From Alphaproteobacteria bacterium (lineage in GTDB: Bacteria; Pseudomonadota; Alphaproteobacteria; SMXP01): DNA of 64,000 nucleotides. Under the pieces are notes generated by a model. The model did not search any database. It was given only the letters and a program-made list of their open reading frames with translations, and was not told the origin of the DNA. Within the stretch, counting starts at the first letter, position 1. Each line of letters opens with the position of its first letter. Where the stretch lies: NCBI GenBank assembly GCA_028285305.1, contig JANQPV010000068.1, positions 1 through 64,000 of the forward strand. Reading direction: 5' to 3'. Both the position numbers and the translations under genes were made by a program. Positions 1-64,000 of this stretch are shown piece after piece.

Positions 1-98
1 GTTTTGGTTTTGACGGAAACACAAAACGGCTCCAGATTCTTTGTTTTGCGCGTTTCCTGACGGTGAACCGGATTCCACTTCACCTGGAAACGCTCTAG
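1..98 (-). repeat. CTAG-bounded two-hairpin intergenic element, copy 1 (cut by window start)
   Basis: This is the reverse-oriented copy of an element also found at 15341 and 18023. It keeps the arms GCGTTTCC and GGAAACGC enclosing a second stem (GGTGAA/TTCACC), and most of the second hairpin with the AACGGCT sequence. It ends with CGCTCTAG at 91-98, and the hppA stop codon TAG (95-97 on the minus strand) lies inside that terminal CTAG. The far end lies upstream of position 1, so its length cannot be given here. Confidence 0.85.
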
Positions 99-2209
99 GA
101 CGCAAGGACCGCCAAGAGCAAGAGCGCCACAATATTTGTGATCTTGATCATCGGATTGACGGCAGGTCCTGCGGTATCTTTGTACGGATCACCGACAGTG
201 TCGCCCGTCACCGCAGCTTTGTGAGCTTCGGAGCCCTTGCCGCCAAAATTCCCATCCTCGATGTATTTCTTGGCGTTGTCCCAGGCGCCGCCACCAGCGG
301 TCATGGACAGGGCAACAAACAACCCCGTCACGATGACGCCCAACAACATGGCGCCCACGGCGGCGAGCGCAGAGGATTTATCGGCAATGAACAACACCAT
401 GAAATAGAGCACAACAGGCGATAAGACCGGGAGAAGTGAAGGAACAATCATCTCACGAATGGCTGCCTGAGTGAGCATGTCGACGGCACGGCTGTAATCA
501 GGCTTGGCCTTTCCTTCCATAATGCCCGGAATTTCCCTGAATTGCCGCCGCACCTCTTCCACAACTGCACCGGCCGCGCGCCCGACCGCCATCATGGCGA
601 TGGAGCCGAAGAGATAGGGCAGCAGACCGCCGATAAAGAGCCCGACCACGACGTAAGGATTGGCCAGCGAGAAGTCCACGACGACGCCGCGGAAGTATCC
701 GTACGTATCTGGATTACTTGCGAAATAATTTAGGTCGGATGTGTACGCTGCGAACAACACCAAAGCGCCCAACCCCGCGGATCCGATGGCATAGCCTTTG
801 GTGATCGCCTTGGTCGTGTTTCCGACCGCATCGAGAGCATCCGTCGTGTTGCGGACGTTCTCATCCAATTCCGACATTTCGGCAATGCCGCCCGCATTGT
901 CCGTCACAGGACCAAATGCATCGAGCGCAACCACCACGCCAGCCAAGGAAAGCATGGTGCTGACCGCGATGGCGATACCGAAAAGACCGGCGAGCGAGTA
1001 GGTGAAAATAATCCCCACAACAATCACTAAGGCCGGCAAAGCCGTTGCTTCCATGGATACGGCCAGGCCCTGAATAACGTTGGTCCCATGACCCGTTTCG
1101 GAGGCCTTGGCAACACTTTGCACCGGGCGATGATCCGTTCCAGTATAATACTCCGTGATCCATACGATCAGCCCGGTCACCGCCAGTCCGGCCATCCCGC
1201 AATAAAAGAGCTTTCCGCCGGTGATCTCAATGTTCTGGTAGGTATATGTATCTCCCATTCCGATGGTGAAAAACGTCACCAGCCAAATCGCCGGCAACGA
1301 TAATACGGCCGTCGCGATGAAGCCTTTGTATAAGGCATTCATGATGTTGTTGGAGCTTCCCAAGCGAACAAAGAAGGTTCCCGCAATTGACGTGATAATA
1401 CAAACCGCCGCGATGGCAAGCGGGTACACCATCAGTTTGGCTGCTTCGGCCCCCTGGAAGAAGATCGCTGCCAAGACCATGGTGGCGACGATGGTCACCG
1501 CGTAGGTTTCAAATAAGTCAGCCGCCATGCCAGCGCAGTCGCCGACATTGTCGCCCACATTATCGGCGATCGTTGCGGGATTTCGTGGGTCGTCTTCGGG
1601 GATGCCGGCTTCTACCTTACCGACCAAGTCGCCTCCCACGTCAGCACCCTTTGTGAAGATGCCGCCGCCGAGACGGGCGAAAATTGAGATTAGGGACGCG
1701 CCGAGTCCCAAGGCTACAAGGGCGTCGATAACTTTGCGTTCCGTAACTTCAAGCCCCGCAGGACCCGTCAAAATTAAAAAATACCCCGCAACCGACAACA
1801 GAGCTAGTCCGGCCACCAACATTCCCGTCACCGCGCCCGACTTGAAGGAAATCTCCAGGCCTTGCGCCAAGCTTTCAGATGCAGCTTGGGTTGTGCGAAC
1901 GTTAGCGCGCACAGAAACCAACATGCCTATATATCCTGCTGCACCGGACAGGACAGCGCCAATCAAAAACCCAAATGCCGTCAGCCCACCAAGCAATATC
2001 CACAAAATGACGAAGACCACCGCTCCAACAATCCCAATGGTTGTATACTGGCGGTTCAGGTAGGCGTTTGCGCCTTCTTGAATGGCCTTGGCAATTTCCT
2101 GCATCCGTTCATTGCCTTGGCTTGCGCTCATCACTGACTGAACGGCCCACGCGCCATAGGCGATAGCCAATACGCCACAGCCGATGATTAGCCACAATTG
2201 AGTGCTCAT
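95..2209 (-). CDS. hppA: K+-independent membrane-bound proton-pumping pyrophosphatase
   Basis: This 704-residue integral membrane protein hydrolyses pyrophosphate and pumps protons across the inner membrane. About 16 hydrophobic segments span the protein. The substrate-binding motif [11 protein letters not shown] is at residues 190-200, followed by the Asp-rich DNVGDNVGD at 217-224. The motif GNTTKA at 463-468 has Lys467; in this family Lys at that position marks K+-independent pumps, whereas Ala marks K+-dependent ones. The start ATG has an AAGGA Shine-Dalgarno nine bases upstream. The gene stands alone, and its stop codon falls in the terminal CTAG of an intergenic repeat. Length and motifs are those of an intact family member. 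Confidence 0.97.
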
Positions 2210-2504
2210 AAGTTTTTGTCCTTCTTGGGATTAGATTTCTGAGACGCTTTTGTTGGAACGCGCTAGACTGCGCTACGTTTTTGTACTCTGGCCCTTAAAC
2301 GCGCGGAAAATGCCAAAGTTGGCTCGCGAAAGCAACCGCTTATGGCAAACTGCCAACCGGCCTCAGAGATGATTAAAAAAGTCAGGAAAGCTGCGACTTA
2401 CTGTCCAACGCGTCCAATAGTCCCCGACGCTGGGCGGTGCGACACCTTGCAGCGGTCCAAAATCACGGCCTGGTTGGGACTTAATGAACCGAATCCTGCA
2501 GCTG

Positions 2505-2972
2505 TTAGCGGCCGACCTTGCGTAAACGAGGAGGAGGAAAAGCCAGATCTTTAAAGATGATCATTCCCACGCGATCGCCAACCAGCTCCCGGGCCCGGTC
2601 TGCGAGACGTTGGCGCACGCCCTCCACGTCCAATTCATTGCTATTTGAGGGGAGTGTATTGGGAAACTTATGAAGTTCCCGGATGAACGTGTCCTTGATG
2701 TAGGGAATACGAGACTCAACGTACCACCGGTCGTTCGGACGCGGAATTTCGAGCTGAGCAATCAGATAGCCATACTTGATAATGCGCCCGGCCTCATTGG
2801 CAACCGGAATGACAATTATGGGAATCTCCACCACAGTTGGTCCCGGCGCAAGCTTCTTGTCAGAAAGGTCCGAGCTTTCGCTTTGATCCTCAGCCTTTTT
2901 CGGCGCGGACGCGGCAATGGCGGGCATCCCGCTCCACAAAAGAACGCTCAAAATCAGAAAAACAGCACGCAT
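2505..2972 (-). CDS. Secreted protein, FliL-like fold suspected
   Basis: A 155-residue protein with a clear signal peptide (residues 1-21, Arg followed by a hydrophobic core and an AIA-A cleavage site), so it is probably periplasmic. After a charged linker (about 22-45) the body carries a pattern reminiscent of FliL: a beta-rich region, then a segment IPYIKDTFIRELH, a helix with repeated Arg/Leu (VRQRLADRARELVGD) and a final strand IIFKDLAF. No other flagellar gene lies nearby and the flagellar link is only a fold-level impression. It is transcribed toward hppA with a 295-bp gap. Function unknown; a structure prediction would settle the fold. Confidence 0.6.
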   Translation of the reverse strand: MRAVFLILSVLLWSGMPAIAASAPKKAEDQSESSDLSDKKLAPGPTVVEIPIIVIPVANEAGRIIKYGYLIAQLEIPRPNDRWYVESRIPYIKDTFIRELHKFPNTLPSNSNELDVEGVRQRLADRARELVGDRVGMIIFKDLAFPPPRLRKVGR

Positions 2973-3088
2973 GACACATCACCTTGACCGTGGCTTTCGC
3001 CAGCTTGGTTCACTTCAGCTTGGATCAGGCGCGTTAAGATTCAGTTAGGGCTTGGCCCCTCACTATGGCGGCGTTGCCAGGTGGGAAG

Positions 3089-4033
3089 ATGTGTTTCATG
3101 CATTTTGATTGGTCGGACAAAAGGATTGAAGAGTGGGATGCGCTCATGGCACGCGTCCCCCAATCCAATTTGCTCCAATCGTGGCCCTACGCTCAAATGG
3201 TCAGAAGTGAGCTCAACATGATGCCTCGCTTTGCCACCATCATCGAGAACGGCAAGACCAGTGGTTTCTTTCAGATTCAAGAGGTCAAGCTGGCCGGCCT
3301 CTATCATGTGGTGGCTCTCGACCGTGGGCCACTTTGGTTGGAAGGAGCCGGCAGTCCGTCCCAATGGCAAGAATTTGTCGATCTGTTTGACAGGACCTAT
3401 CCGCGGCGCCTCGGCAGACGCCGGCGCCTTATTCCCGAATGGGAAAAGACCCCTGATCATAAACAAATCCTCACGAAGCACGATTGGCGGCCGAAGGCCG
3501 CCACTTATCAATCGATATGGCTCGATCTGAGACTGGATATAAAGGACATTCGATCGGGCCTTGGTCAAAAGTGGCGAAACGCCCTCAACAAAGCGCTGCG
3601 CTCGGACTTGATCGTTTCAGAGAAAAACGATCTGGCCTCGTTCGAGCATCATCTCAACCAATATGCGGGCGACCGGTTCCATAAACGCTACCAAGGGGCG
3701 TCTCCAAATATACTGCGGGCTCTGCACAAATACGCCAAGGAGCGAAACGAATGTCTCTTGCTTGAGGCACGGTTCGAAGATGTTCCCTGTGCAGGAGTGC
3801 TTGTTTTTCTCCATGGACAAGCTGCGACCTATCAAATGGGGTGGACGGACGAAACCGGCCGGGCGGAGAGAGCGCATCAACGGCTTCTTTGGCGGGCCAT
3901 CGAACTGTTGAAGGAACGCGACATCAGCTGGTTCGATTTGGGTGGAATTGAGCCCGACGCCGCCGAAGGTGTGACCAAGTTCAAGCTTGGTCTCGGCGGC
4001 AGGCCCTACGAACTCGTCGGGATGTATACGTAG
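3089..4033 (+). CDS. FemAB/BioF2-like GNAT-fold acyltransferase
   Basis: A 314-residue soluble protein with the duplicated acyltransferase fold of the FemAB/Acetyltransf_6 type. Family-like features are the N-terminal LLQSWPYAQ segment, the central KWRNALNKA segment preceding the second GNAT half (about residues 185-300), and the C-terminal WFDLGGIEP and KFKLGLGG strands. Members transfer aminoacyl or acyl groups to peptidoglycan precursors or exopolysaccharide; the substrate cannot be read from sequence. I prefer the ATG at 3089 because GGTGGGAAG precedes it directly; an ATG 24 bases upstream and one at 3098 are alternatives. It is divergent from the preceding secreted protein gene. Confidence 0.75.
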   Translation: MCFMHFDWSDKRIEEWDALMARVPQSNLLQSWPYAQMVRSELNMMPRFATIIENGKTSGFFQIQEVKLAGLYHVVALDRGPLWLEGAGSPSQWQEFVDLFDRTYPRRLGRRRRLIPEWEKTPDHKQILTKHDWRPKAATYQSIWLDLRLDIKDIRSGLGQKWRNALNKALRSDLIVSEKNDLASFEHHLNQYAGDRFHKRYQGASPNILRALHKYAKERNECLLLEARFEDVPCAGVLVFLHGQAATYQMGWTDETGRAERAHQRLLWRAIELLKERDISWFDLGGIEPDAAEGVTKFKLGLGGRPYELVGMYT

Positions 4034-4110
4034 TCCAGCTGCGCCGATTCGATTTGGCTGACGCCTTCCAATGTGCTTTCTTACATTGATCCAAAGGAAG
4101 GAGAAAGCCC

Positions 4111-4881
4111 ATGGATTTAGGACTGCAAGGAAAATCCGTTCTCATTTCGGGTGCGTCAAGGGGCCTTGGCCGTGCGTGTGCGGAGAGATTTCTAAGCGAA
4201 GGCGCTCAAGTCGCCATTTTTGGGCGCGATGCTGGGTCTCTTGAAAAGACACTCACTGAACTCTCCGGTGCCGGCAAGATTGTCGGCCGGCCTTGCGATG
4301 CAGGCGACCAAGCCGCGTTGGCCGACTGGGTCCACTGGGCAAGCGATGAACTGGGCGGCGTTGACGTCGTGGTCTCAAACGCCAGTGCACTTGGCGGAAT
4401 TCCCCGTTCAAAAGAGGGCTGGGATATGAACTACAACGTGGATTTGCTGTCTGCGGTCACCTTGTTCGACAACACCTTGGACGCTTTGAAGGCTTCAGAC
4501 GTCGGATCGTTTGTACAGATGTCGACGATTACGGCCGTTGAATATCATGGTTTTCCCGGCGGCGGCCTGAGCTACGGCGCGATTAAGGCGGCGCTTGTGA
4601 ATTATGTCGCCCAGCTCGCTCAAGAGTATATGCCTGACGGCATCCGGGCCAATTGTGTCTCACCCGGGCCGATCTTCCTTGAGGGCGGATCTTGGGATTG
4701 GATCAAAACAAATTTGCCGGACTACTATGCTGCGAACCGGGATCACCACCCGTCCAAGCGCTTTGGCAAACCGGAAGAAGTCTCGAGTATTGTGGCGTTC
4801 TTGGCCAGTCCGCAGGCGTCCTGGATAACCGGTCAAAATGTTGTCGTCGACGGAGGTTTTACGCGGCGCGTGGCCTTCTAG
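4111..4881 (+). CDS. SDR family NAD(P)-dependent oxidoreductase
   Basis: A 256-residue classical short-chain dehydrogenase. It has the cofactor glycine motif GASRGLG near residue 14, the SNAS motif in the middle, catalytic Ser in the STIT segment and the catalytic pair YGAIK (Tyr-x3-Lys), then SPGPIF. The C-terminus ends with the usual VDGG segment. It is likely a cytosolic 3-oxoacyl-ACP reductase-like enzyme of unknown substrate. A strong Shine-Dalgarno (AAGGAAGGAG) precedes the ATG. The VOC gene begins 16 bases after its stop, so the two probably form an operon. Confidence 0.9.
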
Positions 4882-4897
4882 ACCCCAGGGGGGATGT

Positions 4898-5260
4898 ATG
4901 ATCAAGACTTATGGACTGACCCATGTCGCGTTGCGTGTGAAAGATCCTGATCGATCGTTGGCCTTCTATGAGCAATTGTTCGGCGTGAAGGAGTACTTTA
5001 GGGACGAAACAAGCGTGCAAGTCAAAGGCCCCGGCCCTTACGATATCATCGTCTTCGAGAAGGCCGCCGATGCAATACCTCAAGGGGGCATTGATCACTT
5101 TGGCTTTCGGCTTACGGATCCGGAGCATATAGGACAAGCGATCAAAGAGGCAGAGTCGATTGGTGCCAAGATTATTGATCAAGGTGAGTTCAGCCCCGGG
5201 CTTCCCTATCTCTATATTGAGGATCCGGACGGACACATGATCGAAATCTGGTATGAGTAG
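4898..5260 (+). CDS. VOC (glyoxalase/bleomycin resistance/dioxygenase) family protein
   Basis: A 120-residue single-domain VOC protein with two beta-alpha-beta-beta-beta modules. Possible metal ligands are His in THVALRV near the N-terminus, His in DHFGFRL mid-protein and Glu in the C-terminal HMIEIW strand. Family members are metal-dependent lyases, isomerases or dioxygenases, or binding proteins; no specific activity can be assigned. The start at 4898 is chosen because a purine-rich stretch (AGGGGGG) precedes it and homologous proteins start at this strand; the open frame extends further upstream into the SDR gene. It is probably co-transcribed with the upstream SDR. Confidence 0.85.
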   Translation: MIKTYGLTHVALRVKDPDRSLAFYEQLFGVKEYFRDETSVQVKGPGPYDIIVFEKAADAIPQGGIDHFGFRLTDPEHIGQAIKEAESIGAKIIDQGEFSPGLPYLYIEDPDGHMIEIWYE

Positions 5261-5272
5261 CGGCCCGAAAAG

Positions 5273-6784
5273 CTAGGAGGCGAACGTCCAATACTGCAGA
5301 CCATCGTCTCTTTTCGCCGCACTTCCCAAACGCCCGACAGGTTCCGTTTTGCCTTCTGTCAGAGCTGCGATCCCAACGTCGTCATTACCCGCCACGCGGC
5401 TGAGAAATCTTTCGCCCTCGGGCGTTCGGGCGACGACCACACCGAAACGGGGCGCACCATCCCGGCCATAAACCACGGTATAGGTTTCGATCCGGCCCGG
5501 TCCTTCGTAGTCCTCGATCAGTTCCGGGACCGCTCCGCGGCGCGCGTCCACTTCGTGCTGAAAGTCGAAGTCGTGCGGAAACTTCTCGGCGATGTCACGG
5601 TCGCGGGAAAGCACGATGGTATGGTTATGGGTGGCAAAGCCTCCGTTCGCAAAAAGCAACCCATGACGGCCGCCTTCACGCAACTTATTCATCATACAGA
5701 TGACGGCGTGGCTCATGTAGTTGCCAATCGGCCCGCCCCCAAATGTCAATCCGCCGAAAACCGTCGCCGGCCTGTTCAACGGCCAGTCGATCACCCGCCG
5801 CGCCATTTTCGGAACGCATGGAAAACAGCTGTACAGCTCCACATGGTCTAAGTCAGGCGTTTTCAACCCGTTCAGTTCAAGCGTTTTTTCCAGTGACACA
5901 CGCATACTCAAAGACTGCTCGAAGGTTTCGCGCGCCAAAATATCTCTAGATGCATGGGCGGCAGCGCCGCGGCCCACATAGATGAGATTGTCTTGAGGAA
6001 CACCCGCCGCCTTTGCCCTGGCGAGACTCGTAACGATAAAGGCTGCGCCTTGATTGACCGAACTGTTCGCCACCATAAGCTTTGTGTACGGAAATGCGAT
6101 GGGCCGGTTGGCGGGCGTCGGCGTAGAAATCTCTTCAGGACTTGCCCGCTTTCTGATCCAGGCCCCTTCGGTTTGCGACGCCACCTCCGCCATGAGCGAC
6201 CAAATTTGCGCGCTTTCGGCCTGGGCGACCTCAAGGGACTGTCCGTAAGCAGCGCGCCCAGCATTTTCAAAAAAAGGATAGAGCTCTGTCGGCGTGATCA
6301 CGCCATATTGCTGAGTAAAGCTGACTTTTCGCTTCTCAGCGGCTTGTTTCATTTTTTCGGTGGCGGTGGTTCCGGCCGCCGCTTCCGCTTTGACCCGGCC
6401 TGCCTCCGTGCGCAGAGCTTCGCCTCCGGTAATGGCAGCGACTTCAATTTCTCCCGACCCAATATGATTGGCGGCTGTGTTGAGCAACTTAATCGGACTA
6501 TCGCCGCTTGGGGTTTCCGAGCGAAAACAAATTTCCGGTTTTGCGCCTATTGCTTCGGCAAGCTGGTCTGACAAGTCCCCTTGATGGCGGAACGAGAACG
6601 GATAGACATGCGCGAGCAGGTTTATCTCGGCGAGCCATCCACCGCCAGCATCCGCATCGGCCCGCTTGAGTGCCTCCGTCATAAGGCCAAGGGGCTCCAA
6701 GCCATCGGCCGGATCCTCGGGCCGGTCGTTGATCTGCCCGCCGCCGATGACGACGGGGATGCGGTTTTCGCTTACATTGCTCAT
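5273..6784 (-). CDS. Thiolase-like protein (TLP1-type) with C-terminal extra domain
   Basis: A 503-residue thiolase-superfamily protein, about 100 residues longer than degradative thiolases; the extra C-terminal part (after about residue 400) fits the TLP1 additional domain. The segment that normally holds the nucleophilic cysteine (C-G/A-S-G) reads ETPSGDSP, so Thr replaces Cys. A His-containing GGGPIGNYMSHA motif and an SCFPC motif remain. Loss of the nucleophile means ordinary thiolysis is doubtful; acyl-CoA binding or an unusual Claisen reaction is possible. I chose the ATG at 6784 (MSNVSENR); the longer open frame adds 21 unlikely residues. It is divergent from an acyl-CoA ligase gene 131 bp away. 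Confidence 0.85.
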   Translation of the reverse strand: MSNVSENRIPVVIGGGQINDRPEDPADGLEPLGLMTEALKRADADAGGGWLAEINLLAHVYPFSFRHQGDLSDQLAEAIGAKPEICFRSETPSGDSPIKLLNTAANHIGSGEIEVAAITGGEALRTEAGRVKAEAAAGTTATEKMKQAAEKRKVSFTQQYGVITPTELYPFFENAGRAAYGQSLEVAQAESAQIWSLMAEVASQTEGAWIRKRASPEEISTPTPANRPIAFPYTKLMVANSSVNQGAAFIVTSLARAKAAGVPQDNLIYVGRGAAAHASRDILARETFEQSLSMRVSLEKTLELNGLKTPDLDHVELYSCFPCVPKMARRVIDWPLNRPATVFGGLTFGGGPIGNYMSHAVICMMNKLREGGRHGLLFANGGFATHNHTIVLSRDRDIAEKFPHDFDFQHEVDARRGAVPELIEDYEGPGRIETYTVVYGRDGAPRFGVVVARTPEGERFLSRVAGNDDVGIAALTEGKTEPVGRLGSAAKRDDGLQYWTFAS

Positions 6785-6915
6785 GTCTCGCACCGTATAT
6801 TTCACAATCTCGGCGTTCGTATCGCACGCCGGTAGCCTAATTTGCAATCCGTTCCAAGTGCACGTGTGCGCGGGGTATCTGGCGCTTCTGAAACGCTGGG
6901 TGTAGAAACAGAGGA

Positions 6916-8511
6916 ATGTTGAACGATCTTAATGACCAGATCTCTGAAAGCCGCTATCGTGCGCTCGAAGGGATGGATATTCCTTGGCTCCTCAATGAAT
7001 GGGCGACAAGGACGCCCGACAAACCTTTTTTCATTTGGGAGCCTTTCTCCGGTGACGCAGAGAGTTTTTCTTTCCAACGCGTGCAAACCGAGGCCCGTCG
7101 GATCGCGGCAAACCTCTTTGAGCGCGGCGTCCGTGCCGGTGATTTTGTTATCATCCACATGGAGAACAGTCCTGAATTTATCCTGTCCTGGTTTGCGTGC
7201 GCTGAGCTTGGGGCGGTCGCGGTTTCCACCAACACCAGGTGTGTGGCGCGGGATTTGGAGTATTTTGCCGAGCACACCGATGCGGTTTGCGCCCTGACCC
7301 AGCCGGCCTACGCGGGGATGATCAAAGGCGCTTGCCGAGATCTGAAGTTCCTTGCCGTGACGGATAACGATTGGGGCGAAACCGCTGAGCGTGATCCCGC
7401 CTGGGATGCAGTTGCCTTTGAGAGCCTTCTTGAGGGCGGTTCGTCGTCCTTGCCCGACCGGCCGCCCAACTCCCAAGCCAATCTTTCGGTTCAATTTACC
7501 AGCGGCACCACCTCTCGCCCCAAGGCGGTATTATGGACGCATGCGAACGGCATCTGGGCGGCAAAAATCAGCGCAGTGCATATGCGGCTGGTGCATGAGG
7601 ACCGGACACTCGTTTACATGCCTCTCTTTCATACCAATGCTCAGGGCTATTCGATGCTCTCCAGTTTATGGGTGGGCGGAACACTCGTCGTGCAGCCCAA
7701 GTTTTCAGCCTCCCGGTTTTGGCCTCTGAGCCTGAAATATGATCTCACCTGGCAGTCGACGATCCCGTTCGCGTTTAAAGCCATTATGGACCAGCCGGTG
7801 CCTACGCACTCCTACCGGTTCTGGGGAACGGCCGCGCGGATTGAAGAGGTCGAGCGTCACTTTAAGGTCAAGACCATTGGCTGGTGGGGGATGACCGAAA
7901 CCCTTACCCAAGGCATTGTGACGGATGTTGACCATCCCGGCCCCTCAGGCACGATCGGACGGGCCGCACCCGAATATGAGATTGAGATCCGGCGCGAGGA
8001 CGGCTCTCTAGCGGAGCCGGACGAACGAGGCCTCCTGTTCATCCGCGGCGTGCGCGGTGTTTCTCTGTTCAAGGAATATTACCGAAACGACGAGGCAAAC
8101 GCCAAGGCCTTCGATGAGAACGGTTGGTTTGATACCGGCGACCTCGTCCGAATTGGCGAGACGGGCGATCTCTTCTTTAGCGATAGGGATAAGGATATGC
8201 TCAAAGTGGGCGCGGAAAACGTAGCCGCCTCGGAGATCGAAACGGTCATTAATCTCACAGGGCTTGTCGAGGAGTGCGCCGTCGTTGGTCAAAAACACCC
8301 GATGCTCGACGAAGTCCCTGTTGCCTTTGTCATTCCGAAGGAGCCAGTCGACGAGAGTCTCGAAGGCAAGCTCATCGATTGGTGTAAAGAGAACCTTGCA
8401 GACTTCAAGGTTCCCCGAGCCGTCCATATCGTGGAAGAACTCCCCCGCTCAACGCTGGAAAAGGTCGCCAAGAACGAGCTGAGGGCCCGGCTTCCCGAAT
8501 TCGCTGAATGA
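6916..8511 (+). CDS. ATP-dependent acyl-CoA ligase (class I adenylate-forming enzyme)
   Basis: A 531-residue ANL-superfamily enzyme that activates a carboxylic acid as acyl-AMP and transfers it to CoA. The P-loop-like A3 motif FTSGTTSRPKAV is near residue 196, the A5 motif WWGMTET near residue 328, the A7 motif DTGDL near residue 410 and the C-terminal catalytic Lys region (EKVAKNELR) near the end. Similarity is toward the carnitine/crotonobetaine CoA ligase (CaiC)-like group, but the substrate is unknown. It faces the thiolase-like gene across a short divergent promoter region, which suggests a common lipid or terpenoid acid pathway. It converges with the MAPEG gene, 11 bp apart. Confidence 0.9.
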   Translation: MLNDLNDQISESRYRALEGMDIPWLLNEWATRTPDKPFFIWEPFSGDAESFSFQRVQTEARRIAANLFERGVRAGDFVIIHMENSPEFILSWFACAELGAVAVSTNTRCVARDLEYFAEHTDAVCALTQPAYAGMIKGACRDLKFLAVTDNDWGETAERDPAWDAVAFESLLEGGSSSLPDRPPNSQANLSVQFTSGTTSRPKAVLWTHANGIWAAKISAVHMRLVHEDRTLVYMPLFHTNAQGYSMLSSLWVGGTLVVQPKFSASRFWPLSLKYDLTWQSTIPFAFKAIMDQPVPTHSYRFWGTAARIEEVERHFKVKTIGWWGMTETLTQGIVTDVDHPGPSGTIGRAAPEYEIEIRREDGSLAEPDERGLLFIRGVRGVSLFKEYYRNDEANAKAFDENGWFDTGDLVRIGETGDLFFSDRDKDMLKVGAENVAASEIETVINLTGLVEECAVVGQKHPMLDEVPVAFVIPKEPVDESLEGKLIDWCKENLADFKVPRAVHIVEELPRSTLEKVAKNELRARLPEFAE

Positions 8512-8522
8512 GCCTGTTACGC

Positions 8523-8927
8523 TCAATTGAGCAGATCTGACGTCAGGCTGGGCAGCGCTTGCACGCCAACGATCGCGGCTAATACCAGCAAAAGAAGGAA
8601 AGTCAAAGCCATTCCCAGGACTCGAAAAAGCCCGGGGGCCTCGGAACTCCGAAACCCTAGAAAATGGATAAGGCGTGCAAGGATAAAAGACGCGCCAAGC
8701 GCATGGACGCCAAGCGCTGGAAGTCCATTGAGTTCGGAAATCGCAAGCAGGATTAGCGCAAGCGGCGTGTATTCAACGAAATTGGCCTGAACACGCATGG
8801 CCCGCTCCATGTCCGCATCTCCAGCTGGACCAACGGATATCTTTTTTCCCCGGCGAAGTCCGATGACGCGCGTGGACAAATAAACCAATATGATCGCAGC
8901 GACCGCCGCATAGATGCCCGTAATCAC
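8523..8927 (-). CDS. MAPEG family membrane protein
   Basis: A 134-residue protein with four membrane segments (about 2-20, 56-74, 78-95 and 105-125). The conserved family segment between helices 1 and 2 is present: ERAMRVQANFVEYTP, with the Arg-x2-Asn-x2-Glu pattern of the MAPEG glutathione-dependent family. Members act in glutathione or eicosanoid metabolism; in proteobacteria most are uncharacterised and are thought to detoxify lipophilic electrophiles. It is a single gene convergent with the acyl-CoA ligase. Confidence 0.9.
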   Translation of the reverse strand: MITGIYAAVAAIILVYLSTRVIGLRRGKKISVGPAGDADMERAMRVQANFVEYTPLALILLAISELNGLPALGVHALGASFILARLIHFLGFRSSEAPGLFRVLGMALTFLLLLVLAAIVGVQALPSLTSDLLN

Positions 8928-9076
8928 TTTTGTCTCCCATTATGTTTGGTTCAGCTACGCGTCTCAGCTGAAACGAGATCACGACTCAGCTTTTAGAGCC
9001 GGTTCCGTTGCGAAAGATCCGGCGGGTATACGAAATCGAGTTGCCTGAGTCTGGTAGAGTTACTAAGCTCCCCGCC

Positions 9077-10285
9077 ATGTTGGTACGTAGCCTCCTTGCC
9101 CTCGTCATTGCTTTGATCGTCATTTGCGCTCTTCTCTATCAAAGGGAGGCGGGTTATGGGACAGGACCCAAGGATACGTCGAGCGCACCCAAAGGTGAAA
9201 CCGTCGAGGTCGCCTTTGCCTCCAATGCGGTGGCGGGGACTATTTCAATCATCGACCTTGAGCGAATGGAGGTCGTGGCAACACTCAACGGTGTGCCCGA
9301 TGGAACCAATGTTTCCTTCTTCCGCGACCCCATTCAGAGTTTCGCCCAGGAGATTGCCCAAGCCAGCGGTGGTCTCAATTATGGTCAAGACACGGACCTT
9401 TCGCGGGATGGAACGGTACTCTATGTCTCTCGCGGGTTTCTCGGCGATGTCATTGCGCTGGATATAGCAACGGACAGTGTTCTCTGGCGGACGCCGATTG
9501 CCGGTGTCCGCTCAGATCATATGGACATCTCACCGGATGGCAAACGTCTCTATGTCTCGGCTCTTATACGCGGCGGCGATGTGGTGGAAGTTCTTGATAC
9601 GGCCAACGGCAAGAAGCTGGGATCTTTCAAAACCGGTCTCTGGCCCCACGATGTGCATGTGACCGCGGACAACAAAACTGTATACGTTGCCAGCTTGGGC
9701 GACATGCAACTCGAGGTGGGCGAACGCGGCGAAGACCCCAACGCCTACAAAGTAACCCTCGCAGATACGGACACGCTCGAGATCATCCGCGAGCATAGCT
9801 TTGACGAAGGTATCCGGCCGTTTCAAGTGACCAAAGACGGAAAGCAGCTCTATGCCCAGCTCTCCAACACCCATGATGTCGTTGCAAGAAACCTGGAGAC
9901 CGATATGGACATCGCGCGGATCAGCTTGCCCGTGGCCGAAGGTGTCAGCGAGGACGATTGGGATTTCGAAGCGCCCCATCACGGGCTCGCCATGACAAAA
10001 GATGAAAAGACCCTTTGCATTGCCGGGCGCGCCTCGGACTACGCCGCGATCCTGACAACCGACCCGCTTGCGCTGGTGACGACCATTCCAACGGGCGACG
10101 CCCCAAGTTGGTCAACGCTCACGGAAGATGATCGCCTTTGTCTTGTCGCGAATACGCGCAGTGATGATGTTTCCGTCATCGACTTGGATAACGCGGAAGA
10201 AATCGCCCGCATTCCGGTTGGGCGCGGGGTGAAGCACATCACCGTTGGACGAGTGCCCGTAGAACTCCTAGAAGGTCTCCGTTAG
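9077..10285 (+). CDS. YVTN-type beta-propeller protein, membrane-anchored or exported
   Basis: A 402-residue protein with an N-terminal hydrophobic segment (residues 2-22, MLVRSLLALVIALIV) followed by repeated blades of about 40-45 residues. Blade signatures are VAFASNAVAGTISIIDLE, LYVSRGFLGDVIALD, LYVSALIRGGDVVEVLD, VYVASLGD and CLVANTRSDDVSVIDLD, typical of YVTN/cytochrome d1-like propellers in the periplasm. No haem-binding CxxCH is present, so it is not a cytochrome. The ATG at 9077 puts the hydrophobic segment first; a TTG at 9008 gives 23 more residues and is the alternative. Function unknown; such proteins often bind partners or substrates at the envelope. Confidence 0.8.
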   Translation: MLVRSLLALVIALIVICALLYQREAGYGTGPKDTSSAPKGETVEVAFASNAVAGTISIIDLERMEVVATLNGVPDGTNVSFFRDPIQSFAQEIAQASGGLNYGQDTDLSRDGTVLYVSRGFLGDVIALDIATDSVLWRTPIAGVRSDHMDISPDGKRLYVSALIRGGDVVEVLDTANGKKLGSFKTGLWPHDVHVTADNKTVYVASLGDMQLEVGERGEDPNAYKVTLADTDTLEIIREHSFDEGIRPFQVTKDGKQLYAQLSNTHDVVARNLETDMDIARISLPVAEGVSEDDWDFEAPHHGLAMTKDEKTLCIAGRASDYAAILTTDPLALVTTIPTGDAPSWSTLTEDDRLCLVANTRSDDVSVIDLDNAEEIARIPVGRGVKHITVGRVPVELLEGLR

Positions 10286-10349
10286 GCTCGCCGACACGTT
10301 ACGATTTGCCAGATGATGCCCCTCCTGTCTTCCACCGTGAAGCAGCACG

Positions 10350-11168
10350 CTAGGGTGCAGTGCGCATATACTTGATGACCTGTTGGGAGATGAAGTCCGG
10401 CTGCTCGGGGAGAAGCGCATGACCCGCCTGCGGGACGACGACCAGTTCCACCCGTTCAGGAAACCGCCGTTTTAGGGCCTCGCCCGCATCTTCTGGCGGC
10501 GCTATGGTATCGCTCGCGGCCTGCAGAACCAGCATCGGCGCCGAGCCTGCCCCGGTCCACACATCGGGATCGAGAGCGCGGGTGGCCTGTCCTTGAACGG
10601 TCGCGGTGGCCGGGTGCCAACCGCGGCGCCAATAGTCCGGCACATCATTCCCATCTGCAAAGAAGCCATAGCGCACGTGTTCGAGATGTGCCTCGGGAGA
10701 GAGGCTTTCGTCAAAACAGGAAAAGAGGGCCTGACTAGCTCGTTCGGGAATTGGCTTGGCGCCGCCCGCTGCAATCAGAACCACAGCCTTTGTTCGTTCT
10801 GGGTACTTGGTTGCGAATGCCCGGACCGCACGGTTTCCAAAGGCGTGTCCGATTGCGAAGACTGGATCCGCCCATCCTTCGTGATCACAAATGAAGGTCA
10901 GATCAACGGCGAGATCGAACAAATCCATACCCCCGTCCACGGGCAATGCCGACTTGCCAATCCCGGGAGGCTCGACAGCGATGGTCTGAAAACCTGCACC
11001 GGCCAAGTCCGTTGCCAATTCGTTGAAGTCGCTGGCTTCCCGGCCCGCGCTGGCGATGAGGAAGACAGGAACCCCCTTCCCCATCACAAAATACTCGATC
11101 GCCCGGTCGTTTCTTTCAACAACGCGCCCCTCTCCTATTGTGGCTCTTGCTCGATCCGAATACGCCAT
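10350..11168 (-). CDS. Alpha/beta hydrolase-fold protein with GHAFG in place of GxSxG
   Basis: A 272-residue alpha/beta hydrolase. The nucleophile elbow reads IGHAFGNR (Ala109 where Ser, Cys or Asp is expected). A possible acid residue lies in the QAASDTIAPP segment and the C-terminal His is present in PQAGHALLP. From memory, a GHAFGN elbow also occurs in related proteobacterial proteins, so this may be a family trait rather than a mutation. It may be a non-catalytic binding protein or use another residue. The ATG at 11168 lies 10 bp after the thioesterase stop; the longer open frame overlaps that gene in another frame. The pair probably form an operon. Confidence 0.8.
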   Translation of the reverse strand: MAYSDRARATIGEGRVVERNDRAIEYFVMGKGVPVFLIASAGREASDFNELATDLAGAGFQTIAVEPPGIGKSALPVDGGMDLFDLAVDLTFICDHEGWADPVFAIGHAFGNRAVRAFATKYPERTKAVVLIAAGGAKPIPERASQALFSCFDESLSPEAHLEHVRYGFFADGNDVPDYWRRGWHPATATVQGQATRALDPDVWTGAGSAPMLVLQAASDTIAPPEDAGEALKRRFPERVELVVVPQAGHALLPEQPDFISQQVIKYMRTAP

Positions 11169-11178
11169 ATCTATGCCC

Positions 11179-11679
11179 TTAGCCGCGTGGGTCGACACCC
11201 GGCAAAAACCGTTCGTTCGTTTCGTCCAGCACCTTTTGCACTGCCGGCAGGACTGAGTAGGTGGAGACGAACGCGTCCGGCATCCGTTTGGGGCGTCCGG
11301 ATTTGAGATCCACACAGACAAAATGGGTTAGGGCTCGGACGACCGTCGCGGCGTCCGTCTTCCGGATGATTTGATAACGCCGGTCCGCGCGCAAGCGACC
11401 ATCCATCATGACAATCCAATTGCCGACGCGGAGCTCTTCGCCATTAAAGCATGGCTGCAGATATTCAATCTGTGTGCGGCGCACGACCATGCCCCGCCCC
11501 AGAACATCACAGTCTTTTTGAGAAATCCCGACGGCATCGGAGTGGGCCCACGCACACTGATCGAGCCATGACAAATAGACCGAATTATTGACGTGACCGT
11601 AATTGTCGATGTCGGCTGCCGACACCGTCACATCTATTGTGAAGGGGCCGGGCAAATCCCACTCTAACCGTTCCTGCAT
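11179..11679 (-). CDS. Acyl-CoA thioesterase, hotdog fold (4HBT/YbgC-FadM type)
   Basis: A 166-residue single hotdog domain. The signature TVSAADIDNYGHVNNSVYL near residues 17-35 has the Asp-x-Asp...His-Val-Asn-Asn-x-x-Tyr pattern of YbgC-type thioesterases, followed by the long central helix. It likely hydrolyses acyl-CoA to free acid and CoA in the cytosol. The alpha/beta hydrolase gene follows by 10 bp on the same strand. Chain-length preference cannot be read from sequence. Confidence 0.9.
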   Translation of the reverse strand: MQERLEWDLPGPFTIDVTVSAADIDNYGHVNNSVYLSWLDQCAWAHSDAVGISQKDCDVLGRGMVVRRTQIEYLQPCFNGEELRVGNWIVMMDGRLRADRRYQIIRKTDAATVVRALTHFVCVDLKSGRPKRMPDAFVSTYSVLPAVQKVLDETNERFLPGVDPRG

Positions 11680-11730
11680 GGCAATTTGTCAAATTGCTGA
11701 ACTCACCGCGTGAACACAGCGAAAAAGGTT

Positions 11731-12195
11731 CTATTTGGGATCGAGCACGACGACAGGAATACGGCGGTCACCCGCTGACTTCTGATAGTCATTATACGGT
11801 GGATAGACCGCGGCCATCTTCTCCCAGAGTTGTTCGCGCTCGGGGCTCTCGGCTGTGCGCGCAACGCAATCATATTGCTCGGCGCCCACGCGGATGTGGC
11901 ACCCAGGTGTCTTCTGTAGGTTTATGTACCACGACGGGTGGTCAGGCGCCCCGCCCTTTGAAGCGACGATTACGTACTTGCCATCGATGTTTTGATAGAT
12001 GAGCGGCAACAAGCGCTTTTGGCCCGATTTCGCACCGGTCATTTCGAGGAGCAGGCACGGCAATGGTCCAGGCCCTCCGGCCACGGTCGAATCCCACATA
12101 TGAGCCTTTACCGGATCCTCGAAGTACAATTTGATATGTTCACGGATCCAATCCGGCAATTCAGCGGGAAGGTCAGGCATAGCATCTGTCGTCAT
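11731..12195 (-). CDS. DDN-like nitroreductase/quinone reductase family protein (split-barrel)
   Basis: A 154-residue protein of the deazaflavin-dependent nitroreductase (DDN, DUF385) family. Diagnostic segments are LEMTGAKSGQKRLLPLIY (TGxKSG-type motif), VIVASKGGAPDHPSWYINL (the Ser-Lys-Gly-Gly and HPxWYxNL motifs) and the strand VGAEQYDCVAR. In actinobacteria this family uses coenzyme F420; some members bind FMN or haem. A paralogue is encoded at 63134-63553. Strong Shine-Dalgarno-like AAGGAGAAAACC precedes the ATG. It lies next to the thioesterase gene on the same strand, 51 bp apart. Cofactor and substrate are unknown. Confidence 0.88.
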   Translation of the reverse strand: MTTDAMPDLPAELPDWIREHIKLYFEDPVKAHMWDSTVAGGPGPLPCLLLEMTGAKSGQKRLLPLIYQNIDGKYVIVASKGGAPDHPSWYINLQKTPGCHIRVGAEQYDCVARTAESPEREQLWEKMAAVYPPYNDYQKSAGDRRIPVVVLDPK

Positions 12196-12220
12196 GGTTT
12201 TCTCCTTGGTCTTTAGTGCG

Positions 12221-12320
12221 CGTCATCGCGAAGCCGTACGAGCGGCTGACGCGATCCAGGGCGGTCATCCTGGAGCCTGTAAATCTGGATTGCCGCGCCA
12301 TCCTTCGGATGGCGCGCAAT
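12221..12320. repeat. Palindromic intergenic repeat, family B, copy 1 (diverged)
   Basis: About 100 bp between the DDN gene and the crotonase gene. It begins CGTCATCGCGAAGCC, has paired ATCCAGG and CCTGGA in the middle and a second half CTGGATTGCCGCGCC. This is the pattern of the widespread bacterial CGTCATTGCGAG...CTGGATTGCTTCGTCGC palindromes. Related copies are at 17989-18191 and 50136-50238. Confidence 0.65.
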
Positions 12321-12331
12321 GTCGAATGGGT

Positions 12332-12994
12332 TCACTTCAAACTCGCAGCGATCGTGTCGATGAACGGCTTTCTCATTCCAAGCTTGTTTCCTTTGTAGGC
12401 GTCACCGGAGATCGCCGCCAGCCCGGTGGCGGCTCCTATGGCGGTTTCAATCACTTTATCGGGCTCCACAATTTGATCGAGGAAGCCCGCGTCCACGGCT
12501 TCTTTGGGGTTGTAGATCCGCGCTTGAACGGGGCTGGCCGTGAGGTGCCGCTGAGACAAGCGCGCTTTGCTGAGCTCAAATCCGAAAACCGGCAGCGTCA
12601 TGCCGATCGCCGTCTCGTTTAGCCCAATCTTAAAGTCGCCGTTCGCGCCGATGCGGGTGTCCGACGACAAGAGCATGAAGGCACCAGCCGCGAGGGCATG
12701 ACCCGTGCAGGCCGCCACAATCGGCAACGGGTTCGAAAAAAGCCGCAAAAGCATCTTGCCGCCTTCGTTGACCAGTTTCATAGCCTCTTCGGGACCGCCT
12801 TCTTTCATCACCGAAAGGTCAAATCCAGCTGAGAATCGGCCGGGCCGGCCGACGAGAACGACCGCTTTCGCGTCACTCTCTGCGCGGTCCAGGGCTTCGT
12901 TTATGGCGGTTAAGAATTCATAGCCGACGGCATTGGCTTTGCCGTCATCGATGTTGAAGACCGCGACGTCGCCTTCCTGAACGTATTCGAGCAT
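12332..12994 (-). CDS. Crotonase/enoyl-CoA hydratase family protein
   Basis: A 220-residue crotonase-fold protein, shorter than the usual 255-265 residues because the C-terminal helical part is reduced. The first oxyanion-hole segment is RFSAGFDLS, and the second is ACTGHALAAGAFMLLSSD. A Glu is present in LNETAIGMTLP, the region that carries a catalytic acid in hydratases. It is likely a hydratase or isomerase acting on short or medium acyl-CoA. It is a single gene between two intergenic regions and transcribed toward the DDN gene. Confidence 0.85.
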   Translation of the reverse strand: MLEYVQEGDVAVFNIDDGKANAVGYEFLTAINEALDRAESDAKAVVLVGRPGRFSAGFDLSVMKEGGPEEAMKLVNEGGKMLLRLFSNPLPIVAACTGHALAAGAFMLLSSDTRIGANGDFKIGLNETAIGMTLPVFGFELSKARLSQRHLTASPVQARIYNPKEAVDAGFLDQIVEPDKVIETAIGAATGLAAISGDAYKGNKLGMRKPFIDTIAASLK

Positions 12995-13121
12995 TGTTTT
13001 GAGTTCCTCATATTTGCTCGGGGCAGATTAGAGATCTAGGGTTTTCGATCAAGCGATTTGCCGCGAAAGGGGCTATGCCCCGGTGGCATAGGAAGAGGCA
13101 TAGGAACAAGGGAGAACTCGC

Positions 13122-13595
13122 ATGACCTGGGATATCATCGCGGCCACCGGCGCCTGGGCGGGCGCTCTCGCCGTTATTGCAACCCTCTATTATCTCGCGC
13201 GGCAAATTCAGTTGAATACAGAGCAATTAAAGCTCCAGCGCGGAGACTCGCTTCGTAACCGGGCGGTGGTCTCCTACGACCCGATCTATGAGGGCCGCAA
13301 TGCAGAGATCTTCTACAAGGGTCTTTATGCGCCGGAGGAGCTCAATGAGATCGACGGAATGGTGTTCAGCCTTCTGATGAGCCGGCATATGGGCGCTATT
13401 GCGGTTGTGGCGGACCACTATCGCGGCGGTCTCATCACCGAAGCGGAGAAAAACGCCTATATCGAAGACTATCGAACGATGCTTTTTGCGTCGAAGGGCG
13501 GAAAAGCTTGGTTAAACAGGCACGACAAACATATGCGCGGGGTCTTCAAGCTCTTAGGCATGCACTCGGCGGATCCCGCGGATCGTCAGGCGTAG
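13122..13595 (+). CDS. Conserved-looking hypothetical protein with N-terminal membrane anchor
   Basis: A 157-residue protein with one hydrophobic helix (about residues 5-25, IIAATGAWAGALAVIATLYYLA) followed by QIQLNTEQLKLQ, a short coiled-coil-like stretch, and a soluble helical domain. The layout of a single helix followed by a regular helical cytosolic domain resembles a common class of small proteobacterial proteins of unknown role. The Shine-Dalgarno AAGGGAGAA precedes the ATG. No recognised motif; function unknown. Confidence 0.7.
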   Translation: MTWDIIAATGAWAGALAVIATLYYLARQIQLNTEQLKLQRGDSLRNRAVVSYDPIYEGRNAEIFYKGLYAPEELNEIDGMVFSLLMSRHMGAIAVVADHYRGGLITEAEKNAYIEDYRTMLFASKGGKAWLNRHDKHMRGVFKLLGMHSADPADRQA

Positions 13596-13677
13596 TGTGC
13601 AGTTCGACTTTCTTTGTCCGATACATCGAAAGCATTAGCCGCGGATGCTCCCGCTTGAGGTCCGCGCGCACGCTGCT

Positions 13678-14061
13678 ATGGTCCAAAATGAAATGATCTG
13701 GTCCTTCTTAAAGCGTCGCCCTCTCTTGTCGTCTGCACTGGTTACTATTTTGGGCGCGCTTCACTATTTGAGCTTACCTGGGACGAGTACGCCCTATTTG
13801 GAGTTTACATCCCAATCGCCCCCGCCCGCATTGGAGAGTACGCCCAATGAGCGCATGCGTCTGTCTCCACTTGGAAAGGAGGTTTGGACCGGAGTAGAGG
13901 ACAAGAGCGGAAACGCGGGGCTCTGTTTGAAATCCTACGAAGGATATACGTGTACAGAGCGCTATGTAGATATAGATATCTGCTGGGAGGATCTGAAAGA
14001 CATGATCCCAAACGCCGGCCAACACTGTCGCTTCCATTATCTGTTTAGTAGGTGGCGTTAG
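13678..14061 (+). CDS. Hypothetical small membrane-anchored protein
   Basis: The open frame encodes about 127 residues: a short N-terminus, a hydrophobic segment (about residues 11-32, PLLSSALVTILGALHYL), a Pro/Ser-rich linker and a C-terminal domain with five cysteines. Codon use is less GC-biased than neighbours. The exact start is uncertain: ATGs at 13645, 13678 and 13693 are in frame, none with a strong ribosome binding site. No family recognised. It could be a real exported or membrane-bound protein or a chance frame. Confidence 0.4.
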   Translation: MVQNEMIWSFLKRRPLLSSALVTILGALHYLSLPGTSTPYLEFTSQSPPPALESTPNERMRLSPLGKEVWTGVEDKSGNAGLCLKSYEGYTCTERYVDIDICWEDLKDMIPNAGQHCRFHYLFSRWR

Positions 14062-14145
14062 AAGCGGAGTGGAAGAACTTTACAACGTCTAAATAAAAGG
14101 CAGGTCCATCGACCCGACCTCGACTTGGGCACGAGACGGAAGGTC

Positions 14146-15225
14146 CTATGGCGAGCTCAACGCCGGAATGAGTTCCTTCCCGACCCGTTCGATGACCTCA
14201 AAGCGCGGATCGAACGCGGGCAGAATCATGATCTCGTCAAGGCCTGCCTCTTTGTACTGATGAAGCTTCTCAAGCACTTGATCAAGCGTACCGACAAGAC
14301 AGGACGCACCAATCAGTTCCGGCGTGACGAACTTTTCCTCTTCGGGCAGGACCCAGCAATTGTGTCCCGCATGGATGCGCTGATGGCGCCTCTCTTCCGG
14401 CACCGCCTCAATCATCGCCACATAGTCGTCCCAGACCCCCGCGGCGGCATTGGGCGGCGGCTGGTTGAGCTGGCGCCAGCTGTCATAGGCATAATGCAGT
14501 GCCGCCATGGCCATCGCGCCGCACTCCGCTTTCACGCGGGGCGAGTCCAGAGTTTCGCCTTCATCTAGCAATGTGATGGCGGTAAGGGCCGTCGTCCGGA
14601 AGTTCGGACTCTCTACTTCCGGTGCCCCCGCAGGACGGCTCGCCTCGGTCATTCGGTTGAACCGTTCGAGCACGGAAAGCGACGGGGGCCAACCATAGAT
14701 CGCACCATCGCCGTGCTTCCCTGCAAGCGCCAGCGATTTCGGCCCAAAGCCGGACACGTATAGGGGAATCGGGTCGGCGAAATTGACGAACCCTTTGTCC
14801 GGCATCACGTGACGGATGGGCGATACCGTCTCTCCAAAGTGCGCCAGCGTTTCTTCGCCCTTCAGCAGCGGTTTCAGCTCCGTCAGGTATTGATCAAACT
14901 CCGCAATCTTTTGTGGTTTGCGCCCCATGATCCGCATGGCTGTGTTGCCAGATCCCACACCTAGAAAGGTGCGGCCCGGCGCGAGCGCATTGATGGTGGC
15001 AATGCTTGCCGCGGTCACTGGCGCCGGCCGCGTGCCCGTTACCGCAATGCCGGTCCCCACGCGAATGCGCGACGTTCGGTCTGCCGCCAAGGCCAGCGTT
15101 GCATAGACATCCGACCAGATCATCTGGCTGTCGGCGAACCAAAGGCTTGAGAAACCGAGGTCTTCAGCCCGGACCGCATAGTCGATATCGCCGATGTGAG
15201 ACGCCACGCAGATGCCGATTTCCAT
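14146..15225 (-). CDS. LLM class (luciferase-like) flavin/F420-dependent oxidoreductase
   Basis: A 359-residue TIM-barrel protein of the bacterial luciferase-like family. Family segments are YAVRAEDLGFSSLWFADSQ at 18-36, RIRVGTGIAVTGTRPAPVTAA near 55-75, APGRTFLGVGSGNT, and the late substrate-barrel segments VSGFGPKSLALAGKHGDGAI and LVGTLDQVLEKL. The architecture is closest to the F420-dependent methylene-H4MPT reductase-like subgroup, but FMN use is equally possible. The ATG at 15225 is preferred because the barrel starts there; the frame is open 63 bases further upstream. It is divergent from the Baeyer-Villiger-type monooxygenase gene, with repeat copy 2 lying between. Confidence 0.88.
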   Translation of the reverse strand: MEIGICVASHIGDIDYAVRAEDLGFSSLWFADSQMIWSDVYATLALAADRTSRIRVGTGIAVTGTRPAPVTAASIATINALAPGRTFLGVGSGNTAMRIMGRKPQKIAEFDQYLTELKPLLKGEETLAHFGETVSPIRHVMPDKGFVNFADPIPLYVSGFGPKSLALAGKHGDGAIYGWPPSLSVLERFNRMTEASRPAGAPEVESPNFRTTALTAITLLDEGETLDSPRVKAECGAMAMAALHYAYDSWRQLNQPPPNAAAGVWDDYVAMIEAVPEERRHQRIHAGHNCWVLPEEEKFVTPELIGASCLVGTLDQVLEKLHQYKEAGLDEIMILPAFDPRFEVIERVGKELIPALSSP

Positions 15226-15340
15226 GAGTTTCTCCCGTGTTGAGCGAATTTGTGAGTGCGGCCACAGTGTCGCAGGACCTGTTGACATAAGTCAATTTTA
15301 CCTGCGCAATCACACGGAAACTAAAGCGATAAGACTCACT

Positions 15341-15447
15341 CTAGAGCGTTTCCAGGTGAAGTGGACTCCGGTTCACTGTCAGGAAACGCGCAAAACAAGG
15401 AATCTGGTGCCGTTTTGTGTCTCCGTCAAAACCAAAACGGCTCTAAG
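15341..15447 (+). repeat. CTAG-bounded two-hairpin intergenic element, copy 2
   Basis: Starts CTAGAGCGTTTCC and contains hairpin 1 (GCGTTTCC...GGAAACGC with an inner GGTGAA/TTCAC stem) and hairpin 2 (GCCGTTTTG...CAAAACGGC). The right end has one extra A (CTCTAAG), so its terminal CTAG is degenerate. It lies in the divergent region between the LLM oxidoreductase and the monooxygenase, 32 bp upstream of the monooxygenase start codon, so it is probably transcribed in that 5' leader. Confidence 0.88.
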
Positions 15448-15479
15448 AACCGAACGGCAGAAACGGGAGAAGACCAGTT

Positions 15480-16988
15480 ATGGGCCAAGCTGAGAACGGA
15501 AAAAATAGAAGCGGCCAAAACGGTGCCGCAGAGCATTTCGATGTCCTCATAGTTGGTGCGGGGATCTCAGGTGTTGGTGCAGGCTATCACCTTACGCACC
15601 AATGCCCAGACAAGTCCTTCGTCATTGTCGAAGATCAGGAGGACTTTGGGGGAACATGGTTGACCCATAAGTATCCGGGAATTCGCTCGGATAGCGATCT
15701 GCATACGTTTGGCTATCGCTTTAAGCCCTGGGTTGGGCCGCCCATCGCCACGGCCGACGAAATCCGTACCTATATGGGCGAAGTGATCGAAGAGAACGAC
15801 CTTGCCCGCCATACCCGGTACCAGCACAAGATTTTGACAGCTTCCTGGTCAGAGAAAGACCAGCGATGGACCCTCAGCGGCGTCCGCGAGGATACAGATG
15901 AGCCCATCGCCTTTACGGCAAACTTTCTTTGGATGTGCCAGGGCTATTATCATCACAAAGAAGGTTATACGCCGGAGTGGAAGGGGATGGACGCCTTCAA
16001 AGGTCCCATTGTCCATCCACAAACCTGGCCGGAGGATCTCGATTACAAAGACAAGAAAGTTGTCGTCATTGGCTCCGGCGCGACGGCGGCGACCATCATA
16101 CCCGCAATGGCGAATGACTGTTCGCACATTACGATGCTGCAGCGGTCGCCGACCTATTTCCGGCCGGGACGCAATGAAATCGAGATTACAGAACAGCTCA
16201 GAGAACTTGGCATTCAGGAAGACTGGATCCATGAGATTACGCGCAAGTACATTTTGAAAGAGCAGGACGAATTCACCCGCATGTGCTTCGAGCACCCTGA
16301 GGACGTGAAAGAAGAACTGCTGAATGGTGTGCGTGAGTATTTGGGTTCCGATTACGACATCAAGACCCACTTCACGCCCAAATACTTGCCGTGGCGGCAG
16401 CGCCTGGCGTTTGTTCCCGATGGAGACATTTTCCAGGGCATTGCGTCGGGCAAAGCTTCCGTGGTGACGGACGAGATCGAGTGCTTTACGGAAAAGGGCA
16501 TCTTGCTCAGATCCGGCGAGACCCTTGAAGCCGACATTATTATAACGGCAACCGGTTTCGATCTATCCGTCTTGGGCGATATCGCCTTCACCGTGGACGA
16601 AAAGCCCGTCGATTTTTCCGATACGGTTACCTACCGAGGAATGATGTTCACGGGCTTGCCCAATATGGTGTGGGTATTCGGCTATTTCCGGGCCAGTTGG
16701 ACCCTGCGGGTGGACCTGCTTGGAGACTTCGTCTGCCGGCTGCTCAAGCATATGGATGCAACCGGTAAGACGTCGGTTACACCCCGTCTGAGGCCAGATG
16801 AGAAGGATCTGCCGCGATTGCCGTGGATTGACGAGAACAACTTCAATCCCGGTTATATGCTGCGGTCCATGCATCTTATGCCGAAACGACTGGACAAGAG
16901 AGAATGGCAGCACACGCAAGATTACTGGATGGAAAAGGACGAGTTTCCGGAGATTGATCTGGAGGGGGATGAGTTCGTCTACGCTTAG
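15480..16988 (+). CDS. Flavin-containing monooxygenase, Baeyer-Villiger type
   Basis: A 502-residue FAD- and NADPH-dependent class B monooxygenase. The FAD Rossmann motif VGAGISGVGAG is near residues 24-34. The Baeyer-Villiger fingerprint FxGxxxHxxxW is complete in FKGPIVHPQTWPED near residue 168, followed by the NADPH-binding VIGSGATAA motif. The C-terminal ATGFDL motif is also present. Such enzymes convert ketones to esters or oxygenate heteroatoms; substrate unknown. The ATG has a GGGAGAAGA Shine-Dalgarno. The gene follows repeat copy 2 and converges with thiL (9 bp). Confidence 0.93.
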   Translation: MGQAENGKNRSGQNGAAEHFDVLIVGAGISGVGAGYHLTHQCPDKSFVIVEDQEDFGGTWLTHKYPGIRSDSDLHTFGYRFKPWVGPPIATADEIRTYMGEVIEENDLARHTRYQHKILTASWSEKDQRWTLSGVREDTDEPIAFTANFLWMCQGYYHHKEGYTPEWKGMDAFKGPIVHPQTWPEDLDYKDKKVVVIGSGATAATIIPAMANDCSHITMLQRSPTYFRPGRNEIEITEQLRELGIQEDWIHEITRKYILKEQDEFTRMCFEHPEDVKEELLNGVREYLGSDYDIKTHFTPKYLPWRQRLAFVPDGDIFQGIASGKASVVTDEIECFTEKGILLRSGETLEADIIITATGFDLSVLGDIAFTVDEKPVDFSDTVTYRGMMFTGLPNMVWVFGYFRASWTLRVDLLGDFVCRLLKHMDATGKTSVTPRLRPDEKDLPRLPWIDENNFNPGYMLRSMHLMPKRLDKREWQHTQDYWMEKDEFPEIDLEGDEFVYA

Positions 16989-16997
16989 TCCCGACGC

Positions 16998-17963
16998 TTA
17001 ACCAACTGAGTGAGCATAGCCCGCGTGTGGAACTTGGATCATATTTCCACTTGAATCCAAGACGCGTACGCCGCTTCCGGCAACGACGCGACCCACTTTA
17101 GTGATTTGCAAACTGATCTGTTCGGACCACCTGGCGATAGCCCCGGCTAGCGACGGGTTTGCCGTAAAGAGCACTTCATAATCATCGCCGCATGTGATGA
17201 GCTCGACGAGATCCGCTTGCGCGGCTCTGGCGGCTTGAGATAGCGGCACACGCACGGCGTCAATTTCGATGCCAACTCCCGAGGCGGCCGCAATGTGCCC
17301 GGCGTCTGCAGTAAGGCCGTCGGATACGTCACACGCAGCGGTCGCTAGGTTGAATAACTCTGGCGCCAATTGGGTCCGAGGCCGGGGCAGCAAATACCGG
17401 TCGATGAGAAACGAAGCTTCCTGAGATCGTGCTTGCTTGCTTTTCTCTTTCTGTCTCTTCAGACCAAGTCCCGCGTCTCCAATCGTACCCGTCACGAAAA
17501 GCAAGTCCCCCGGCTGTGCGTCGCTCCTGTGCACCATTTGTCCGGCGACAACGGACCCGAATGCAGTAATCGACAGCGTGAGTGGACCCGGCGTTGATAC
17601 CGTGTCTCCTCCGTATAATGATATATTGAATTCCCGCTGATCTGCGTCGAAACCGGACGCAAACGTTTCAAGCCAGTTTCGATCGCACTCAGTGGGAAGC
17701 GCCAGAGCTAAAACATAGCCAATCGGGGCTGCGCCTTTGGCCGCTAAATCCGATAAGTTCACACGCAGCGCTTTCCTTGCAATCAGATCCGGCGGATCAT
17801 CTGGCAAGAAGTGTACGCCCGCCACCAGGGCATCTTTGGTCACAACTAATTCGCAACCCGTGGGAACGGTCACCAAAGCGGCATCGTCCGTGAGGCCGAA
17901 AGCGCCTGGCGCTCCCTCCGAAAGCGGAGCAAATATCTCTTTGATCATTTCGAATTCGTTCAT
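16998..17963 (-). CDS. thiL: Thiamine-monophosphate kinase
   Basis: A 321-residue ATP-dependent kinase that makes thiamine diphosphate from thiamine monophosphate. It has the AIRS-superfamily N-terminal metal/ATP residues in GLTDDAAL, the KDALVAGVHF segment, DLAAKGAAPIGYVLALALP, the LYGGDT motif and the C-terminal ACDVSDGLTADAGHI motif with GDDYEVLF. Length is normal. It follows nusB on the same strand; in alphaproteobacteria ribH-nusB-thiL is a standard order, but here 271 bp of nested repeats separate nusB from thiL. Confidence 0.96.
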   Translation of the reverse strand: MNEFEMIKEIFAPLSEGAPGAFGLTDDAALVTVPTGCELVVTKDALVAGVHFLPDDPPDLIARKALRVNLSDLAAKGAAPIGYVLALALPTECDRNWLETFASGFDADQREFNISLYGGDTVSTPGPLTLSITAFGSVVAGQMVHRSDAQPGDLLFVTGTIGDAGLGLKRQKEKSKQARSQEASFLIDRYLLPRPRTQLAPELFNLATAACDVSDGLTADAGHIAAASGVGIEIDAVRVPLSQAARAAQADLVELITCGDDYEVLFTANPSLAGAIARWSEQISLQITKVGRVVAGSGVRVLDSSGNMIQVPHAGYAHSVG

Positions 17964-17988
17964 TGTACCAAAGAAAGCGCCGTTAACT

Positions 17989-18191
17989 CGTCATTGCGAG
18001 GCCACCCAGCGGCCGCGGCAAACTAGGGCGTTTCCAGGTGAAGTGGAATCCGGTTCACCGTCAGGAAACGCGCAAAACAAAAAACCTGGAGCCGTTTTGT
18101 GTTTCCGGCAAATCCAAAACGGCTCTAGGGCGGCTAATCTCGGAGTGAACGGCTCTAGATTGCTTCGTCGCATTTGCTCCTTGCAATGACG
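17989..18191. repeat. Palindromic intergenic repeat, family B, copy 2, interrupted by an element
   Basis: The outer arms are CGTCATTGCGAGG at 17989-18001 and CCTTGCAATGACG at 18179-18191, which are nearly perfect inverted repeats. The second half includes CTAGATTGCTTCGTCGC. The interior is interrupted by the CTAG-bounded element at 18023-18128 plus a 30-bp tail that repeats the element's end sequence (ACGGCTCTAG at 18149-18158). The whole block sits between thiL and nusB. Confidence 0.75.
18023..18128 (+). repeat. CTAG-bounded two-hairpin intergenic element, copy 3 (nested)
   Basis: A 106-bp copy starting CTAGGGCGTTTCC and ending ACGGCTCTAG. Hairpin 1 arms are GCGTTTCC/GGAAACGC with an inner GGTGAA/TTCACC stem; hairpin 2 arms are AGCCGTTTTG/CAAAACGGCT. 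It is nearly identical to copies 1 and 2 and lies inside the family-B palindrome, which implies it moved into an existing repeat. Confidence 0.88.
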
Positions 18192-18234
18192 TGAAAAATG
18201 ATCACGCATCAATGCCGCCAGCAAACGAGGTAGC

Positions 18235-18747
18235 CTAACTCTCAGAAACCATCTCCGGTGCGGAATCGGCGCCGTTTTTTGTCTCTGCAAATTCTTCCGG
18301 CCTTACGTGCCGGGCGACAGCGTCCATGACCGCATTGGCAAACTTGCGTTCGCTCTCGCCGAAGAACGCATGACAGATGTCGACATATTCATTTAAGACC
18401 ACCTTCGCCGGTGTCTCCCGCTCGGCGGCAAATTCGTATGCGGATGCCCTCAAGATTGCTCGCAACGTGCTGTCGAGACGGTCGAGCGACCAGCCGGACA
18501 TCAAATGAGCGCTGATCGCCTTGTCGAGTTCCGACTGTTTGCCAACCACACCTCTGACAATCTGGGTGAAGTATTCTTTATCCGTCTCGTCGGCATCGGA
18601 CACGCCGGGTAACTTTGCAAGACGGTGACCCTCGAATTCCAGGACAACTTCATTGGCGTCTTTTGAAGTTACTTCCATCTGATAGAGAGCCTGCGTGGCG
18701 GCCAATCTGGCCAATCGCCGGGACAAATTCGTCCGGAGCGCGGTCAC
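18235..18747 (-). CDS. nusB: Transcription antitermination factor NusB
   Basis: A 170-residue all-helical RNA-binding protein that, with NusE, binds boxA RNA in antitermination complexes. Family features are the N-terminal SRRLARLAATQALYQME helix and the C-terminal segment PAKVVLNEYVDICHAFFGESERKFANAVMD, with the ETPxKVxxNEYV pattern. The start is GTG at 18747, immediately after the ribH stop codon, so translation is probably coupled. It has a 15-20 residue acidic C-terminal tail beyond the core domain. Confidence 0.95.
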   Translation of the reverse strand: MTALRTNLSRRLARLAATQALYQMEVTSKDANEVVLEFEGHRLAKLPGVSDADETDKEYFTQIVRGVVGKQSELDKAISAHLMSGWSLDRLDSTLRAILRASAYEFAAERETPAKVVLNEYVDICHAFFGESERKFANAVMDAVARHVRPEEFAETKNGADSAPEMVSES

Positions 18748-19194
18748 CTACCTCTCGCCCCGTTTGGTGGACCACTTGGACTTGAGGTCCAAGACGGATA
18801 GGCACGCTTCGGCCGCATCGGCGCCCTTGTTCTTTTGGTTGCGGGCAGCCCGGACCATAGCTTGATCTTGATCTTCCACTGTCAAGATACCGTAGCCGAT
18901 CGGAAGATGCCGGCTAACGGAAAGATCCATCAGCGCACGGGCACTTTCGCCGCAGACATAATCGTAATGGCTGGTCTCGCCGCGAACAACGCACCCGAGT
19001 GCGATATAACCGTCGAACTGGCCGCTCTGAGAGGCAAGGGAGATTGCGGCTGGAATCTCAAATGCTCCGGGCACGGAGACAACTTCGCTCGTTGCTCCGG
19101 CTGCCTCCAATTTGGCTTTGGCACCGGCCACCAGCTCGTCGGCAATGTCCGGATAAAACCGGGCCTCAACAATTAGGATGTGGGCGTCGGACAC
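18748..19194 (-). CDS. ribH: 6,7-dimethyl-8-ribityllumazine synthase
   Basis: A 148-residue lumazine synthase that condenses 5-amino-6-ribitylaminouracil with dihydroxybutanone phosphate in riboflavin synthesis. It shows the RFYPDI substrate segment, VPGAFEIPAAI, the ALGCVVRGETSHYDYVC motif with the catalytic His, and GYGILTVEDQDQA. The start is GTG at 19194. It follows ribBA by 8 bp and is directly followed by nusB with no gap, in the standard alphaproteobacterial order. Confidence 0.96.
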   Translation of the reverse strand: MSDAHILIVEARFYPDIADELVAGAKAKLEAAGATSEVVSVPGAFEIPAAISLASQSGQFDGYIALGCVVRGETSHYDYVCGESARALMDLSVSRHLPIGYGILTVEDQDQAMVRAARNQKNKGADAAEACLSVLDLKSKWSTKRGER

Positions 19195-19202
19195 GGGCAG
19201 AC

Positions 19203-20360
19203 CTAGTTTTCGGCGATGTGCCCGGCGACGGGGATGGCCCGTTGCCCGACAACCGTTAGGCCATAACCCTCCAAGCCGACAATTGTCCGGCTCGGCGAGT
19301 TCGATAGAAGTACCATGTTGCGAATACCTAAATCGCGAACAATTTGTGCTCCCACACCATACTCGCGCAATTCGGTGTCGGGTGCTCCCTCTCCGTCTTC
19401 GGCGGCAAAGCGTGCACTCACTGCCGTCGGATTGAAGTCACGGATGATGACCACGGCGCCTTTGCCGGCTTCATTGATCATCCGCATGGATTGGGCGATC
19501 GTGTTGCTGGTCTTGCCGTTGAAGGCCAGGAAATCGTCCAAGAGATTGACGGCATGCATCCGCACCATGACCGGCTCATCCTCCGTGAACGTTCCTTTCA
19601 CGAGAGCGATATGCTCTGACCCTTGAATTACGTTGTCATAGACTATGATGCGGAAGCCTTCGCCAAAGGCGGTCGGGAATTCCCGGGCCAGCTTCCGTGA
19701 GACCAAATTGTCATGCTTGATGCGATAGGCGATCAGATCGGCGATGGTGGCGATCTTCAGCCCATGGAACTGAGCGAATTTTACTAAATCGTCCGCGCGC
19801 GCCATGGTGCCGTCGTCATTCATGATCTCGCAAATGACACCGGCTGGATAAAGTCCGGCGAGGCGGGAGATATCGACCGCGGCTTCCGTGTGGCCGGTGC
19901 GCACAAGAACGCCGCCCTCTTGCGCCATTAAGGGAAAGACATGACCAGGCGAAACGATGTCGCGGGCGTGCTTGGTCGGATCTATGGCGACGGAGATCGT
20001 GCGGGCCCGATCCGCAGCGGAGATGCCCGTCGAAATGCCCTCCCGCGCCTCGATCGAAACCGTGAACGCGGTATGATTGCGCGACTCGTTCTTGGCCGCC
20101 ATCAAAGGCAAATTCAGTTCATTCACCCGATTTTGGGTTAGGGCCAAACAAATGAGGCCGCGCCCAAAGCGGGCCATGAAATTGACCGCGTCCGGGGTTG
20201 CCATTTGCGCAGGAATGACAAGATCGCCCTCGTTCTCGCGGTCTTCGGCATCGACGAGGACAAACATGCGCCCATTTCGAGCATCTTCGAGAATCTCTTC
20301 AATGGGCGAGACGAATTCGCCGAAATAGGCGCCTCTTGTTTGTTGGGTATCCGCCGACAT
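19203..20360 (-). CDS. ribB: DHBP synthase with degenerate GTP cyclohydrolase II domain (RibBX-type)
   Basis: A 385-residue two-domain protein. The N-terminal half is an intact 3,4-dihydroxy-2-butanone 4-phosphate synthase: [33 protein letters not shown] and [10 protein letters not shown] are all present. The C-terminal half aligns with GTP cyclohydrolase II, but the zinc-binding segment C-x2-GD-x8-C-x-C is replaced by [15 protein letters not shown] and the catalytic RQEGRxIGL by [11 protein letters not shown] cyclohydrolase activity from this protein is therefore unlikely. The ATG at 20360 has an AAGGA site; a TTG at 20381 overlapping the ribE stop is the alternative. Operon with ribE and ribH. 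Confidence 0.93.
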
Positions 20361-20377
20361 GGCTTCTCGTCCTTCGC

Positions 20378-21007
20378 TCAATTTTCGGGCTTTTGTGCCC
20401 CTGTATAGCGCGCTTCTTGGAGCCGAGCCACATAACGCGCCAACATGTCTATCTCAATGTTAACCTTATCACCCTCGCCGGCACCGCCAAGAGTGGTAAT
20501 CGCCTGTGTGTGCGGGATAATGTTGACTTCAAAGCCCCGATCCGTCGTTCGGTTCACAGTCAAGGAGATTCCATCGACAGCAACCGATCCCTTTTCCGCG
20601 ACAAACGGCAACAAATTGTCGGGAATTTCGAAGACAAACCGCTTTGAATCCCCAATTCCCTCGATCTCCGCGATGATTCCGATCCCATCAACGTGGCCGC
20701 TGACGATGTGCCCCCCCATTTCATCGCCAGCCCGCAGAGAGCGTTCCAGGTTTAGTCTTGCACCTGGTGCCTGATTTCCATCCAACAACCGGCTCAAGGT
20801 GGAGCGGTCCAAGGATTCCTCGGAAACGTTCACCGCGAACCACCCCGGGCCTTTTTCCACAACCGTCAAACAAACCCCCGAACACGAGATGGATGCGCCC
20901 ATATCGATGCCCTCCACATCGTAGGACGTATCAATCGAAAGCCGCACATCTCCGCGGCGCTCGACGCTGCGCACTGTGCCGATATCTGTAATAATGCCGG
21001 TAAACAT
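20378..21007 (-). CDS. ribE: Riboflavin synthase, alpha subunit
   Basis: A 209-residue lumazine-dismutating enzyme built of two similar barrel repeats. The first repeat begins MFTGIITDIGTV and contains GASISCSGVCLTVVE; the second contains GGHIVSGHVDGIG and VAVDGISLTVN, each with the expected residues. It converts two molecules of 6,7-dimethyl-8-ribityllumazine to riboflavin. It lies 3 bp after ribD and 17 bp before the ribBA start. In E. coli nomenclature this gene is ribC. Confidence 0.96.
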   Translation of the reverse strand: MFTGIITDIGTVRSVERRGDVRLSIDTSYDVEGIDMGASISCSGVCLTVVEKGPGWFAVNVSEESLDRSTLSRLLDGNQAPGARLNLERSLRAGDEMGGHIVSGHVDGIGIIAEIEGIGDSKRFVFEIPDNLLPFVAEKGSVAVDGISLTVNRTTDRGFEVNIIPHTQAITTLGGAGEGDKVNIEIDMLARYVARLQEARYTGAQKPEN

Positions 21008-21010
21008 GTC

Positions 21011-22105
21011 CTATCTCACATCGTATTCGACGGCGATGTCGTCATCAAAACGATACGTACGCCGATGTGCAAGGGACACAATGTCCTTCATTTTTTCAAA
21101 ACCCATTGGTGCAAGAGCCGCTTTGCCATCTCCGCCAATGATTTTGGGCCCTTGGACCCAAAAAACACGATCGATAAGCCCGCGTCGCATCAGGGTTGCA
21201 GCAAGCGCAGCCCCTCCCTCGACGAACAGATCCGCAATCCCCGAGCCGGCGAGTGCGGTCAAAGCTGCCTCCATGTCCAAAAGATTTTCGAACCCTGGCT
21301 CTTTTGCGTAGCCAACTTCGAGGACCGACACACCACTGGCCTCTAATGCCCGTTCTCGGTCTTTGTCTCGTTCAGGGCCCACGATAAAAAGTGTCGGCGC
21401 CGCCTTCGCCGTGGCGATCACGTTGTGAGTGAGCGGCGTGCGGATTCGGCTGTCAACGACAATTCTCAGCGGCGAACACGCTTCAAGACCTTCGAGGCGA
21501 CAAGTGAGATCGGGATTGTCCGCGACCGCCGTGTTGGATCCAACCATGATCGCATCCGCTTCTGCCCGGAGCAGATGGACGAAACGTCTTGCTTGATTGC
21601 CTGTGATCCATTTGCTTTCTCCGCTTTTCGTTGCGATGCGTCCGTCAACGGATGATGCCAATTTGAGGGTTACAAATGGCCTACCCGTTCTTCTTACGTG
21701 ATCGTGAGCGGCCAGAACTTTGCGGCTATGGTCTCTTCCCCGCCCGACATCAACCTCGATGCCGGCTTTTTGGAGCTCTTCAATTCCTTTTCCTCCCCAA
21801 CGCTCAGTGGCGGACTCTTGACCCATGACGATGCGTGCAGGAGAAAAGGCAACAATCTCGTCGACTTCATCCGCATACGGTTCACGAGCAAAGTAGAGTA
21901 CCGAGGACGCCCCCTCATGCGCCACATCGTTTCCAGAAACCGCCCTGGTCATTGCTGACTTTCCATCGCCATTCCAACCGCGTGCGACGATCCGGCTGCC
22001 ATCCTCTTTCACGATAACGCAGCCTTGAGGTTCGTCGCCCAACGGCCGCGGTGCGCAGCGGCGCGCCAGTCGCACCGCCAATTCAATGTAGTGGTGGTCA
22101 TCCAT
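21011..22105 (-). CDS. ribD: RibD-type protein: intact reductase domain, degenerate deaminase domain
   Basis: A 364-residue protein in the riboflavin operon. The C-terminal part (from about residue 142) is a normal 5-amino-6-(5-phosphoribosylamino)uracil reductase with KLASSVDGRIA, GESKWITG, the AR-x3-HLLRAEADAI segment and FVEGG. The N-terminal part aligns with the deaminase domain (GCVIVKEDG is kept), but the zinc site is lost: the HAE motif region reads MTRAVSGND and the EPCSH...PPC segment reads REPYADEVDE. No Cys or His ligand set remains, so deamination must be done by another protein. The gene starts 11 bp after nrdR on the same strand. Confidence 0.92.
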   Translation of the reverse strand: MDDHHYIELAVRLARRCAPRPLGDEPQGCVIVKEDGSRIVARGWNGDGKSAMTRAVSGNDVAHEGASSVLYFAREPYADEVDEIVAFSPARIVMGQESATERWGGKGIEELQKAGIEVDVGRGRDHSRKVLAAHDHVRRTGRPFVTLKLASSVDGRIATKSGESKWITGNQARRFVHLLRAEADAIMVGSNTAVADNPDLTCRLEGLEACSPLRIVVDSRIRTPLTHNVIATAKAAPTLFIVGPERDKDRERALEASGVSVLEVGYAKEPGFENLLDMEAALTALAGSGIADLFVEGGAALAATLMRRGLIDRVFWVQGPKIIGGDGKAALAPMGFEKMKDIVSLAHRRTYRFDDDIAVEYDVR

Positions 22106-22116
22106 TGAGGGGCGGC

Positions 22117-22584
22117 CTACTCTGCCGGCGAATTCACTTCGGTGATATCGTCCAGAAACTCTTCAAAATCTCGCGCTTCCCGGAAATTTTTATAGACCGA
22201 GGCGTAGCGAACATAGGCGACCGTATCGAGAGACGCGAGCCCCTCCATCACCAGTTCACCGATAACCTTGGATGGGATTTCCGTTTCGCCCATACTTTCC
22301 AAACGGCGAACAAGGCCAGACACCATTCGCTCAGTGCGCTCCGGATCGACCGGACGCTTGCGCAGGGCAATTTGAACGGAACGCATTAACTTGTCTCTGT
22401 CAAAGACGACCCTGCGATTGTTGGATTTGACAACGGTCAGCTCGCGCAATTGAACCCGTTCAAATGTCGTGAAACGCGCCCCGCAGGCTGAACAAGAGCG
22501 GCGCCGGCGAATGGCCGCGCCATCTTCGGCCGGCCTTGAATCCCTTACCTGGGTATCGTCATTATTGCAAAAGGGACAGCGCAT
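22117..22584 (-). CDS. nrdR: Transcriptional repressor NrdR
   Basis: A 155-residue repressor of ribonucleotide reductase genes. The N-terminal zinc ribbon has CPFC (Cys3, Cys6) and CSACG (Cys31, Cys34), followed by ARFTTFERV and an ATP-cone domain with [19 protein letters not shown]. Length and motifs are standard. It lies between glyA (18 bp) and ribD (11 bp) on the same strand, the usual alphaproteobacterial order. Confidence 0.97.
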
Positions 22585-22602
22585 CGATTTTCACACAAAT
22601 TC

Positions 22603-23892
22603 TCACCCATTATAGATGGGGAACTCCTTGCAAAGATGAAGAACTTCTGCGCGCACTTTTTTCTCCGCAGAGGAATTATCATCAGGTGACGCCGCCAGGC
22701 CCTCAAGCACTTCGGTGATCCAATTGCCGATTTGAGCAAACTCCGTCTCGCCGAAGCCTCGGGTTGTGCCGGCGGGCGAGCCTATTCGAATACCGGAGGT
22801 CACGGCCGGCTTTTCCGGATCGAAAGGGATTGCATTCTTGTTGCAGGTGATGCCGGCGGCCTCAAGAGAGACCTCCGCGGCATTGCCCTTAACCTGTTTG
22901 GGCCTGAGGTCGACTAAGGCTAAGTGGGTGTCCGTGCCGCCTGAGACGATGTCAAAGCCATTGCCGGAAAGCGTGTCCGCCATCACTTTGGCATTGTTCA
23001 CGACATTTTGTCCGTAGGCTTTGTATTCCGGGCTGAGCGCTTCGCCGAAGGCCACCGCCTTGGCGGCAATGACATGCATCAGCGGTCCGCCTTGCAGGCC
23101 GGGAAAAATGGCCGAGTTGATCTTCTTGCCGAGGTCTTCATCGTTGGCGAGGATGAGGCCGCCGCGTGGACCCCTCAGGACTTTGTGGGTTGTCGTTGTC
23201 GCAACATGCGCGTGGTCCAATGGATTGGGGTGGACGCCCGCCGCGACCAGTCCTGAAAAATGTGCCATGTCCACGAGGAAGAACGCGCCGACACTGTCAG
23301 CAATTTCGCGGAAGCGTTTGAAATCGATGATGCGCGGATAAGCAGAGCCCCCTGCGATTATGAGCTTCGGCTTATGTTCATCTGCAAGGCGTGCAACCTC
23401 GTCGTAGTCGATGAGGTGATCGTCTTCGCGCACGCCGTATTGGACCGAATTAAACCATTTGCCGGACAGGTTTGGCTTCGCGCCATGGGTCAAATGACCG
23501 CCAGCCGCCAAGCTCATTCCCAGCACGGTATCGCCTGGTTGGATGAGGGCTAAGAAAACGCCCTGATTGGCTTGGGCGCCTGAATGGGGCTGCACATTCG
23601 CGAACGCGCAATCGAACAGTTGCTTGGCGCGCTCAATTGCGATTGCTTCGACCACATCGACGTGTTCACAGCCGCCGTAGTACCTCCGCCCGGGGTAGCC
23701 TTCTGCGTACTTATTGGTCAGCACCGAGCCTTGCGCCTCTAAGACGGCACGGGAGACGATGTTTTCCGAGGCAATCAGCTCAATTTGATCTTGCTGACGA
23801 GCCAATTCATCGGAAACGGCGGCGAACACTTCATTGTCGCGGCTCTGGAGATCCGAGGAAAAATATCCACGGGACAGGTCTTGAACGTTCAT
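22603..23892 (-). CDS. glyA: Serine hydroxymethyltransferase
   Basis: A 429-residue PLP enzyme that interconverts serine and glycine with tetrahydrofolate and supplies one-carbon units. Visible motifs are [36 protein letters not shown] and the PLP-binding Lys in [14 protein letters not shown]. The C-terminal [13 protein letters not shown] segment is complete. It is the first gene of the likely operon glyA-nrdR-ribD-ribE-ribBA-ribH-nusB. Confidence 0.98.
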
Positions 23893-24048
23893 CGGGGGTA
23901 CTCTCGTTTCAGCCTTCTGCGGGGAAGCTGGCTTCTACCACATATTGGGCAAAACTGTCTATCAATCACAAAAGATAGGCGTTTTCGTACAAAAAGCCGT
24001 TAACTATTGGCGAGTTTTCTGTGGGAAACGCGGAATTGACCGACGTAA

Positions 24049-25212
24049 CTAGAGCCGGAGCAGGCTGGCTAAGTTGTTGCGCTGCATGTCTGAAGACCCG
24101 CCGACAATTGGCATGCCCAAGAGGTCACGCACATTGCGCTCCATATCATAGGCATCGGACAAGGCGTAGGCGCCCATGACTTGTTGACAGGCGAGCGCTA
24201 TTTCGACCCCCATGTCCGCGCAAAACAGCTTCGCCATGCTGGTTTCCACCGCGCACGGACGGCCTGCTTGCGCAAGCCAAGCAGAGTGGTAGAGCATATG
24301 CCGGCAGGCTTGGAGTTTCGTCTTTGCGGTTACCAATTTGTGGCGGATGGCCTGATGTTGCGCAATTCGTTTACCGAACTGATGGCGCTCCTGGGCATAG
24401 GTCCATGCTTCTTCGAGCGCCGCTTGGGCAATACCGAACGCAACGGCGGAGATTTCGATCTTTTCCACATCCAGAGCGCGGCCCGATAGCTGCTTCCATC
24501 CTTCGTTCCACTTATCCGGGCCGCCCACGATCTGATCTGCCGGTATACGGACATTGTCAAAATAAACGTCTGAGGAGAGGGTGTAGCGTAGATTGACATG
24601 TTCGATGGGCGTCATCGACAGGCCATCCGCCTTGGTGGGTATTAGGACAAAAGACAAATTCTTGTACCGGTCTTCCGCAGGCCCGGAGCGCACCAAACAA
24701 TAGATGTAATCAGCAAAGTCGGCGCCAGTGCACCAGCGCTTCGCCCCGTTGATAACGACGGTATCGCCGTCCAGTTCTGCCCGCGTTTCAACGCTCGCCA
24801 AATCGCCGCCGACATTTGGCTCCGAAAGGCCGTAAGCAAATATGAGGTCGCCCGTGGCCAATTTCGGCAGCAAGTCCTTCTTTTGGGACTCGGATCCGTT
24901 TTCGGAGATGTTCATTCCGCCGTAAAACACGCACTGGATGAACGGCCCTGCCAAAGATGGACCGGCCCGGCAAAGCTCTTCAATGACCGCTACCGCTGCA
25001 ACGATGTCTTGGCCGCTGCCTCCGTAAGCCGCTTCGATCGTGAGGCCCATCAGCCCCATATCGCAGAGCTTTGCATAGACGTCCCGCGGAAACGTGTGTT
25101 TGCGGTCCCATTCAAGACGCTTTTCGCGCGGCGCCTCCGCTTCGACGAGCCGCTTGAGCTGTCGGCGGAGTTCGACGATATGTTCGGCTTCATCCGTAAA
25201 CGATTGAAACAC
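24049..25212 (-). CDS. Acyl-CoA dehydrogenase
   Basis: A 387-residue FAD-dependent acyl-CoA dehydrogenase. The N-terminal helical domain includes LCDMGLMGLTIEAAYGGSGQD, the middle barrel YGLSEPNVGGDLASVETRAEL and INGAKRWCTGADFAD, and the C-terminal helical domain RHQFGKRIAQHQAIRHKL and QQVMGAYALSDAYDMERNVRDLLG. It starts with GTG one base after the crotonase stop, with CCGGAGAG upstream, so the two are translationally linked. It is the last gene of the putative TetR-controlled operon at 24-28 kb. Confidence 0.92.
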   Translation of the reverse strand: MFQSFTDEAEHIVELRRQLKRLVEAEAPREKRLEWDRKHTFPRDVYAKLCDMGLMGLTIEAAYGGSGQDIVAAVAVIEELCRAGPSLAGPFIQCVFYGGMNISENGSESQKKDLLPKLATGDLIFAYGLSEPNVGGDLASVETRAELDGDTVVINGAKRWCTGADFADYIYCLVRSGPAEDRYKNLSFVLIPTKADGLSMTPIEHVNLRYTLSSDVYFDNVRIPADQIVGGPDKWNEGWKQLSGRALDVEKIEISAVAFGIAQAALEEAWTYAQERHQFGKRIAQHQAIRHKLVTAKTKLQACRHMLYHSAWLAQAGRPCAVETSMAKLFCADMGVEIALACQQVMGAYALSDAYDMERNVRDLLGMPIVGGSSDMQRNNLASLLRL

Positions 25213-25213
25213 G

Positions 25214-26002
25214 CTACTCTCCGGTTAGTTTCGGTGCTCGCTTTTCTACGAACGCGTCCACCGCTTCCCGGCGGTCTTGCAGCGTATTCGACAACAGCTC
25301 GTAACCCATGGCGGGGTCATTGAGCTTTGCAGCAAGCTCTTTGAGCGGTACATTGGCAACGGTCTTCGTCCAGCGCACCGCCCAGCGAGGATTGCCCAAG
25401 ATCTTTTCCGCGATTTCCGAGACCTTTGTGTCGAGATCTTCAGTAGGCACGGCATAATTGATAAGGCCCATCTGCTCCGCTTTGGGTGCGGGGACCATGT
25501 CGCCGGTCAAGAGCAATTCCTTGGCCCGCGCGTAGCCAATGAGTTGGGGCCAAATGATCGCGCCGCCATCCCCGGCAACCAGGCCGACCTTGACGTGAGG
25601 GTCGCCGATGACGGCTTTTTCCGAAGCGACGATCACATCGCACATGAGTGCAATCGTGGCGCCCAAGCCCGCTGCCGCTCCATTCAGACGGCAAATGATA
25701 GGCTTTTCCAGCTCCAGGAGTGACGTGACGATCCGCTTTGCCTCAGGCGCAATACCGCGAAACTTGGCCGTATCCTCGATACAATCCTTGAACCAGTTCA
25801 TGTCTCCACCGGCGCAGAACGCCCTGTTGGCGCCGGTGAGGATTACAAGATCACTGCCCGGATCATCTTGAGCATCGAGAAAGATCTTTGAGAACTCATG
25901 ATGCATGAGCGCGTCCACCGCGTTCATGGCCCCGTTATCGATCGTGAGCGTTAAAACTCGTCCGCTCCAAGACGCTTTGATACGTTCATACGTTTCGAAC
26001 AT
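25214..26002 (-). CDS. Enoyl-CoA hydratase/isomerase family protein
   Basis: A 262-residue crotonase. Oxyanion-hole segments are NRAFCAGGDMNWF and RLNGAAAGLGATIALMCDVIVAS. The region KVGLVAGDGGAIIWPQLIG has Asp/Gly where classical hydratases carry the second catalytic Glu, so hydratase activity is not certain and isomerase or other chemistry is possible. The ATG has GAGGAAAAC upstream. It lies between the monooxygenase-like flavoprotein and the acyl-CoA dehydrogenase on the same strand and probably works on the same acyl-CoA. Confidence 0.92.
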   Translation of the reverse strand: MFETYERIKASWSGRVLTLTIDNGAMNAVDALMHHEFSKIFLDAQDDPGSDLVILTGANRAFCAGGDMNWFKDCIEDTAKFRGIAPEAKRIVTSLLELEKPIICRLNGAAAGLGATIALMCDVIVASEKAVIGDPHVKVGLVAGDGGAIIWPQLIGYARAKELLLTGDMVPAPKAEQMGLINYAVPTEDLDTKVSEIAEKILGNPRWAVRWTKTVANVPLKELAAKLNDPAMGYELLSNTLQDRREAVDAFVEKRAPKLTGE

Positions 26003-26031
26003 GTTTTCCTCGGTCGGGGATCAAGCCGGGC

Positions 26032-27231
26032 CTAGAGATGAGCCATGCCGGGCGCCGTTTCGTTCAGGCGGAGGGCGCCGGCCAATTGCAAAGGTTGATT
26101 GCTGACCAAACGGTGCTGCGTGGCCGCGTGGATATCCCGGAAATGCCTCTGAAGTCCGCAGGTTCCCTGGATCGAGGTACCGCCTCCGGCATTGTAAAGC
26201 AAGTCAACGGCGGCCACACAATTGGCCGTTGCCTGAGATGCCGCTAGGCGCATCTGACGCCGGTCTTCGGTGGTGAACTTTTCGCTCTTCTGGGCTTTTT
26301 CCCAAATCTCCGACATTACGTGATGCAGATGCCGACGACCGCTTTCGATGAGAGCCTCGGCCCGCCCCATATCCAATTGGACAATCGAGGATTCGTTCAG
26401 CGTCGATTTCTTCCAAGCCGGGATCTTTTTGCGGGCGATCTCCGTGAACTCATCAAGAGCCCGGCGGGCGATACCAACCGGGACCGAAGCCACGGCCGAG
26501 GCAAAAATACCAAAGAACGGTACACGGAATAGCGGCTCGTGGATATGGCGCTCACCGGCGCCGAGCAGCACCCAGCGGCCTTCAGGGACAAACGCGTTCT
26601 TGACTTCGAAATCGACGCTGCCTGTGCCGCGCAATCCGGATGGGTCCCAATTGTCCAACAACGTGACCTGGTCTTTTTCAAAGTAAACGACATGAACCAT
26701 GGGCTCGCCATTCTCGAAGCGCAGAATATCGCCGTCTTCTTCGAACAGCGTGCCGCCGCATATCCAATCGCAATGATGAGATCCGGACCCCCAAGCCCAT
26801 CTGCCGGTGACTTCGATGCCACCGTCGACGCGCTTGGCTTTGCCCGTCGGAGCCGTCGCGCCGCCCGTGATCGCCGCTGGCGAGAAGTCTCCATAAATCT
26901 TTTTCCCCCACTCCGGGGTTAAAGACGCGGCTGTGAGAGCCGTCGTTGCGTAAATCATCGTGCACCATCCGGCGGCGCTGTCCGCGTACGAGACCTCTTC
27001 GATCAGCGAAAGAAAGTCATTCGGCGACCTTTCAAGTCCGCCGTATACTTTTGGCACCGTCACATTGAAGAGGCCCGCCTCGTTCATTTTCTGAATAAGC
27101 TCCGCTGGCACCTTCAAGTCGCGCTCGACTTGTTCCGACACGGATGAAATCTCGCCGAACATGTTCCGTGCGGCGATGACTTCGGGGCACGTTCCACGTG
27201 ATGGAAGTGTATGGACAGTTGATTGAGACAC
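26032..27231 (-). CDS. Acyl-CoA dehydrogenase-fold flavoprotein, possible group D monooxygenase
   Basis: A 399-residue member of the acyl-CoA dehydrogenase superfamily with the type-2 C-terminal domain (Acyl-CoA_dh_2), as in HsaA/DszC-like flavin monooxygenases. Visible segments are VPKVYGGLERSPNDFLSLIEE, AAGWCTMIY, VTGRWAWGSGSHHCDWI, NWDPSGLRGTGSVDFEV and the C-terminal LQRHFRDIHAATQH. The GTG at 27231 has AGAGAGG six bases upstream and is preferred to an ATG that would overlap the nitroreductase gene. It may oxygenate an aromatic or polycyclic substrate with flavin supplied by the adjacent nitroreductase-fold protein; that pairing is inference. Confidence 0.85.
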   Translation of the reverse strand: MSQSTVHTLPSRGTCPEVIAARNMFGEISSVSEQVERDLKVPAELIQKMNEAGLFNVTVPKVYGGLERSPNDFLSLIEEVSYADSAAGWCTMIYATTALTAASLTPEWGKKIYGDFSPAAITGGATAPTGKAKRVDGGIEVTGRWAWGSGSHHCDWICGGTLFEEDGDILRFENGEPMVHVVYFEKDQVTLLDNWDPSGLRGTGSVDFEVKNAFVPEGRWVLLGAGERHIHEPLFRVPFFGIFASAVASVPVGIARRALDEFTEIARKKIPAWKKSTLNESSIVQLDMGRAEALIESGRRHLHHVMSEIWEKAQKSEKFTTEDRRQMRLAASQATANCVAAVDLLYNAGGGTSIQGTCGLQRHFRDIHAATQHRLVSNQPLQLAGALRLNETAPGMAHL

Positions 27232-27251
27232 GAGAGACCTCTCTTTCAGCG

Positions 27252-27926
27252 TTAGAGCGCGAGTTCGCCCTTCCACTCATTTTCAAAAAACAAGTCCTTG
27301 GTCGGCTTGCGCGCTATGGGGCCGTATCCGGTTCCTACCGCATAGCCCATGGGGATAGCTGCCGCCGTGTACCAGTCGTCCGGGATGGCCAGAAGATCCT
27401 TTACCTCAGGCTCGACAATACAAAGCAACGTCGTCAGCACGCACCCTACCCCTTCGGCGCGGCAGGCGAGCATCAAGTTCTGAACGGCCGGATAGACAGA
27501 CCCGCCACCGACCACCGAGACCCGGTCCAGCTTTGCGTCCGTGACCGCCATCATTTTTGGATTGAAACAAACGACCGCGATCACAGGAATGTTGCCGAAA
27601 TTCGCTGCCATGTGATCTCCGGCCGCAATCGTTCTCTCCTCTTTCGCTTGCTGCTCCGGAGGCGCATCGGCGAAGCGTTTGCGATAGCCGCCCGCAAAGG
27701 GATCCCACTGGGCCTTATAGAGTTCGCCGAGGCGCTCCTTCTTGGCCTTGTCCGTAACCAGAATGATCCGCCATGGTTGTTGGTTGCCGCCCGACGGGGC
27801 CCAGCACGTGGCCTGGAGAATGCGCTCAAGAACGTCTTTCGGGATGGGATCCGGGCGGAGCCGGCGCACGGCGCGCTGAGTGCTCATCAACTGATAAAGG
27901 CCGTCGCGGGCCGCTGTGTCGATCAT
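27252..27926 (-). CDS. Nitroreductase family protein
   Basis: A 224-residue FMN-dependent nitroreductase-fold protein. Diagnostic segments are STQRAVRRLRPDPIP (Arg-rich FMN phosphate site), LQATCWAPSGGNQQPWRIILV, and VQNLMLACRAEGVGCVLTT. It could reduce nitro or quinone groups, or act as a flavin reductase. It is the first gene of the operon that runs through two acyl-CoA dehydrogenase-fold proteins and a crotonase. It is divergent from the TetR gene, with a perfect inverted repeat in between. Confidence 0.9.
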   Translation of the reverse strand: MIDTAARDGLYQLMSTQRAVRRLRPDPIPKDVLERILQATCWAPSGGNQQPWRIILVTDKAKKERLGELYKAQWDPFAGGYRKRFADAPPEQQAKEERTIAAGDHMAANFGNIPVIAVVCFNPKMMAVTDAKLDRVSVVGGGSVYPAVQNLMLACRAEGVGCVLTTLLCIVEPEVKDLLAIPDDWYTAAAIPMGYAVGTGYGPIARKPTKDLFFENEWKGELAL

Positions 27927-27981
27927 GTCTTGCTCCTCCCTCGTGGTTTGAGACTAGAGCGCTTTTTTTTTCTAGAGTCAA

Positions 27982-28010
27982 TCTCTGATTTTCTGTATTA
28001 AAATCAGAGA
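27982..28010. promoter_or_regulatory. Probable TetR operator (perfect 11-bp inverted repeat)
   Basis: The arms TCTCTGATTTT (27982-27992) and AAAATCAGAGA (28000-28010) are perfect inverted complements with a 7-base spacer. The site is in the only promoter region between the divergent nitroreductase operon and the TetR gene, 23 bp before the TetR start. Its position and symmetry fit an operator bound by a TetR dimer. Confidence 0.75.
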
Positions 28011-28032
28011 GGCATTTTAGGGATACGGTGCA

Positions 28033-28629
28033 TTGACTTTTCAAACAAGTGAACCCCCGTCCAAAGCGCAGAAAACGAAGGCCAAGCTCGTTCAAGCTGT
28101 CCTTGATGAGATCTGTGCGGAAGGGACGTTCAGTGCGGAATCCGTGGCACGGCGTGCGGGCGTTTCGCCAGCAACCTACTACGTCTATTATCCGTCTAAG
28201 GAGACCGCACTCGCCGAAGCATTTGGGGAAGCTCTGGTTTTACTTGAGCACACGGCTATCGATGCGATGTCGATTGAGCTGTTGCTTGAAAAGGGCTTAG
28301 ACGCTCTTTGCACGAATATTGTCAAAACCACCGTAGACTACTTTCGCAAACACCAGCTTGTCTTTCGTTTGGCATTGGCCGAGCTTCCCAAGAACAAGAG
28401 CATTCGGGACAGCTTTCGTCGGTCAGAAAGAGTGGTTCTCAGCCATTACCAAAGAGTGATCGAAATGGGTCAGAGGGCGAGTATCGTCCGAAAAGAAAGT
28501 CCAGAGACCTTATCGGCGGCGTTGCTAATGCTTACGCAAGGACTGAATAATCCTCTTGTTCTCAAGAACGCTTCCGACGAGCTAACCGGTCTGCTTGCGT
28601 CAAGCTTATACGCGATTCTCTGTGCCTAG
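28033..28629 (+). CDS. TetR/AcrR family transcriptional regulator
   Basis: A 198-residue one-component regulator. The N-terminal helix-turn-helix spans about residues 12-58: KLVQAVLDEICAEGTFSAESVARRAGVSPATYYVYYPSKE is the standard TetR DNA-binding pattern. The C-terminal part is helical and would bind a ligand. The start appears to be TTG at 28033; no better in-frame ATG exists upstream. It likely represses itself and the divergent nitroreductase-acyl-CoA dehydrogenase operon through the palindrome at 27982-28010; the ligand may be an acyl-CoA or aromatic intermediate (inference). Confidence 0.88.
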   Translation: MTFQTSEPPSKAQKTKAKLVQAVLDEICAEGTFSAESVARRAGVSPATYYVYYPSKETALAEAFGEALVLLEHTAIDAMSIELLLEKGLDALCTNIVKTTVDYFRKHQLVFRLALAELPKNKSIRDSFRRSERVVLSHYQRVIEMGQRASIVRKESPETLSAALLMLTQGLNNPLVLKNASDELTGLLASSLYAILCA

Positions 28630-28759
28630 CTTACATAATGTTCGAATAATGTTTTGGATTGCTGTTTGCGCACCTTAGACATCCCAAAAGAACCGACATT
28701 TCATGTCACCAAGCAAGTTTGCAGTTTGGCTTTCGTCTTTTATCAACATGAGTTTGCCT

Positions 28760-30289
28760 CTATTTCAGTGTGCGCTCTTTATCGATGTTGCAGATGTCGG
28801 ACTTTGACATTCTGCAATTGTGATCAGCGATAAATGCCTTCAACCAGTCTGCGAACGCTTCGTTCTCAGGCTCGCGTCTTCCATCCTCACGAGGCTTGAC
28901 CGAAAGCCAACCGTGACCCGTCAAGACATCCTTTTCGGCGCGAACAAACAGGAACGGTGTTGGCTTAGGTACCGGGGTATATTTGTCTTCTTGAGGGCTC
29001 TTTGGACGCGGAGCCGTAGCAACACCTTTAACAATACAGACGCCATTATGATCATTATCACACCAATCGTCATACCAATATTCCATATTCACATCTTCAA
29101 AAGATACGCTGCACTTGTGCGGAGCACGACATAGGCGATGCGTATCAAATTCTTTTAGGAAGCCCACCGGTCTGCGGATCGCCTTCTGCCAGCGCAAAGC
29201 GGCCACTTGTCCCAAAGGGAAAAATGTTCTGTTCGCCCAATCGTCTTTCGAGGTGACCACAACCATGAGAGGAGGCTGCTCCTTTTGAAACCAATTCTCA
29301 TAGCGAAAGGCATCTACCGATTTGTACAAAGAGGCTTCGAAAGCTGGATTTATTAAGAACACTAGGTCCTTGTTCCGATCAAGATACTCATAGGAGTCGA
29401 TTAAGAACTCGTCCCTCTTGTTTTTGTCCGCGTCTACGTAAGCATCTTGAACTTCATGAATGAGTCTATCTTCGACTACATTGTACAGAATCCGTGCGCC
29501 ATAGCTATGACCGAGATAAACAATTTGATCCTCATCCCTTCTAATGTTTTCCAGAGCACCGAAGAGCCGAGGCAAGTTCCCAGAACGTGAAATTCGGTCA
29601 GCTGCCCCTCCCCGGTTCCAAAATGACAGATGGTCGATGATTGGAATTTGAGTTCCGCCCTTCCAACTGATGAAAACTCCGATTACATTTTTCTTCTCGC
29701 CTGGGGACTTTGTTCTGAGTGTAGCTTCTTCCTGCAGATTATTGATAAACCTTGAAAAACCAGCGTAGTCTTGACCCATGGGATCCCTGGAATCAATTTC
29801 GTCGGCGGCGAATGCCGCATGGCCAGTTGGATAGGAAGTATCTGAGAAATTATAGAAAGTCTTGCCCTTAGGCCCCGAGTGAATTCGCCAACCATGAACG
29901 TAGACTACGATCAAGTTCGACGCCCCATCTTGATGGTTTTGGGCCGCATACAATGCCGCCGCATAGTCACATCTGTTCACCAACTCACCGCTGTCACTAT
30001 ATCGAACGATGATGGGTTTGTTCGGTCCGTCTGATCTATACGCCTTTGGTAAATCCCAATAATTCGTCTCTTGATCTAAACTATCTTTGTACTCCCTTAC
30101 TTTGGATCGTTGCTTTCGAAACTGACCATTTGAGTTTTTTTCAATATAGTCCAGGAACTTCCCGCAATCGCTCACTTGCTCCTGCGGCGCCTCATACGCG
30201 GTAATACATCCGCTCAGGTACAATCCGATACAAAGCACAAATAAAAGTTTGCTCGGCAAACGGCCGATTTGGAAACGTGTCCGGCTCAT
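28760..30289 (-). CDS. Lipoprotein with alpha/beta hydrolase domain
   Basis: A 509-residue predicted lipoprotein. The signal sequence (about residues 15-28) ends in the lipobox LSGC. The body resembles an alpha/beta hydrolase: a strand LIVVYVHGW near residue 130, then the nucleophile elbow IVYLGHSYGAR with Ser, and a later strand VFLINPAFEAS. The C-terminal third is cysteine-containing and not recognised. The ATG at 30289 has GAGGGAAAA upstream and is preferred over an in-frame start 21 bases earlier. The gene is clearly more AT-rich than its neighbours and stands alone, which suggests horizontal acquisition. Substrate unknown; a surface esterase or lipase is possible. Confidence 0.75.
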   Translation of the reverse strand: MSRTRFQIGRLPSKLLFVLCIGLYLSGCITAYEAPQEQVSDCGKFLDYIEKNSNGQFRKQRSKVREYKDSLDQETNYWDLPKAYRSDGPNKPIIVRYSDSGELVNRCDYAAALYAAQNHQDGASNLIVVYVHGWRIHSGPKGKTFYNFSDTSYPTGHAAFAADEIDSRDPMGQDYAGFSRFINNLQEEATLRTKSPGEKKNVIGVFISWKGGTQIPIIDHLSFWNRGGAADRISRSGNLPRLFGALENIRRDEDQIVYLGHSYGARILYNVVEDRLIHEVQDAYVDADKNKRDEFLIDSYEYLDRNKDLVFLINPAFEASLYKSVDAFRYENWFQKEQPPLMVVVTSKDDWANRTFFPLGQVAALRWQKAIRRPVGFLKEFDTHRLCRAPHKCSVSFEDVNMEYWYDDWCDNDHNGVCIVKGVATAPRPKSPQEDKYTPVPKPTPFLFVRAEKDVLTGHGWLSVKPREDGRREPENEAFADWLKAFIADHNCRMSKSDICNIDKERTLK

Positions 30290-30625
30290 GATTTTCCCTC
30301 CTCTTACCATCTCAAGGAACCAACAGTCCGCTTGACGGAGACCATTGTGAAGTGTCGGCCATCACGAATCAACACCTAGTTGATCCTCATCTTTCAAACA
30401 ACTTTAGATATAGAAGGGGGAGTTGAGCCAGCTTTCTCTACTCAAAGTAGCTTTATGTTATTTTGATCTACCTATAGTTGCAGATCCGCCGAGACCGAAA
30501 AGGGATTTCACCAGAAGTTGCGAACGGATTGTTTTTGTCACGGTGGTCTGATCAAGCCAAATCGAGACGATGGCTACCGGACTGTCTGGCTCTTGTATAA
30601 GTCAGTCTGTTGGAGCCAGTTAGCG
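30290..30625. other. Intergenic region without a recognised gene
   Basis: A 336-bp AT-rich stretch upstream of the lipoprotein gene, which should contain its promoter. I see no convincing small gene, RNA gene or strong hairpin here. Confidence 0.5.
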
Positions 30626-30838
30626 TCAGCAGATCACTCCCTGATTGCTCTCGAGATTTCGCTCTTTATTGAGGGCCCGTTTGAGTTTGGCCGCTGCGAC
30701 CGCTTCCAGATTGGATTGGGAGGCCGCAGGGTCGCCCACGATGGAGACTTCCGTCCCCGTCACGCTGTCGACCGCGATCACCTTCAGTGCGCGGCCGATC
30801 TGGATAAACTCAAAATAGATTTCGCGGTCGGCGGTCAT
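30626..30838 (-). CDS. DUF6898-like conserved small protein
   Basis: A 70-residue protein whose core EIYFEFIQIGRALKVIAVD and GTEVSIVGDP, followed by a helix LEAVAAAKLKRAL, fits the small alphaproteobacterial DUF6898 family as I know it. It is soluble, with a short beta-sheet and one helix. Function is unknown. It lies between the AT-rich lipoprotein region and the LdtR-like regulator, on the same strand as the regulator. Confidence 0.75.
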   Translation of the reverse strand: MTADREIYFEFIQIGRALKVIAVDSVTGTEVSIVGDPAASQSNLEAVAAAKLKRALNKERNLESNQGVIC

Positions 30839-30926
30839 GCATCTCTATCGGCTGTTTCCTCACATGATCATCGCGAAGATTAGCAAACAGAGTGTTTAAA
30901 CGGGAGTCCAACCCGGAAGGCGGAGT

Positions 30927-31442
30927 TTACAGACGATAGCGGATCTGATCGGACCAGAAGCGCTCCAGCTTGAGCAGGATTTTGTTGATCCGCTGGAAGT
31001 CTTCTTCCGGAATGCCGCCAATTTCGTCAATGGACAAGAGATGGCGATCAAAGAGCTTTTGCACCGTGTCGCGCACCTCGCGGCCTGCGACGGTCAAGCT
31101 GACACGGACGGAACGCCGATCCATGTTGGAGCGTTTGTGATTGATGTAGCCGGTATCGACCAGCTTCTTCAGATTGTAGGAAACGTTTGAGCCCAGATAA
31201 TGACCGCGGGAGCGAAGCTCGCCGGCGGTTAACTCCGCGTCGCCGATATTGAACAACAAAAGCGCCTGAACGCTGTTGATATCGGTTTTGCCGTTCCGTT
31301 CGAATTCGTCTTTAATGACGTCCAGCAATTGGCGGTGCAATCTTTCGATCAGCGTTAGGGACTCCAAATATCCCGTCCGCAGACCTGCGACGTCTTTGGG
31401 CTGCTCTTCACTCTCAGCGACAGATACCATACTCATTGTCAT
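30927..31442 (-). CDS. MarR-family winged-helix regulator, LdtR-like
   Basis: A 171-residue regulator. The segment YLESLTLIERLHRQLLDVIKDEF, followed by INSVQALLLFNIGDAELTAGELR and the recognition part RGHYLGSNVSYNLKKLVDTGYI, matches the pattern I know from the alphaproteobacterial LdtR regulators, which control cell-wall L,D-transpeptidase genes. The wing contains KRSNMDRRSVRVSLT. The ATG at 31442 has AGGAAG eight bases upstream; an upstream in-frame start adds 16 residues. A perfect 14-bp palindrome lies about 97 bp upstream and may be an autoregulatory site. Target genes are not in this window. Confidence 0.83.
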   Translation of the reverse strand: MTMSMVSVAESEEQPKDVAGLRTGYLESLTLIERLHRQLLDVIKDEFERNGKTDINSVQALLLFNIGDAELTAGELRSRGHYLGSNVSYNLKKLVDTGYINHKRSNMDRRSVRVSLTVAGREVRDTVQKLFDRHLLSIDEIGGIPEEDFQRINKILLKLERFWSDQIRYRL

Positions 31443-31538
31443 TACCCGGACTTCCTCAGCTCTTCCCTTGGTCTCTAAGTGTCCCGCCACCTTTGAGTAA
31501 TATATGTTTCAAACCCTAAAAACTCCTTAATTTGGCAG

Positions 31539-31552
31539 AAAACCTAGGTTTT
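31539..31552. promoter_or_regulatory. Perfect 14-bp palindrome upstream of the LdtR-like gene
   Basis: AAAACCTAGGTTTT is fully self-complementary. It lies in the 278-bp region between the 3-hydroxyisobutyrate dehydrogenase stop and the LdtR-like start. A MarR dimer could bind it, but no second copy was seen, so the role is a guess. Confidence 0.4.
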
Positions 31553-31720
31553 AGAACTAATTTTTGGTTAGCATGCGGACTACCATTTTAGATAAATGAA
31601 TCTCATTCCGGGACAAAGTCACGGAATTGCTGACAGATTGTAAATTTGAGAGCCCGCACAATGTGCAGGCCTTGCTCAGAATTTTTTTGTGTGAACGCGC
31701 CGCGAGTGACCCGATCAGGC

Positions 31721-32611
31721 TTAGATATCGCCTTGCAGCATCTTGATGATGCCCGAAAAGTCCAAACCGCCATGACCGTTTGCCGAGAAAAGCGAGTAGA
31801 TGGCGGCCGCTTGTGCGCCGAGCGGCGTCACGGCACCGGACGTTTGGGCGGCGTCTTGGGCGAGACGCAGATCCTTCAGCATCATGTCTACGGCAAACCC
31901 CGGCTGATAGTCGCGATTGGCGGGTGACGCCTCCACTGGTCCCGGAACGGGACAATAACTCGTCAGCGACCAGCATTGGCCGGAAGCCGTCGAGGAGATG
32001 TCGAACAACTTCTGACGGTCCAGCCCTAGCTTGTCGGCTAGGGCAAACGCTTCGCAGGTGCCGATCATAGAGATGCCGAGAAGCATATTGTTACAGATCT
32101 TGGCGGCCTGGCCGGCTCCCGCATCGCCAGCATGGAAAATGTTCTTTCCCATTACGTCCAATATGGGCTTGGCCTTCGCGAATGCCGAATCGCTGCCGCC
32201 GACCATAAAGGTGAGTGTTCCGCCTTGCGCAGCGGCCACGCCGCCCGACACGGGTGCATCGACCATGAGTTTGCCGCGCTGCTCCGCAACGCCGATCACG
32301 TCGCGGGCCGTTCCCACATCGATGGTCGAGGAGTCGATGCACAAAGACCCATTGGGCGCCGAATCAAGAATGGACCCCTGATCGGTATAGACCGAGCGCA
32401 CATGTTTGCCCGCCGGTAACATCGTGACAATGACCTCGGCATTAGAGGCGGCTTCCCCCGCCGATCCGGCAGCGGTGGCCCCCTCACTGACGGCAGTCTG
32501 AACGGAAGTCTCGACCAAATCGAAGACTGTGACGTCGTGGCCCGCTTTGACGAGATTAACCGCCATGGGGCCGCCCATATTGCCGAGGCCGATGAACGCT
32601 ATCTTTGCCAT
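31721..32611 (-). CDS. mmsB: 3-hydroxyisobutyrate dehydrogenase
   Basis: A 296-residue NAD-dependent beta-hydroxyacid dehydrogenase that oxidises 3-hydroxyisobutyrate to methylmalonate semialdehyde in valine breakdown. It has FIGLGNMGGPMA at residues 5-16 (cofactor motif), the DAPVSGGVAAAQGGTL substrate motif, and GAGQAAKICNNMLLG with the catalytic Lys. It is downstream of the 3-hydroxyisobutyryl-CoA hydrolase gene (43 bp) and the isobutyryl-CoA dehydrogenase gene, which completes three successive pathway steps. Confidence 0.93.
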   Translation of the reverse strand: MAKIAFIGLGNMGGPMAVNLVKAGHDVTVFDLVETSVQTAVSEGATAAGSAGEAASNAEVIVTMLPAGKHVRSVYTDQGSILDSAPNGSLCIDSSTIDVGTARDVIGVAEQRGKLMVDAPVSGGVAAAQGGTLTFMVGGSDSAFAKAKPILDVMGKNIFHAGDAGAGQAAKICNNMLLGISMIGTCEAFALADKLGLDRQKLFDISSTASGQCWSLTSYCPVPGPVEASPANRDYQPGFAVDMMLKDLRLAQDAAQTSGAVTPLGAQAAAIYSLFSANGHGGLDFSGIIKMLQGDI

Positions 32612-32654
32612 GCTGTGCTCCTCATTTTTCTTCTAAAGGCGAATAATTGCTCGC

Positions 32655-33689
32655 TTATAATTTGAGTTCCCGGTCCCCCAGAGGCTCAAAGTAGGCGGCT
32701 ACATCATCTTCGTTGACTTCCTCAAGCGAAGACGGGTTCCAAGCCGGTTTGTTGTCTTTGTCGATAATGACCGCTCTTGTGCCTTCGTAGAAGTCGACCG
32801 CATCCATGACCCGGCAGGTCATCCGGTACTCCATGCGCATGCAGTCTTCGAAGTCGAGGCCCGCCCCCTCTCGAATTTGGCGGTGAGTGATCTTTAAGGA
32901 TGTGGGGGACTTTGTCGCAATCGTCTTGGCCATCTCTTCGGCCCATTCCTCTCCGCTCTCAAGGGAGGCCACTATTTCTTCCACGGACCCGCCCGAAAAA
33001 TGCCGATCAATGGCGTCTCGGTGTTCGGCGATGGGTGGATTTACAGAGGTTTCCGCATACGACCCGATAACACGGTCCACATCCTCGTTCTGGCCCAAGT
33101 CTTCGATGACATCGGATTGGCGGTCACTTGGAACGTAATGGGTGCCAATCCCTGCGTAGACAGTGTCCGCGGTCTTCAGCCGGCTGCCTGTCAGACCCAA
33201 GAACATCCCCATCTCACCGTCCAGCCGGGGTAGAAAATAGCTTCCGCCAACGTCCGGGAAAAGACCGATCCCCGTTTCCGGCATGGCGAAGACTGTCTTG
33301 TCTCCTGCGACCCGGTGGGACCCATGAACGGAGACGCCAACGCCGCCGCCCATGGTGATGCCGTCAATAAAGGCGATATAGGGTTTGGGGTAGCGCTTGA
33401 TGTATGTATTCAGACGGTACTCATCTGCGTAGAAATCATAAACGTAGGAGGTTCCCGCCTTTCCGGAATCGTAAAGGGCGCGGATATCGCCGCCGGCGCA
33501 AAATCCGCGATCGCCGGCGCCAACCACAGCCACGGCGTGCACACCTGTTTCGTCCGCCCAGCGATGAAGCTGGTCTTCCATTTTCAGGCACATGTCCCGG
33601 GTGAGCGCATTGAGCGCCTTTGGCCGATTGAGAGTGATCAGCCCCAAGCCGCCCTTTTGATCAAATAAGACTTCAGGTTCGTCCGTCAT
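32655..33689 (-). CDS. 3-hydroxyisobutyryl-CoA hydrolase (HIBCH-type crotonase)
   Basis: A 344-residue crotonase-superfamily enzyme of the HIBCH subgroup, longer than hydratases because of a C-terminal extension. Visible motifs are [39 protein letters not shown], and [23 protein letters not shown] with the catalytic Glu/Asp pair. It hydrolyses 3-hydroxyisobutyryl-CoA to the free acid. Its ATG overlaps the stop of the dehydrogenase gene by four bases (ATGA), a sign of translational coupling. The open frame runs further upstream inside the dehydrogenase gene but that part is a shadow. Confidence 0.93.
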
Positions 33690-34825
33690 TCCTTCAGTAA
33701 ATCCCTTGATATAATGACGCGCATGATTTCGTTGGTGCCTTCCAGAATTTGGTGCACACGCAGATCGCGAACGTGACGCTCGAGCGGATAGTCTTTCAAG
33801 TAACCATATCCGCCATGAATCTGCAGGGCTTCGTTGACGATGGCGAAGCCAGCATCGGTTGCGAAGCGCTTGGCCATAGCGCATTGGCGGGTGGCATCCG
33901 GTGCTTTGGCATCGAGCTTGGCGGCCGCCGAATAAATCATCAGGCGTGCAGCCTCCAGGTCCGTGGCCATGTCGGCCAGTTTGAACTGGATCCCTTGCAG
34001 GTCAGCGATCGGGGCCCCAAATTGGCGGCGCTCCTTGGCATAGTCGATGGCCCGTTCCAACGCGATCCCGGCTGTGCCCAGAGAGCATGCGCCGATATTG
34101 ATGCGGCCACCATCAAGGCCGGCCATGGCGATCTTGAAGCCTTGGCCCTCTTCGCCAATGCAGTTTTCCACAGGTACCTTGCAATCTTCAAAGATCACTT
34201 GAGCGGTGGGCTGCGAATTCCATCCCATCTTCTTTTCTTGCGCGCCAAAACTCAGACCCGGCGCGTCTTTTTCGATGACGAGGCATGAGATCCCACGAGG
34301 ACTGTCGTCTCCTGTTCTCACCATGCAGACATAGATGTCCGAGAGGCCGCCGCCCGAAATGAACGCTTTCGTGCCGTTCAGGACATAATGGTCCCCATCG
34401 CGTACTGCTTTGGTGCGCAGTGCCGCCGCATCGGATCCGGAGCCCGGTTCCGTTAGACAGTAGCTCGCAATCAGTTCCATTGTCGTCAGCTTGGGAAGCC
34501 ATTTTTGGCGCTGATCCTCAGATCCGAACTGATCGATCATCCAGGACGCCATATTGTGAATGGAAATAAAGGCGGTCGTGGAGGTGCAGCCTCTTGAGAG
34601 GGCTTCCATGATCAGGGCGGCGTCCAAGCGGGACAGGCCTGAGCCCCCGACATCGTCCTTCACGTAGATACCGGCAAAACCTAGAGCGGCCGCCTCCCGC
34701 AGAGTTTCAACCGGAAACGTGTGGTTTTCGTCCCATTCAGCCGCATTCGGCGCCATACGCTCCGCTGCAAATTGCTGGGCCGTTTCCTGAAAAGCACGTT
34801 GATCTTCGGTGAGAGCAAAGTCCAA
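33686..34825 (-). CDS. Isobutyryl-CoA dehydrogenase-like acyl-CoA dehydrogenase
   Basis: A 379-residue FAD-dependent acyl-CoA dehydrogenase. Motifs are [55 protein letters not shown] and [23 protein letters not shown]. Its position directly before HIBCH and mmsB makes isobutyryl-CoA (valine pathway) the likely substrate. The start codon is TTG at 34825, supported by AGGAGG eight bases upstream; no ATG fits better. It is divergent from an acyl-CoA synthetase gene. Confidence 0.92.
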
Positions 34826-34891
34826 AGCCGCCGCCTCCTTATTCTACTTAACCGTCCAATCTGCCTTTTTCCTGTCACTCCCGCGAAGGCC

Positions 34892-34926
34892 TGTCAATTG
34901 GGCCCTTTCGAACCCAGCAATTGACA
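34892..34926. promoter_or_regulatory. Inverted repeat in a divergent promoter region
   Basis: TGTCAATTG (34892-34900) and CAATTGACA (34918-34926) are perfect 9-bp arms with a 17-bp spacer. They lie between the divergent isobutyryl-CoA dehydrogenase and acyl-CoA synthetase genes. It could be an operator or an RNA hairpin. The nearby TGTCACTCCCGCGAAGGC resembles a common bacterial intergenic repeat, so repeat debris is an alternative. Confidence 0.45.
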
Positions 34927-34979
34927 AGTTCCGGTGAATTCTCGAAATACGCAGGGAGAACGATGCAGGAGACGCGCCC

Positions 34980-36701
34980 ATGAATCCCAATTGGCCGGCT
35001 ATGAGCTTTGAAGACACCCATGCGCTCTTATCCGCTGAAGGTTCCCCGTTTGAAGTGGGAATGGAAATGATTCGCGGGGTCGAGACACGCGTTTACAAAC
35101 AAGCGCCGCGATCGCTCAGAGAGCTATATGATCAAGGGCGTCAATGGGGCGATCGCGAAATCCTCATTTACAATGACGAACGCCTGACCAACGACGTTCA
35201 TCACAAGGCGGTCACCAAGTTGGCAACCGCCTTGACCGATCGCTACGGCATCGAAAAAGGTGACCGCGTCACCATCTGCATGCGGAATTATCCCGAATGG
35301 TCGGTTTGCTTTTGGGCCATCGCCAATGTGGGCGGCGTGGTGGTTCCTTTGAACGCTTGGGGACAGGGACCGGAAATCGAATACGGCATCTCGGATTCGG
35401 GATCCAAAGTGGTCATTGTCGATCAAGAACGGCTCGAGCGGTTGCGGCCACACTTGGACAATCTTTCGCTTGAGGGCCTTATTGTCGTTCGTGCGTCGTC
35501 GGATGATGTGTACGGGGCGGACCTGTGGCAGGATGTGGTCGCTTCGGTGAACGGCTATGCGGATTTGCCGGGAGGCGAATTGCCGGATGTGGACTTAGAG
35601 CCGGAAGACCATGCCACGATCTTCTATACCTCGGGGACGACGGGCAAACCCAAGGGCGCTCTGGGCACGCACCGGAACATCGTGACCAACAATATGAGCG
35701 CTGTGTTTACGCGCATCAGAGCGATTCTGCGAGAAGGGGATGCCCTGCCCGACCCCAGTGTGGAACAACCGCAAAAAGGGGCTCTTATCTCGGTTCCATT
35801 CTTTCACGCCACGGGATGTCATTCCATTTTGGTTCCCAGCTACGTGCTGGGGAACAAACTTGTCCTCATGCATCGCTGGGACCCGGGTCATGCCATGCAG
35901 TTGATTCAAGACGAGAAACTCAACTCGTTTGGGGGCGTTCCAGCCATGGTCTGGCAAGTTCTCGAGCACCCGGAGTTTGAGAGATACGATCTTTCGAGCA
36001 TCGAAAGCGTGGGCTATGGTGGCGCGCCCAGCGCCTCTGAACTGGTCACGCGGATTAAGGAGGCCTTTCCTCCGGCTCAGCCGTCCAATGGGTATGGTCT
36101 CACGGAAACCTCAGCCATCACCACGATGAATCTGGGGTCGGACTATGTGAACAAGCCGGAAAGCGCCGGCGTCCCCGTTGCTGTTTGCGAAGTCAAAGTG
36201 GTCGATCTCGAGGGGAACGAAGTCCCGCGCGGCGAGATTGGCGAGATTTGGATTAAGGGCCCCAATGTCGTGGCCGGCTATTGGAACAAGCAGGAGGCGA
36301 CTGAAGAGACGTTTAAGGACGGCTGGCTCCTCACCGGCGATCTCGGGCGCATGGACGATGAAGGCTTCGTGTTTATCCTCGACCGGGCCAAGGACATGCT
36401 TATCCGGGGCGGAGAAAATATCTACTGTGTGGAAGTCGAAGACGCGCTCTACAGCCATCCGGCCGTGATGGATGCGGCCGTTGTCGGTATGCCTCACAAG
36501 GTGCTGGGCGAGGAAGTGGCGGCAGTCGTCCAAGTTGCGCCGGGGCACAATGTCAAGCAGCAGGATCTTCAGTCTCACGTTTCCTCGAAGCTCGCCGCCT
36601 TCAAAGTGCCGATCTACATCGACATTCGCGGCGAGCCCTTACCGCGGAACGCCAACGGCAAGATCTTAAAAAATCAGCTTCGGGACGAAGTGAATAATTA
36701 G
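34980..36701 (+). CDS. AMP-dependent acyl-CoA synthetase/ligase
   Basis: A 573-residue ANL-family enzyme. A3 motif IFYTSGTTGKPKGAL near residue 214, A5 motif NGYGLTETSA near residue 370, A7 motif LTGDLGRMD near residue 450 and the C-terminal Lys in NANGKILKNQLR are all present. It activates a fatty or other carboxylic acid to its CoA thioester in the cytosol or at the membrane. It is divergent from the valine catabolic genes and convergent with the epoxide hydrolase-like gene 6 bp away. Substrate unknown. Confidence 0.93.
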   Translation: MNPNWPAMSFEDTHALLSAEGSPFEVGMEMIRGVETRVYKQAPRSLRELYDQGRQWGDREILIYNDERLTNDVHHKAVTKLATALTDRYGIEKGDRVTICMRNYPEWSVCFWAIANVGGVVVPLNAWGQGPEIEYGISDSGSKVVIVDQERLERLRPHLDNLSLEGLIVVRASSDDVYGADLWQDVVASVNGYADLPGGELPDVDLEPEDHATIFYTSGTTGKPKGALGTHRNIVTNNMSAVFTRIRAILREGDALPDPSVEQPQKGALISVPFFHATGCHSILVPSYVLGNKLVLMHRWDPGHAMQLIQDEKLNSFGGVPAMVWQVLEHPEFERYDLSSIESVGYGGAPSASELVTRIKEAFPPAQPSNGYGLTETSAITTMNLGSDYVNKPESAGVPVAVCEVKVVDLEGNEVPRGEIGEIWIKGPNVVAGYWNKQEATEETFKDGWLLTGDLGRMDDEGFVFILDRAKDMLIRGGENIYCVEVEDALYSHPAVMDAAVVGMPHKVLGEEVAAVVQVAPGHNVKQQDLQSHVSSKLAAFKVPIYIDIRGEPLPRNANGKILKNQLRDEVNN

Positions 36702-36707
36702 TTTTCG

Positions 36708-37664
36708 CTATGTGAGCGGGAACGAGAAATCTCCAGCGGCGGGAACGCGCTGTTCCGTGAGCCACGCTTCTAGCATCTGATTGACGGTATCAGGAGCGTC
36801 TTGCTGCACCCAGTGAGACACGCCCGGCAAGTGGCGCAGTGTCAAATTCTTTACAAAGGTGTCGGTGCCCTCTGTCAGCCGAATATCCAAGGCGATGTCA
36901 TTCTCGCCCCAAATCATCAGCACGGGGATCTCGATGAGGGGAGGTTTGCCTCCATCAAATCCCGTTAGCTTTCCCGAGCCGAAATTGGCCCGGTAGTAAT
37001 TTATCATGGCCGTCGCGCCGCCCGGCCGCAAAACGTTCTCCCGGTAAACGTCAATGACATCCTCGGGAAAGTTGTTCTTGTTGAGCGCGCTGTCTAAAAA
37101 CGCACGGTCAATGGTCCGTGCTTCACTTCGCGTGAGGCCCCACTCAGGAAGGCCTTGAATCTGAAAGAAGATGACGTACCAAGATTTTTTGAGCTGGTAC
37201 CATTTCCGACTGTGCCGGATCGCGACGGCCGGGTGAGGCACGTTCATGACGACGAGGCGATCAATTGGCCGGGTGCGTCGCATGGCGAACTCCCAGGCGA
37301 TAAGGGCGCCCCAATCGTGAGCAAGCAAAACGACTTCTTCCGTTTCAGCGTCCGCCTGCGCCCGATCGATCAGGGCCCCGACATCAGCCAGCAGATTGTC
37401 GATCACATATGCGGCTTTGCCCTCGGGACTCGACGTCTTGCCGTATCCGCGCAAATTGGGAACCCAAACGCGATACCCCAACTCGACCAAACACGGCACT
37501 TGATAGCGCCACGACATCGCGTGTTCGGGAAATCCGTGCAAACAGATTGCGGCTTTGTTTCCCTCTCCGGCAACGGTGACTTCAAACTCAAGCCCGTTGG
37601 CGGCAACCATGCGATCGTCGGCAGCCAAGGCGTGATGCTTCCGCAAATAAGCCGATAGTGTCAT
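36708..37664 (-). CDS. Epoxide hydrolase-like alpha/beta hydrolase
   Basis: A 318-residue alpha/beta hydrolase. The oxyanion segment HGFPEHAMSWRYQ and the nucleophile elbow AHDWGALIAW with Asp as nucleophile fit epoxide hydrolases or haloalkane dehalogenases. PNLRGYGKTS follows the first strand, and the C-terminal IWGENDIALD and SHWVQQDAPD supply the acid and His. Conserved Tyr residues in the cap (around WYVIFFQIQ and NYYRANF) support epoxide hydrolase. It stands alone, convergent with the acyl-CoA synthetase gene and divergent from hemB. Confidence 0.9.
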   Translation of the reverse strand: MTLSAYLRKHHALAADDRMVAANGLEFEVTVAGEGNKAAICLHGFPEHAMSWRYQVPCLVELGYRVWVPNLRGYGKTSSPEGKAAYVIDNLLADVGALIDRAQADAETEEVVLLAHDWGALIAWEFAMRRTRPIDRLVVMNVPHPAVAIRHSRKWYQLKKSWYVIFFQIQGLPEWGLTRSEARTIDRAFLDSALNKNNFPEDVIDVYRENVLRPGGATAMINYYRANFGSGKLTGFDGGKPPLIEIPVLMIWGENDIALDIRLTEGTDTFVKNLTLRHLPGVSHWVQQDAPDTVNQMLEAWLTEQRVPAAGDFSFPLT

Positions 37665-37675
37665 GGGCCACCTGA

Positions 37676-38740
<1,065 letters not shown>

Positions 38741-38815
38741 ATTGGGCCACTCCCGCCAAAAGTGACGTTAAAGTCACGCTTCGTCGCCTCAAAACCCCTA
38801 TTGGCCGCGATTTCG

Positions 38816-38843
38816 TTGACAAAACGCGAATATCTCCTATTTT
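38816..38843 (+). promoter_or_regulatory. Candidate sigma-70-type promoter upstream of the helicase gene
   Basis: TTGACA at 38816-38821 and TATTTT at 38838-38843 are separated by 16 bases. The pair lies 108 bp before the RhlE-like start in a 211-bp intergenic region. An imperfect inverted repeat AGTGAC/GTCAC sits just upstream near 38760-38777. This is a sequence match only. Confidence 0.45.
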
Positions 38844-38951
38844 GCGCCGCATCAAGCGGGCGTAATGCCCCTGCCGTGACCATGAGGCTAGGCCGGCGTA
38901 AGCTGTGAAACCCATCCTGAGTGATCGGTAGCCACCAAACAATGATGCTGC

Positions 38952-40271
38952 ATGACATTTAAAGATCTCAATCTTTCCGCCGAATTGCTGCGGGCCGTCG
39001 AGGAAGCCGGCTACAGCGATCCTACCCCGATACAACAACAAGCCATTCCTGCCGCCCTGTCCGGGCGCGATGTGCTGGGAATAGCGCAGACCGGTACGGG
39101 AAAGACCGCGTCCTTCACCTTGCCACTCATCGAGTTTTTGTCTCAGGGCCGCGCCAAAGCGAGGATGCCGCGCTGTGTGATTTTAACCCCGACGCGGGAA
39201 TTGGCGGCGCAAGTTTCTGAGAGTTTTGAGAAATACGGCAAGAATCACAAATTGACGATGGCGCTCCTGATTGGGGGTGTCTCGTTTGAGGACCAGGAGC
39301 GCCTTTTGGATCGCGGCGTGGATGTGCTCATCGTAACTCCGGGACGACTGTTGGACCATTTTGAGCGCGGACGCGTTCTTCTGTCCGGCGTTCAGTTCAT
39401 GGTCGTGGACGAGGCCGATCGAATGCTCGATATGGGCTTCATTCCCGATATCGAACGCATCTTCAAACTGACGCCGTTTACGCGTCAGACGCTGTTCTTT
39501 TCCGCAACGATGCCGCCGGAGATCGACCGCATCACAAGTACGTTTTTGCAGAACCCGGTGCGTATCGAGGTGGCCCGGCCATCGACCGTCGTCGATACGA
39601 TTACCCAGTGGCGCATTGACTGCCCGAAGGAATTCAAAGCGAAACGCGACGTGCTGCGCAATTTGCTTCGTGAGGAGAATGTCAGCAACGGTATCATCTT
39701 TTGCAATCGCAAAAAGGACGTCGACATCGTTTGCAAGTCTCTGCAGAAGCACGGATTTGCGGCCGGCGCGATCCATGGGGACCTAGACCAATCCGTGCGC
39801 ATGGCGACTTTGGATCAGTTCAAAGACGGTACCTGTCAATACCTGGTTGCCAGCGATGTTGCCGCACGTGGCCTTGACATCCCAGACGTCTCTCACGTGA
39901 TTAATTTTGACGTACCGACCCATGCGGAAGATTATGTCCACCGGATCGGCCGGACGGGGCGTGCGGGCAAACAAGGATGTGCTTACACCCTGAGCAGCAA
40001 GGCCGAGGCCAAGTATCTGGAGGCCATCGAGAAAGAGACGGGCCACCGCCTCGAAGAAAAGAAGTTCGAGTTTTCCAAGCAGCTTGACCAGCGTGAAGAG
40101 ACGGAGGATCCTTCCAGCAAAGGCGGCGGAAAGAAAAGAAACAAGCGCGGCTCGGGGCGGTCAAAAGAGACCGAACCCAGAGAGCCCATAGTCGGATTGG
40201 GAGAGCACACCCCCGCTTTCCTGTTGCGCCCGGCGCCCGTTTCCTCCTCCAAGTCAAAGAAGGTCGCTTAA
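38952..40271 (+). CDS. DEAD-box RNA helicase, RhlE-like
   Basis: A 439-residue ATP-dependent RNA helicase. All core motifs are seen in order: the Q motif PTPIQQQAIP, motif I AQTGTGKT, motif Ia PTRELAAQV, motif II VVDEADRMLDMGF, motif III SAT, motif V ARGLDIP and motif VI HRIGRTGRAG. The C-terminal 70 residues are basic and low-complexity (GGGKKRNKRGSGRSK), typical of RhlE-type tails that bind RNA. It likely acts in ribosome assembly or RNA decay, especially in the cold. It is convergent with the aldehyde dehydrogenase gene. Confidence 0.93.
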   Translation: MTFKDLNLSAELLRAVEEAGYSDPTPIQQQAIPAALSGRDVLGIAQTGTGKTASFTLPLIEFLSQGRAKARMPRCVILTPTRELAAQVSESFEKYGKNHKLTMALLIGGVSFEDQERLLDRGVDVLIVTPGRLLDHFERGRVLLSGVQFMVVDEADRMLDMGFIPDIERIFKLTPFTRQTLFFSATMPPEIDRITSTFLQNPVRIEVARPSTVVDTITQWRIDCPKEFKAKRDVLRNLLREENVSNGIIFCNRKKDVDIVCKSLQKHGFAAGAIHGDLDQSVRMATLDQFKDGTCQYLVASDVAARGLDIPDVSHVINFDVPTHAEDYVHRIGRTGRAGKQGCAYTLSSKAEAKYLEAIEKETGHRLEEKKFEFSKQLDQREETEDPSSKGGGKKRNKRGSGRSKETEPREPIVGLGEHTPAFLLRPAPVSSSKSKKVA

Positions 40272-40313
40272 GCTGGTTCCAGCTCGAATGCGCGATCTCT
40301 GCTCTAATCTCGT

Positions 40314-41834
40314 TTACCGTGCGACTTGCTTGCCGACAAAGTCCTTGAACTTTTCTGTGTACGGAGGACGGATCATATCCATCAGTTCACGCGACGTTTG
40401 CCGGTATATGGCCTTTGCGTGACTGAATGTTTTGAAGCCGTCTCGCCCATGATACGCACCCATGCCGCTGGGGCCAACACCGCCAAACGGCAGGTCCTCC
40501 TGGCCCACATGCATGATGACATCATTTACGGTAACGCCGCCTGAGGTCGTGTGACTGAGCACTTTGTCGTGTTCGACCGAGCTCGCATCCCCGAAGTAAT
40601 AGAGACCCAACGGCCTGGGATGATCATTGATGTAATCGATCGCTTCATCCACCCGGCTGTAAGTCTTCACCGGCATGATGGGGCCAAATATTTCGTCCTG
40701 CATAATGGTCATATCATCAGTCGGGTTCACGATCAGATGCGGTGCGATCTTATGATGTTCTTGTTGGGACAAGTCTTCATTGGCCGGATTGATTTCGATG
40801 ACTTCGGCGCCCTTTGAACGCGCGTCCTCCAGATATCCCATGATCCGGTCATAGTGGCGTTGATTAACAACCGAGGTGTAATCGGGATTGTCCTTCAAGG
40901 TCGGGTATAGTTTGCGTGTGGCCGTCTGCGCGGCGCTGACAAATGCATCGGCCTTTCCCTCCGGGACGAAGGTATAGTCAGGGGCCAAACAAATCTGGCC
41001 CGCGTTCAATAACTTGCCCGCCATAATCCGGGTTCCCGCGACATCCACATCGGCCGTTTCGGACACGATGACCGGCGATTTGCCGCCCAGTTCCAGCGTT
41101 ACGGGCACGAGATTTTCGGATGCGGCCCGCATCACATGTTTGGCCACAGACGTGGCACCGGTAAACAACATGTGGTCGAACGGAAGCCTCGAGAATGCCG
41201 CTCCCACTTCCGGACCGCCCGTGACCACCGCAACTTCGTCTTCGTCATAGACTTCACGAATGAGCCGCGCCATGGCTTCGGACGTTGCAGGCGTATACTC
41301 AGACGGCTTGATCATTGTGCGATTGCCGGCGGCAAAGATACCCGCTAAAGGCGTAAACGTGAGATTAACCGGAAAATTCCAAGGACTGATCACACCGATG
41401 GTGCCAAGGGGCTGGTACCGGATGTAAGCTCGCGACCCCAGGAGCCCCAAAGGAAACTGCACAGAACGGCGCTCATCTTTCACCCAAGAGGCCAGGTGCT
41501 TCTTGGCGTGTTTGAGTGCGGCAATCGAGCCCGCGATATCGGTGAACATGGACTGGTCCTTGGAGCGGTGTCCAAAATCGCTACACATTGCATCAACGAA
41601 CTCGTCTGCGTGGTCGACCAGGAGACCGATCGCACGGTCCAGCCAATCCTTGCGACGCTCAACGCGGGGCGGACCGTCAGCAATGTGCGCTTTGTGCTGG
41701 CGCTCCAGAATCGACAACATTGCGGCTTCAACCGAGTCGTTTGCCGAACTCCCATTGGCTTTTTGGCTGGACACTGAGGGCCCTGGCTCCGGGGCGATCG
41801 GATTGGTTTGAGATTGTTCAGGCTCCATGGTCAT
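40314..41834 (-). CDS. Aldehyde dehydrogenase, coniferyl-aldehyde dehydrogenase-like
   Basis: A 506-residue NAD(P)-dependent aldehyde dehydrogenase with an unusual Ser/Pro-rich N-terminal extension (about 30 residues). Core motifs are SPWNFPVNLTFTPLAGIFAAGNR, TLELGGKSPVIV with the catalytic Glu, NAGQICLAPDY with the catalytic Cys, and EIFGPIMPV. The NAGQICLAPDY form and the C-terminal SGMGAYHGRDGFKTFSH are typical of coniferyl-aldehyde dehydrogenases and the long-chain fatty aldehyde group. Fatty aldehyde oxidation would fit the surrounding lipid genes; this is inference. Confidence 0.9.
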   Translation of the reverse strand: MTMEPEQSQTNPIAPEPGPSVSSQKANGSSANDSVEAAMLSILERQHKAHIADGPPRVERRKDWLDRAIGLLVDHADEFVDAMCSDFGHRSKDQSMFTDIAGSIAALKHAKKHLASWVKDERRSVQFPLGLLGSRAYIRYQPLGTIGVISPWNFPVNLTFTPLAGIFAAGNRTMIKPSEYTPATSEAMARLIREVYDEDEVAVVTGGPEVGAAFSRLPFDHMLFTGATSVAKHVMRAASENLVPVTLELGGKSPVIVSETADVDVAGTRIMAGKLLNAGQICLAPDYTFVPEGKADAFVSAAQTATRKLYPTLKDNPDYTSVVNQRHYDRIMGYLEDARSKGAEVIEINPANEDLSQQEHHKIAPHLIVNPTDDMTIMQDEIFGPIMPVKTYSRVDEAIDYINDHPRPLGLYYFGDASSVEHDKVLSHTTSGGVTVNDVIMHVGQEDLPFGGVGPSGMGAYHGRDGFKTFSHAKAIYRQTSRELMDMIRPPYTEKFKDFVGKQVAR

Positions 41835-42039
41835 GGTGGCTTCCTTCTCGGTGAAACGTAAAGACTTTCTTAGCGGCTGTGATGGCAGCTCTACTCATAA
41901 TTGCAAGCAGCCGCAGCCCGCGACTCAATATCTAAGAACCTGGCACTATTCCTACTAATTCTTGAGGCGTTTACCAGTTTTTTTCGAAATTCTTCTACGC
42001 TGAAAATCGCGTCAAGTCGTTGTCCATGTGGAGTTCGTA

Positions 42040-43113
42040 ATGCACTACTTAGAAGATTTCATGGTAGCCAAAGAGTATGGCCAACAAACCTTTGAAAAGC
42101 TGGTCGAACTCAACATTGCGCCCACTCCACAAAACTTTGAAATCTGGTACAGCTGGGTCTCCAACCGCATTCCAAAATTGAAGAAAGACCTTGACGCCCT
42201 TATCGCGAGCAACCTTCCCTATACCGAAAACGTCGCGAATGAACTCTATGAGCAATATTTCGTAAGCAACGCCGAAGCGAGTGCGACCGTGCTTGAGGTT
42301 GGCGACCGCCTGCAAATCCAGTTGGACGCCATGATGGAGAATATCGCATCAGCAACCGCAGACACGTCTGCCTATGGTTCGACCCTCGCCGAAGCGGGCG
42401 GCCAGCTTGCCAAATTGCAGGACGGCGAAGGCGCGGCTTCTATGATCGAAACGCTGGTGACGGCCACTCATAAGATGCAGTCACGGACTGCGGAGTTGGA
42501 AAAGCGTCTGGAGGACTCAAACAACGAAGTCAAAGACCTCCGATCAGATTTGGATACCATTCGAAAAGAAGCCCTTACCGACCAGCTCACTGCACTTCCG
42601 AATCGGAAAGCGTTCGATCAGGTCATGCAGAACGAAACGGCCCGAGCGCTCGAAAGCAAATCCGATTTGTGCCTACTGTTTACCGATATTGATCACTTCA
42701 AGAAATTCAACGACACTTGGGGCCACCAAACGGGCGACAATGTTCTGCGCCTGGTTGCCCGTACTCTGCAAAACAATACCAAGGGTCAAGACACGCCTGC
42801 CCGATATGGGGGCGAAGAATTTGCCGTTGTTCTTCCCAACACGGACATCGTAAATGCTGAGAAGCTGGCTGACCAATTGCGTACGAGCGTGAAATCAAAA
42901 AAGCTCCAACGTAAATCCACCGGTGAAGACTTGGGCAATGTCACTATCTCCATCGGGGTTGCACAATATAAACCCGGTGAGCCCGTAGAGGATTTTGTTC
43001 ACCGGGCGGACACATGTCTGTACGCAGCCAAGCGCGCCGGACGGGATCGGGTGATCTGCGAAGGCGCCGAAGAACTCGGTCTCGTGGAAGACCTAAAGAA
43101 AGGGGCGGCCTAA
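42040..43113 (+). CDS. GGDEF-domain diguanylate cyclase
   Basis: A 357-residue protein that makes cyclic di-GMP. The N-terminal 150 residues are helical and unrecognised (starting HYLEDFMVAKEYGQQTFEKL), followed by a coiled-coil linker and a GGDEF domain from about residue 185: DQLTALPNRKAFDQ, FTDIDHFKKFND and the active site ARYGGEEFAVVLP. The residues five positions before GGEEF read KGQD, so the usual inhibitory RxxD site is only partly kept (Lys for Arg). No transmembrane segment is seen, so it is probably cytosolic. The ATG at 42040 is preferred over the GTG at 42028. Confidence 0.92.
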   Translation: MHYLEDFMVAKEYGQQTFEKLVELNIAPTPQNFEIWYSWVSNRIPKLKKDLDALIASNLPYTENVANELYEQYFVSNAEASATVLEVGDRLQIQLDAMMENIASATADTSAYGSTLAEAGGQLAKLQDGEGAASMIETLVTATHKMQSRTAELEKRLEDSNNEVKDLRSDLDTIRKEALTDQLTALPNRKAFDQVMQNETARALESKSDLCLLFTDIDHFKKFNDTWGHQTGDNVLRLVARTLQNNTKGQDTPARYGGEEFAVVLPNTDIVNAEKLADQLRTSVKSKKLQRKSTGEDLGNVTISIGVAQYKPGEPVEDFVHRADTCLYAAKRAGRDRVICEGAEELGLVEDLKKGAA

Positions 43114-43220
43114 TCTCGCGTAGAGGTTCGGCCTGGGGTCCGCCGGACTGTGTGCTGCGCGTGTTAAATGGATCGTGCCGCTAACTGCTGCTTGAAATGA
43201 CCATTCCCAGATCGTATTTG

Positions 43221-43241
43221 TTGATAGTAATTAGCTATCAA
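43221..43241 (+). promoter_or_regulatory. OxyR-like/LysR-type binding site
   Basis: TTGATAG-N7-CTATCAA is a perfect inverted repeat located 28 bp before the OxyR-like start codon. Inside it is ATAG-N7-CTAT, which matches half of the OxyR consensus pattern (ATAG-N7-CTAT). Further ATAG units follow at 43241-43244 and 43248-43251. Its position is compatible with autoregulation. Confidence 0.6.
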
Positions 43242-43268
43242 TAGCCAATAGATTTGGGAGGTTCTTCT

Positions 43269-44204
43269 ATGGCTGATCAAGCTTTACCCACAATCCGGCA
43301 GCTCAGATACTTAACAGCGATCGCGGAGACCAAGCACTTTCGCCGAGCTGCCGAGCTTATGGGTGTCAGCCAGCCTTCGCTCAGCGCTCAACTGCAAACC
43401 CTGGAAGAGCTTCTTGGTGCGCGCCTCGTGGAAAGAAGCCGCGCGGGCGTCGCGCTGACGCCTTTGGGTCGCGAAGTTGTTGAGCGGTCCAATATCGTGC
43501 TTGAAGAGGTTCAGGGTATTGTCGATTTTGCCTCCGTCGCCAGCCATGGCCTCACTGGCACTATTCGTTTGGGGGCAAAGCCCACTCTAGGCCCTTATCT
43601 CCTACCCCATGTGGTGGCTCGGCTGCATCGCCGGCACAAAGACCTAAAGCTCTATGTGCGAGAGAGTTCACCTCGGGAATTGGAGCAAGAGCTCAATGCC
43701 GGACTTCACGATCTCATTCTCGCTCAATTGCCAATCGTGGGACAAGACTTCGTTACCGAGAGCCTCTTTCGCGAGCCTCTCTTCCTGGCGATGGCATCGG
43801 ACCATCCACTTGCTGCCAAAACCGAAGTCACCGCATCCGACCTTAAAGGCCTCGGCGTGCTTTCGCTGAGCCCGCAATACCACCTCTATGACCAGATCGC
43901 GACACTGTGCGACAGTTTTGGTGCCTCGCTGCTGCGAGACTATGAGGGAACGAGTCTCGATGCGCTTCGTCAAATGGTCGGCATGGGAATGGGCGTTACT
44001 TTTTTGCCCGCGCTTTATGTGCAAACTGAGATTCCGGCCCGCGGCGATGTTGTCGTGAAACGCCTCAAAGGAAGAGACATATACAGGGTTTGTGGATTGG
44101 CTTGGCGCAAGTCTGCGGGGAGAGTCGCTGCCTATCACCAAATAGCCGAGATCATGAAAGACGTAGCGTCTAAACGCTTCAAGGATTTGCGCGTCGAAGC
44201 CTGA
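43269..44204 (+). CDS. LysR-family regulator, OxyR-like without the peroxidatic cysteine
   Basis: A 311-residue LysR regulator. The N-terminal helix-turn-helix reads RQLRYLTAIAETKHFRRAAELMGVSQPSLSAQLQTLEELLG (residues 10-50), close to OxyR. The C-terminal domain follows the OxyR pattern, including SLDALRQMV and the VTFLPAL segment. OxyR's peroxidatic Cys position (C-L-R-D-Q) reads H-L-Y-D-Q here (His205), while the resolving-Cys position is kept as Cys214. The classical disulfide switch is therefore absent. The ATG at 43269 has GGGAGG upstream. A sodium-channel operon starts 107 bp downstream on the same strand. Confidence 0.88.
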   Translation: MADQALPTIRQLRYLTAIAETKHFRRAAELMGVSQPSLSAQLQTLEELLGARLVERSRAGVALTPLGREVVERSNIVLEEVQGIVDFASVASHGLTGTIRLGAKPTLGPYLLPHVVARLHRRHKDLKLYVRESSPRELEQELNAGLHDLILAQLPIVGQDFVTESLFREPLFLAMASDHPLAAKTEVTASDLKGLGVLSLSPQYHLYDQIATLCDSFGASLLRDYEGTSLDALRQMVGMGMGVTFLPALYVQTEIPARGDVVVKRLKGRDIYRVCGLAWRKSAGRVAAYHQIAEIMKDVASKRFKDLRVEA

Positions 44205-44311
44205 CGCGTCCTTCCATTCTATTTTCCTATCAAACTTTCGTTAATGATCGCATTTACATACCTCTCGGCTCTCCTATTTCTTGGTATGCAAGAAAAAAGT
44301 CGAGGTCTGAA

Positions 44312-44452
44312 ATGAGTTTGGTATTCGCCGCGCTAGCGATCATTGCTCTGTACGCTCTTTCTATTTGGTACGGGTCGCATACCGTTCGAAAATCCCGTGT
44401 GCCCGTCCGGGTACAAACTCAACCGCGCCGACAGATAGGCCGCTCCGGATAA
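44312..44452 (+). CDS. 46-residue single-pass membrane protein upstream of the sodium channel
   Basis: A short gene with one hydrophobic helix (residues 2-20, VFAALAIIALYALSIWY) and a strongly basic C-terminal tail (HTVRKSRVPVRV, PRRQIGR). A GAGG site precedes the ATG. The stop codon is one base before the channel start (TAA-A-ATG), so the two are almost certainly co-transcribed and coupled. The topology suggests an inner membrane peptide with a cytosolic basic tail. No family recognised; it may assist the channel (inference). Confidence 0.65.
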   Translation: MSLVFAALAIIALYALSIWYGSHTVRKSRVPVRVQTQPRRQIGRSG

Positions 44453-44453
44453 A

Positions 44454-45332
44454 ATGACCAACCTTGGCTTCGGAGTGAGTGCCGGAGCCAAGGCCACCCT
44501 CTCCGCGCTTCGAGCAAAACTCAGACACATACTGGAAAGCCCCTATGCTGCGGGCTTTATCACCAGTGTAATTCTCATAAATGCCGTTGTTCTGGGGCTT
44601 GAAACCTGGCCTGCGGCGATGAACGCTGCCGGACCCGCTCTGCTGCTTGCCGACCAAATCGCCCTGTCGATATTCGTGGTCGAGCTCACTTTGAAAATAT
44701 TTGCTTTTGGTCCCGGTTTCTTTCGAAAGGGTTGGAACCTTTTTGATTTTGCTCTGGTGAGTTTGGCACTCCTGCCGGCAACGCATTCTTTCTCGGCTCT
44801 GCGGGCATTGAGAATCCTGCGCGCCTTCCGGCTTATTTCAACCATTCCGCAACTTCGGCGGGTCGTTGAATCACTCCTGTCGGCTCTGCCTGGGATGGGC
44901 GCGGTCATGGTCCTTCTCGCTCTCGTATTTTACGTCTCTGCGGTTTTGGCAACGAAGATGTTCGCAGCGGAGTTTCCGGAATGGTTCGGATCCATTGGCG
45001 CCTCACTCTACTCTCTCTTCCAGATCATGACGCTTGAGAGCTGGTCCATGGGGATCGTCCGGCCGGTCATGCAAGAATACCCCTGGGCCTGGGCGTTCTT
45101 TGTACCCTTTATTGTCGTGACAAGTCTCACCGTACTGAACTTATTCATCGCACTGATCGTAAGCGCATTACAAGAACAGGATACAAGCCGATCCGTGCCG
45201 CACGAGAATGCGGGACGCGAAGACGGCCTAAAGCAAGACATTGAGGCGCTCTCAGTGAAGGTGAGCGAACTGCAAGAAGAAATCGCGAAAATGCGTCTTC
45301 AGCTTGACGGCTCTGGATCGGGTACATCATGA
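44454..45332 (+). CDS. Bacterial voltage-gated sodium channel (NaChBac/NavMs type)
   Basis: A 292-residue single-domain six-helix ion channel. S4 is near residues 113-137 with regularly spaced Arg (ALRALRILRAFRLIS), the selectivity filter TLESWSM is at residues 193-199, S6 is about 215-240 and a C-terminal coiled coil spans about 259-285 (ALSVKVSELQEEIAKMRL). The filter TLESW defines Na+-selective bacterial channels that assemble as homotetramers. It is the middle gene of an operon with a 46-residue membrane peptide and an unknown multi-pass protein that overlaps its stop by four bases. Confidence 0.94.
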   Translation: MTNLGFGVSAGAKATLSALRAKLRHILESPYAAGFITSVILINAVVLGLETWPAAMNAAGPALLLADQIALSIFVVELTLKIFAFGPGFFRKGWNLFDFALVSLALLPATHSFSALRALRILRAFRLISTIPQLRRVVESLLSALPGMGAVMVLLALVFYVSAVLATKMFAAEFPEWFGSIGASLYSLFQIMTLESWSMGIVRPVMQEYPWAWAFFVPFIVVTSLTVLNLFIALIVSALQEQDTSRSVPHENAGREDGLKQDIEALSVKVSELQEEIAKMRLQLDGSGSGTS

Positions 45333-46180
45333 ATTCGGACACTTCAACACTGACACATTCCACTGGATCTTCTTGGCACAGTGTCCTGGCGAGATTGTTT
45401 CCAAAAAGCGTTCAAGCCCTTGAGGACCGAAAGAACTATGCAGTAACGGATCGCGGTTCGGTCGAAAAATCAACTGAAACGGGAAACTGGGAGCTACAGT
45501 TCTATCCGCGCACGGACGCTCCGAATGTTGAAACAATTGCTTTGGACGAGCTGCGTACGGGCCGTTCTCCCAATGACAATGCCCTGAAAATTTGGGTAAC
45601 GATTATCTTACTGGTCCAAGCACTCTTGCCAGTGGCCTTGTTCTTTGCCGACGAAGTTTTCAGCGGGCTGGGTCTCGGTGCCCTTGTTTCCACCATTATG
45701 GAAACGGGCGTGTTGCCGGCGCTTATCATCTCGGCAAACATTTTTGTCTTTACGTCGCTGCGTGTGCTCTTCACTCGCATGGATGCGAACTGGTCAAATT
45801 CGATTCGCAGCTTTTTGGAAAACGACACCAAGAACAAGATGCAAGGTATCCGCGCATGTTTGTTGGAGTTTCGCCGGTTCGTGAAATGGCGGCGTTACAT
45901 GTCGTACCTGCAAGCCGGGGTGATCGCCTTGTTCATCATGCAAATCCCCATTCTCTTTCTTCTCCCGGCAGCGTTTGCCAACTCAGAATTCGGATGGACT
46001 TGGCACGAACTCGCCGCTGTTGCGGCCATGCTGTTCATTCAGGTGCCGAGCATTATCGCTTTCCTCTATCTGCGTTGGTTTTATACAGATGGACGGGATC
46101 CAACTGTTCAACTGTGCGTCATGCTCGCAGAAGAGCGGATCGACTATGTCGCCTTGCTGAGACGCGGTGCAAGAGATTAA
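45329..46180 (+). CDS. Unknown membrane protein encoded with the sodium channel
   Basis: A 283-residue protein with an 85-residue soluble N-terminus and about four to five membrane segments (86-106, 112-147, 193-216, 226-251), plus a basic cytosolic loop at about 150-192 (KMQGIRACLLEFRRFVKWRR). Its ATG overlaps the channel stop (ATGA), so translation is probably coupled. No family recognised. It may be an accessory subunit, a regulator or a partner in motility or osmoregulation; none of this is shown by sequence. Confidence 0.75.
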   Translation: MNSDTSTLTHSTGSSWHSVLARLFPKSVQALEDRKNYAVTDRGSVEKSTETGNWELQFYPRTDAPNVETIALDELRTGRSPNDNALKIWVTIILLVQALLPVALFFADEVFSGLGLGALVSTIMETGVLPALIISANIFVFTSLRVLFTRMDANWSNSIRSFLENDTKNKMQGIRACLLEFRRFVKWRRYMSYLQAGVIALFIMQIPILFLLPAAFANSEFGWTWHELAAVAAMLFIQVPSIIAFLYLRWFYTDGRDPTVQLCVMLAEERIDYVALLRRGARD

Positions 46181-46285
46181 CCCTTTTCATAGCCAAACCC
46201 TATCAAAGATTTATTCGTTCTCGGTTGCTTGTCGCGTCTCCGCTCCCATTTAAGGGGAGATTGTCGAGAAGTTTTCGGAGGCTCA

Positions 46286-46459
46286 GTGGTTACGTTCGAT
46301 TCATATTATTTGGCGAACGGATTTGTTGGCCGGTCACGGTCGACCGCCCGAAAACGCGCGCTAAGAGCGGTTGCGGGAAAACATGAGAGCCCGAAGCCGA
46401 CACCTAAACGGTCCTGGACAGCCAAGCATTTGGGGAGAGAAGTAGATGTCATGGTTTGA
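46286..46459 (+). CDS. Possible 57-residue basic small protein
   Basis: A GTG start preceded by GGAG at good spacing (TCGGAGGCTCA-GTG) opens a frame of 57 codons, rich in Arg and Lys (GRSRSTARKRALRAV). The protein would be soluble and basic. It overlaps the next small frame by 14 bases. The Shine-Dalgarno is the main support; I have no family match. Confidence 0.4.
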   Translation: MVTFDSYYLANGFVGRSRSTARKRALRAVAGKHESPKPTPKRSWTAKHLGREVDVMV

Positions 46460-46679
46460 ACAAGTATCTAGCGTTGTTGCCGTTTTTCTGGGTACGCTCT
46501 CTATGGAGACGCCTCCAACAAGTCACCAATTGGACGCCGCCCCAATAATGCTGCAGGCCGAATGCAGTCATCCCATAAACGAATGGGCACCTGGCGCTCT
46601 GATCTTTGCCGCAAGACAAGTCTTGCCTGGCCAAAGTCCCAATTTGAATCAAAATCGTTCGTCCTGTGCGATTGTTTAG
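46446..46679 (+). CDS. Possible 77-residue small exported protein
   Basis: The ATG is preceded by GGGGAGAGAAG. The first 22 residues form a weak hydrophobic segment (VSSVVAVFLGTLSM), the rest is polar with two cysteines. It could be a short secreted or membrane protein or a chance frame in a 676-bp stretch that otherwise has no strong gene. Confidence is low. Confidence 0.3.
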   Translation: MSWFEQVSSVVAVFLGTLSMETPPTSHQLDAAPIMLQAECSHPINEWAPGALIFAARQVLPGQSPNLNQNRSSCAIV

Positions 46680-46855
46680 CTCGGGGAGTAAGGAATTCGT
46701 TGAGCTCTGCCCCAACTCTTCTGGCCGCCAGCAATTTTGATCATGTTTTCCAATTAAAGATAAGATATCAATCGGATTGACTTATTAAACAGATTTGACC
46801 ATATTCGCCGATAAGAATTTACGAGGTCCGGGAATTAGTAAAATGGGAAAAGACT

Positions 46856-47377
46856 ATGTCTGAAAGTATGCAAATCGAAACAGATATTGAATTCAAACGC
46901 CCATTCGAAAAGGTGGTCAAAAAAAGTCGGTCTATTTCCAAGACGAAAAAAAAGCCGGCTGAAAAAAACCTCTTGCCACGGAACAAAGAAGGGGATGCCA
47001 AGCAAAACAACATCAGAGGCATTGATGTGTACGTTGTTTGGGGCAAGGACGGGGAACAATTGGCACGTGCCCTTGACAATGCGACCGACTGGTCACCTTT
47101 TGAGCTCGTAGACGTCATAGAAGTGGGTCGATCCCCTGATGCTCTTCAGGACGAAGCGCCTCAGTCGGAATGGCTCTGCCGGTTCAGGTTCGAAGGGTGG
47201 TCAAAAGAAGCGCGCCCTTACGTGGCAAGCCTGCTTGAAGGCATTGATGTGGTTGCCCCCTGGACACTCTCCGAAAAGATATTTTCAAACACGGAGGAAG
47301 CTAACCTCTTAAAAGAAGCCCAGCGGTCGCCCTCCCCGCGCTCTCTGCGTGATAGACCGCGTTTAAGAGCCGCCTGA
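46856..47377 (+). CDS. Hypothetical protein with basic N-terminus
   Basis: A 173-residue frame with GGGAAAAG before the ATG. Residues 15-45 are rich in Lys (KKSRSISKTKKKPAEK), probably disordered; residues 55-140 look folded, with alternating hydrophobic strands (DVYVVWGKDGEQLARAL, EWLCRFRFEGWSKEARPYVASLL). The C-terminus is again polar. The gene is followed 38 bp later by a strong terminator, supporting a real transcript. No family recognised. Confidence 0.6.
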   Translation: MSESMQIETDIEFKRPFEKVVKKSRSISKTKKKPAEKNLLPRNKEGDAKQNNIRGIDVYVVWGKDGEQLARALDNATDWSPFELVDVIEVGRSPDALQDEAPQSEWLCRFRFEGWSKEARPYVASLLEGIDVVAPWTLSEKIFSNTEEANLLKEAQRSPSPRSLRDRPRLRAA

Positions 47378-47415
47378 CCTTTTCCATCCCCAACGTTAGG
47401 TCATGGTGACTCCAC

Positions 47416-47450
47416 GAAGTGGCGGCCTCGTCCGCCACTTCTTCTTTTTT
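47416..47450 (+). terminator. Rho-independent terminator
   Basis: A perfect 10-bp stem GAAGTGGCGG/CCGCCACTTC with a 6-base loop, followed by a T-rich run (TTCTTTTTT). It ends the transcription unit of the 173-residue hypothetical gene. Confidence 0.9.
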
Positions 47451-47482
47451 GCTCAACGAACTCTAGCTAGCTGGAGAACAGT

Positions 47483-47707
47483 ATGTACGCCGATGTGCTT
47501 AATCGAATTGACGAAGTCCTGAAGAAGGAACCGACTTCCGCTTCCGACGAGACTTTGAACGCTGAAAAATTCGGAGTGCTTGCAGGTTCGTTTGACCCGG
47601 GTATTGCCGGGTATACGGAGCTGCGTTTCGATCTCGAATCTCCAACACGTGCGAAAAAGCAACGTGCGCCGCGTTCGTTGCTTGCTGGGCTTGAGCCGAA
47701 TCCGTAA
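47483..47707 (+). CDS. Small hypothetical protein (74 residues)
   Basis: A short soluble protein with an amphipathic N-terminal helix (YADVLNRIDEVLKKE) and a basic C-terminus (RAKKQRAPRSL). The ATG is preceded by TGGAGAACA. It is bracketed by two strong rho-independent terminators, so it is probably a single-gene transcript, which supports it being real. No family recognised. Confidence 0.6.
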   Translation: MYADVLNRIDEVLKKEPTSASDETLNAEKFGVLAGSFDPGIAGYTELRFDLESPTRAKKQRAPRSLLAGLEPNP

Positions 47708-47740
47708 AACTCGTAAGCACTCGACTCAAACCTAAATTTG

Positions 47741-47765
47741 GCGCGGGCTTCGGTCCGCGCTTTTT
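47741..47765 (+). terminator. Rho-independent terminator with UUCG loop
   Basis: GCGCGGG and TCCGCGC form a seven-pair stem (one G-U pair) closed by C(UUCG)G, followed by TTTTT. This very stable hairpin ends the 74-residue gene and lies 21 bp before the sbtA start. Confidence 0.9.
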
Positions 47766-47785
47766 GTGCGCAAAGAATAAGAAAA

Positions 47786-48775
47786 ATGATTGATCAAATC
47801 GCGCAAATCGCCACGGCGAACCTTCTCTCACCCATGGTCCTCTTCTTCGCGCTCGGCGTGGCGGCGGCATTGGCAAAATCAGATCTTGTCATACCTGAAG
47901 CGGCCGCCAAGGCCATGGCACTCTATCTGATGCTTGCAATCGGTTTCAAAGGCGGTGTGGAAGTGGCAGCGCACGGTCTTGATGCCCGGCTCCTGGGAAC
48001 GCTTCTGGCTGGAGCTTTCCTAAGCGCCACAGTGCCGCTCATCGGCTTCGCTCTTCTTCGGCTCACGGCAAATCTCTCAGCCTACGATGCGGCAGCGATC
48101 GCTGCTCACTATGGTTCAATCAGTATTGTCACGTTCGTCGCGGCGAGCCAGACTCTGGAACATATGGGTATTCCTTATGAAGGATATCTCGTCGCCGTGG
48201 CTGCCGTTATGGAAACACCGGCGATTTTGGTCGCCCTCTGGCTCGCGTCCCGGGCGGCACCCGGCCAAGATGATGTTCAGGTGCAAGGGAAAAACGGGGT
48301 TCTGAGGGAAATCGCCCTGAATGGGTCAATCGTCCTGTTGGTCGGCTCGTTTTTCATCGGCGCCGCCTCAGGCAAAGAAGGCATGGAGGCCGTTTCACCC
48401 TTTATTGTCGATCCGTTCCAAGGTGTATTGTGCCTCTTTCTTCTCGACATGGGCCTGCTCGCAGGGCGCAGCCTCACTCAAGGACGCCGTTCTCTCACAC
48501 CTGCAGTCCTCGCTTTTGGCGCCTATATGCCCCTTCTATCGGCCTCATTCGCCGCTCTTTTCGCCTGGCTGCTTGGCTTGTCTGTGGGTGGATCGGCGCT
48601 CTTGATTACCTTGGCGGCGAGCGCGTCCTATATTGCTGTGCCCGCGGCTTTGCGTCTGGCCTTGCCCCAGGCCAATCCAGCGGTCTACCTGACCATGTCC
48701 CTCGGAGTAACGTTCCCCCTCAACCTTGCGCTGGGCATTCCGCTTTACATATTTATTGCTACAATGTTCAGTTAG
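47786..48775 (+). CDS. sbtA: SbtA-family sodium-dependent bicarbonate transporter
   Basis: A 329-residue membrane protein with about ten hydrophobic helices, of the SbtA (DUF897) family. Visible family segments are LAIGFKGGVEVA, the AHYGSISIVTF segment and LCLFLLDMGLLAG, with small-residue-rich helices. In cyanobacteria SbtA takes up HCO3- with Na+. The next gene encodes an SbtB-like PII protein 12 bp downstream, the standard regulatory partner. The ATG at 47786 starts after the terminator; the open frame upstream is not translated. Confidence 0.92.
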   Translation: MIDQIAQIATANLLSPMVLFFALGVAAALAKSDLVIPEAAAKAMALYLMLAIGFKGGVEVAAHGLDARLLGTLLAGAFLSATVPLIGFALLRLTANLSAYDAAAIAAHYGSISIVTFVAASQTLEHMGIPYEGYLVAVAAVMETPAILVALWLASRAAPGQDDVQVQGKNGVLREIALNGSIVLLVGSFFIGAASGKEGMEAVSPFIVDPFQGVLCLFLLDMGLLAGRSLTQGRRSLTPAVLAFGAYMPLLSASFAALFAWLLGLSVGGSALLITLAASASYIAVPAALRLALPQANPAVYLTMSLGVTFPLNLALGIPLYIFIATMFS

Positions 48776-48787
48776 GGAAATGTCCTT

Positions 48788-49099
48788 ATGGATACCTATC
48801 CAAAGAAACGGCTTGAAATCATTGTTGAAGCCCCCGCCCTCAATAGGGTCCTTAATGCCTTAGATCAGGCGGACGTGTCCGGGTACACTGTTTTGCCGGC
48901 ATTGGCGGGAAAGGGCTCAAAGGGCCCCTGGCAGCGCGAGGGCCTTGTCTCGGCCGCAGGCAAAATGGTGATGATTGTTTGTATTCTGGACGAGGAGCTC
49001 GCGGGCAAGGCGCTCGACTCGGTCTTTGACCTCATCACGCATCGTATCGGCATCGTCACCATCTCTAACGTCGAAGTCGTGCGAGACAAGCGGTTCTAA
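48788..49099 (+). CDS. sbtB: SbtB-like PII-family regulator
   Basis: A 103-residue PII-like protein with the ferredoxin-like ordering of LEIIVEAPALNRVLNALDQADVSGYTVLPALAGKGS, then VMIVCILDEELAGKALDSVFDLI and GIVTISNVEVV. Cyanobacterial SbtB binds adenine nucleotides and controls SbtA. The C-terminal CGPxGC redox motif of some cyanobacterial SbtB proteins is absent. The gene follows sbtA by 12 bp, so the pair is conserved as a unit. Confidence 0.88.
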   Translation: MDTYPKKRLEIIVEAPALNRVLNALDQADVSGYTVLPALAGKGSKGPWQREGLVSAAGKMVMIVCILDEELAGKALDSVFDLITHRIGIVTISNVEVVRDKRF

Positions 49100-49298
49100 G
49101 GGCTTCCAAATCCTCGTTCAATCCAATTGAGGACGGCGCAGATCGCCCTCCATGTCCGACTCGGCAGCTAACTGACAATTTGTCAGTTTTGTCTTGCGCG
49201 CCGCTGACTTTGCTCTAAAGTCGCGTGCGTGTGCCGCGAGACTGGAACTCGCTTTGGTTCTTTGCAGGCGGCCGGGCAACAACGGCGAGGAGAGACTT

Positions 49299-50099
49299 AT
49301 GGACTTCGACAAAGTAAAGCTTGAGATGATTGGCCAGGTGGCCGTCATCAAGCTCAACGACCCCAATACGCTCAATGCGATCGGGGTAGAAATGTGCACC
49401 GGTTTTCACGATGCCCTCACCTACATTGAAGATCCGGACAATGGCGTGCGCTGCGTGGTCTTGACCGGCGAGGGGCGCGGCTTTTGTTCGGGGGCAAATC
49501 TTCAGGGGCGGAGCAATGTCAGCCCGGAAGAAGCACGCAAGGCCGACCGGGGCTCGGCCCTCGAAACCCACTATCATCCTCTCTTCCGTAAGATCAGAGA
49601 GCTGAAGGTGCCGCTGATCACCGCTGTCAACGGACCTGCTGCAGGCGTGGGCATGAGCTTCGCCCTCTCGGGCGACATGATCTATGCGGGCAAATCGTCG
49701 TATTTCATGCAAGCCTTCCGCCGGATCGGGTTGGTTCCCGATGGCAGTTCGACCTGGCTCTTGCCGCGGCTGATCGGTCTCGCCCGGGCCAAGGAATTGT
49801 CCGTTATGGGAGAAAAGCTTCCGGCCGAAAAGGCGCTTGAGTGGGGCATGGTCAACCGGGTGTGCGACGACGATAAGTTGATGGACGATGTCATGACCCT
49901 CGCGACCGAATTGGCAGACGGGCCGACCGTGGCGTTGTCGCTCATTCGCAAGCTCTATGCGGCCAGTTTTGACAATTCGTTCGAAGATCAAATCCATCTG
50001 GAACGGCTCTGTCAAAAGGAAGCCGGCTGGACGGAAGATCATTGGGAAGGCGTCAAGGCGTTTTTGGAAAAACGTCCGTCCAAGTTTGTGGGGCGGTAG
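49299..50099 (+). CDS. Enoyl-CoA hydratase (PaaG-like crotonase)
   Basis: A 266-residue crotonase. Oxyanion-hole segments are GEGRGFCSGANLQGR and AVNGPAAGVGMSFALSGDMIYA. In FRRIGLVPDGSSTWLLPRLIG an Asp-Gly occurs at the position where many hydratases have Glu, as in PaaG/ring-isomerase-like members. The ATG at 49299 has GGCGAGGAG upstream. It is a single gene; substrate unknown. Confidence 0.92.
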   Translation: MDFDKVKLEMIGQVAVIKLNDPNTLNAIGVEMCTGFHDALTYIEDPDNGVRCVVLTGEGRGFCSGANLQGRSNVSPEEARKADRGSALETHYHPLFRKIRELKVPLITAVNGPAAGVGMSFALSGDMIYAGKSSYFMQAFRRIGLVPDGSSTWLLPRLIGLARAKELSVMGEKLPAEKALEWGMVNRVCDDDKLMDDVMTLATELADGPTVALSLIRKLYAASFDNSFEDQIHLERLCQKEAGWTEDHWEGVKAFLEKRPSKFVGR

Positions 50100-50135
50100 A
50101 CGAGCCCAGTTCGTCAATAGGCAGGGAGGTCACTT

Positions 50136-50238
50136 CGTCAGTGCGAGCCGCCGGAATGGCGGCGCGGCCATCCAGAGCGGCGTGAGCAGGATTTGCGGTC
50201 CTGGATCACTTCGTCGCTTGAGCTCCTCGTGATGACGA
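50136..50238. repeat. Palindromic intergenic repeat, family B, copy 3
   Basis: Starts CGTCAGTGCGAGCC and ends GCTCCTCGTGATGACG, with internal ATCCAG and CCTGGATCACTTCGTCGC. This matches the general CGTCATTGCGAG...CTGGAT-TTCGTCGC palindromes. It lies between the crotonase and YjbR genes and could form a long hairpin. Confidence 0.75.
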
Positions 50239-50311
50239 AAAAAGGCTGCTTTATACGAACAAACTCGTTCCGGCTGCTTGGCTTCGTTGGCGAATTGAAG
50301 CGGATAATAAG

Positions 50312-50683
50312 TCAGCCCTCCTCCATGGCCTTGACCAGCTTCTTTGGGGCCACGGCCCGGTAGCTCTGCTCAATCCACTCTTCGAACATCCTCGGATCCG
50401 CCTTGTCCTTAGGCCCAAGACGGACCGTCACCCAGCCCGAGCGCCCATAGCCGTGGCCGGCGGCGTCAACAAAAGGCAGGGTTGCCGCCATTTCCGCGGA
50501 CTGGGGCAGCTTGAGGGTCATCGAGAAGAGCCCATCTGAGTCTTTGTGACCGCCCAAGAATACGAAATTCTTTTTGCGGACTTTAATGGAGATGTGATCC
50601 CAGGATCTACCCTCTTCGGCTTCGGGAAAGGTGAGCGCAAAGCGGCGCATCCGGTCTTCGAGCGCTTTCATTTTCTTGGACAT
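50312..50683 (-). CDS. MmcQ/YjbR family protein
   Basis: A 123-residue small protein of the YjbR (DUF419) double-wing type. Family features are the helix MRRFALTFPEAEEG, then WDHISIKVRKKNFVFLG, and the C-terminal SGWVTVRLGP and EEWIEQSYRAVAPKKLVKAM. Members are thought to bind DNA or nucleotides, but the function is unknown. It lies 22 bp downstream of the glutaminase gene on the same strand. Confidence 0.88.
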   Translation of the reverse strand: MSKKMKALEDRMRRFALTFPEAEEGRSWDHISIKVRKKNFVFLGGHKDSDGLFSMTLKLPQSAEMAATLPFVDAAGHGYGRSGWVTVRLGPKDKADPRMFEEWIEQSYRAVAPKKLVKAMEEG

Positions 50684-50705
50684 GTCTCTCCTCCACTGCT
50701 GTCAG

Positions 50706-51635
50706 TCAGTTGAACAACGAAAGTCCCAGTTCGTTCGACAACGACTGAAGCGCCGCTATTCCTCCCACGCTGTTGCCTTTTCCGTCAAGGGCCGGACCAA
50801 AGGCCGCGATGCTCATTTCACCCGGTACAATGGCCAAAATTCCTCCGCTCACACCGCTTTTCGCCGGCAGTCCCACGTCCACCGCAAACTGTCCGACGGC
50901 ATCGTAGAGACCACATGTGGTCATAAGCGCAAGAAGCATTTTGTTTTCCTCCGCCGAGATGACGACCTTCTCCGTGAGGGGATCAACACCTTTGTTGGCG
51001 AGAAAGAGGCCATAACGCGCAAGGCTTTTGGCTGTCACTGAGATTGCGCATTGCCGGAAATAGGTATCGATCGTGCCGTCCGCATCTTCAATGACCTGCC
51101 AATGCTGCATAAAGTGGGCAAGGGCCCGGTTTCGGTGACCCGTGTTTGTTTCCGAAAGCCATACATTCGAGTCCATTTCGGGTGGGTGCTCACCGCACAT
51201 GTCGCCAAGAAACCGCCGGAGATACTCGAACCTTGCTTTGGCGGTCGTGCCCGGCAGCCGGTTGCTGATCGCGATGGCGCCCGCATTGACAAAGGGATTG
51301 CGCGGCATGCCCTCCTCCTCTTCCAACAGCACGATCGAGTGAAAGGCATCGCCGCTCGGCTCCACCGATACTTTTGCGAATAAGTCTTCGCATTTTGCAT
51401 GCATGGCTGCCGCGAGTGAAAAGACCTTCGATACACTCTGCATGGAGAAGGACCGGTCGGTGTCACCAATGGACGCTTTTGTGCCATCAAGAAGATGCAC
51501 GGACATGGCGAACAAATTTGGGTCGGCCTTGCCCAACTCCGGAATATAGGTTGCAACCCGGCCCTGGTGCAGTACCCGCAGCGCAGCCTGCCGCGCACGC
51601 TCTAGGGCCTCCTGCAATTCTTTCTCAGTCGTCAC
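50706..51635 (-). CDS. glsA: Glutaminase (GlsA family)
   Basis: A 309-residue glutaminase that converts glutamine to glutamate and ammonia. The serine-lysine catalytic motif S-x2-K is seen in FSMQSVSKVFSLA, the PRNPFVNAGAIAI motif follows, and the C-terminal segments KSGVSGGILAIVPGEMSIA and KGNSVGGIAALQSLS are complete. The start codon is GTG at 51635. The YjbR gene follows by 22 bp. Confidence 0.95.
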   Translation of the reverse strand: MTTEKELQEALERARQAALRVLHQGRVATYIPELGKADPNLFAMSVHLLDGTKASIGDTDRSFSMQSVSKVFSLAAAMHAKCEDLFAKVSVEPSGDAFHSIVLLEEEEGMPRNPFVNAGAIAISNRLPGTTAKARFEYLRRFLGDMCGEHPPEMDSNVWLSETNTGHRNRALAHFMQHWQVIEDADGTIDTYFRQCAISVTAKSLARYGLFLANKGVDPLTEKVVISAEENKMLLALMTTCGLYDAVGQFAVDVGLPAKSGVSGGILAIVPGEMSIAAFGPALDGKGNSVGGIAALQSLSNELGLSLFN

Positions 51636-51777
51636 GGCACCCTCTTGGTTCCAGCGCGTCTTGGGAACTCATACCACCTTGATGCTTCCGCACAAGCGAA
51701 GTGCGCTTCCTCAGAATGCTTGCAATTCCCAGCAAACACGTTCATGCCTCCGCTACACAGTATTGACGCGGCGCAAC

Positions 51778-53616
51778 ATGACCAATCTGAGAAATATCGC
51801 GATCATCGCACATGTCGATCACGGCAAAACCACTCTGGTGGACGAGATGCTGCGTCAATCGGGAGCCGTGGCTGCCCATGCTGACATGGCGGAACGGGCC
51901 ATGGACTCGAACGATATCGAGCGCGAGCGCGGCATTACAATTTTGGCCAAATGCACATCTGTGGTTTGGCATCACGGCGGCCACGAGGTGCGTGTGAACA
52001 TTGTCGACACACCAGGGCACGCAGATTTTGGCGGAGAAGTGGAACGGATCCTCTCAATGGTCGATGGATGTCTTTTGCTGGTTGATGCGGCCGAGGGGCC
52101 AATGCCCCAAACGAAATTCGTTCTGTCCAAAGCTTTATCGCTGGAATTAAGGCCGATCGTTGTCCTGAACAAAATTGATCGTCCGAACGCCGATGCCAAT
52201 GCCACCCTTGATGCGACCTTCGATCTGTTTGCTGCGCTCGGTGCGGAAGATGAGCAACTCGACTTTCCTGTCGTCTACGCATCTGGAAAAGATGGTTGGG
52301 CCAGTGAAGACCCAGACGGGCCGCGATCGGATCTCGATCCTCTGTTTTCCAAAATCATCGATCATGTTCCGCCGCCGGATGTTTCGGATGAAGTTGAGGG
52401 AAGTGCATTTAAAATGCTCGCAACGACGCTCGAAGCCGATCCGTTCCTTGGTCGGCTTCTCACCGGTCGGATTACCGCTGGTGCCATTCGTCCGGGTGAA
52501 ACTCTGCGGGCTCTTTCCCAAGATGGATCCGTGATCGAGGCTTCGCGCGTGACGAAAGTCTTGGCCTTTAGGGGTCTGAAGCGTCAACCGGTCGAAAAAG
52601 CAAGCGCCGGCGATATCGTCGCGGTTGCCGGGTTCGCCCAAGCTTCTGTTGCTGATACTCTTTGTGCTGTTGATGTGAGCGAGCCCCTGCCCGCCCAGCC
52701 GATCGATCCGCCGACATTGTCTGTCACGATCTCAGTCAACGACTCTCCCTTGGCGGGGCGCGAAGGCGACAAAGTTCAATCGCGAGTGATCCGTGAGCGT
52801 TTGTTTCGCCAAGCCGAAGGCGATGTCGCGATTTCTGTGAGCGAAACCGAAAACGCCGAAGCGTTCGAAGTCGCGGGGCGCGGCGAGCTGCAATTGGGGG
52901 TCCTCATCGAGAATATGCGCCGGGAAGGGTTCGAGCTGGCGGTTTCGCGGCCACAGATTGTCACTCGGTTGGACGCTGATGGAACGATCCTGGAGCCGAT
53001 TGAAGAAGTCACCATCGATGTGGACGAAGAGTTTTCAGGCACCGTCATCGAAAAGCTGACGAGCCGGAAAGCCGATTTGTTGGAGATGACAGCCTCCGGA
53101 GGCAACAAAGTTCGATTGGTGTTTCATGCCCCCGCCCGCGCGCTTATCGGTTATCACGGTGAGTTTTTGACGGATACGCGAGGTACAGGAATCATCAACC
53201 GGGTGTACCATTCTCATGGGGCTTATAAGGGCCCGCTGGAAGGGCGCCGGAACGGTGTTCTCATCTCAATGAATGATGGCAGTGCCGTTCCCTATGCCCT
53301 TTGGAATCTCGAAGAACGTGGGGTTCTCTTCATTGAGGGGGGAGCCCCGGTTTATCAAGGCATGATTATTGGCGAAAACGCAAAGCCAGAGGATCTGGAC
53401 GTCAACCCGCTTAAGGCGAAGCAACTCACGAATATTCGCGCCGCAGGTAAGGATGAAGCGGTGCGCCTCACCCCGCCTCGCAAAATGTCGCTTGAAGAAG
53501 CGATCGCCTATATCGAGGATGATGAGCTCGTCGAGGTGACACCCGGCTCCATCCGTTTGCGGAAAAGGGCGCTCGAACCACATCTGCGGAAGCGCCGGGC
53601 GAAGGAAAACCGCTGA
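51778..53616 (+). CDS. typA: Translational GTPase TypA/BipA
   Basis: A 612-residue ribosome-associated GTPase of stress and assembly. The G1 motif AHVDHGKTT is at residues 11-19, the switch segment ERERGITI, G3 [12 protein letters not shown] and G4 NKIDRPNA follow, then the elongation-factor-like domains and the TypA-specific C-terminal domain. The ATG at 51778 begins the conserved [14 protein letters not shown]; the frame is open upstream to 51661 but that part is non-conserved. Confidence 0.97.
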
Positions 53617-53767
53617 ATTTGACGCTCCGCTCATCACAGGATGCGAGCAAAACCGCCACTAGTATTCAATTCAGGTTACTTGTCGATTTGCGTGTATTGG
53701 GGCGCGACTACCAAAAGAGGTGCCATTTTTTTTGACCGCGTACAGTACTTTGTGGTTTGGTATGCTT

Positions 53768-53786
53768 AATGCTTACGCTAAGCATT
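53768..53786. promoter_or_regulatory. Inverted repeat in the leader of the acyltransferase gene
   Basis: AATGCTTA-CGC-TAAGCATT has perfect 8-bp arms and a 3-base centre. It lies in the 284-bp region between typA and the acyltransferase gene, 115 bp before the latter's start. It could be an operator; no T-run follows, so it is not a terminator. Confidence 0.4.
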
Positions 53787-53900
53787 GCACTACTGGCGCA
53801 AAAATGAGCTAGTATGCGAGAGAGGACTAAAGGGTAATAAGGCGCACTGAAGTAGCCGAGGGAGCTGCCAGTAGCGCGGGCACTGGTTTGGGGTGGTGGA

Positions 53901-54992
53901 ATGGAACACGAAAAGCGTGTCCATTATTTAGACAATTTGCGCTCAATCGCCGTTATCGGGATCGTGCCATATCACGTCTTTCGGATCTTCGATTGGGGTC
54001 CGTACTATCTCAAGCTCGACTCCCTCACATCGATCGAAATTATCTCTCGCTTTTTGTTGACGTGGTATATGCCGCTGTTTTTCCTCGTGGCTGGCGCTTC
54101 AGTCGTCTACTCCTTACGCAAACGATCAACCTTTGATTTTTTCCGTGAGCGAACGTTAAGGCTCATGATCCCGTTTGTTCTCGGCATCAGCTTACTTATG
54201 CCGATCAACGGATATCTCGCCTATCAGCATGCGAATAATGTTGAATTGAGCTTCTTAGAGTACTTGCCGCTGTTTTTGGAGATTAAGAGTCTTACAGGAT
54301 ACGACGGACAGTTTTCTTTCGGCCATTACTGGTTTCTGGGCTACCTGGCGGGCTTCTGCCTCTCGGCTCCTTTCGTTCTTCAAAATGCAAGAAGAACTAC
54401 AATTGAGCCGATCCCATTCCTCTTGATCGTTACCGTGATCCTGATCGGAACGCGTTTGACATTGATGCCCTATCCAAATCCATTCAACTTTTTCGCATTC
54501 TTCCTTGTAGGTCTTTATATGTACGCGCGGCCGGGATTTGCGGACGAAATCTACAAGTTCCGAAACTGGTATTTGGGGATGGCCGTCTTTACCGGGGCGA
54601 TCTTTCAGTATGTGCGCCTAACCATGGGAGTAGAGAGCTTTTCCGGAATCTACTGGTTTGAAGTGGTCCGGGCGGTGAACGCTTGGCTGTGGGTGCTCGC
54701 TCTCTTGAGTTGGGGAAGTTTGCTGCTTAACGGTTCCGGACAGGCCTGGACTTGGGTGAGCCGCCACGGGCTGTGGATCTACTTTTTCCATCTGCCAATC
54801 GTCACCATCTTCGCTTACTTCCTATCGCCGCTCGTGAGCAATTCGTACATTCTCCTGCTTGCTGTGCTCTTTTTCGCTTACGTGTTTACGTTGCCCCTGG
54901 CTGTGTTGGCCCTTAGGGTCGAGATGCTGATTTCCGGGCGCTCGCGACTTCCGGCTCTAGCGTCGACGCATCACAAAACGGCTTCAGACTAA
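53901..54992 (+). CDS. Membrane-bound acyltransferase (acyltransferase family 3, OpgC/MdoC-like)
   Basis: A 363-residue membrane protein with about ten hydrophobic helices. The N-terminal segment YLDNLRSIAVIGIVPYHVFR holds the conserved R-x10-H pattern of family-3 acyltransferases (OafA, OpgC). The central GHYWFLGYLAGFC and C-terminal WIYFFHLPIV segments support the same assignment. Such enzymes transfer succinyl or acetyl groups to periplasmic or surface glycans. The ATG has GGGGTGGTGG upstream. Confidence 0.88.
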   Translation: MEHEKRVHYLDNLRSIAVIGIVPYHVFRIFDWGPYYLKLDSLTSIEIISRFLLTWYMPLFFLVAGASVVYSLRKRSTFDFFRERTLRLMIPFVLGISLLMPINGYLAYQHANNVELSFLEYLPLFLEIKSLTGYDGQFSFGHYWFLGYLAGFCLSAPFVLQNARRTTIEPIPFLLIVTVILIGTRLTLMPYPNPFNFFAFFLVGLYMYARPGFADEIYKFRNWYLGMAVFTGAIFQYVRLTMGVESFSGIYWFEVVRAVNAWLWVLALLSWGSLLLNGSGQAWTWVSRHGLWIYFFHLPIVTIFAYFLSPLVSNSYILLLAVLFFAYVFTLPLAVLALRVEMLISGRSRLPALASTHHKTASD

Positions 54993-55092
54993 GTCCGCTA
55001 GACGAGGTACAAATCGGCTAGAAGGCGCTCTTCGGTTGGGATGCGGCATAATGCCCTGTCACCTCGGCATCCTGCTGACTTAGATTCTTCCT

Positions 55093-55527
55093 ATGGGCCC
55101 TACGAACAATCAAGACGGTCTCGCGCGCGTCGTCCCTTCCCAGCTCCTCTATGTTTTCGACGGCGAATGCGCCATGTGTTCGCGCTTCGTGCAGTTTCTA
55201 GTGAAACGCGACACGCGACGGCAGTTTTGGCTCGCAACCGCGCAATCCAACGTCGGCCGCCAGTATTATTCAGCCTGCGGTCTCGATGCCGACGAGATGG
55301 AAACCGCCTTGCTTGTTGTGGGAGATCGCACCTTTACCCATTTGGACGTCTTTACTGAGTCGCTTGTCAGGTTGGGTTGGCCCTGGAAGGCGGCCATCGT
55401 GCTGCGTTTGATTCCCAGGCCTCTCGCGAACTGGCTCTATCGCCGAGTTGCAAACAATCGCAAACGGCTAAATGGCGCCATTTGCCTCGTTCCCGATGAG
55501 CATATCAAGGCTCGTCTCCTTGACTGA
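55093..55527 (+). CDS. DCC family thiol-disulfide oxidoreductase-like protein
   Basis: A 144-residue protein of the DUF393 (DCC) family. The signature FDGECAMCSRFVQFLVKRD has the DGxCxxC motif, and YRRVANNR-KRLNG closes the domain. Family members are predicted thioredoxin-like oxidoreductases of unknown partners. Its 3' end overlaps the start of the next gene by 32 bases if that gene begins at 55496. Confidence 0.88.
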   Translation: MGPTNNQDGLARVVPSQLLYVFDGECAMCSRFVQFLVKRDTRRQFWLATAQSNVGRQYYSACGLDADEMETALLVVGDRTFTHLDVFTESLVRLGWPWKAAIVLRLIPRPLANWLYRRVANNRKRLNGAICLVPDEHIKARLLD

Positions 55528-57187
55528 TCGCGTCCTCGTGGTCGGGGGTTATGGAGTTTTCGGTGGCCGCCTGGCAGCCCAACTTCTCAGAGACAAAACT
55601 CTTGATGTCATCATTGCAGGCCGGAGCTCGGTAAAGGCCGAGGCCTTTTGCGCACGCCACGGGGGTCGCCCTGCCGTTTTCGATATTCGTGCACCCAACC
55701 TCAGTGAGGAGATTAAACGTTTTGCGCCTAAGGTGGTCGTGGATGCGGCGGGTCCTTTTCAATCCTACGAAGACGCGCCTTATCGCCTGCCTAAAGCTTG
55801 CATTGAAGCGGGCGCCCATTACCTGGACTTATCGGACGACGCTACCTTTACGAGGAATATCGACTCTCTCGATGGAGCTGCGAAAGCGAAAGCCCTCGCC
55901 GTTCTTTCGGGCGCATCGAGCGTCCCTGCCCTTTCGTCCGCCGTGGTGGACCACTTGTCGCCGGACCTGTCGTGCGTCCACCTCATTGAAAGCGTTATTC
56001 TGCCTGGAAACCGAGCCCCGAGAGGCGCCTCGCTTGTGCGCGCCATCTTCAAACAGGCGGGCCGCCCCATTTCGTTCATGCAGGGGAGCGAATGGATGAC
56101 TGCGCCTGGCTGGGGGAAGCTCAAGTCTTTTGACATTGAGATGCCCGGTCACGACCCGCTCAGAGCTAGACTGGGCTCATTCATTACATCGCCCGATCTG
56201 CATCTCTTTCCGTCCCGGTACAGAGCGCATTCAGTGCTTTTTCGAGCAGGCCTCGAACTCAAGCTTCTGCATCTGGGATTATATGTGCTCAGTCTGCCAG
56301 TTCGGCTTGGATTTCCGCGCTCTCTTCTCTTTCTTGCCGATCCACTACGTTGGATTGCAGACCGGCTGGAAAGGCTGGGTACGGACCGGGGAGGAATGAT
56401 CGTCAAAGTCGCGGGCATAACCAAAGACGGAACCACCGTCGAACGGCGCTGGCAATTGATCGCGGAAGCGGGCGACGGGCCCAACATTCCTGCACTTCCC
56501 GCCGCACTCATGACACGAAAATTGCTCGCGGGCGGCGTTCCAACTGGGGCTCGGCCTTGTCTAGGAGAATTCACGTTGGCGGAAGCGGAAGCTGCTTTGT
56601 CCCGCTTCGACATCGCCACCCACATAGACACAACCGAGATTCGACCCGTCTTCCAACAGGTTTTGGGCGCAAACTTTGGCGAGCTGCCGCGGCCTCTTCA
56701 AGACCTTCATACGGTTTTACACCGCCGCGTATGGCGAGGCGAAGCGCACATAGAACGTGGTAAGACTGTTCTCTCACGCATTGCCGCCTTTATCGGCGGC
56801 TTTCCCCCCGCGGGATCCAATGTGCCGGTGAAAGTAACGATGGAGCGTACACAGACAGGTGAGAAATGGATCCGAGCTTTCGGGTCTCGATCCTTCACAT
56901 CGTTTTTGCGCGCGCCAAGAACCGGCGACCCGCGCGTACTCTTGGAAAGGTTCGGCGCCTTCACGTTCGCAATTGGGCTCGCCCATACGAGCGGAACTCT
57001 CCAGTTTCCAGTTGAACGGGCCTGGTTCTTGGGGCTCCCCGTCCCCAAATTCCTTTTACCCAAGAGCCGGACCTCCGAATCCGTAGACGAACGCGGGCGC
57101 TGCCGATTCGATGTAGAAATCAGCCTATCTTTTGGCGGATTGATCGTGCGCTACCAAGGATGGCTTGAACCGGTCCTCCCCGATTGA
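55496..57187 (+). CDS. Saccharopine dehydrogenase-like NAD(P)-binding protein with DUF4166 domain
   Basis: A 563-residue two-domain protein. The N-terminal Rossmann domain begins RVLVVGGYGVFGGRLA (glycine motif) and resembles saccharopine dehydrogenase/trans-acting reductases. The C-terminal domain (from about residue 380) matches the DUF4166 pattern: FQQVLGANFGELPRPLQDLH, ERGKTVLSRIAAFIGGFP and GEKWIRAFGSRSF. The start may be ATG at 55496 or TTG at 55520 overlapping the DCC stop; both give coupling with the DCC gene. Function unknown, and a redox role with the DCC partner is inference. Confidence 0.88.
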   Translation: MSISRLVSLTDRVLVVGGYGVFGGRLAAQLLRDKTLDVIIAGRSSVKAEAFCARHGGRPAVFDIRAPNLSEEIKRFAPKVVVDAAGPFQSYEDAPYRLPKACIEAGAHYLDLSDDATFTRNIDSLDGAAKAKALAVLSGASSVPALSSAVVDHLSPDLSCVHLIESVILPGNRAPRGASLVRAIFKQAGRPISFMQGSEWMTAPGWGKLKSFDIEMPGHDPLRARLGSFITSPDLHLFPSRYRAHSVLFRAGLELKLLHLGLYVLSLPVRLGFPRSLLFLADPLRWIADRLERLGTDRGGMIVKVAGITKDGTTVERRWQLIAEAGDGPNIPALPAALMTRKLLAGGVPTGARPCLGEFTLAEAEAALSRFDIATHIDTTEIRPVFQQVLGANFGELPRPLQDLHTVLHRRVWRGEAHIERGKTVLSRIAAFIGGFPPAGSNVPVKVTMERTQTGEKWIRAFGSRSFTSFLRAPRTGDPRVLLERFGAFTFAIGLAHTSGTLQFPVERAWFLGLPVPKFLLPKSRTSESVDERGRCRFDVEISLSFGGLIVRYQGWLEPVLPD

Positions 57188-57233
57188 GACTGCAGCCTCC
57201 ATTCCAACGCGGAAGGAACCTCGTTCGGTCCTC

Positions 57234-57914
57234 TTACCAAGGATGGATGTCCCCATTCCACTTGTAGAAGTGACCGGAGTTTTCTTTGGACATGCCCGCC
57301 ACAACATTGCGAATCCCTGAGGCGCTTTCTTGCGGTGTTATTTCCGCATTCGGGCCGCCCATGTCTGTTTGCACATAGCCTGGATGCATGAGGGAGACGG
57401 AAATGGGTTGATCCTTCCAGTCCATCGCGATGATTTGGCCCACCTTGTTCACCGCGGCCTTGGTCGTGGAATAGATGTACATGCCTCCCATGGGCCACGT
57501 GGACGCGCCCAATTGGCTGGTCAAGATCATAAACTTTCCGTCGCCGGACTGAACGAGGTGCGGCTTAAATGCGCGCGCCACCATCAACGGGCCAATCGTG
57601 TTCACATCAATCGCCTTATGCCATTCGGCGATGTCCACGTCGTCAATACCTTGCTTCATCCCACCGGTGACACCGGCAACAACAATCACGATGTCGATTG
57701 CGCCATCGATTCTCTTGGCTGCCGCTTCGACGGATCCGGGTTCGCCGACATCCATCTGTTCAATGGTCACGTTGGCGAGACTGGCATCTTCCAAAAGCTT
57801 AGCCGCATCGGTGTCGCGCACGCAGGCGACGACGTCGTCGCCGTTCGCAGAATACTGTTTTGCCAATTCCAGACCAATGCCGCGACTTGCTCCGGCGATG
57901 AGTACTCTAGCCAT
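57234..57914 (-). CDS. SDR family oxidoreductase
   Basis: A 226-residue short-chain dehydrogenase. The cofactor motif GASRGIG is near residue 7, the VVAGVTGG segment (NAG-like) mid-protein, Ser in LTSQLGAS and the catalytic YSTTK pair near residue 150. The C-terminus is short. The ATG at 57914 is preferred because AGGAGGAG precedes it; the open frame has 13 more upstream residues. Divergent from the sulfotransferase gene. Substrate unknown. Confidence 0.9.
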   Translation of the reverse strand: MARVLIAGASRGIGLELAKQYSANGDDVVACVRDTDAAKLLEDASLANVTIEQMDVGEPGSVEAAAKRIDGAIDIVIVVAGVTGGMKQGIDDVDIAEWHKAIDVNTIGPLMVARAFKPHLVQSGDGKFMILTSQLGASTWPMGGMYIYSTTKAAVNKVGQIIAMDWKDQPISVSLMHPGYVQTDMGGPNAEITPQESASGIRNVVAGMSKENSGHFYKWNGDIHPW

Positions 57915-58014
57915 GAAAACTCCTCCTGAATGGATTTTTCTTAGGTATGGCATGTTGCGTAAAGGGATGCCAGACCTCTAAAAGGATAGTCCTCCACAAA
58001 AAGAAGGATGGCAG

Positions 58015-58647
58015 ATGACCCTGGAAGTCATTGGGGCCGGATTCGGACGCACCGGCACACTCTCTCTTAAGTTCGCTCTTGAGAAATTGGGATTCGACAA
58101 ATGCTATCATATGATGGAGCTTTCCGAGCACCCTCAGCATGCGGACGTCTGGGCCAAAGCGGATGCGGGCGAAAGCATCGATTGGGATAGCCTCTTCGCA
58201 GGTTACAAGGCTGCCGTCGATTGGCCGTCATGTAACTTTTGGCGCCAGCAAATGGCGCACTTTCCGGAGGCCAAAGTCCTTCTGTCGCTGCGTGACCCTG
58301 ATGGTTGGTATGAGAGCGTCATGAACACCATATATCCGAGCACTTTGAAAGCCATGGAGTCTGACGACCCGACGGGTCAGGCGTTCGGAAAGTGGGCGAA
58401 CGCTATCATCTGGGAGCGGGTGTTCGAGGGGCGGATGGAAGACAAGGCACACGCTATCGAGGTCTTCAATCGTCACAACGAGACCGTCAAGAGCGAAGTC
58501 CCGCCTGAAAGACTGCTTGTCTTTGAAGCGAAAGAGGGCTGGGAGCCGCTTTGCGCGTTTCTCGGTGTTCCGGTCCCGGACGAAGACTATCCGAGGAGCA
58601 ACACCACAGAGGACTTCAAGAAGAATAGGGGCCTGCCGGACAGCTGA
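58015..58647 (+). CDS. Sulfotransferase family protein
   Basis: A 210-residue PAPS-dependent sulfotransferase-like protein. The 5'-phosphosulfate-binding P-loop region reads GAGFGRTGTLSLKFALEKLG at residues 7-26, and the 3'-phosphate segment is VLLSLRDPDGWYESV with the conserved Arg near residue 100. Similar short bacterial proteins are of the Sulfotransfer_4 type and act on small acceptors of unknown identity. The MFS-GNAT gene starts 4 bp after its stop, so they form an operon. Confidence 0.87.
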   Translation: MTLEVIGAGFGRTGTLSLKFALEKLGFDKCYHMMELSEHPQHADVWAKADAGESIDWDSLFAGYKAAVDWPSCNFWRQQMAHFPEAKVLLSLRDPDGWYESVMNTIYPSTLKAMESDDPTGQAFGKWANAIIWERVFEGRMEDKAHAIEVFNRHNETVKSEVPPERLLVFEAKEGWEPLCAFLGVPVPDEDYPRSNTTEDFKKNRGLPDS

Positions 58648-58651
58648 GACC

Positions 58652-60430
58652 GTGAACGCCAATACAACACATGCTGACGGCTCCGCGTCTGAACAGCACC
58701 AATTTCTGCGCGGAAACTATTTTGCTATGCTTGCCCACGGACTCTTGGGGCAAACCGGTTTCCGCCTTATCATGGCGCCGACCTTTGTGCCCGCCTACAT
58801 TTTTGTGCTGTCGGGCTCCGAGCTTGTCGTTGGGGTTGCGCTAGCTGCGCAACATCTAGGGGCCGCGCTGTCCTCCATGCCGGGAGGCACCCTTCTTGAG
58901 AGTCGTCGCCGGGTCCTGCCCGTCCTCTTTCTCATGGGCGGATTGATGCGCTCCCAGATCCTGGTCATTGCGCTTGCCGGTTTGTGGCTCAGCCCGTCGC
59001 TTTCCCTTGCCGTCACGTGCCTGGCGCTTTTCCTATTTGGCCTGTTTGCCGGAATGCAGGGCGTTACATTTCAAACCATCCTGGGAAAGATCATCCCCGT
59101 CGAAGTGCGCGGCGGATTAACCGGTTTTCGTAACGCGACGGCGGGACTGGTTTCCGCGGCGGTCGCCTTTACCGGAGGAGCCTACTTCATCGAGGCCAAC
59201 ACATGGGGCAATGGCTATGCGGTGACGTTCTTAGTGGCGTTCACGCTCACGATGCTGGGGATGATGACCCTCATTTTTGTGCGCGAGCCAACGGATGTGC
59301 CTGTGCGGGCGACCGCCGGTTTCCGCGAGCGTATGCGCGAAATGCCGGCCCTCTTGCGCAGTGACAGCGCCTATACCGCCTTTGTGATTGCCCGCTCGGT
59401 CGCCGCTATCGGCGTGATGGCCGTTCCGTATTATGTAATTTTCGCCGGCGAGCGAGTCGGGCTGACCGGGGAGACGGTCGGCATCTTGTCGGTCGCGTTC
59501 CTATTGGCGGCCACGGTGAGCGATCTGCTTTGGGGGCTGATGGCGGACCGGACGGGCAATCGGCTCGTCTTTGCCACCTCTGTGGGTCTATGGGCGGCAG
59601 CGACCATTTCACTCCTTTTTGTGCCTCCAACAACGTTTTGGATGATTGTCGTGTTCGCCGCGGTCGGCACCGGCATGGGCGGCTATCAGATTGGGTCGAT
59701 CAACTTGATCCTGGAGTTCGGCGATCAAGAAGACCGGCCCATGCGGATTGCCATGGCCAACACGGCCCACTCTTTGGTCTATGCCCTCGCCCCGCTATTG
59801 GGCGGCCTCCTCACTCTTGTCGTGTCTCATCCGACGATCTTTGTTCTTGCGAGTCTGGCCCAACTGATCAGCCTCGGCATTATCCTGTTTCTCGTTGATG
59901 AGCCGCGCTACCGGGACAGCTACCGCGCGATTGAAGATGCAGAAGGCGCTCCCTTTCGCGATGTCACGGCGGCTCTGCGGATTGAGCCGTTGCGTCCCAA
60001 TGTCGAGGCAATCGAGGCCTTGCGAAGAACTGCCACAAAGGAAGGCTTTACCTTTCTTGACCGTCTCGTTGACCATTGGAACAGTGGCCAGCATGGGTTC
60101 GGCCACCCCGGCGAGAAGCTCATCGGCGGCTATGACGGTTCGACGCTCGTCGCTTTAGGTTGCCTGACTCAAGATCCGCAGAGCGAGGACCAACGGGCTG
60201 GCCGTATTCGGCACTTCTATGTTTTACCGAATTACCGCCGCCACGGGGTCGGCCGGGAGATTATCACCGACTTGATCGAGAATGCCGATCAGCATTTCGA
60301 TGTGGTTCGTTTGGCTACTGAGAAAGAAGGACCGGCGAGATTCCTGGAGACGCTGGGCTTTGTTGGCTCAAACCACATTGGGGCCACACATGAGATCGTG
60401 TTTGGCGGAAGTGCCATGCGAAACGCCTAA
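58652..60430 (+). CDS. MFS transporter fused to a C-terminal GNAT domain
   Basis: A 592-residue fusion. The first about 430 residues are a 12-helix major facilitator with the inter-helix segment WGLMADRTGNRLV (a motif-A-like G-x3-DR-x-G). The last about 150 residues form a GNAT acetyltransferase domain with GCLTQDP, RIRHFYVLPNYRRHGVGREIITDLI (acetyl-CoA motif A, R-x-x-G-x-G) and RFLETLGFVGSN. The GTG at 58652 is chosen: it begins directly after the sulfotransferase gene, and the earlier open frame is a shadow of that gene. It may export a compound that the GNAT half modifies; unproven. Confidence 0.87.
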   Translation: MNANTTHADGSASEQHQFLRGNYFAMLAHGLLGQTGFRLIMAPTFVPAYIFVLSGSELVVGVALAAQHLGAALSSMPGGTLLESRRRVLPVLFLMGGLMRSQILVIALAGLWLSPSLSLAVTCLALFLFGLFAGMQGVTFQTILGKIIPVEVRGGLTGFRNATAGLVSAAVAFTGGAYFIEANTWGNGYAVTFLVAFTLTMLGMMTLIFVREPTDVPVRATAGFRERMREMPALLRSDSAYTAFVIARSVAAIGVMAVPYYVIFAGERVGLTGETVGILSVAFLLAATVSDLLWGLMADRTGNRLVFATSVGLWAAATISLLFVPPTTFWMIVVFAAVGTGMGGYQIGSINLILEFGDQEDRPMRIAMANTAHSLVYALAPLLGGLLTLVVSHPTIFVLASLAQLISLGIILFLVDEPRYRDSYRAIEDAEGAPFRDVTAALRIEPLRPNVEAIEALRRTATKEGFTFLDRLVDHWNSGQHGFGHPGEKLIGGYDGSTLVALGCLTQDPQSEDQRAGRIRHFYVLPNYRRHGVGREIITDLIENADQHFDVVRLATEKEGPARFLETLGFVGSNHIGATHEIVFGGSAMRNA

Positions 60431-60462
60431 TCCGGCAACCAGGAGATTCTGCCAGCTCACTT

Positions 60463-61350
60463 CTAAAATGACTTCTTTGCCAGGTTATCGAGCGCAGACG
60501 TTTCAAGCTGACCTTCTAGGCCGAGAGCGACAATCTGATTCTCCCCTATTGTGTCGTCGTGGTGAACGGTGATTGCATGCCGTCGGCCGACGACCTGAAG
60601 CTCGATCACGCCGCCGCCCTGTGCTTTGAGAAGGCCTTTGGAGCGGATGATTTCAGCTCCAAGACTATCTGCGAATTCCTTCACCTGTTCCTCTGTGACT
60701 GCGCTTGATGACCGAAAGCTCCAACTTTGAAAGCGGGCGTGGCCGCTGTCCTCTTCCGGCTTGCTCTTCTGGGAGACCGTCACACTCGTCACCAGATCAA
60801 TGGGAATTTGACACTTCACAGTCTTTACAACGGGACACGCGGGCACGATCTCGGAAATCCAGTTGTGTACCGTCTTGATTTGTTCAGGGGTGCACAAATC
60901 GGCCTTGTTCAAGAGAATTAGGTCCGCGGCCTGAAGCTGCCGGCGGACCGTTGCGCCAACATATTTGTCGGCAGCCTGTTTCTTCACGGTCTCCGCATCA
61001 GCGACCACAAGTACACCCGCCAGACGAAGTCCGTGTCCGTGGCCGTATTGGGCCAGTCTGTGAACATCTGCCACACCGCTTGCTTCGACGACAATGTGGT
61101 CAGGGTCTTGTCCTTGGAGTTGCTCAAGGGCGTCTGCAAACCCGTTGCTGAGCGTGCAACATACACAGCCATTGGCGAGATTGATTTGCGAGTCGGTTTG
61201 CGAAGTAATCAATCGCGCATCGATATTGATCTCGCCAAAGTCGTTGATCAAAAGCGCAATGCGCTGGCCTTTGTTGTGGCGCAAGAGGTGGTTGAGCAAT
61301 GTCGTTTTGCCCGCCCCCAAATAGCCGCCCAGGACGGTGAAGTCGATCAT
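60463..61350 (-). CDS. CobW/COG0523 family G3E GTPase (metallochaperone type)
   Basis: A 295-residue GTPase. The Walker A motif GYLGAGKTT is at residues 9-17, the metal-binding CxCC motif in NGCVCCTL at 60-67, switch ASGVADV, NKAD-type base motif LNKADLC near 147 and a C-terminal CobW domain with GGGVIELQVVG. The family delivers Zn or other metals to client enzymes. Its start ATG overlaps the amidohydrolase stop by four bases, so the amidohydrolase is a plausible client. Confidence 0.9.
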   Translation of the reverse strand: MIDFTVLGGYLGAGKTTLLNHLLRHNKGQRIALLINDFGEINIDARLITSQTDSQINLANGCVCCTLSNGFADALEQLQGQDPDHIVVEASGVADVHRLAQYGHGHGLRLAGVLVVADAETVKKQAADKYVGATVRRQLQAADLILLNKADLCTPEQIKTVHNWISEIVPACPVVKTVKCQIPIDLVTSVTVSQKSKPEEDSGHARFQSWSFRSSSAVTEEQVKEFADSLGAEIIRSKGLLKAQGGGVIELQVVGRRHAITVHHDDTIGENQIVALGLEGQLETSALDNLAKKSF

Positions 61351-63005
61351 TGGGGCCGGGCCGCTGGAAATGTCTTGCCGGAGAGGACGGTCCCCCAGAC
61401 ACCAATGTCGCGGATAGACATCGGGTCAACCATGAGCGGATCTTCTCCCAGCACCGCGAAGTCGGCCTTTTTGCCTGCCTCTAGGGAACCGATCTCATCG
61501 TCCATATGGAGCTGGTAGGCTGCCGAAGTTGTTACTGCGCGCAACGCCTCATATGGGCTGATTTTTTCGACTTCTCCCAGCACTCTGCCGCTTGGCGTCA
61601 TCCGGTTCACTGCGCACCACATCGTGTGGAGGGAACCAAGCGGCGTGACGCCAGCGTCCGAGTGGACTGAGAAAGAGACCCCCTCCCGCAAAGCCGAGGC
61701 ACACGGCTCCAACGAGTTCGCCCTCTCCGGCCCCACCGTCATCTCATAGTGCTGATCGCCCCAGTACCAAATATGATTTGAGAAAAAGTTCGCACACAAT
61801 CCCAGTTTGGACATTTTCCGCAGTTGCGCTTGTGTGGTGAGTTGAGCATGGGTGATCGTGTGGCGGTGGTCGAGCCAAGGATCTATACGGAGAACTTTTT
61901 CGATGGTTTCGATGGCAAGGTCTTGTGTAAGGTTCCCGTTGCAATGCATGTGAACATTGAGACCCGCCTTGTGAAAGGGCAGGATCCAATCGACGAACTG
62001 ATCCGGCACCGTCAAAAGCTGGCCGTGATCTTCACCCGAATAATATCCCGGTTCTTTGACCAGAGCACTGAACCCCTGGATTGAGCCGTCAAGGATAAAC
62101 TTGACGCCGGGAAAGCGCAGTTTCTCCGTCTCGTGCTCGCGCAATGCCACAAACTGACGTGCCACTTCGTCGAAAGCGGCCGAGGCGCCCGGCATTGCCG
62201 GGATATTGTACTGGGCGACTCGCATGGGAAACTCATCGCGCCCGGTCACATCCAGCCATTGGTCTAGCTGCGTGGGCGCTAAGATCGAGGCGCCTGCCAG
62301 ATCTGTGCACGTTGTGATGCCCGTGTTGCACGCCAAGGCACCGAAATCGAGAAGGGCTTGCTCTTTTGTACTCGAGCCATGAACGATCCGCATGCCGGTC
62401 CTGCACAATTCCATGGCGGGCGGTTCACGCAACTCTCCGTCCAGTTCACCATCTTCGTCGCGGCCCAAGCCTTCGACGTGCATATCCTTCGTCACATTGT
62501 TGGCGGCGAGCATTGCGGTATTGACCGTCGCCAGATGGCCGCTGGCGTGATAGAGGAGAATAGGTCGGGACGTGGACACTTGGTCCAAATGATACCGCGT
62601 CAATCGGGGCTGGTCTGGAAAATAGATGGGGTCAAAGCCGACCGCCACCAGAGGCTCCTCCGGATCGGAGAGTTTGGCGTCTTCCGACTTGAGCGCGTTG
62701 ATGAGTTGATCGTAGCTCTTGATGCCGGGCGCCGTTGACCCATCCGCCAGCTGACGATCGAAAAAGCCGAGATAGGGCAACAGCATCATGCCGCCCGCCA
62801 TGATATGAGCGTGGGCCTCAACAAAGCCGGGAACGATGATGTGCTCTTTGAAGGTGGGATCGAGCTCGTAAGCGCCCCACCCGGCGACCTCCTCCAACGA
62901 TCCGACGCCCAAGATCATGCCATTGCGAACGGCGATGTGGGTGCCCTCGGGATTTGCTGGGTTCATTGTGATGATCTTTCGCGCCTCGAAAATCTTTATG
63001 GTCAT
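61347..63005 (-). CDS. Amidohydrolase, YtcJ-like
   Basis: A 552-residue metal-dependent amidohydrolase. The first metal motif GFVEAHAHIMAGG is near residue 58 (His-x-His), further metal His residues lie in NVHMHCNGN and ITHAQLTT, and the C-terminal SVHSDAGVTPLGSLHTMW contains the Asp motif. N- and C-terminal composite beta-sandwich segments (FEARKIITMNP; GKKADFAVLGEDPL) are typical. Substrate unknown (N-acyl amide or ester hydrolase likely). It overlaps the CobW-type GTPase gene by four bases. Confidence 0.9.
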   Translation of the reverse strand: MTIKIFEARKIITMNPANPEGTHIAVRNGMILGVGSLEEVAGWGAYELDPTFKEHIIVPGFVEAHAHIMAGGMMLLPYLGFFDRQLADGSTAPGIKSYDQLINALKSEDAKLSDPEEPLVAVGFDPIYFPDQPRLTRYHLDQVSTSRPILLYHASGHLATVNTAMLAANNVTKDMHVEGLGRDEDGELDGELREPPAMELCRTGMRIVHGSSTKEQALLDFGALACNTGITTCTDLAGASILAPTQLDQWLDVTGRDEFPMRVAQYNIPAMPGASAAFDEVARQFVALREHETEKLRFPGVKFILDGSIQGFSALVKEPGYYSGEDHGQLLTVPDQFVDWILPFHKAGLNVHMHCNGNLTQDLAIETIEKVLRIDPWLDHRHTITHAQLTTQAQLRKMSKLGLCANFFSNHIWYWGDQHYEMTVGPERANSLEPCASALREGVSFSVHSDAGVTPLGSLHTMWCAVNRMTPSGRVLGEVEKISPYEALRAVTTSAAYQLHMDDEIGSLEAGKKADFAVLGEDPLMVDPMSIRDIGVWGTVLSGKTFPAARPQ

Positions 63006-63133
63006 GCTCGCTGCCTACCCATCTCGTATTTTGTAAAGCAAAGCATATTCAGCGGCGAGAAGCGACGTTGATTGACTTCAATCCTGCACCATGATCGAAC
63101 ACGAGCGCTGCGACTTGACTATGGAGGCGATAC

Positions 63134-63553
63134 GTGGATTGGAAGACTCTCAACGATAAGGTCATTGCGGAATTTCGCGCGAACGGGGGCAAAGTTGCCC
63201 AGTTTGGAGACTTGCCCGTGGTGATCCTCCACACCATCGGCACCAAAACAGGTAAGATCAGAGAGATTCCTTTGGTGCTGATCGTTGAAGAGGACGGCGA
63301 GATGCTCCTGTTCGGCTCGGCCGCCGGATCTTCAAGCCATCCCCAATGGGTCCATAGCCTGCGCGCATACCCAGAGATCGATGTGGAGTTGGGTACGGAG
63401 ACGTTCCGTGCCCGCATTTCCGAATGGCCAGAGGACAAGGCTCGCGCGCGCGTGGCAAAACAAGCAGAGCGTTCGGAGCAATTCGCCGGCTATATCGAGT
63501 CCGCCGCGCCGCGGGAGATACCTGTTTTTACCGTTGAACGGATTCCCTCGTGA
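63134..63553 (+). CDS. DDN-like nitroreductase/quinone reductase family protein (second copy)
   Basis: A 139-residue split-barrel protein of the deazaflavin-dependent nitroreductase family, similar in motif order to the one at 11731. Family segments are LHTIGTKTGKIREIPLVLI (TGxKTG-type), LLFGSAAGSSSHPQWVHSLRAYP and ELGTETFRARI. The start is GTG at 63134 with GGAGG seven bases upstream. It converges with the amidase gene. Cofactor (F420 or FMN) cannot be determined. Confidence 0.85.
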   Translation: MDWKTLNDKVIAEFRANGGKVAQFGDLPVVILHTIGTKTGKIREIPLVLIVEEDGEMLLFGSAAGSSSHPQWVHSLRAYPEIDVELGTETFRARISEWPEDKARARVAKQAERSEQFAGYIESAAPREIPVFTVERIPS

Positions 63554-63567
63554 CTTGAGGCATTCCC

Positions 63568-64000
63568 TCAACGCGGATCTATCGGCTTTGGGGCACCGAC
63601 TTCTGTCTCGATGATAGCGGCGGCCTCCAGACAGAGGTCTTCGCGCCAAAGGTCTGCATACACCTGAATACCCGTCGCCAAACCATCTGCGCTACCGGTG
63701 GGGAGCGCCACGGAGGGAAGGCCTAGCACGTTGCCCGGCGTTATGAACCGAATTGTATCAAGGGTGGTGTCCAACCCGGCTTGCGGATCCAGATCCGCAT
63801 CGGCCGGCCACGGCGTCCGGCACCAGGTGGGGCCGATGACAACCGGGTAGTCGGCAAAAAACTCTGACCACAGACGGGTCAGACGCGAACGCTCCGTGTG
63901 GACCACGGCGCCCTCCATTTTGCTGGGGGAGAAGCGATCGCAGAGTTGAACCAACACGGCTTGCAGCGGCGGTGTCAAGACGGTCTCCAACAACGGCAGA
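63568..64000 (-). CDS. Amidase (GatA-like signature family), C-terminal part, cut by window end
   Basis: The frame runs to the window end without a start, so only the C-terminal about 140 residues are seen. The segment FITPGNVLGLPSVALPTG and GLATGIQVYADLWREDLCLEAAAIIE is typical of amidase C-termini (the N-x-x-G-x-P-x-x-x-x-P and E-x-x-L-x-x-A pattern). The Ser-cisSer-Lys catalytic triad lies outside the window. Confidence 0.82.
   Translation of the reverse strand, partial: LPLLETVLTPPLQAVLVQLCDRFSPSKMEGAVVHTERSRLTRLWSEFFADYPVVIGPTWCRTPWPADADLDPQAGLDTTLDTIRFITPGNVLGLPSVALPTGSADGLATGIQVYADLWREDLCLEAAAIIETEVGAPKPIDPR

Follow-up and report, generated by a model that had tools for sequence, protein, structure and literature searches.

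The operon copy of RibD in the 64,000-nucleotide stretch of DNA analyzed here (the window) has lost the zinc ligands and the catalytic Glu of its deaminase half and has kept an intact reductase half. In three other members of the same family, a second RibD-like protein at another locus presents the mirror image of this state. The best explanation, to which we give a probability of about 0.8, is a family-wide split of a duplicated ribD, in which the operon RibD would serve as a reductase only and a separate copy would serve as the deaminase. Such a division of labor between half-enzymes has so far been described in plants, and the sequences point here to its occurrence in a bacterial family. 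If the split is true, a plant-style pair of RibD copies, each of them half dead, arose in bacteria too.

The RibD-like gene of the rib operon

The gene lies within a rib operon, with ribE and RibBX adjoining downstream (Table 1). The frames beyond the RibB-type protein are presumably ribH, nusB and thiL. Elsewhere in the window, two open frames at 28760-30310 (516 aa) and 45329-46180 (283 aa) gave zero Pfam matches at E 1e-5.

Table 1. Coordinates of the RibD-like gene, its parts and its neighbors in the window
Feature	Position	Strand	Remark
RibD-like protein, PyrR-like by sequence (reductase intact, deaminase dead)	21011..22105	-	364 aa, ATG start
Degenerate deaminase half, residues 1-141	21683..22105	-	cytidine-deaminase fold predicted as kept
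Residues 50-53 (S-A-M-T), at the place of the HAE (zinc His and catalytic Glu) of intact RibDs	21947..21958	-	
Residues 75-81, counterpart of the PCxHxGKTPPC zinc loop; six residues shorter, no Cys	21863..21883	-	
Intact reductase half, residues 142-364	21011..21682	-	
ribE, riboflavin synthase; next operon gene after the RibD-like gene	20378..21007	-	
RibBX: DHBP synthase and GTP cyclohydrolase II-like half without zinc cysteines	19203..20381	-	
ribH (lumazine synthase)	18748..19194	-	label from position and sequence
nrdR, immediately upstream of the RibD-like gene	22117..22584	-	

Reference residues and motifs follow the A. baumannii RibD numbering (PMC3668577), and the columns were compared with those of 35 intact RibDs. 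His54, Glu56, Cys79, Cys88 and Asp106 of the deaminase half are invariant in all 35, and the same columns hold Met, Arg, Tyr, a gap and Ser in the window protein. In a phmmer alignment His54 is paired with Ser50 and not with Met52, thus with a residue other than His either way. Most of the deaminase substrate residues are gone as well, with Asp and Glu in the columns of Asn28 and Pro29, and the match to the Pfam model PF00383 is confined to residues 3-50 and reaches 17.9 bits, where 25 are needed to pass. The His-x-Glu and PCxHxG(R/K)TPPC motifs that mark a bifunctional RibD are missing from the N-terminal half, and neither HAE/HGE nor PC..C motifs occur in the six frames of the window RibD region. 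The C-terminal half carries a RibD_C domain (Pfam, 168 bits) with its active-site residues, all nine reductase residues being kept (K148, S164, W166, T168, R173, R180, D196, R203, E296). At the position of BsRibG Lys151, where a Rib7-type reductase would present a residue other than Lys, the window protein has Lys148. It is thus a full-length RibD homologue with a dead deaminase half and an intact reductase half, as in the PyrR type. An earlier note on this DNA had described a destroyed deaminase zinc site, an intact C-terminal reductase and a place within the rib operon, and these three observations are confirmed.

The two halves have similar GC contents at the three codon positions (0.69/0.47/0.56 in the dead one). 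This agreement, together with the absence of the motifs from all six frames, indicates that the window RibD contains no frameshift, and a sequencing error, which the earlier note had considered as an objection to its own reading, is excluded. The note had also considered that ligands could be retained elsewhere in the domain; within residues 1-141, Cys 17 and 29 and His 4, 5, 63, 126, 134 and 136 are all off the family ligand positions, which speaks against this. Judged from its sequence, the deaminase half is a degenerate domain within an open, gene-like frame. The shortened zinc loop is followed by a 'PAR' shared with one of 144 other deaminase loci, that of the family member G002.

When the window protein is compared with 28 class relatives, mean identity is 0.25 for the deaminase half, vs. 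0.62 for these relatives among themselves (378 pairs); for the reductase half the two values are 0.45 and 0.50. This gap in the deaminase half, compared with the reductase half, places the window protein beyond ordinary drift. In the tree of the deaminase half the window end branch is very long (about 10, a saturated value, for a median of 0.32), and in that of the reductase half it reaches 0.93 (median 0.43); bootstrap is unsettled in both trees, which contain long branches.

The N-terminal domain was also modeled, as had been proposed. AlphaFold2 with a 40-row alignment gave a pLDDT of 90.4. The whole chain superposed on B. subtilis RibG 2b3z (Z 38.2, rmsd 3.1, 349 aligned), and residues 1-141 superposed on yeast cytosine deaminase and TadA (Z ~17, rmsd 2.4-2.9), so that the deaminase fold is predicted as kept. 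As the alignment included intact homologues, the model is biased to the fold; it supports, and does not prove, a folded dead half. Also, RibD matches PDB 8dq9, 8dqb and 8dqc over the full structure, and 8dq9 by sequence as well; these entries are titled 3-dehydroquinate dehydratase I, and the titles look wrong.

Mirror-image partners in the family and census of the class

The family (f1) was represented by four genomes (G001, G002, G003, G004) besides that of the window (G000). With the window protein as query, 44 of 60 genomes gave a match. The rib operon of G001 encodes a 224-aa bare reductase before ribE and RibBX, and another locus of this genome encodes a 289-aa protein in which HAE and PCNHWGETPPC are intact and the reductase half is eroded. 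The same second protein, in the same neighborhood, is present in G003 (296 aa) and G004 (250 aa, truncated where the contig stops), where it was the only match to the window protein. A glycosyltransferase adjoins this partner gene in all three genomes and gpmA in G001 and G003, and in G004 gpmA would fall past the contig end; both neighbor names are labels that we assume. The partner thus occurs in three of the four family genomes, at one conserved locus, and forms one clade (100/98).

Two partners (L036 and L038) keep the His, the Glu and both Cys of the deaminase; their reductase half has lost the substrate Lys, Asp and Glu and presents a deletion of about 30 columns. Their identities to the 28 class relatives are 0.59 in the deaminase half and 0.23 in the reductase half for L036, and 0.55 and 0.25 for L038. 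The model of L038 (pLDDT 86.8) superposes on RibG 4g3m with both halves (Z 28.0, rmsd 3.4, 275 aligned).

The operon RibD of G002 has a degenerate deaminase half, the zinc loop of which, like that of the window protein, is short of six residues. Near residue 195 this gene (L037:4745-5856) breaks into two overlapping frames, through an assembly error, decay or perhaps a real split. No second protein was found in G002, a genome 77% complete; one of its contigs ends inside gpmA, so that the partner locus of this genome does lie in a gap. None of the family genomes was seen to combine a partner with a degenerate operon RibD of full length, and G001 pairs its partner with the bare reductase. The reductase tree, in which the three family operon rows fail to cluster when all rows are considered, does not show a single origin of the operon copies, and neither tree gave direct proof that both kinds of copy stem from one ancestral duplication.

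In the explanation that we favor, ribD would have been duplicated in the family ancestor, or a second ribD acquired, presumably in a single event. In the operon copy only the reductase would have survived, the deaminase having decayed in G000 and G002 and apparently been deleted in G001; in the copy beside gpmA, only the deaminase would have survived. The C-terminal half of the window protein would reduce the deaminated intermediate (AROPP to ARIPP), and its N-terminal half, deprived of deaminase catalysis, would persist as a folded segment without a catalytic function. Jointly, the two half-enzymes would make up one RibD, as plant PyrR and PyrD do. Since the window protein keeps Lys148, which is thought to select the deaminated substrate, the deaminase must act first, in the normal bacterial order. 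Mutation of the zinc ligands of RibD was reported to be without effect on its reductase activity (PMC3668577), and thus the mechanism poses no obstacle to a reductase that carries a dead deaminase half.

The census outside the family covered 29 loci from the window-protein search and 110 further loci in 109 genomes, the latter drawn from the best PF01872 matches listed (192 of 241 class genomes matched). Among the first 29, 28 were intact and one (G048) was cut by a contig end. The motif pattern was present in 98 of the 110 others, and four more were intact by eye (L125, L165, L198, L214); three were cut by contig ends (L113, L134, L194), three were bare reductases (L116, L117, L164), one was a paralogue without a deaminase half (L188), and one (L217, G221:C40) kept HAE with a zinc loop shortened to PCAHGC vs. 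PCxHxGKTPPC. Intact bifunctional RibDs therefore accounted for 130 of the 139 loci outside the family among the matches listed, and none of the 139 was a full-length RibD in the state of the window protein. Nor was this state seen among the 28 loci of named relatives, for those with a match spanning the zinc region, in a collection that may omit records close to the genome of the window. Among the matches listed, f1 is the only family in which an operon copy of full length was seen to retain its dead half.

The three bare reductases belong to families f65 and f138, and their genomes carry separate deaminases, in short frames for L239 (G069) and L245 (G169) and in a long frame for L241 (G248). 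On this sequence pattern, RibD splitting probably took place more than once in the class. The end of L239 resembles a short remnant of a reductase half. A profile of the partner (A2) matched 306 of 386 class genomes. Among the matches listed, near-full coverage of its 289 positions was limited to G003 and G194, and the other rows covered about positions 3-160. The match in G194 is a 410-aa frame, and the operon locus of this genome (L187) was counted as intact.

Deamination in the window's own genome and rival explanations

The earlier note had assigned deamination to another enzyme or, as an alternative, a new role to the domain, and had suggested a genome search for a separate RibD-type deaminase. 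The sequences support the first view, that another protein must carry out this step. Such a deaminase is encoded in G001, G003 and G004; in G000 none was found. In this genome (5.4 Mb in 77 contigs, 95% complete, about 5% missing), only one protein, on contig C27, passes the PF00383 cut-off, and we take it to be TadA. A search at E 5 added two sub-threshold rows, the window gene (20.3 bits) and C21:55933-56091 (17.2 bits), and the latter, which contains three stops and overlies other open frames, was judged to be noise. The partner-deaminase profile returned the window gene as its sole match in G000, and the gpmA/glycosyltransferase neighborhood is missing or unrecognizable in this genome. A second RibD_C match (C21:157169-157663, 70.8 bits, 189-aa open frame) is too short for a RibD. 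PF05165 (GTP cyclohydrolase III), detected in three archaeal controls, was not found in G000, and an archaeal-type start of the pathway was rejected on this ground.

These absences would also be expected if G000 had truly lost the partner and an unrelated enzyme carried out the deamination, which we regard as possible, though improbable. One absent contig bearing the gpmA locus would explain the lack of the partner, of gpmA and of the glycosyltransferase together, and the contig break inside gpmA in G002 gives a precedent for a gap at this locus. Their joint absence fits one missing contig, and it also fits a different genome layout. Nevertheless, because the neighborhood is absent along with the partner, we hold a gap in the assembly to be more probable than a novel deaminase, and we rank it first and a replaced deaminase second. 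That the RibD-type deaminase was replaced altogether by an enzyme unrelated to the cytidine-deaminase fold seems rather unlikely to us. If this were true, then, as GTP cyclohydrolase II is missing too, riboflavin synthesis would begin with two steps carried out by enzymes not yet identified. It is quite unlikely that other ligands still sustain catalysis in the deaminase half, or that this half has taken a new binding or regulatory role. The predicted fold and the normal codon-position bias agree with this idea, as does the Francisella RibD, whose deaminase half is reported to bind enolase (PMC12742849). However, the Cys and His of residues 1-141 are off the ligand positions, the deaminase half drifted far more than the reductase half, the operon copy of G001 has no deaminase half at all, and the structure model leans to the fold for the reason given above. 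Retention as a folded, non-catalytic part, as the model suggests, would be a simpler reading than a new role for the dead half.

It could also be proposed that riboflavin synthesis was abandoned for import of the vitamin and that the rib operon is decaying, with ribD going first. Both the deaminase and a canonical GTP cyclohydrolase II look absent at the head of the pathway, the operon RibBA-like protein, whose cyclohydrolase half lacks the zinc cysteines, being the only PF00925 match in G000. However, the open reading frames of the reductase half, ribE, RibBX and ribH are intact, and their codon-position bias is normal. Also, a sole PF00925 match without zinc motif is found in seven genomes of the class whose RibD is intact (G007, G011, G013, G018, G020, G038, G044; in G011 a zinc-motif pattern match elsewhere in the frame is spurious), and it is thus neither a sign of decay nor peculiar to G000. 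G001 has an additional RibA with an intact zinc motif. We consider a decaying operon very unlikely. As for an error of sequencing or assembly in a normal RibD, the genome is a draft, but no motif occurs in any frame, the substitutions are spread over 140 residues without a frameshift, and a related degenerate copy exists in G002; the chance of such an error is practically nil. The split of a duplicated ribD, with the partner of G000 probably lying in an assembly gap, is therefore the explanation that we retain.

Comparison with known enzymes

Bifunctional RibD/RibG enzymes of E. coli, B. subtilis and A. baumannii share with the window protein the two-domain layout, the place in the operon, the reductase residues and the predicted fold. 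They differ from it in having the zinc site and the catalytic Glu, and the window protein is not bifunctional by sequence. In most bacteria, deamination precedes reduction, and recognition of the deaminated substrate is believed to depend on the Lys found at the position of RibG Lys151; fungal and archaeal reductases act before deamination, and yeast Rib7 has Thr at this substrate-selecting position (PMC3631187). The window protein resembles Rib7 (fungal/archaeal) and Rib2 (fungal) in presenting, as it seems, one activity per protein, but unlike Rib7 it keeps the substrate-selecting Lys.

The closest layout is that of Arabidopsis, where RibD has two homologues of full length: in PyrD the reductase-like half is dead, and in PyrR the deaminase-like half (PMC9678776). 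Both cases present reciprocal half-dead RibD homologues with dead halves retained. However, the pair described here is found in a bacterial family, the reductase copy stays in the rib operon, that of G001 is without a dead half, and the dead half of the bacterial partner is shortened. We assume that the bacterial split is convergent with the plant pair, the two being compared by layout. In titles and abstract openings of the literature on RibD, split RibD, PyrR/PyrD, RibBX and alphaproteobacterial RibBA, no bacterial PyrR/PyrD-like pair was found. The family would present several stages of such a split, the operon copy having a decaying half in G000 and G002 and having lost it in G001, and the reciprocal copy standing at another locus in G001, G003 and G004. 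As one lineage (G001) seems to have dropped the dead domain, the family would offer a test of why plants keep theirs.

RibBX proteins, known from Shewanella and Aeromonas, are likewise bifunctional riboflavin enzymes with one half catalytically dead yet kept, and in Shewanella the dead half is reported to regulate the partner half (PMC10012899). RibBX is a different enzyme, and one such protein sits two genes downstream of the window RibD. For Sinorhizobium and Brucella, a formamidase (BrbF) and a still unknown GTP cyclohydrolase III were proposed to open the pathway, and the RibBX of the window, devoid of cyclohydrolase zinc cysteines, may be compared with the proposed BrbG (PMC9478397).

The NCBIfam model TIGR00326 gives 177.2 bits to the window protein, 184.7 to L036 and 181.8 to L038, for a cut-off of 156.35. 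Thus, half-dead proteins of both kinds pass, and this 'bifunctional RibD' model does not discriminate between them and a complete enzyme. Automatic annotation labels both halves as bifunctional, and pathway reconstructions can consequently miss the lost step.

Follow-up and report, generated by a model that had tools for sequence, protein, structure and literature searches.

Within the window, the whole 64,000-nucleotide stretch of an alphaproteobacterial contig analysed here, a voltage-gated Na+ channel, homotetrameric and of NavMs type, and a four-segment membrane protein specific to this lineage are probably encoded together in one short gene string. On the + strand, a 46-codon ORF (44312..44452) is followed by the gene of a NavMs-like voltage-gated sodium channel (292 aa; 44454..45332) and by the gene of a 283-aa multi-pass protein (45329..46180). 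The 46-codon ORF ends 1 base before the channel start, and the 283-aa gene starts within the stop of the channel gene (ATGA, a 4-base overlap); the coordinates, the lengths of 46, 292 and 283 aa and the spacing given in the original prediction all hold. We favour the combination of a known channel with a lineage-specific protein because the channel is intact and has NavMs as its closest structure, and because the 283-aa gene is coding-like and overlaps the channel gene. It is further favoured because no partner was found at other NaV loci, some of which have unrelated soluble enzymes encoded just as tightly behind the channel.

The channel matched Pfam Ion_trans (PF00520, E 8.9e-44, residues 31-244), and its best PDB match was NavMs entry 6sx5 (E 5.5e-79, full alignment), and across the voltage sensor and pore 124 of 220 residues (56%) are identical to those of the NavMs construct. 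Its selectivity filter reads TLESWSM (MTLESWSM in the translation), S4 (RALRILRAFR) carries four arginines, one every third residue, and the C-terminus, read from the translation, shows a regular heptad repeat. Domain, structure match, filter and S4 confirm the NavMs-like channel with TLESWSM filter that had been predicted, and the sequence is unmistakably that of a standard BacNav (NavAb/NavMs-like) of divergent NavMs type, a predicted Na+ channel. With the NavMs/NavAb-like group it shares the six-segment single domain, the filter, the regular S4 arginines and the C-terminal heptads; it differs by ∼18 extra N-terminal residues and by its position on a long isolated branch (1.03 changes per column in a tree of 45 NaV rows). 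Its nearest relatives in the class genomes searched were 55-60% identical, no close orthologue was found among the genomes searched, and a search of the genome contigs with the channel gave one match, L007. NaV genes as such are common (detected at E<=1e-30 in 104 of the 385 class genomes), and the host genome encodes three, this channel and two paralogues. The third NaV of the host (L041:8105-8920, contig C45) also sits on a long branch and has the filter TLEGWVE, not TLESWSM, reminiscent of the AnclNav/CavMr group, whose filters have glycine at position 4 (PMC7041947). Bacterial sodium channels are described as homotetramers (PMC10761118). The channel at the locus studied here would function by itself, with a voltage sensor, pore and C-terminal coiled coil of its own, opening on depolarisation and admitting Na+.

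With codon statistics trained on 32 long genes from the window, the 283-aa gene scored as coding-like at 0.109, well inside the range of the training genes (0.020-0.233) and above the out-of-frame values (at most -0.092). Hydropathy placed four segments near residues 86-106, 120-142, 198-218 and 230-252, behind an N-terminal region of ∼85 residues, in agreement with the multi-pass protein originally proposed. The loop between segments 2 and 3 holds 11 basic and 4 acidic residues and the short outer loops are both acidic; both ends are therefore predicted, by the positive-inside rule, to lie inside (N-in/C-in), with a basic cytoplasmic loop. An AlphaFold2 model made with no alignment was not reliable (mean pLDDT 50.6, pTM 0.32). 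The protein is single-copy in the host genome, and ∼900 sampled genomes (the order's four other genomes, 385 from the class, 399 from the phylum and some from three additional orders) returned only the protein itself and chance matches. Searches gave no family in Pfam, NCBIfam, PHROGs or PADLOC, no related PDB chain and no relatives on the plasmids or viral contigs searched; nor was there any sequence relation to known auxiliary subunits in Pfam, NCBIfam or the PDB. As had been anticipated, no known family covers the protein, which appears to be a lineage-specific orphan. Matches to Bax1-I (E 8), SLATT (0.74), a PHROG (0.07) and PDB VP25 (1.5) were at chance level. Two others, in G183 (E 0.006; antisense to another ORF) and in G831 (E 0.008, 18% identity; on a FliP-like protein, named by eye from its sequence), were rejected because a few such E-values are expected across hundreds of genomes. 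No Pfam match at E<=10 indicated membership of a FliP or MotA/ExbB-type family.

Shine-Dalgarno matches are weak before both the channel gene and the 283-aa gene. Together with the ATGA overlap, this suggests translational coupling, in which ribosomes finishing the channel would re-initiate on the 283-aa gene and both proteins would be made together. The 283-aa protein would share the expression conditions of the channel and would not be a required subunit. Tight spacing is ordinary in the window: of 32 neighbouring gene pairs on the same strand, 9 allow a start within -8..+5 bases and 4 overlap by 4 bases. As such packing is normal both in the window and at other NaV loci, it says little about interaction. 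The operon of the original prediction is plausible on sequence grounds; what stood of it is a tight, probably translationally coupled pair of channel and 283-aa genes, and the 46-codon member is doubtful because its codon usage is not coding-like. Promoter and terminator scans around the locus gave signals at shuffle level only, and no Na+ riboswitch or other RNA element was matched in Rfam at E<=1 in 41800-49200. Upstream, a LysR-family regulator is encoded on the same strand (43254-44204), separated from the channel start by 249 bases; its nearest model, OxyR, gave 201.9 against a 329-bit cut-off, far below it. Downstream, 46856-47377 encodes a 173-aa protein that matches the C-terminal domain of bacterial isocitrate dehydrogenase below threshold (E 1.5e-4) and lacks the remaining parts of that enzyme. 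Beginning 1.5 kb downstream of the channel gene string, 47738-49099 holds the gene of an SbtA-like Na+-dependent bicarbonate transporter (Sbt_1 3e-110) and then that of a PII-like protein (1e-14), a known kind of transporter-regulator pair.

At 32 other NaV loci, among them both host-genome paralogues and the channel of G003, a genome of the same family, we looked upstream for short hydrophobic ORFs and downstream for coupled genes. The membrane neighbours had originally been read as auxiliary or regulatory subunits, with conservation of the triplet beside NaV genes in relatives as the test. Neither the 283-aa protein nor the 46-codon ORF was present at any of the 32 loci, and the 283-aa protein was likewise absent from the ∼900 genomes. 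The auxiliary-subunit part of the original prediction is thus unsupported, failing its own conservation test in the genomes searched, and to call the neighbours channel subunits is only a guess. NaV genes elsewhere also stand in tight gene strings, with NhaA, TerC, GDPD, HAD, methyltransferase or type VI secretion genes as neighbours; none of these neighbourhoods has the 283-aa protein or the 46-codon ORF. An equally tight co-directional downstream gene (-4 to +3 bases) was found at 7 of the 32 loci, encoding a methyltransferase (the host paralogue on C35), a GDPD (two loci), a HAD hydrolase (two) or a second NaV (two). Because these are unrelated proteins or a second NaV, lying next to a channel gene is by itself weak evidence for a subunit. 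Unrelated genes are often neighbours in bacterial operons. Both this habit and the seven loci favour the view that the 283-aa protein is an independent membrane protein (a transporter, sensor or stress protein) merely sharing the operon, which we rate at slightly better than even odds, although no homologue with an independent function was seen. Such independence is the functional core of the combination favoured here, minus any coupling of function.

A role for the 283-aa protein as an auxiliary or regulatory subunit dedicated to this one channel, with a four-segment layout like that of CaV gamma, is unlikely. The overlap of the two genes, the four hydrophobic segments and the basic loop between segments 2 and 3 would suit such a role, and the CaV gamma subunit has four transmembrane segments (PMC10761118). 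The likeness consists of four membrane segments, here predicted, encoded as a separate protein; the 283-aa protein differs by its ∼85-residue N-terminal region and its basic loop, no sequence relation is detectable, and the resemblance is only a lead. Against a subunit, the protein was not conserved beside any other NaV examined, it is related in sequence to no family or PDB chain, its model (mean pLDDT 50.6) is not usable, and such spacing is common in the window and at other NaV loci. That it is a newly evolved dedicated BacNav subunit, possibly the first known and kept at a fixed ratio by translational coupling, looks decidedly unlikely. Across the ∼900 genomes, the 283-aa protein did not co-occur with the channel. 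Because no close channel orthologue was found among the genomes searched, the absence of partners indicates that they are lineage-specific, not that they do not interact. Had a partner arisen recently in the lineage of the channel, the pattern would be the same and the conservation test would miss it, and the long branch of the channel implies that its own lineage is unsampled. Both points count against the preferred combination of channel and lineage-specific protein, as does the fact that co-translated membrane proteins often interact. A literature search found no paper joining bacterial sodium channels, an auxiliary subunit and an operon, with most subscription journals outside its reach.

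The status of the 46-codon ORF is uncertain: it is possibly a small membrane protein, a leader ORF, or not a gene. A GAGG Shine-Dalgarno (44302-44305) lies 6 nt before its ATG, and its translation has a hydrophobic N-terminal segment (peak 2.46) and a basic tail. Of the 46-residue single-pass peptide originally proposed, the ORF and its hydrophobic stretch were borne out; its codon usage, however, is not coding-like, since among stretches of its length its score falls at the 1st percentile of real coding sequence and at the 84th of out-of-frame sequence, and it showed no relatives within the same order and no family match. If translated at all, it would most likely act as an upstream ORF: ribosomes that terminate on it would load the channel start, which is weakly marked and lies one base further on. 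The odds are a little under even that this ORF arose by chance in the 249 bases preceding the channel and that its translation, if any, serves no purpose. Its codon statistics are non-coding and an ORF of at least 30 codons ended beside the channel in 16-22% of simulated upstream regions, but the good Shine-Dalgarno, the hydrophobicity and the stop abutting the channel start speak against chance. In simulation, the same ORF end combined with a hydrophobic stretch and a Shine-Dalgarno-like motif was rare (0.02-0.05% of upstream regions, in a test set up after the ORF had been seen). This rarity, the GAGG motif and the hydrophobic peak would fit a real small membrane protein with the channel as its binding partner; we nonetheless consider this improbable, given the codon usage, the lack of a relative in the order and the absence of a like short hydrophobic ORF beside the other NaV genes examined (n=32).

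Some NaV loci elsewhere showed groupings of their own. Tandems of two full-length NaV genes were found at L026:1444-3254, L043:4944-6703, L044:4159-5963 and L045:4419-6238, and also at G881 C31 and G883 C370. Both genes of such a tandem have the TLESWSM filter and are ∼60% identical to each other, and in L025/L026, where examined in detail, they overlap by 4 bases (ATGA). The tandem is kept in at least four genomes of genus g69 (family f66), and a second genus of this family has its NaV genes as a close pair. Judged from these sequences, the f66 tandem is a possible natural heteromeric (multi-subunit) bacterial sodium channel and, because it is conserved, a better multi-subunit candidate than the pairing with the 283-aa protein. 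At L048:3910-5623, two divergent NaV-like genes form another tandem, separated by ∼20 bases; their filters read TFDDWIE and TLEGWAE. Type VI secretion clusters on Rhodobacterales plasmids (L036:2982-8740, L038:2672-8822 and L039:2675-8828) house one well-supported NaV clade, with tssH and a hypothetical gene on one side and the sheath gene on the other. At L031:211-2349 and L034:237-2298, an NhaA-type Na+/H+ antiporter gene directly precedes the NaV gene, ∼12-13 bases apart, a pairing that fits Na+ cycling.

Overall, the channel itself belongs to a known kind (BacNav), and the orphan falls in no family searched. What the locus contributes at present is a divergent channel of NavMs type together with an orphan membrane protein; it also makes plain that NaV genes commonly have tightly spaced neighbours, a feature uninformative in itself. 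Should the orphan prove to be a true subunit, channel modulation, at present studied with eukaryotic beta, gamma and alpha2-delta subunits, would gain a minimal model in bacteria.
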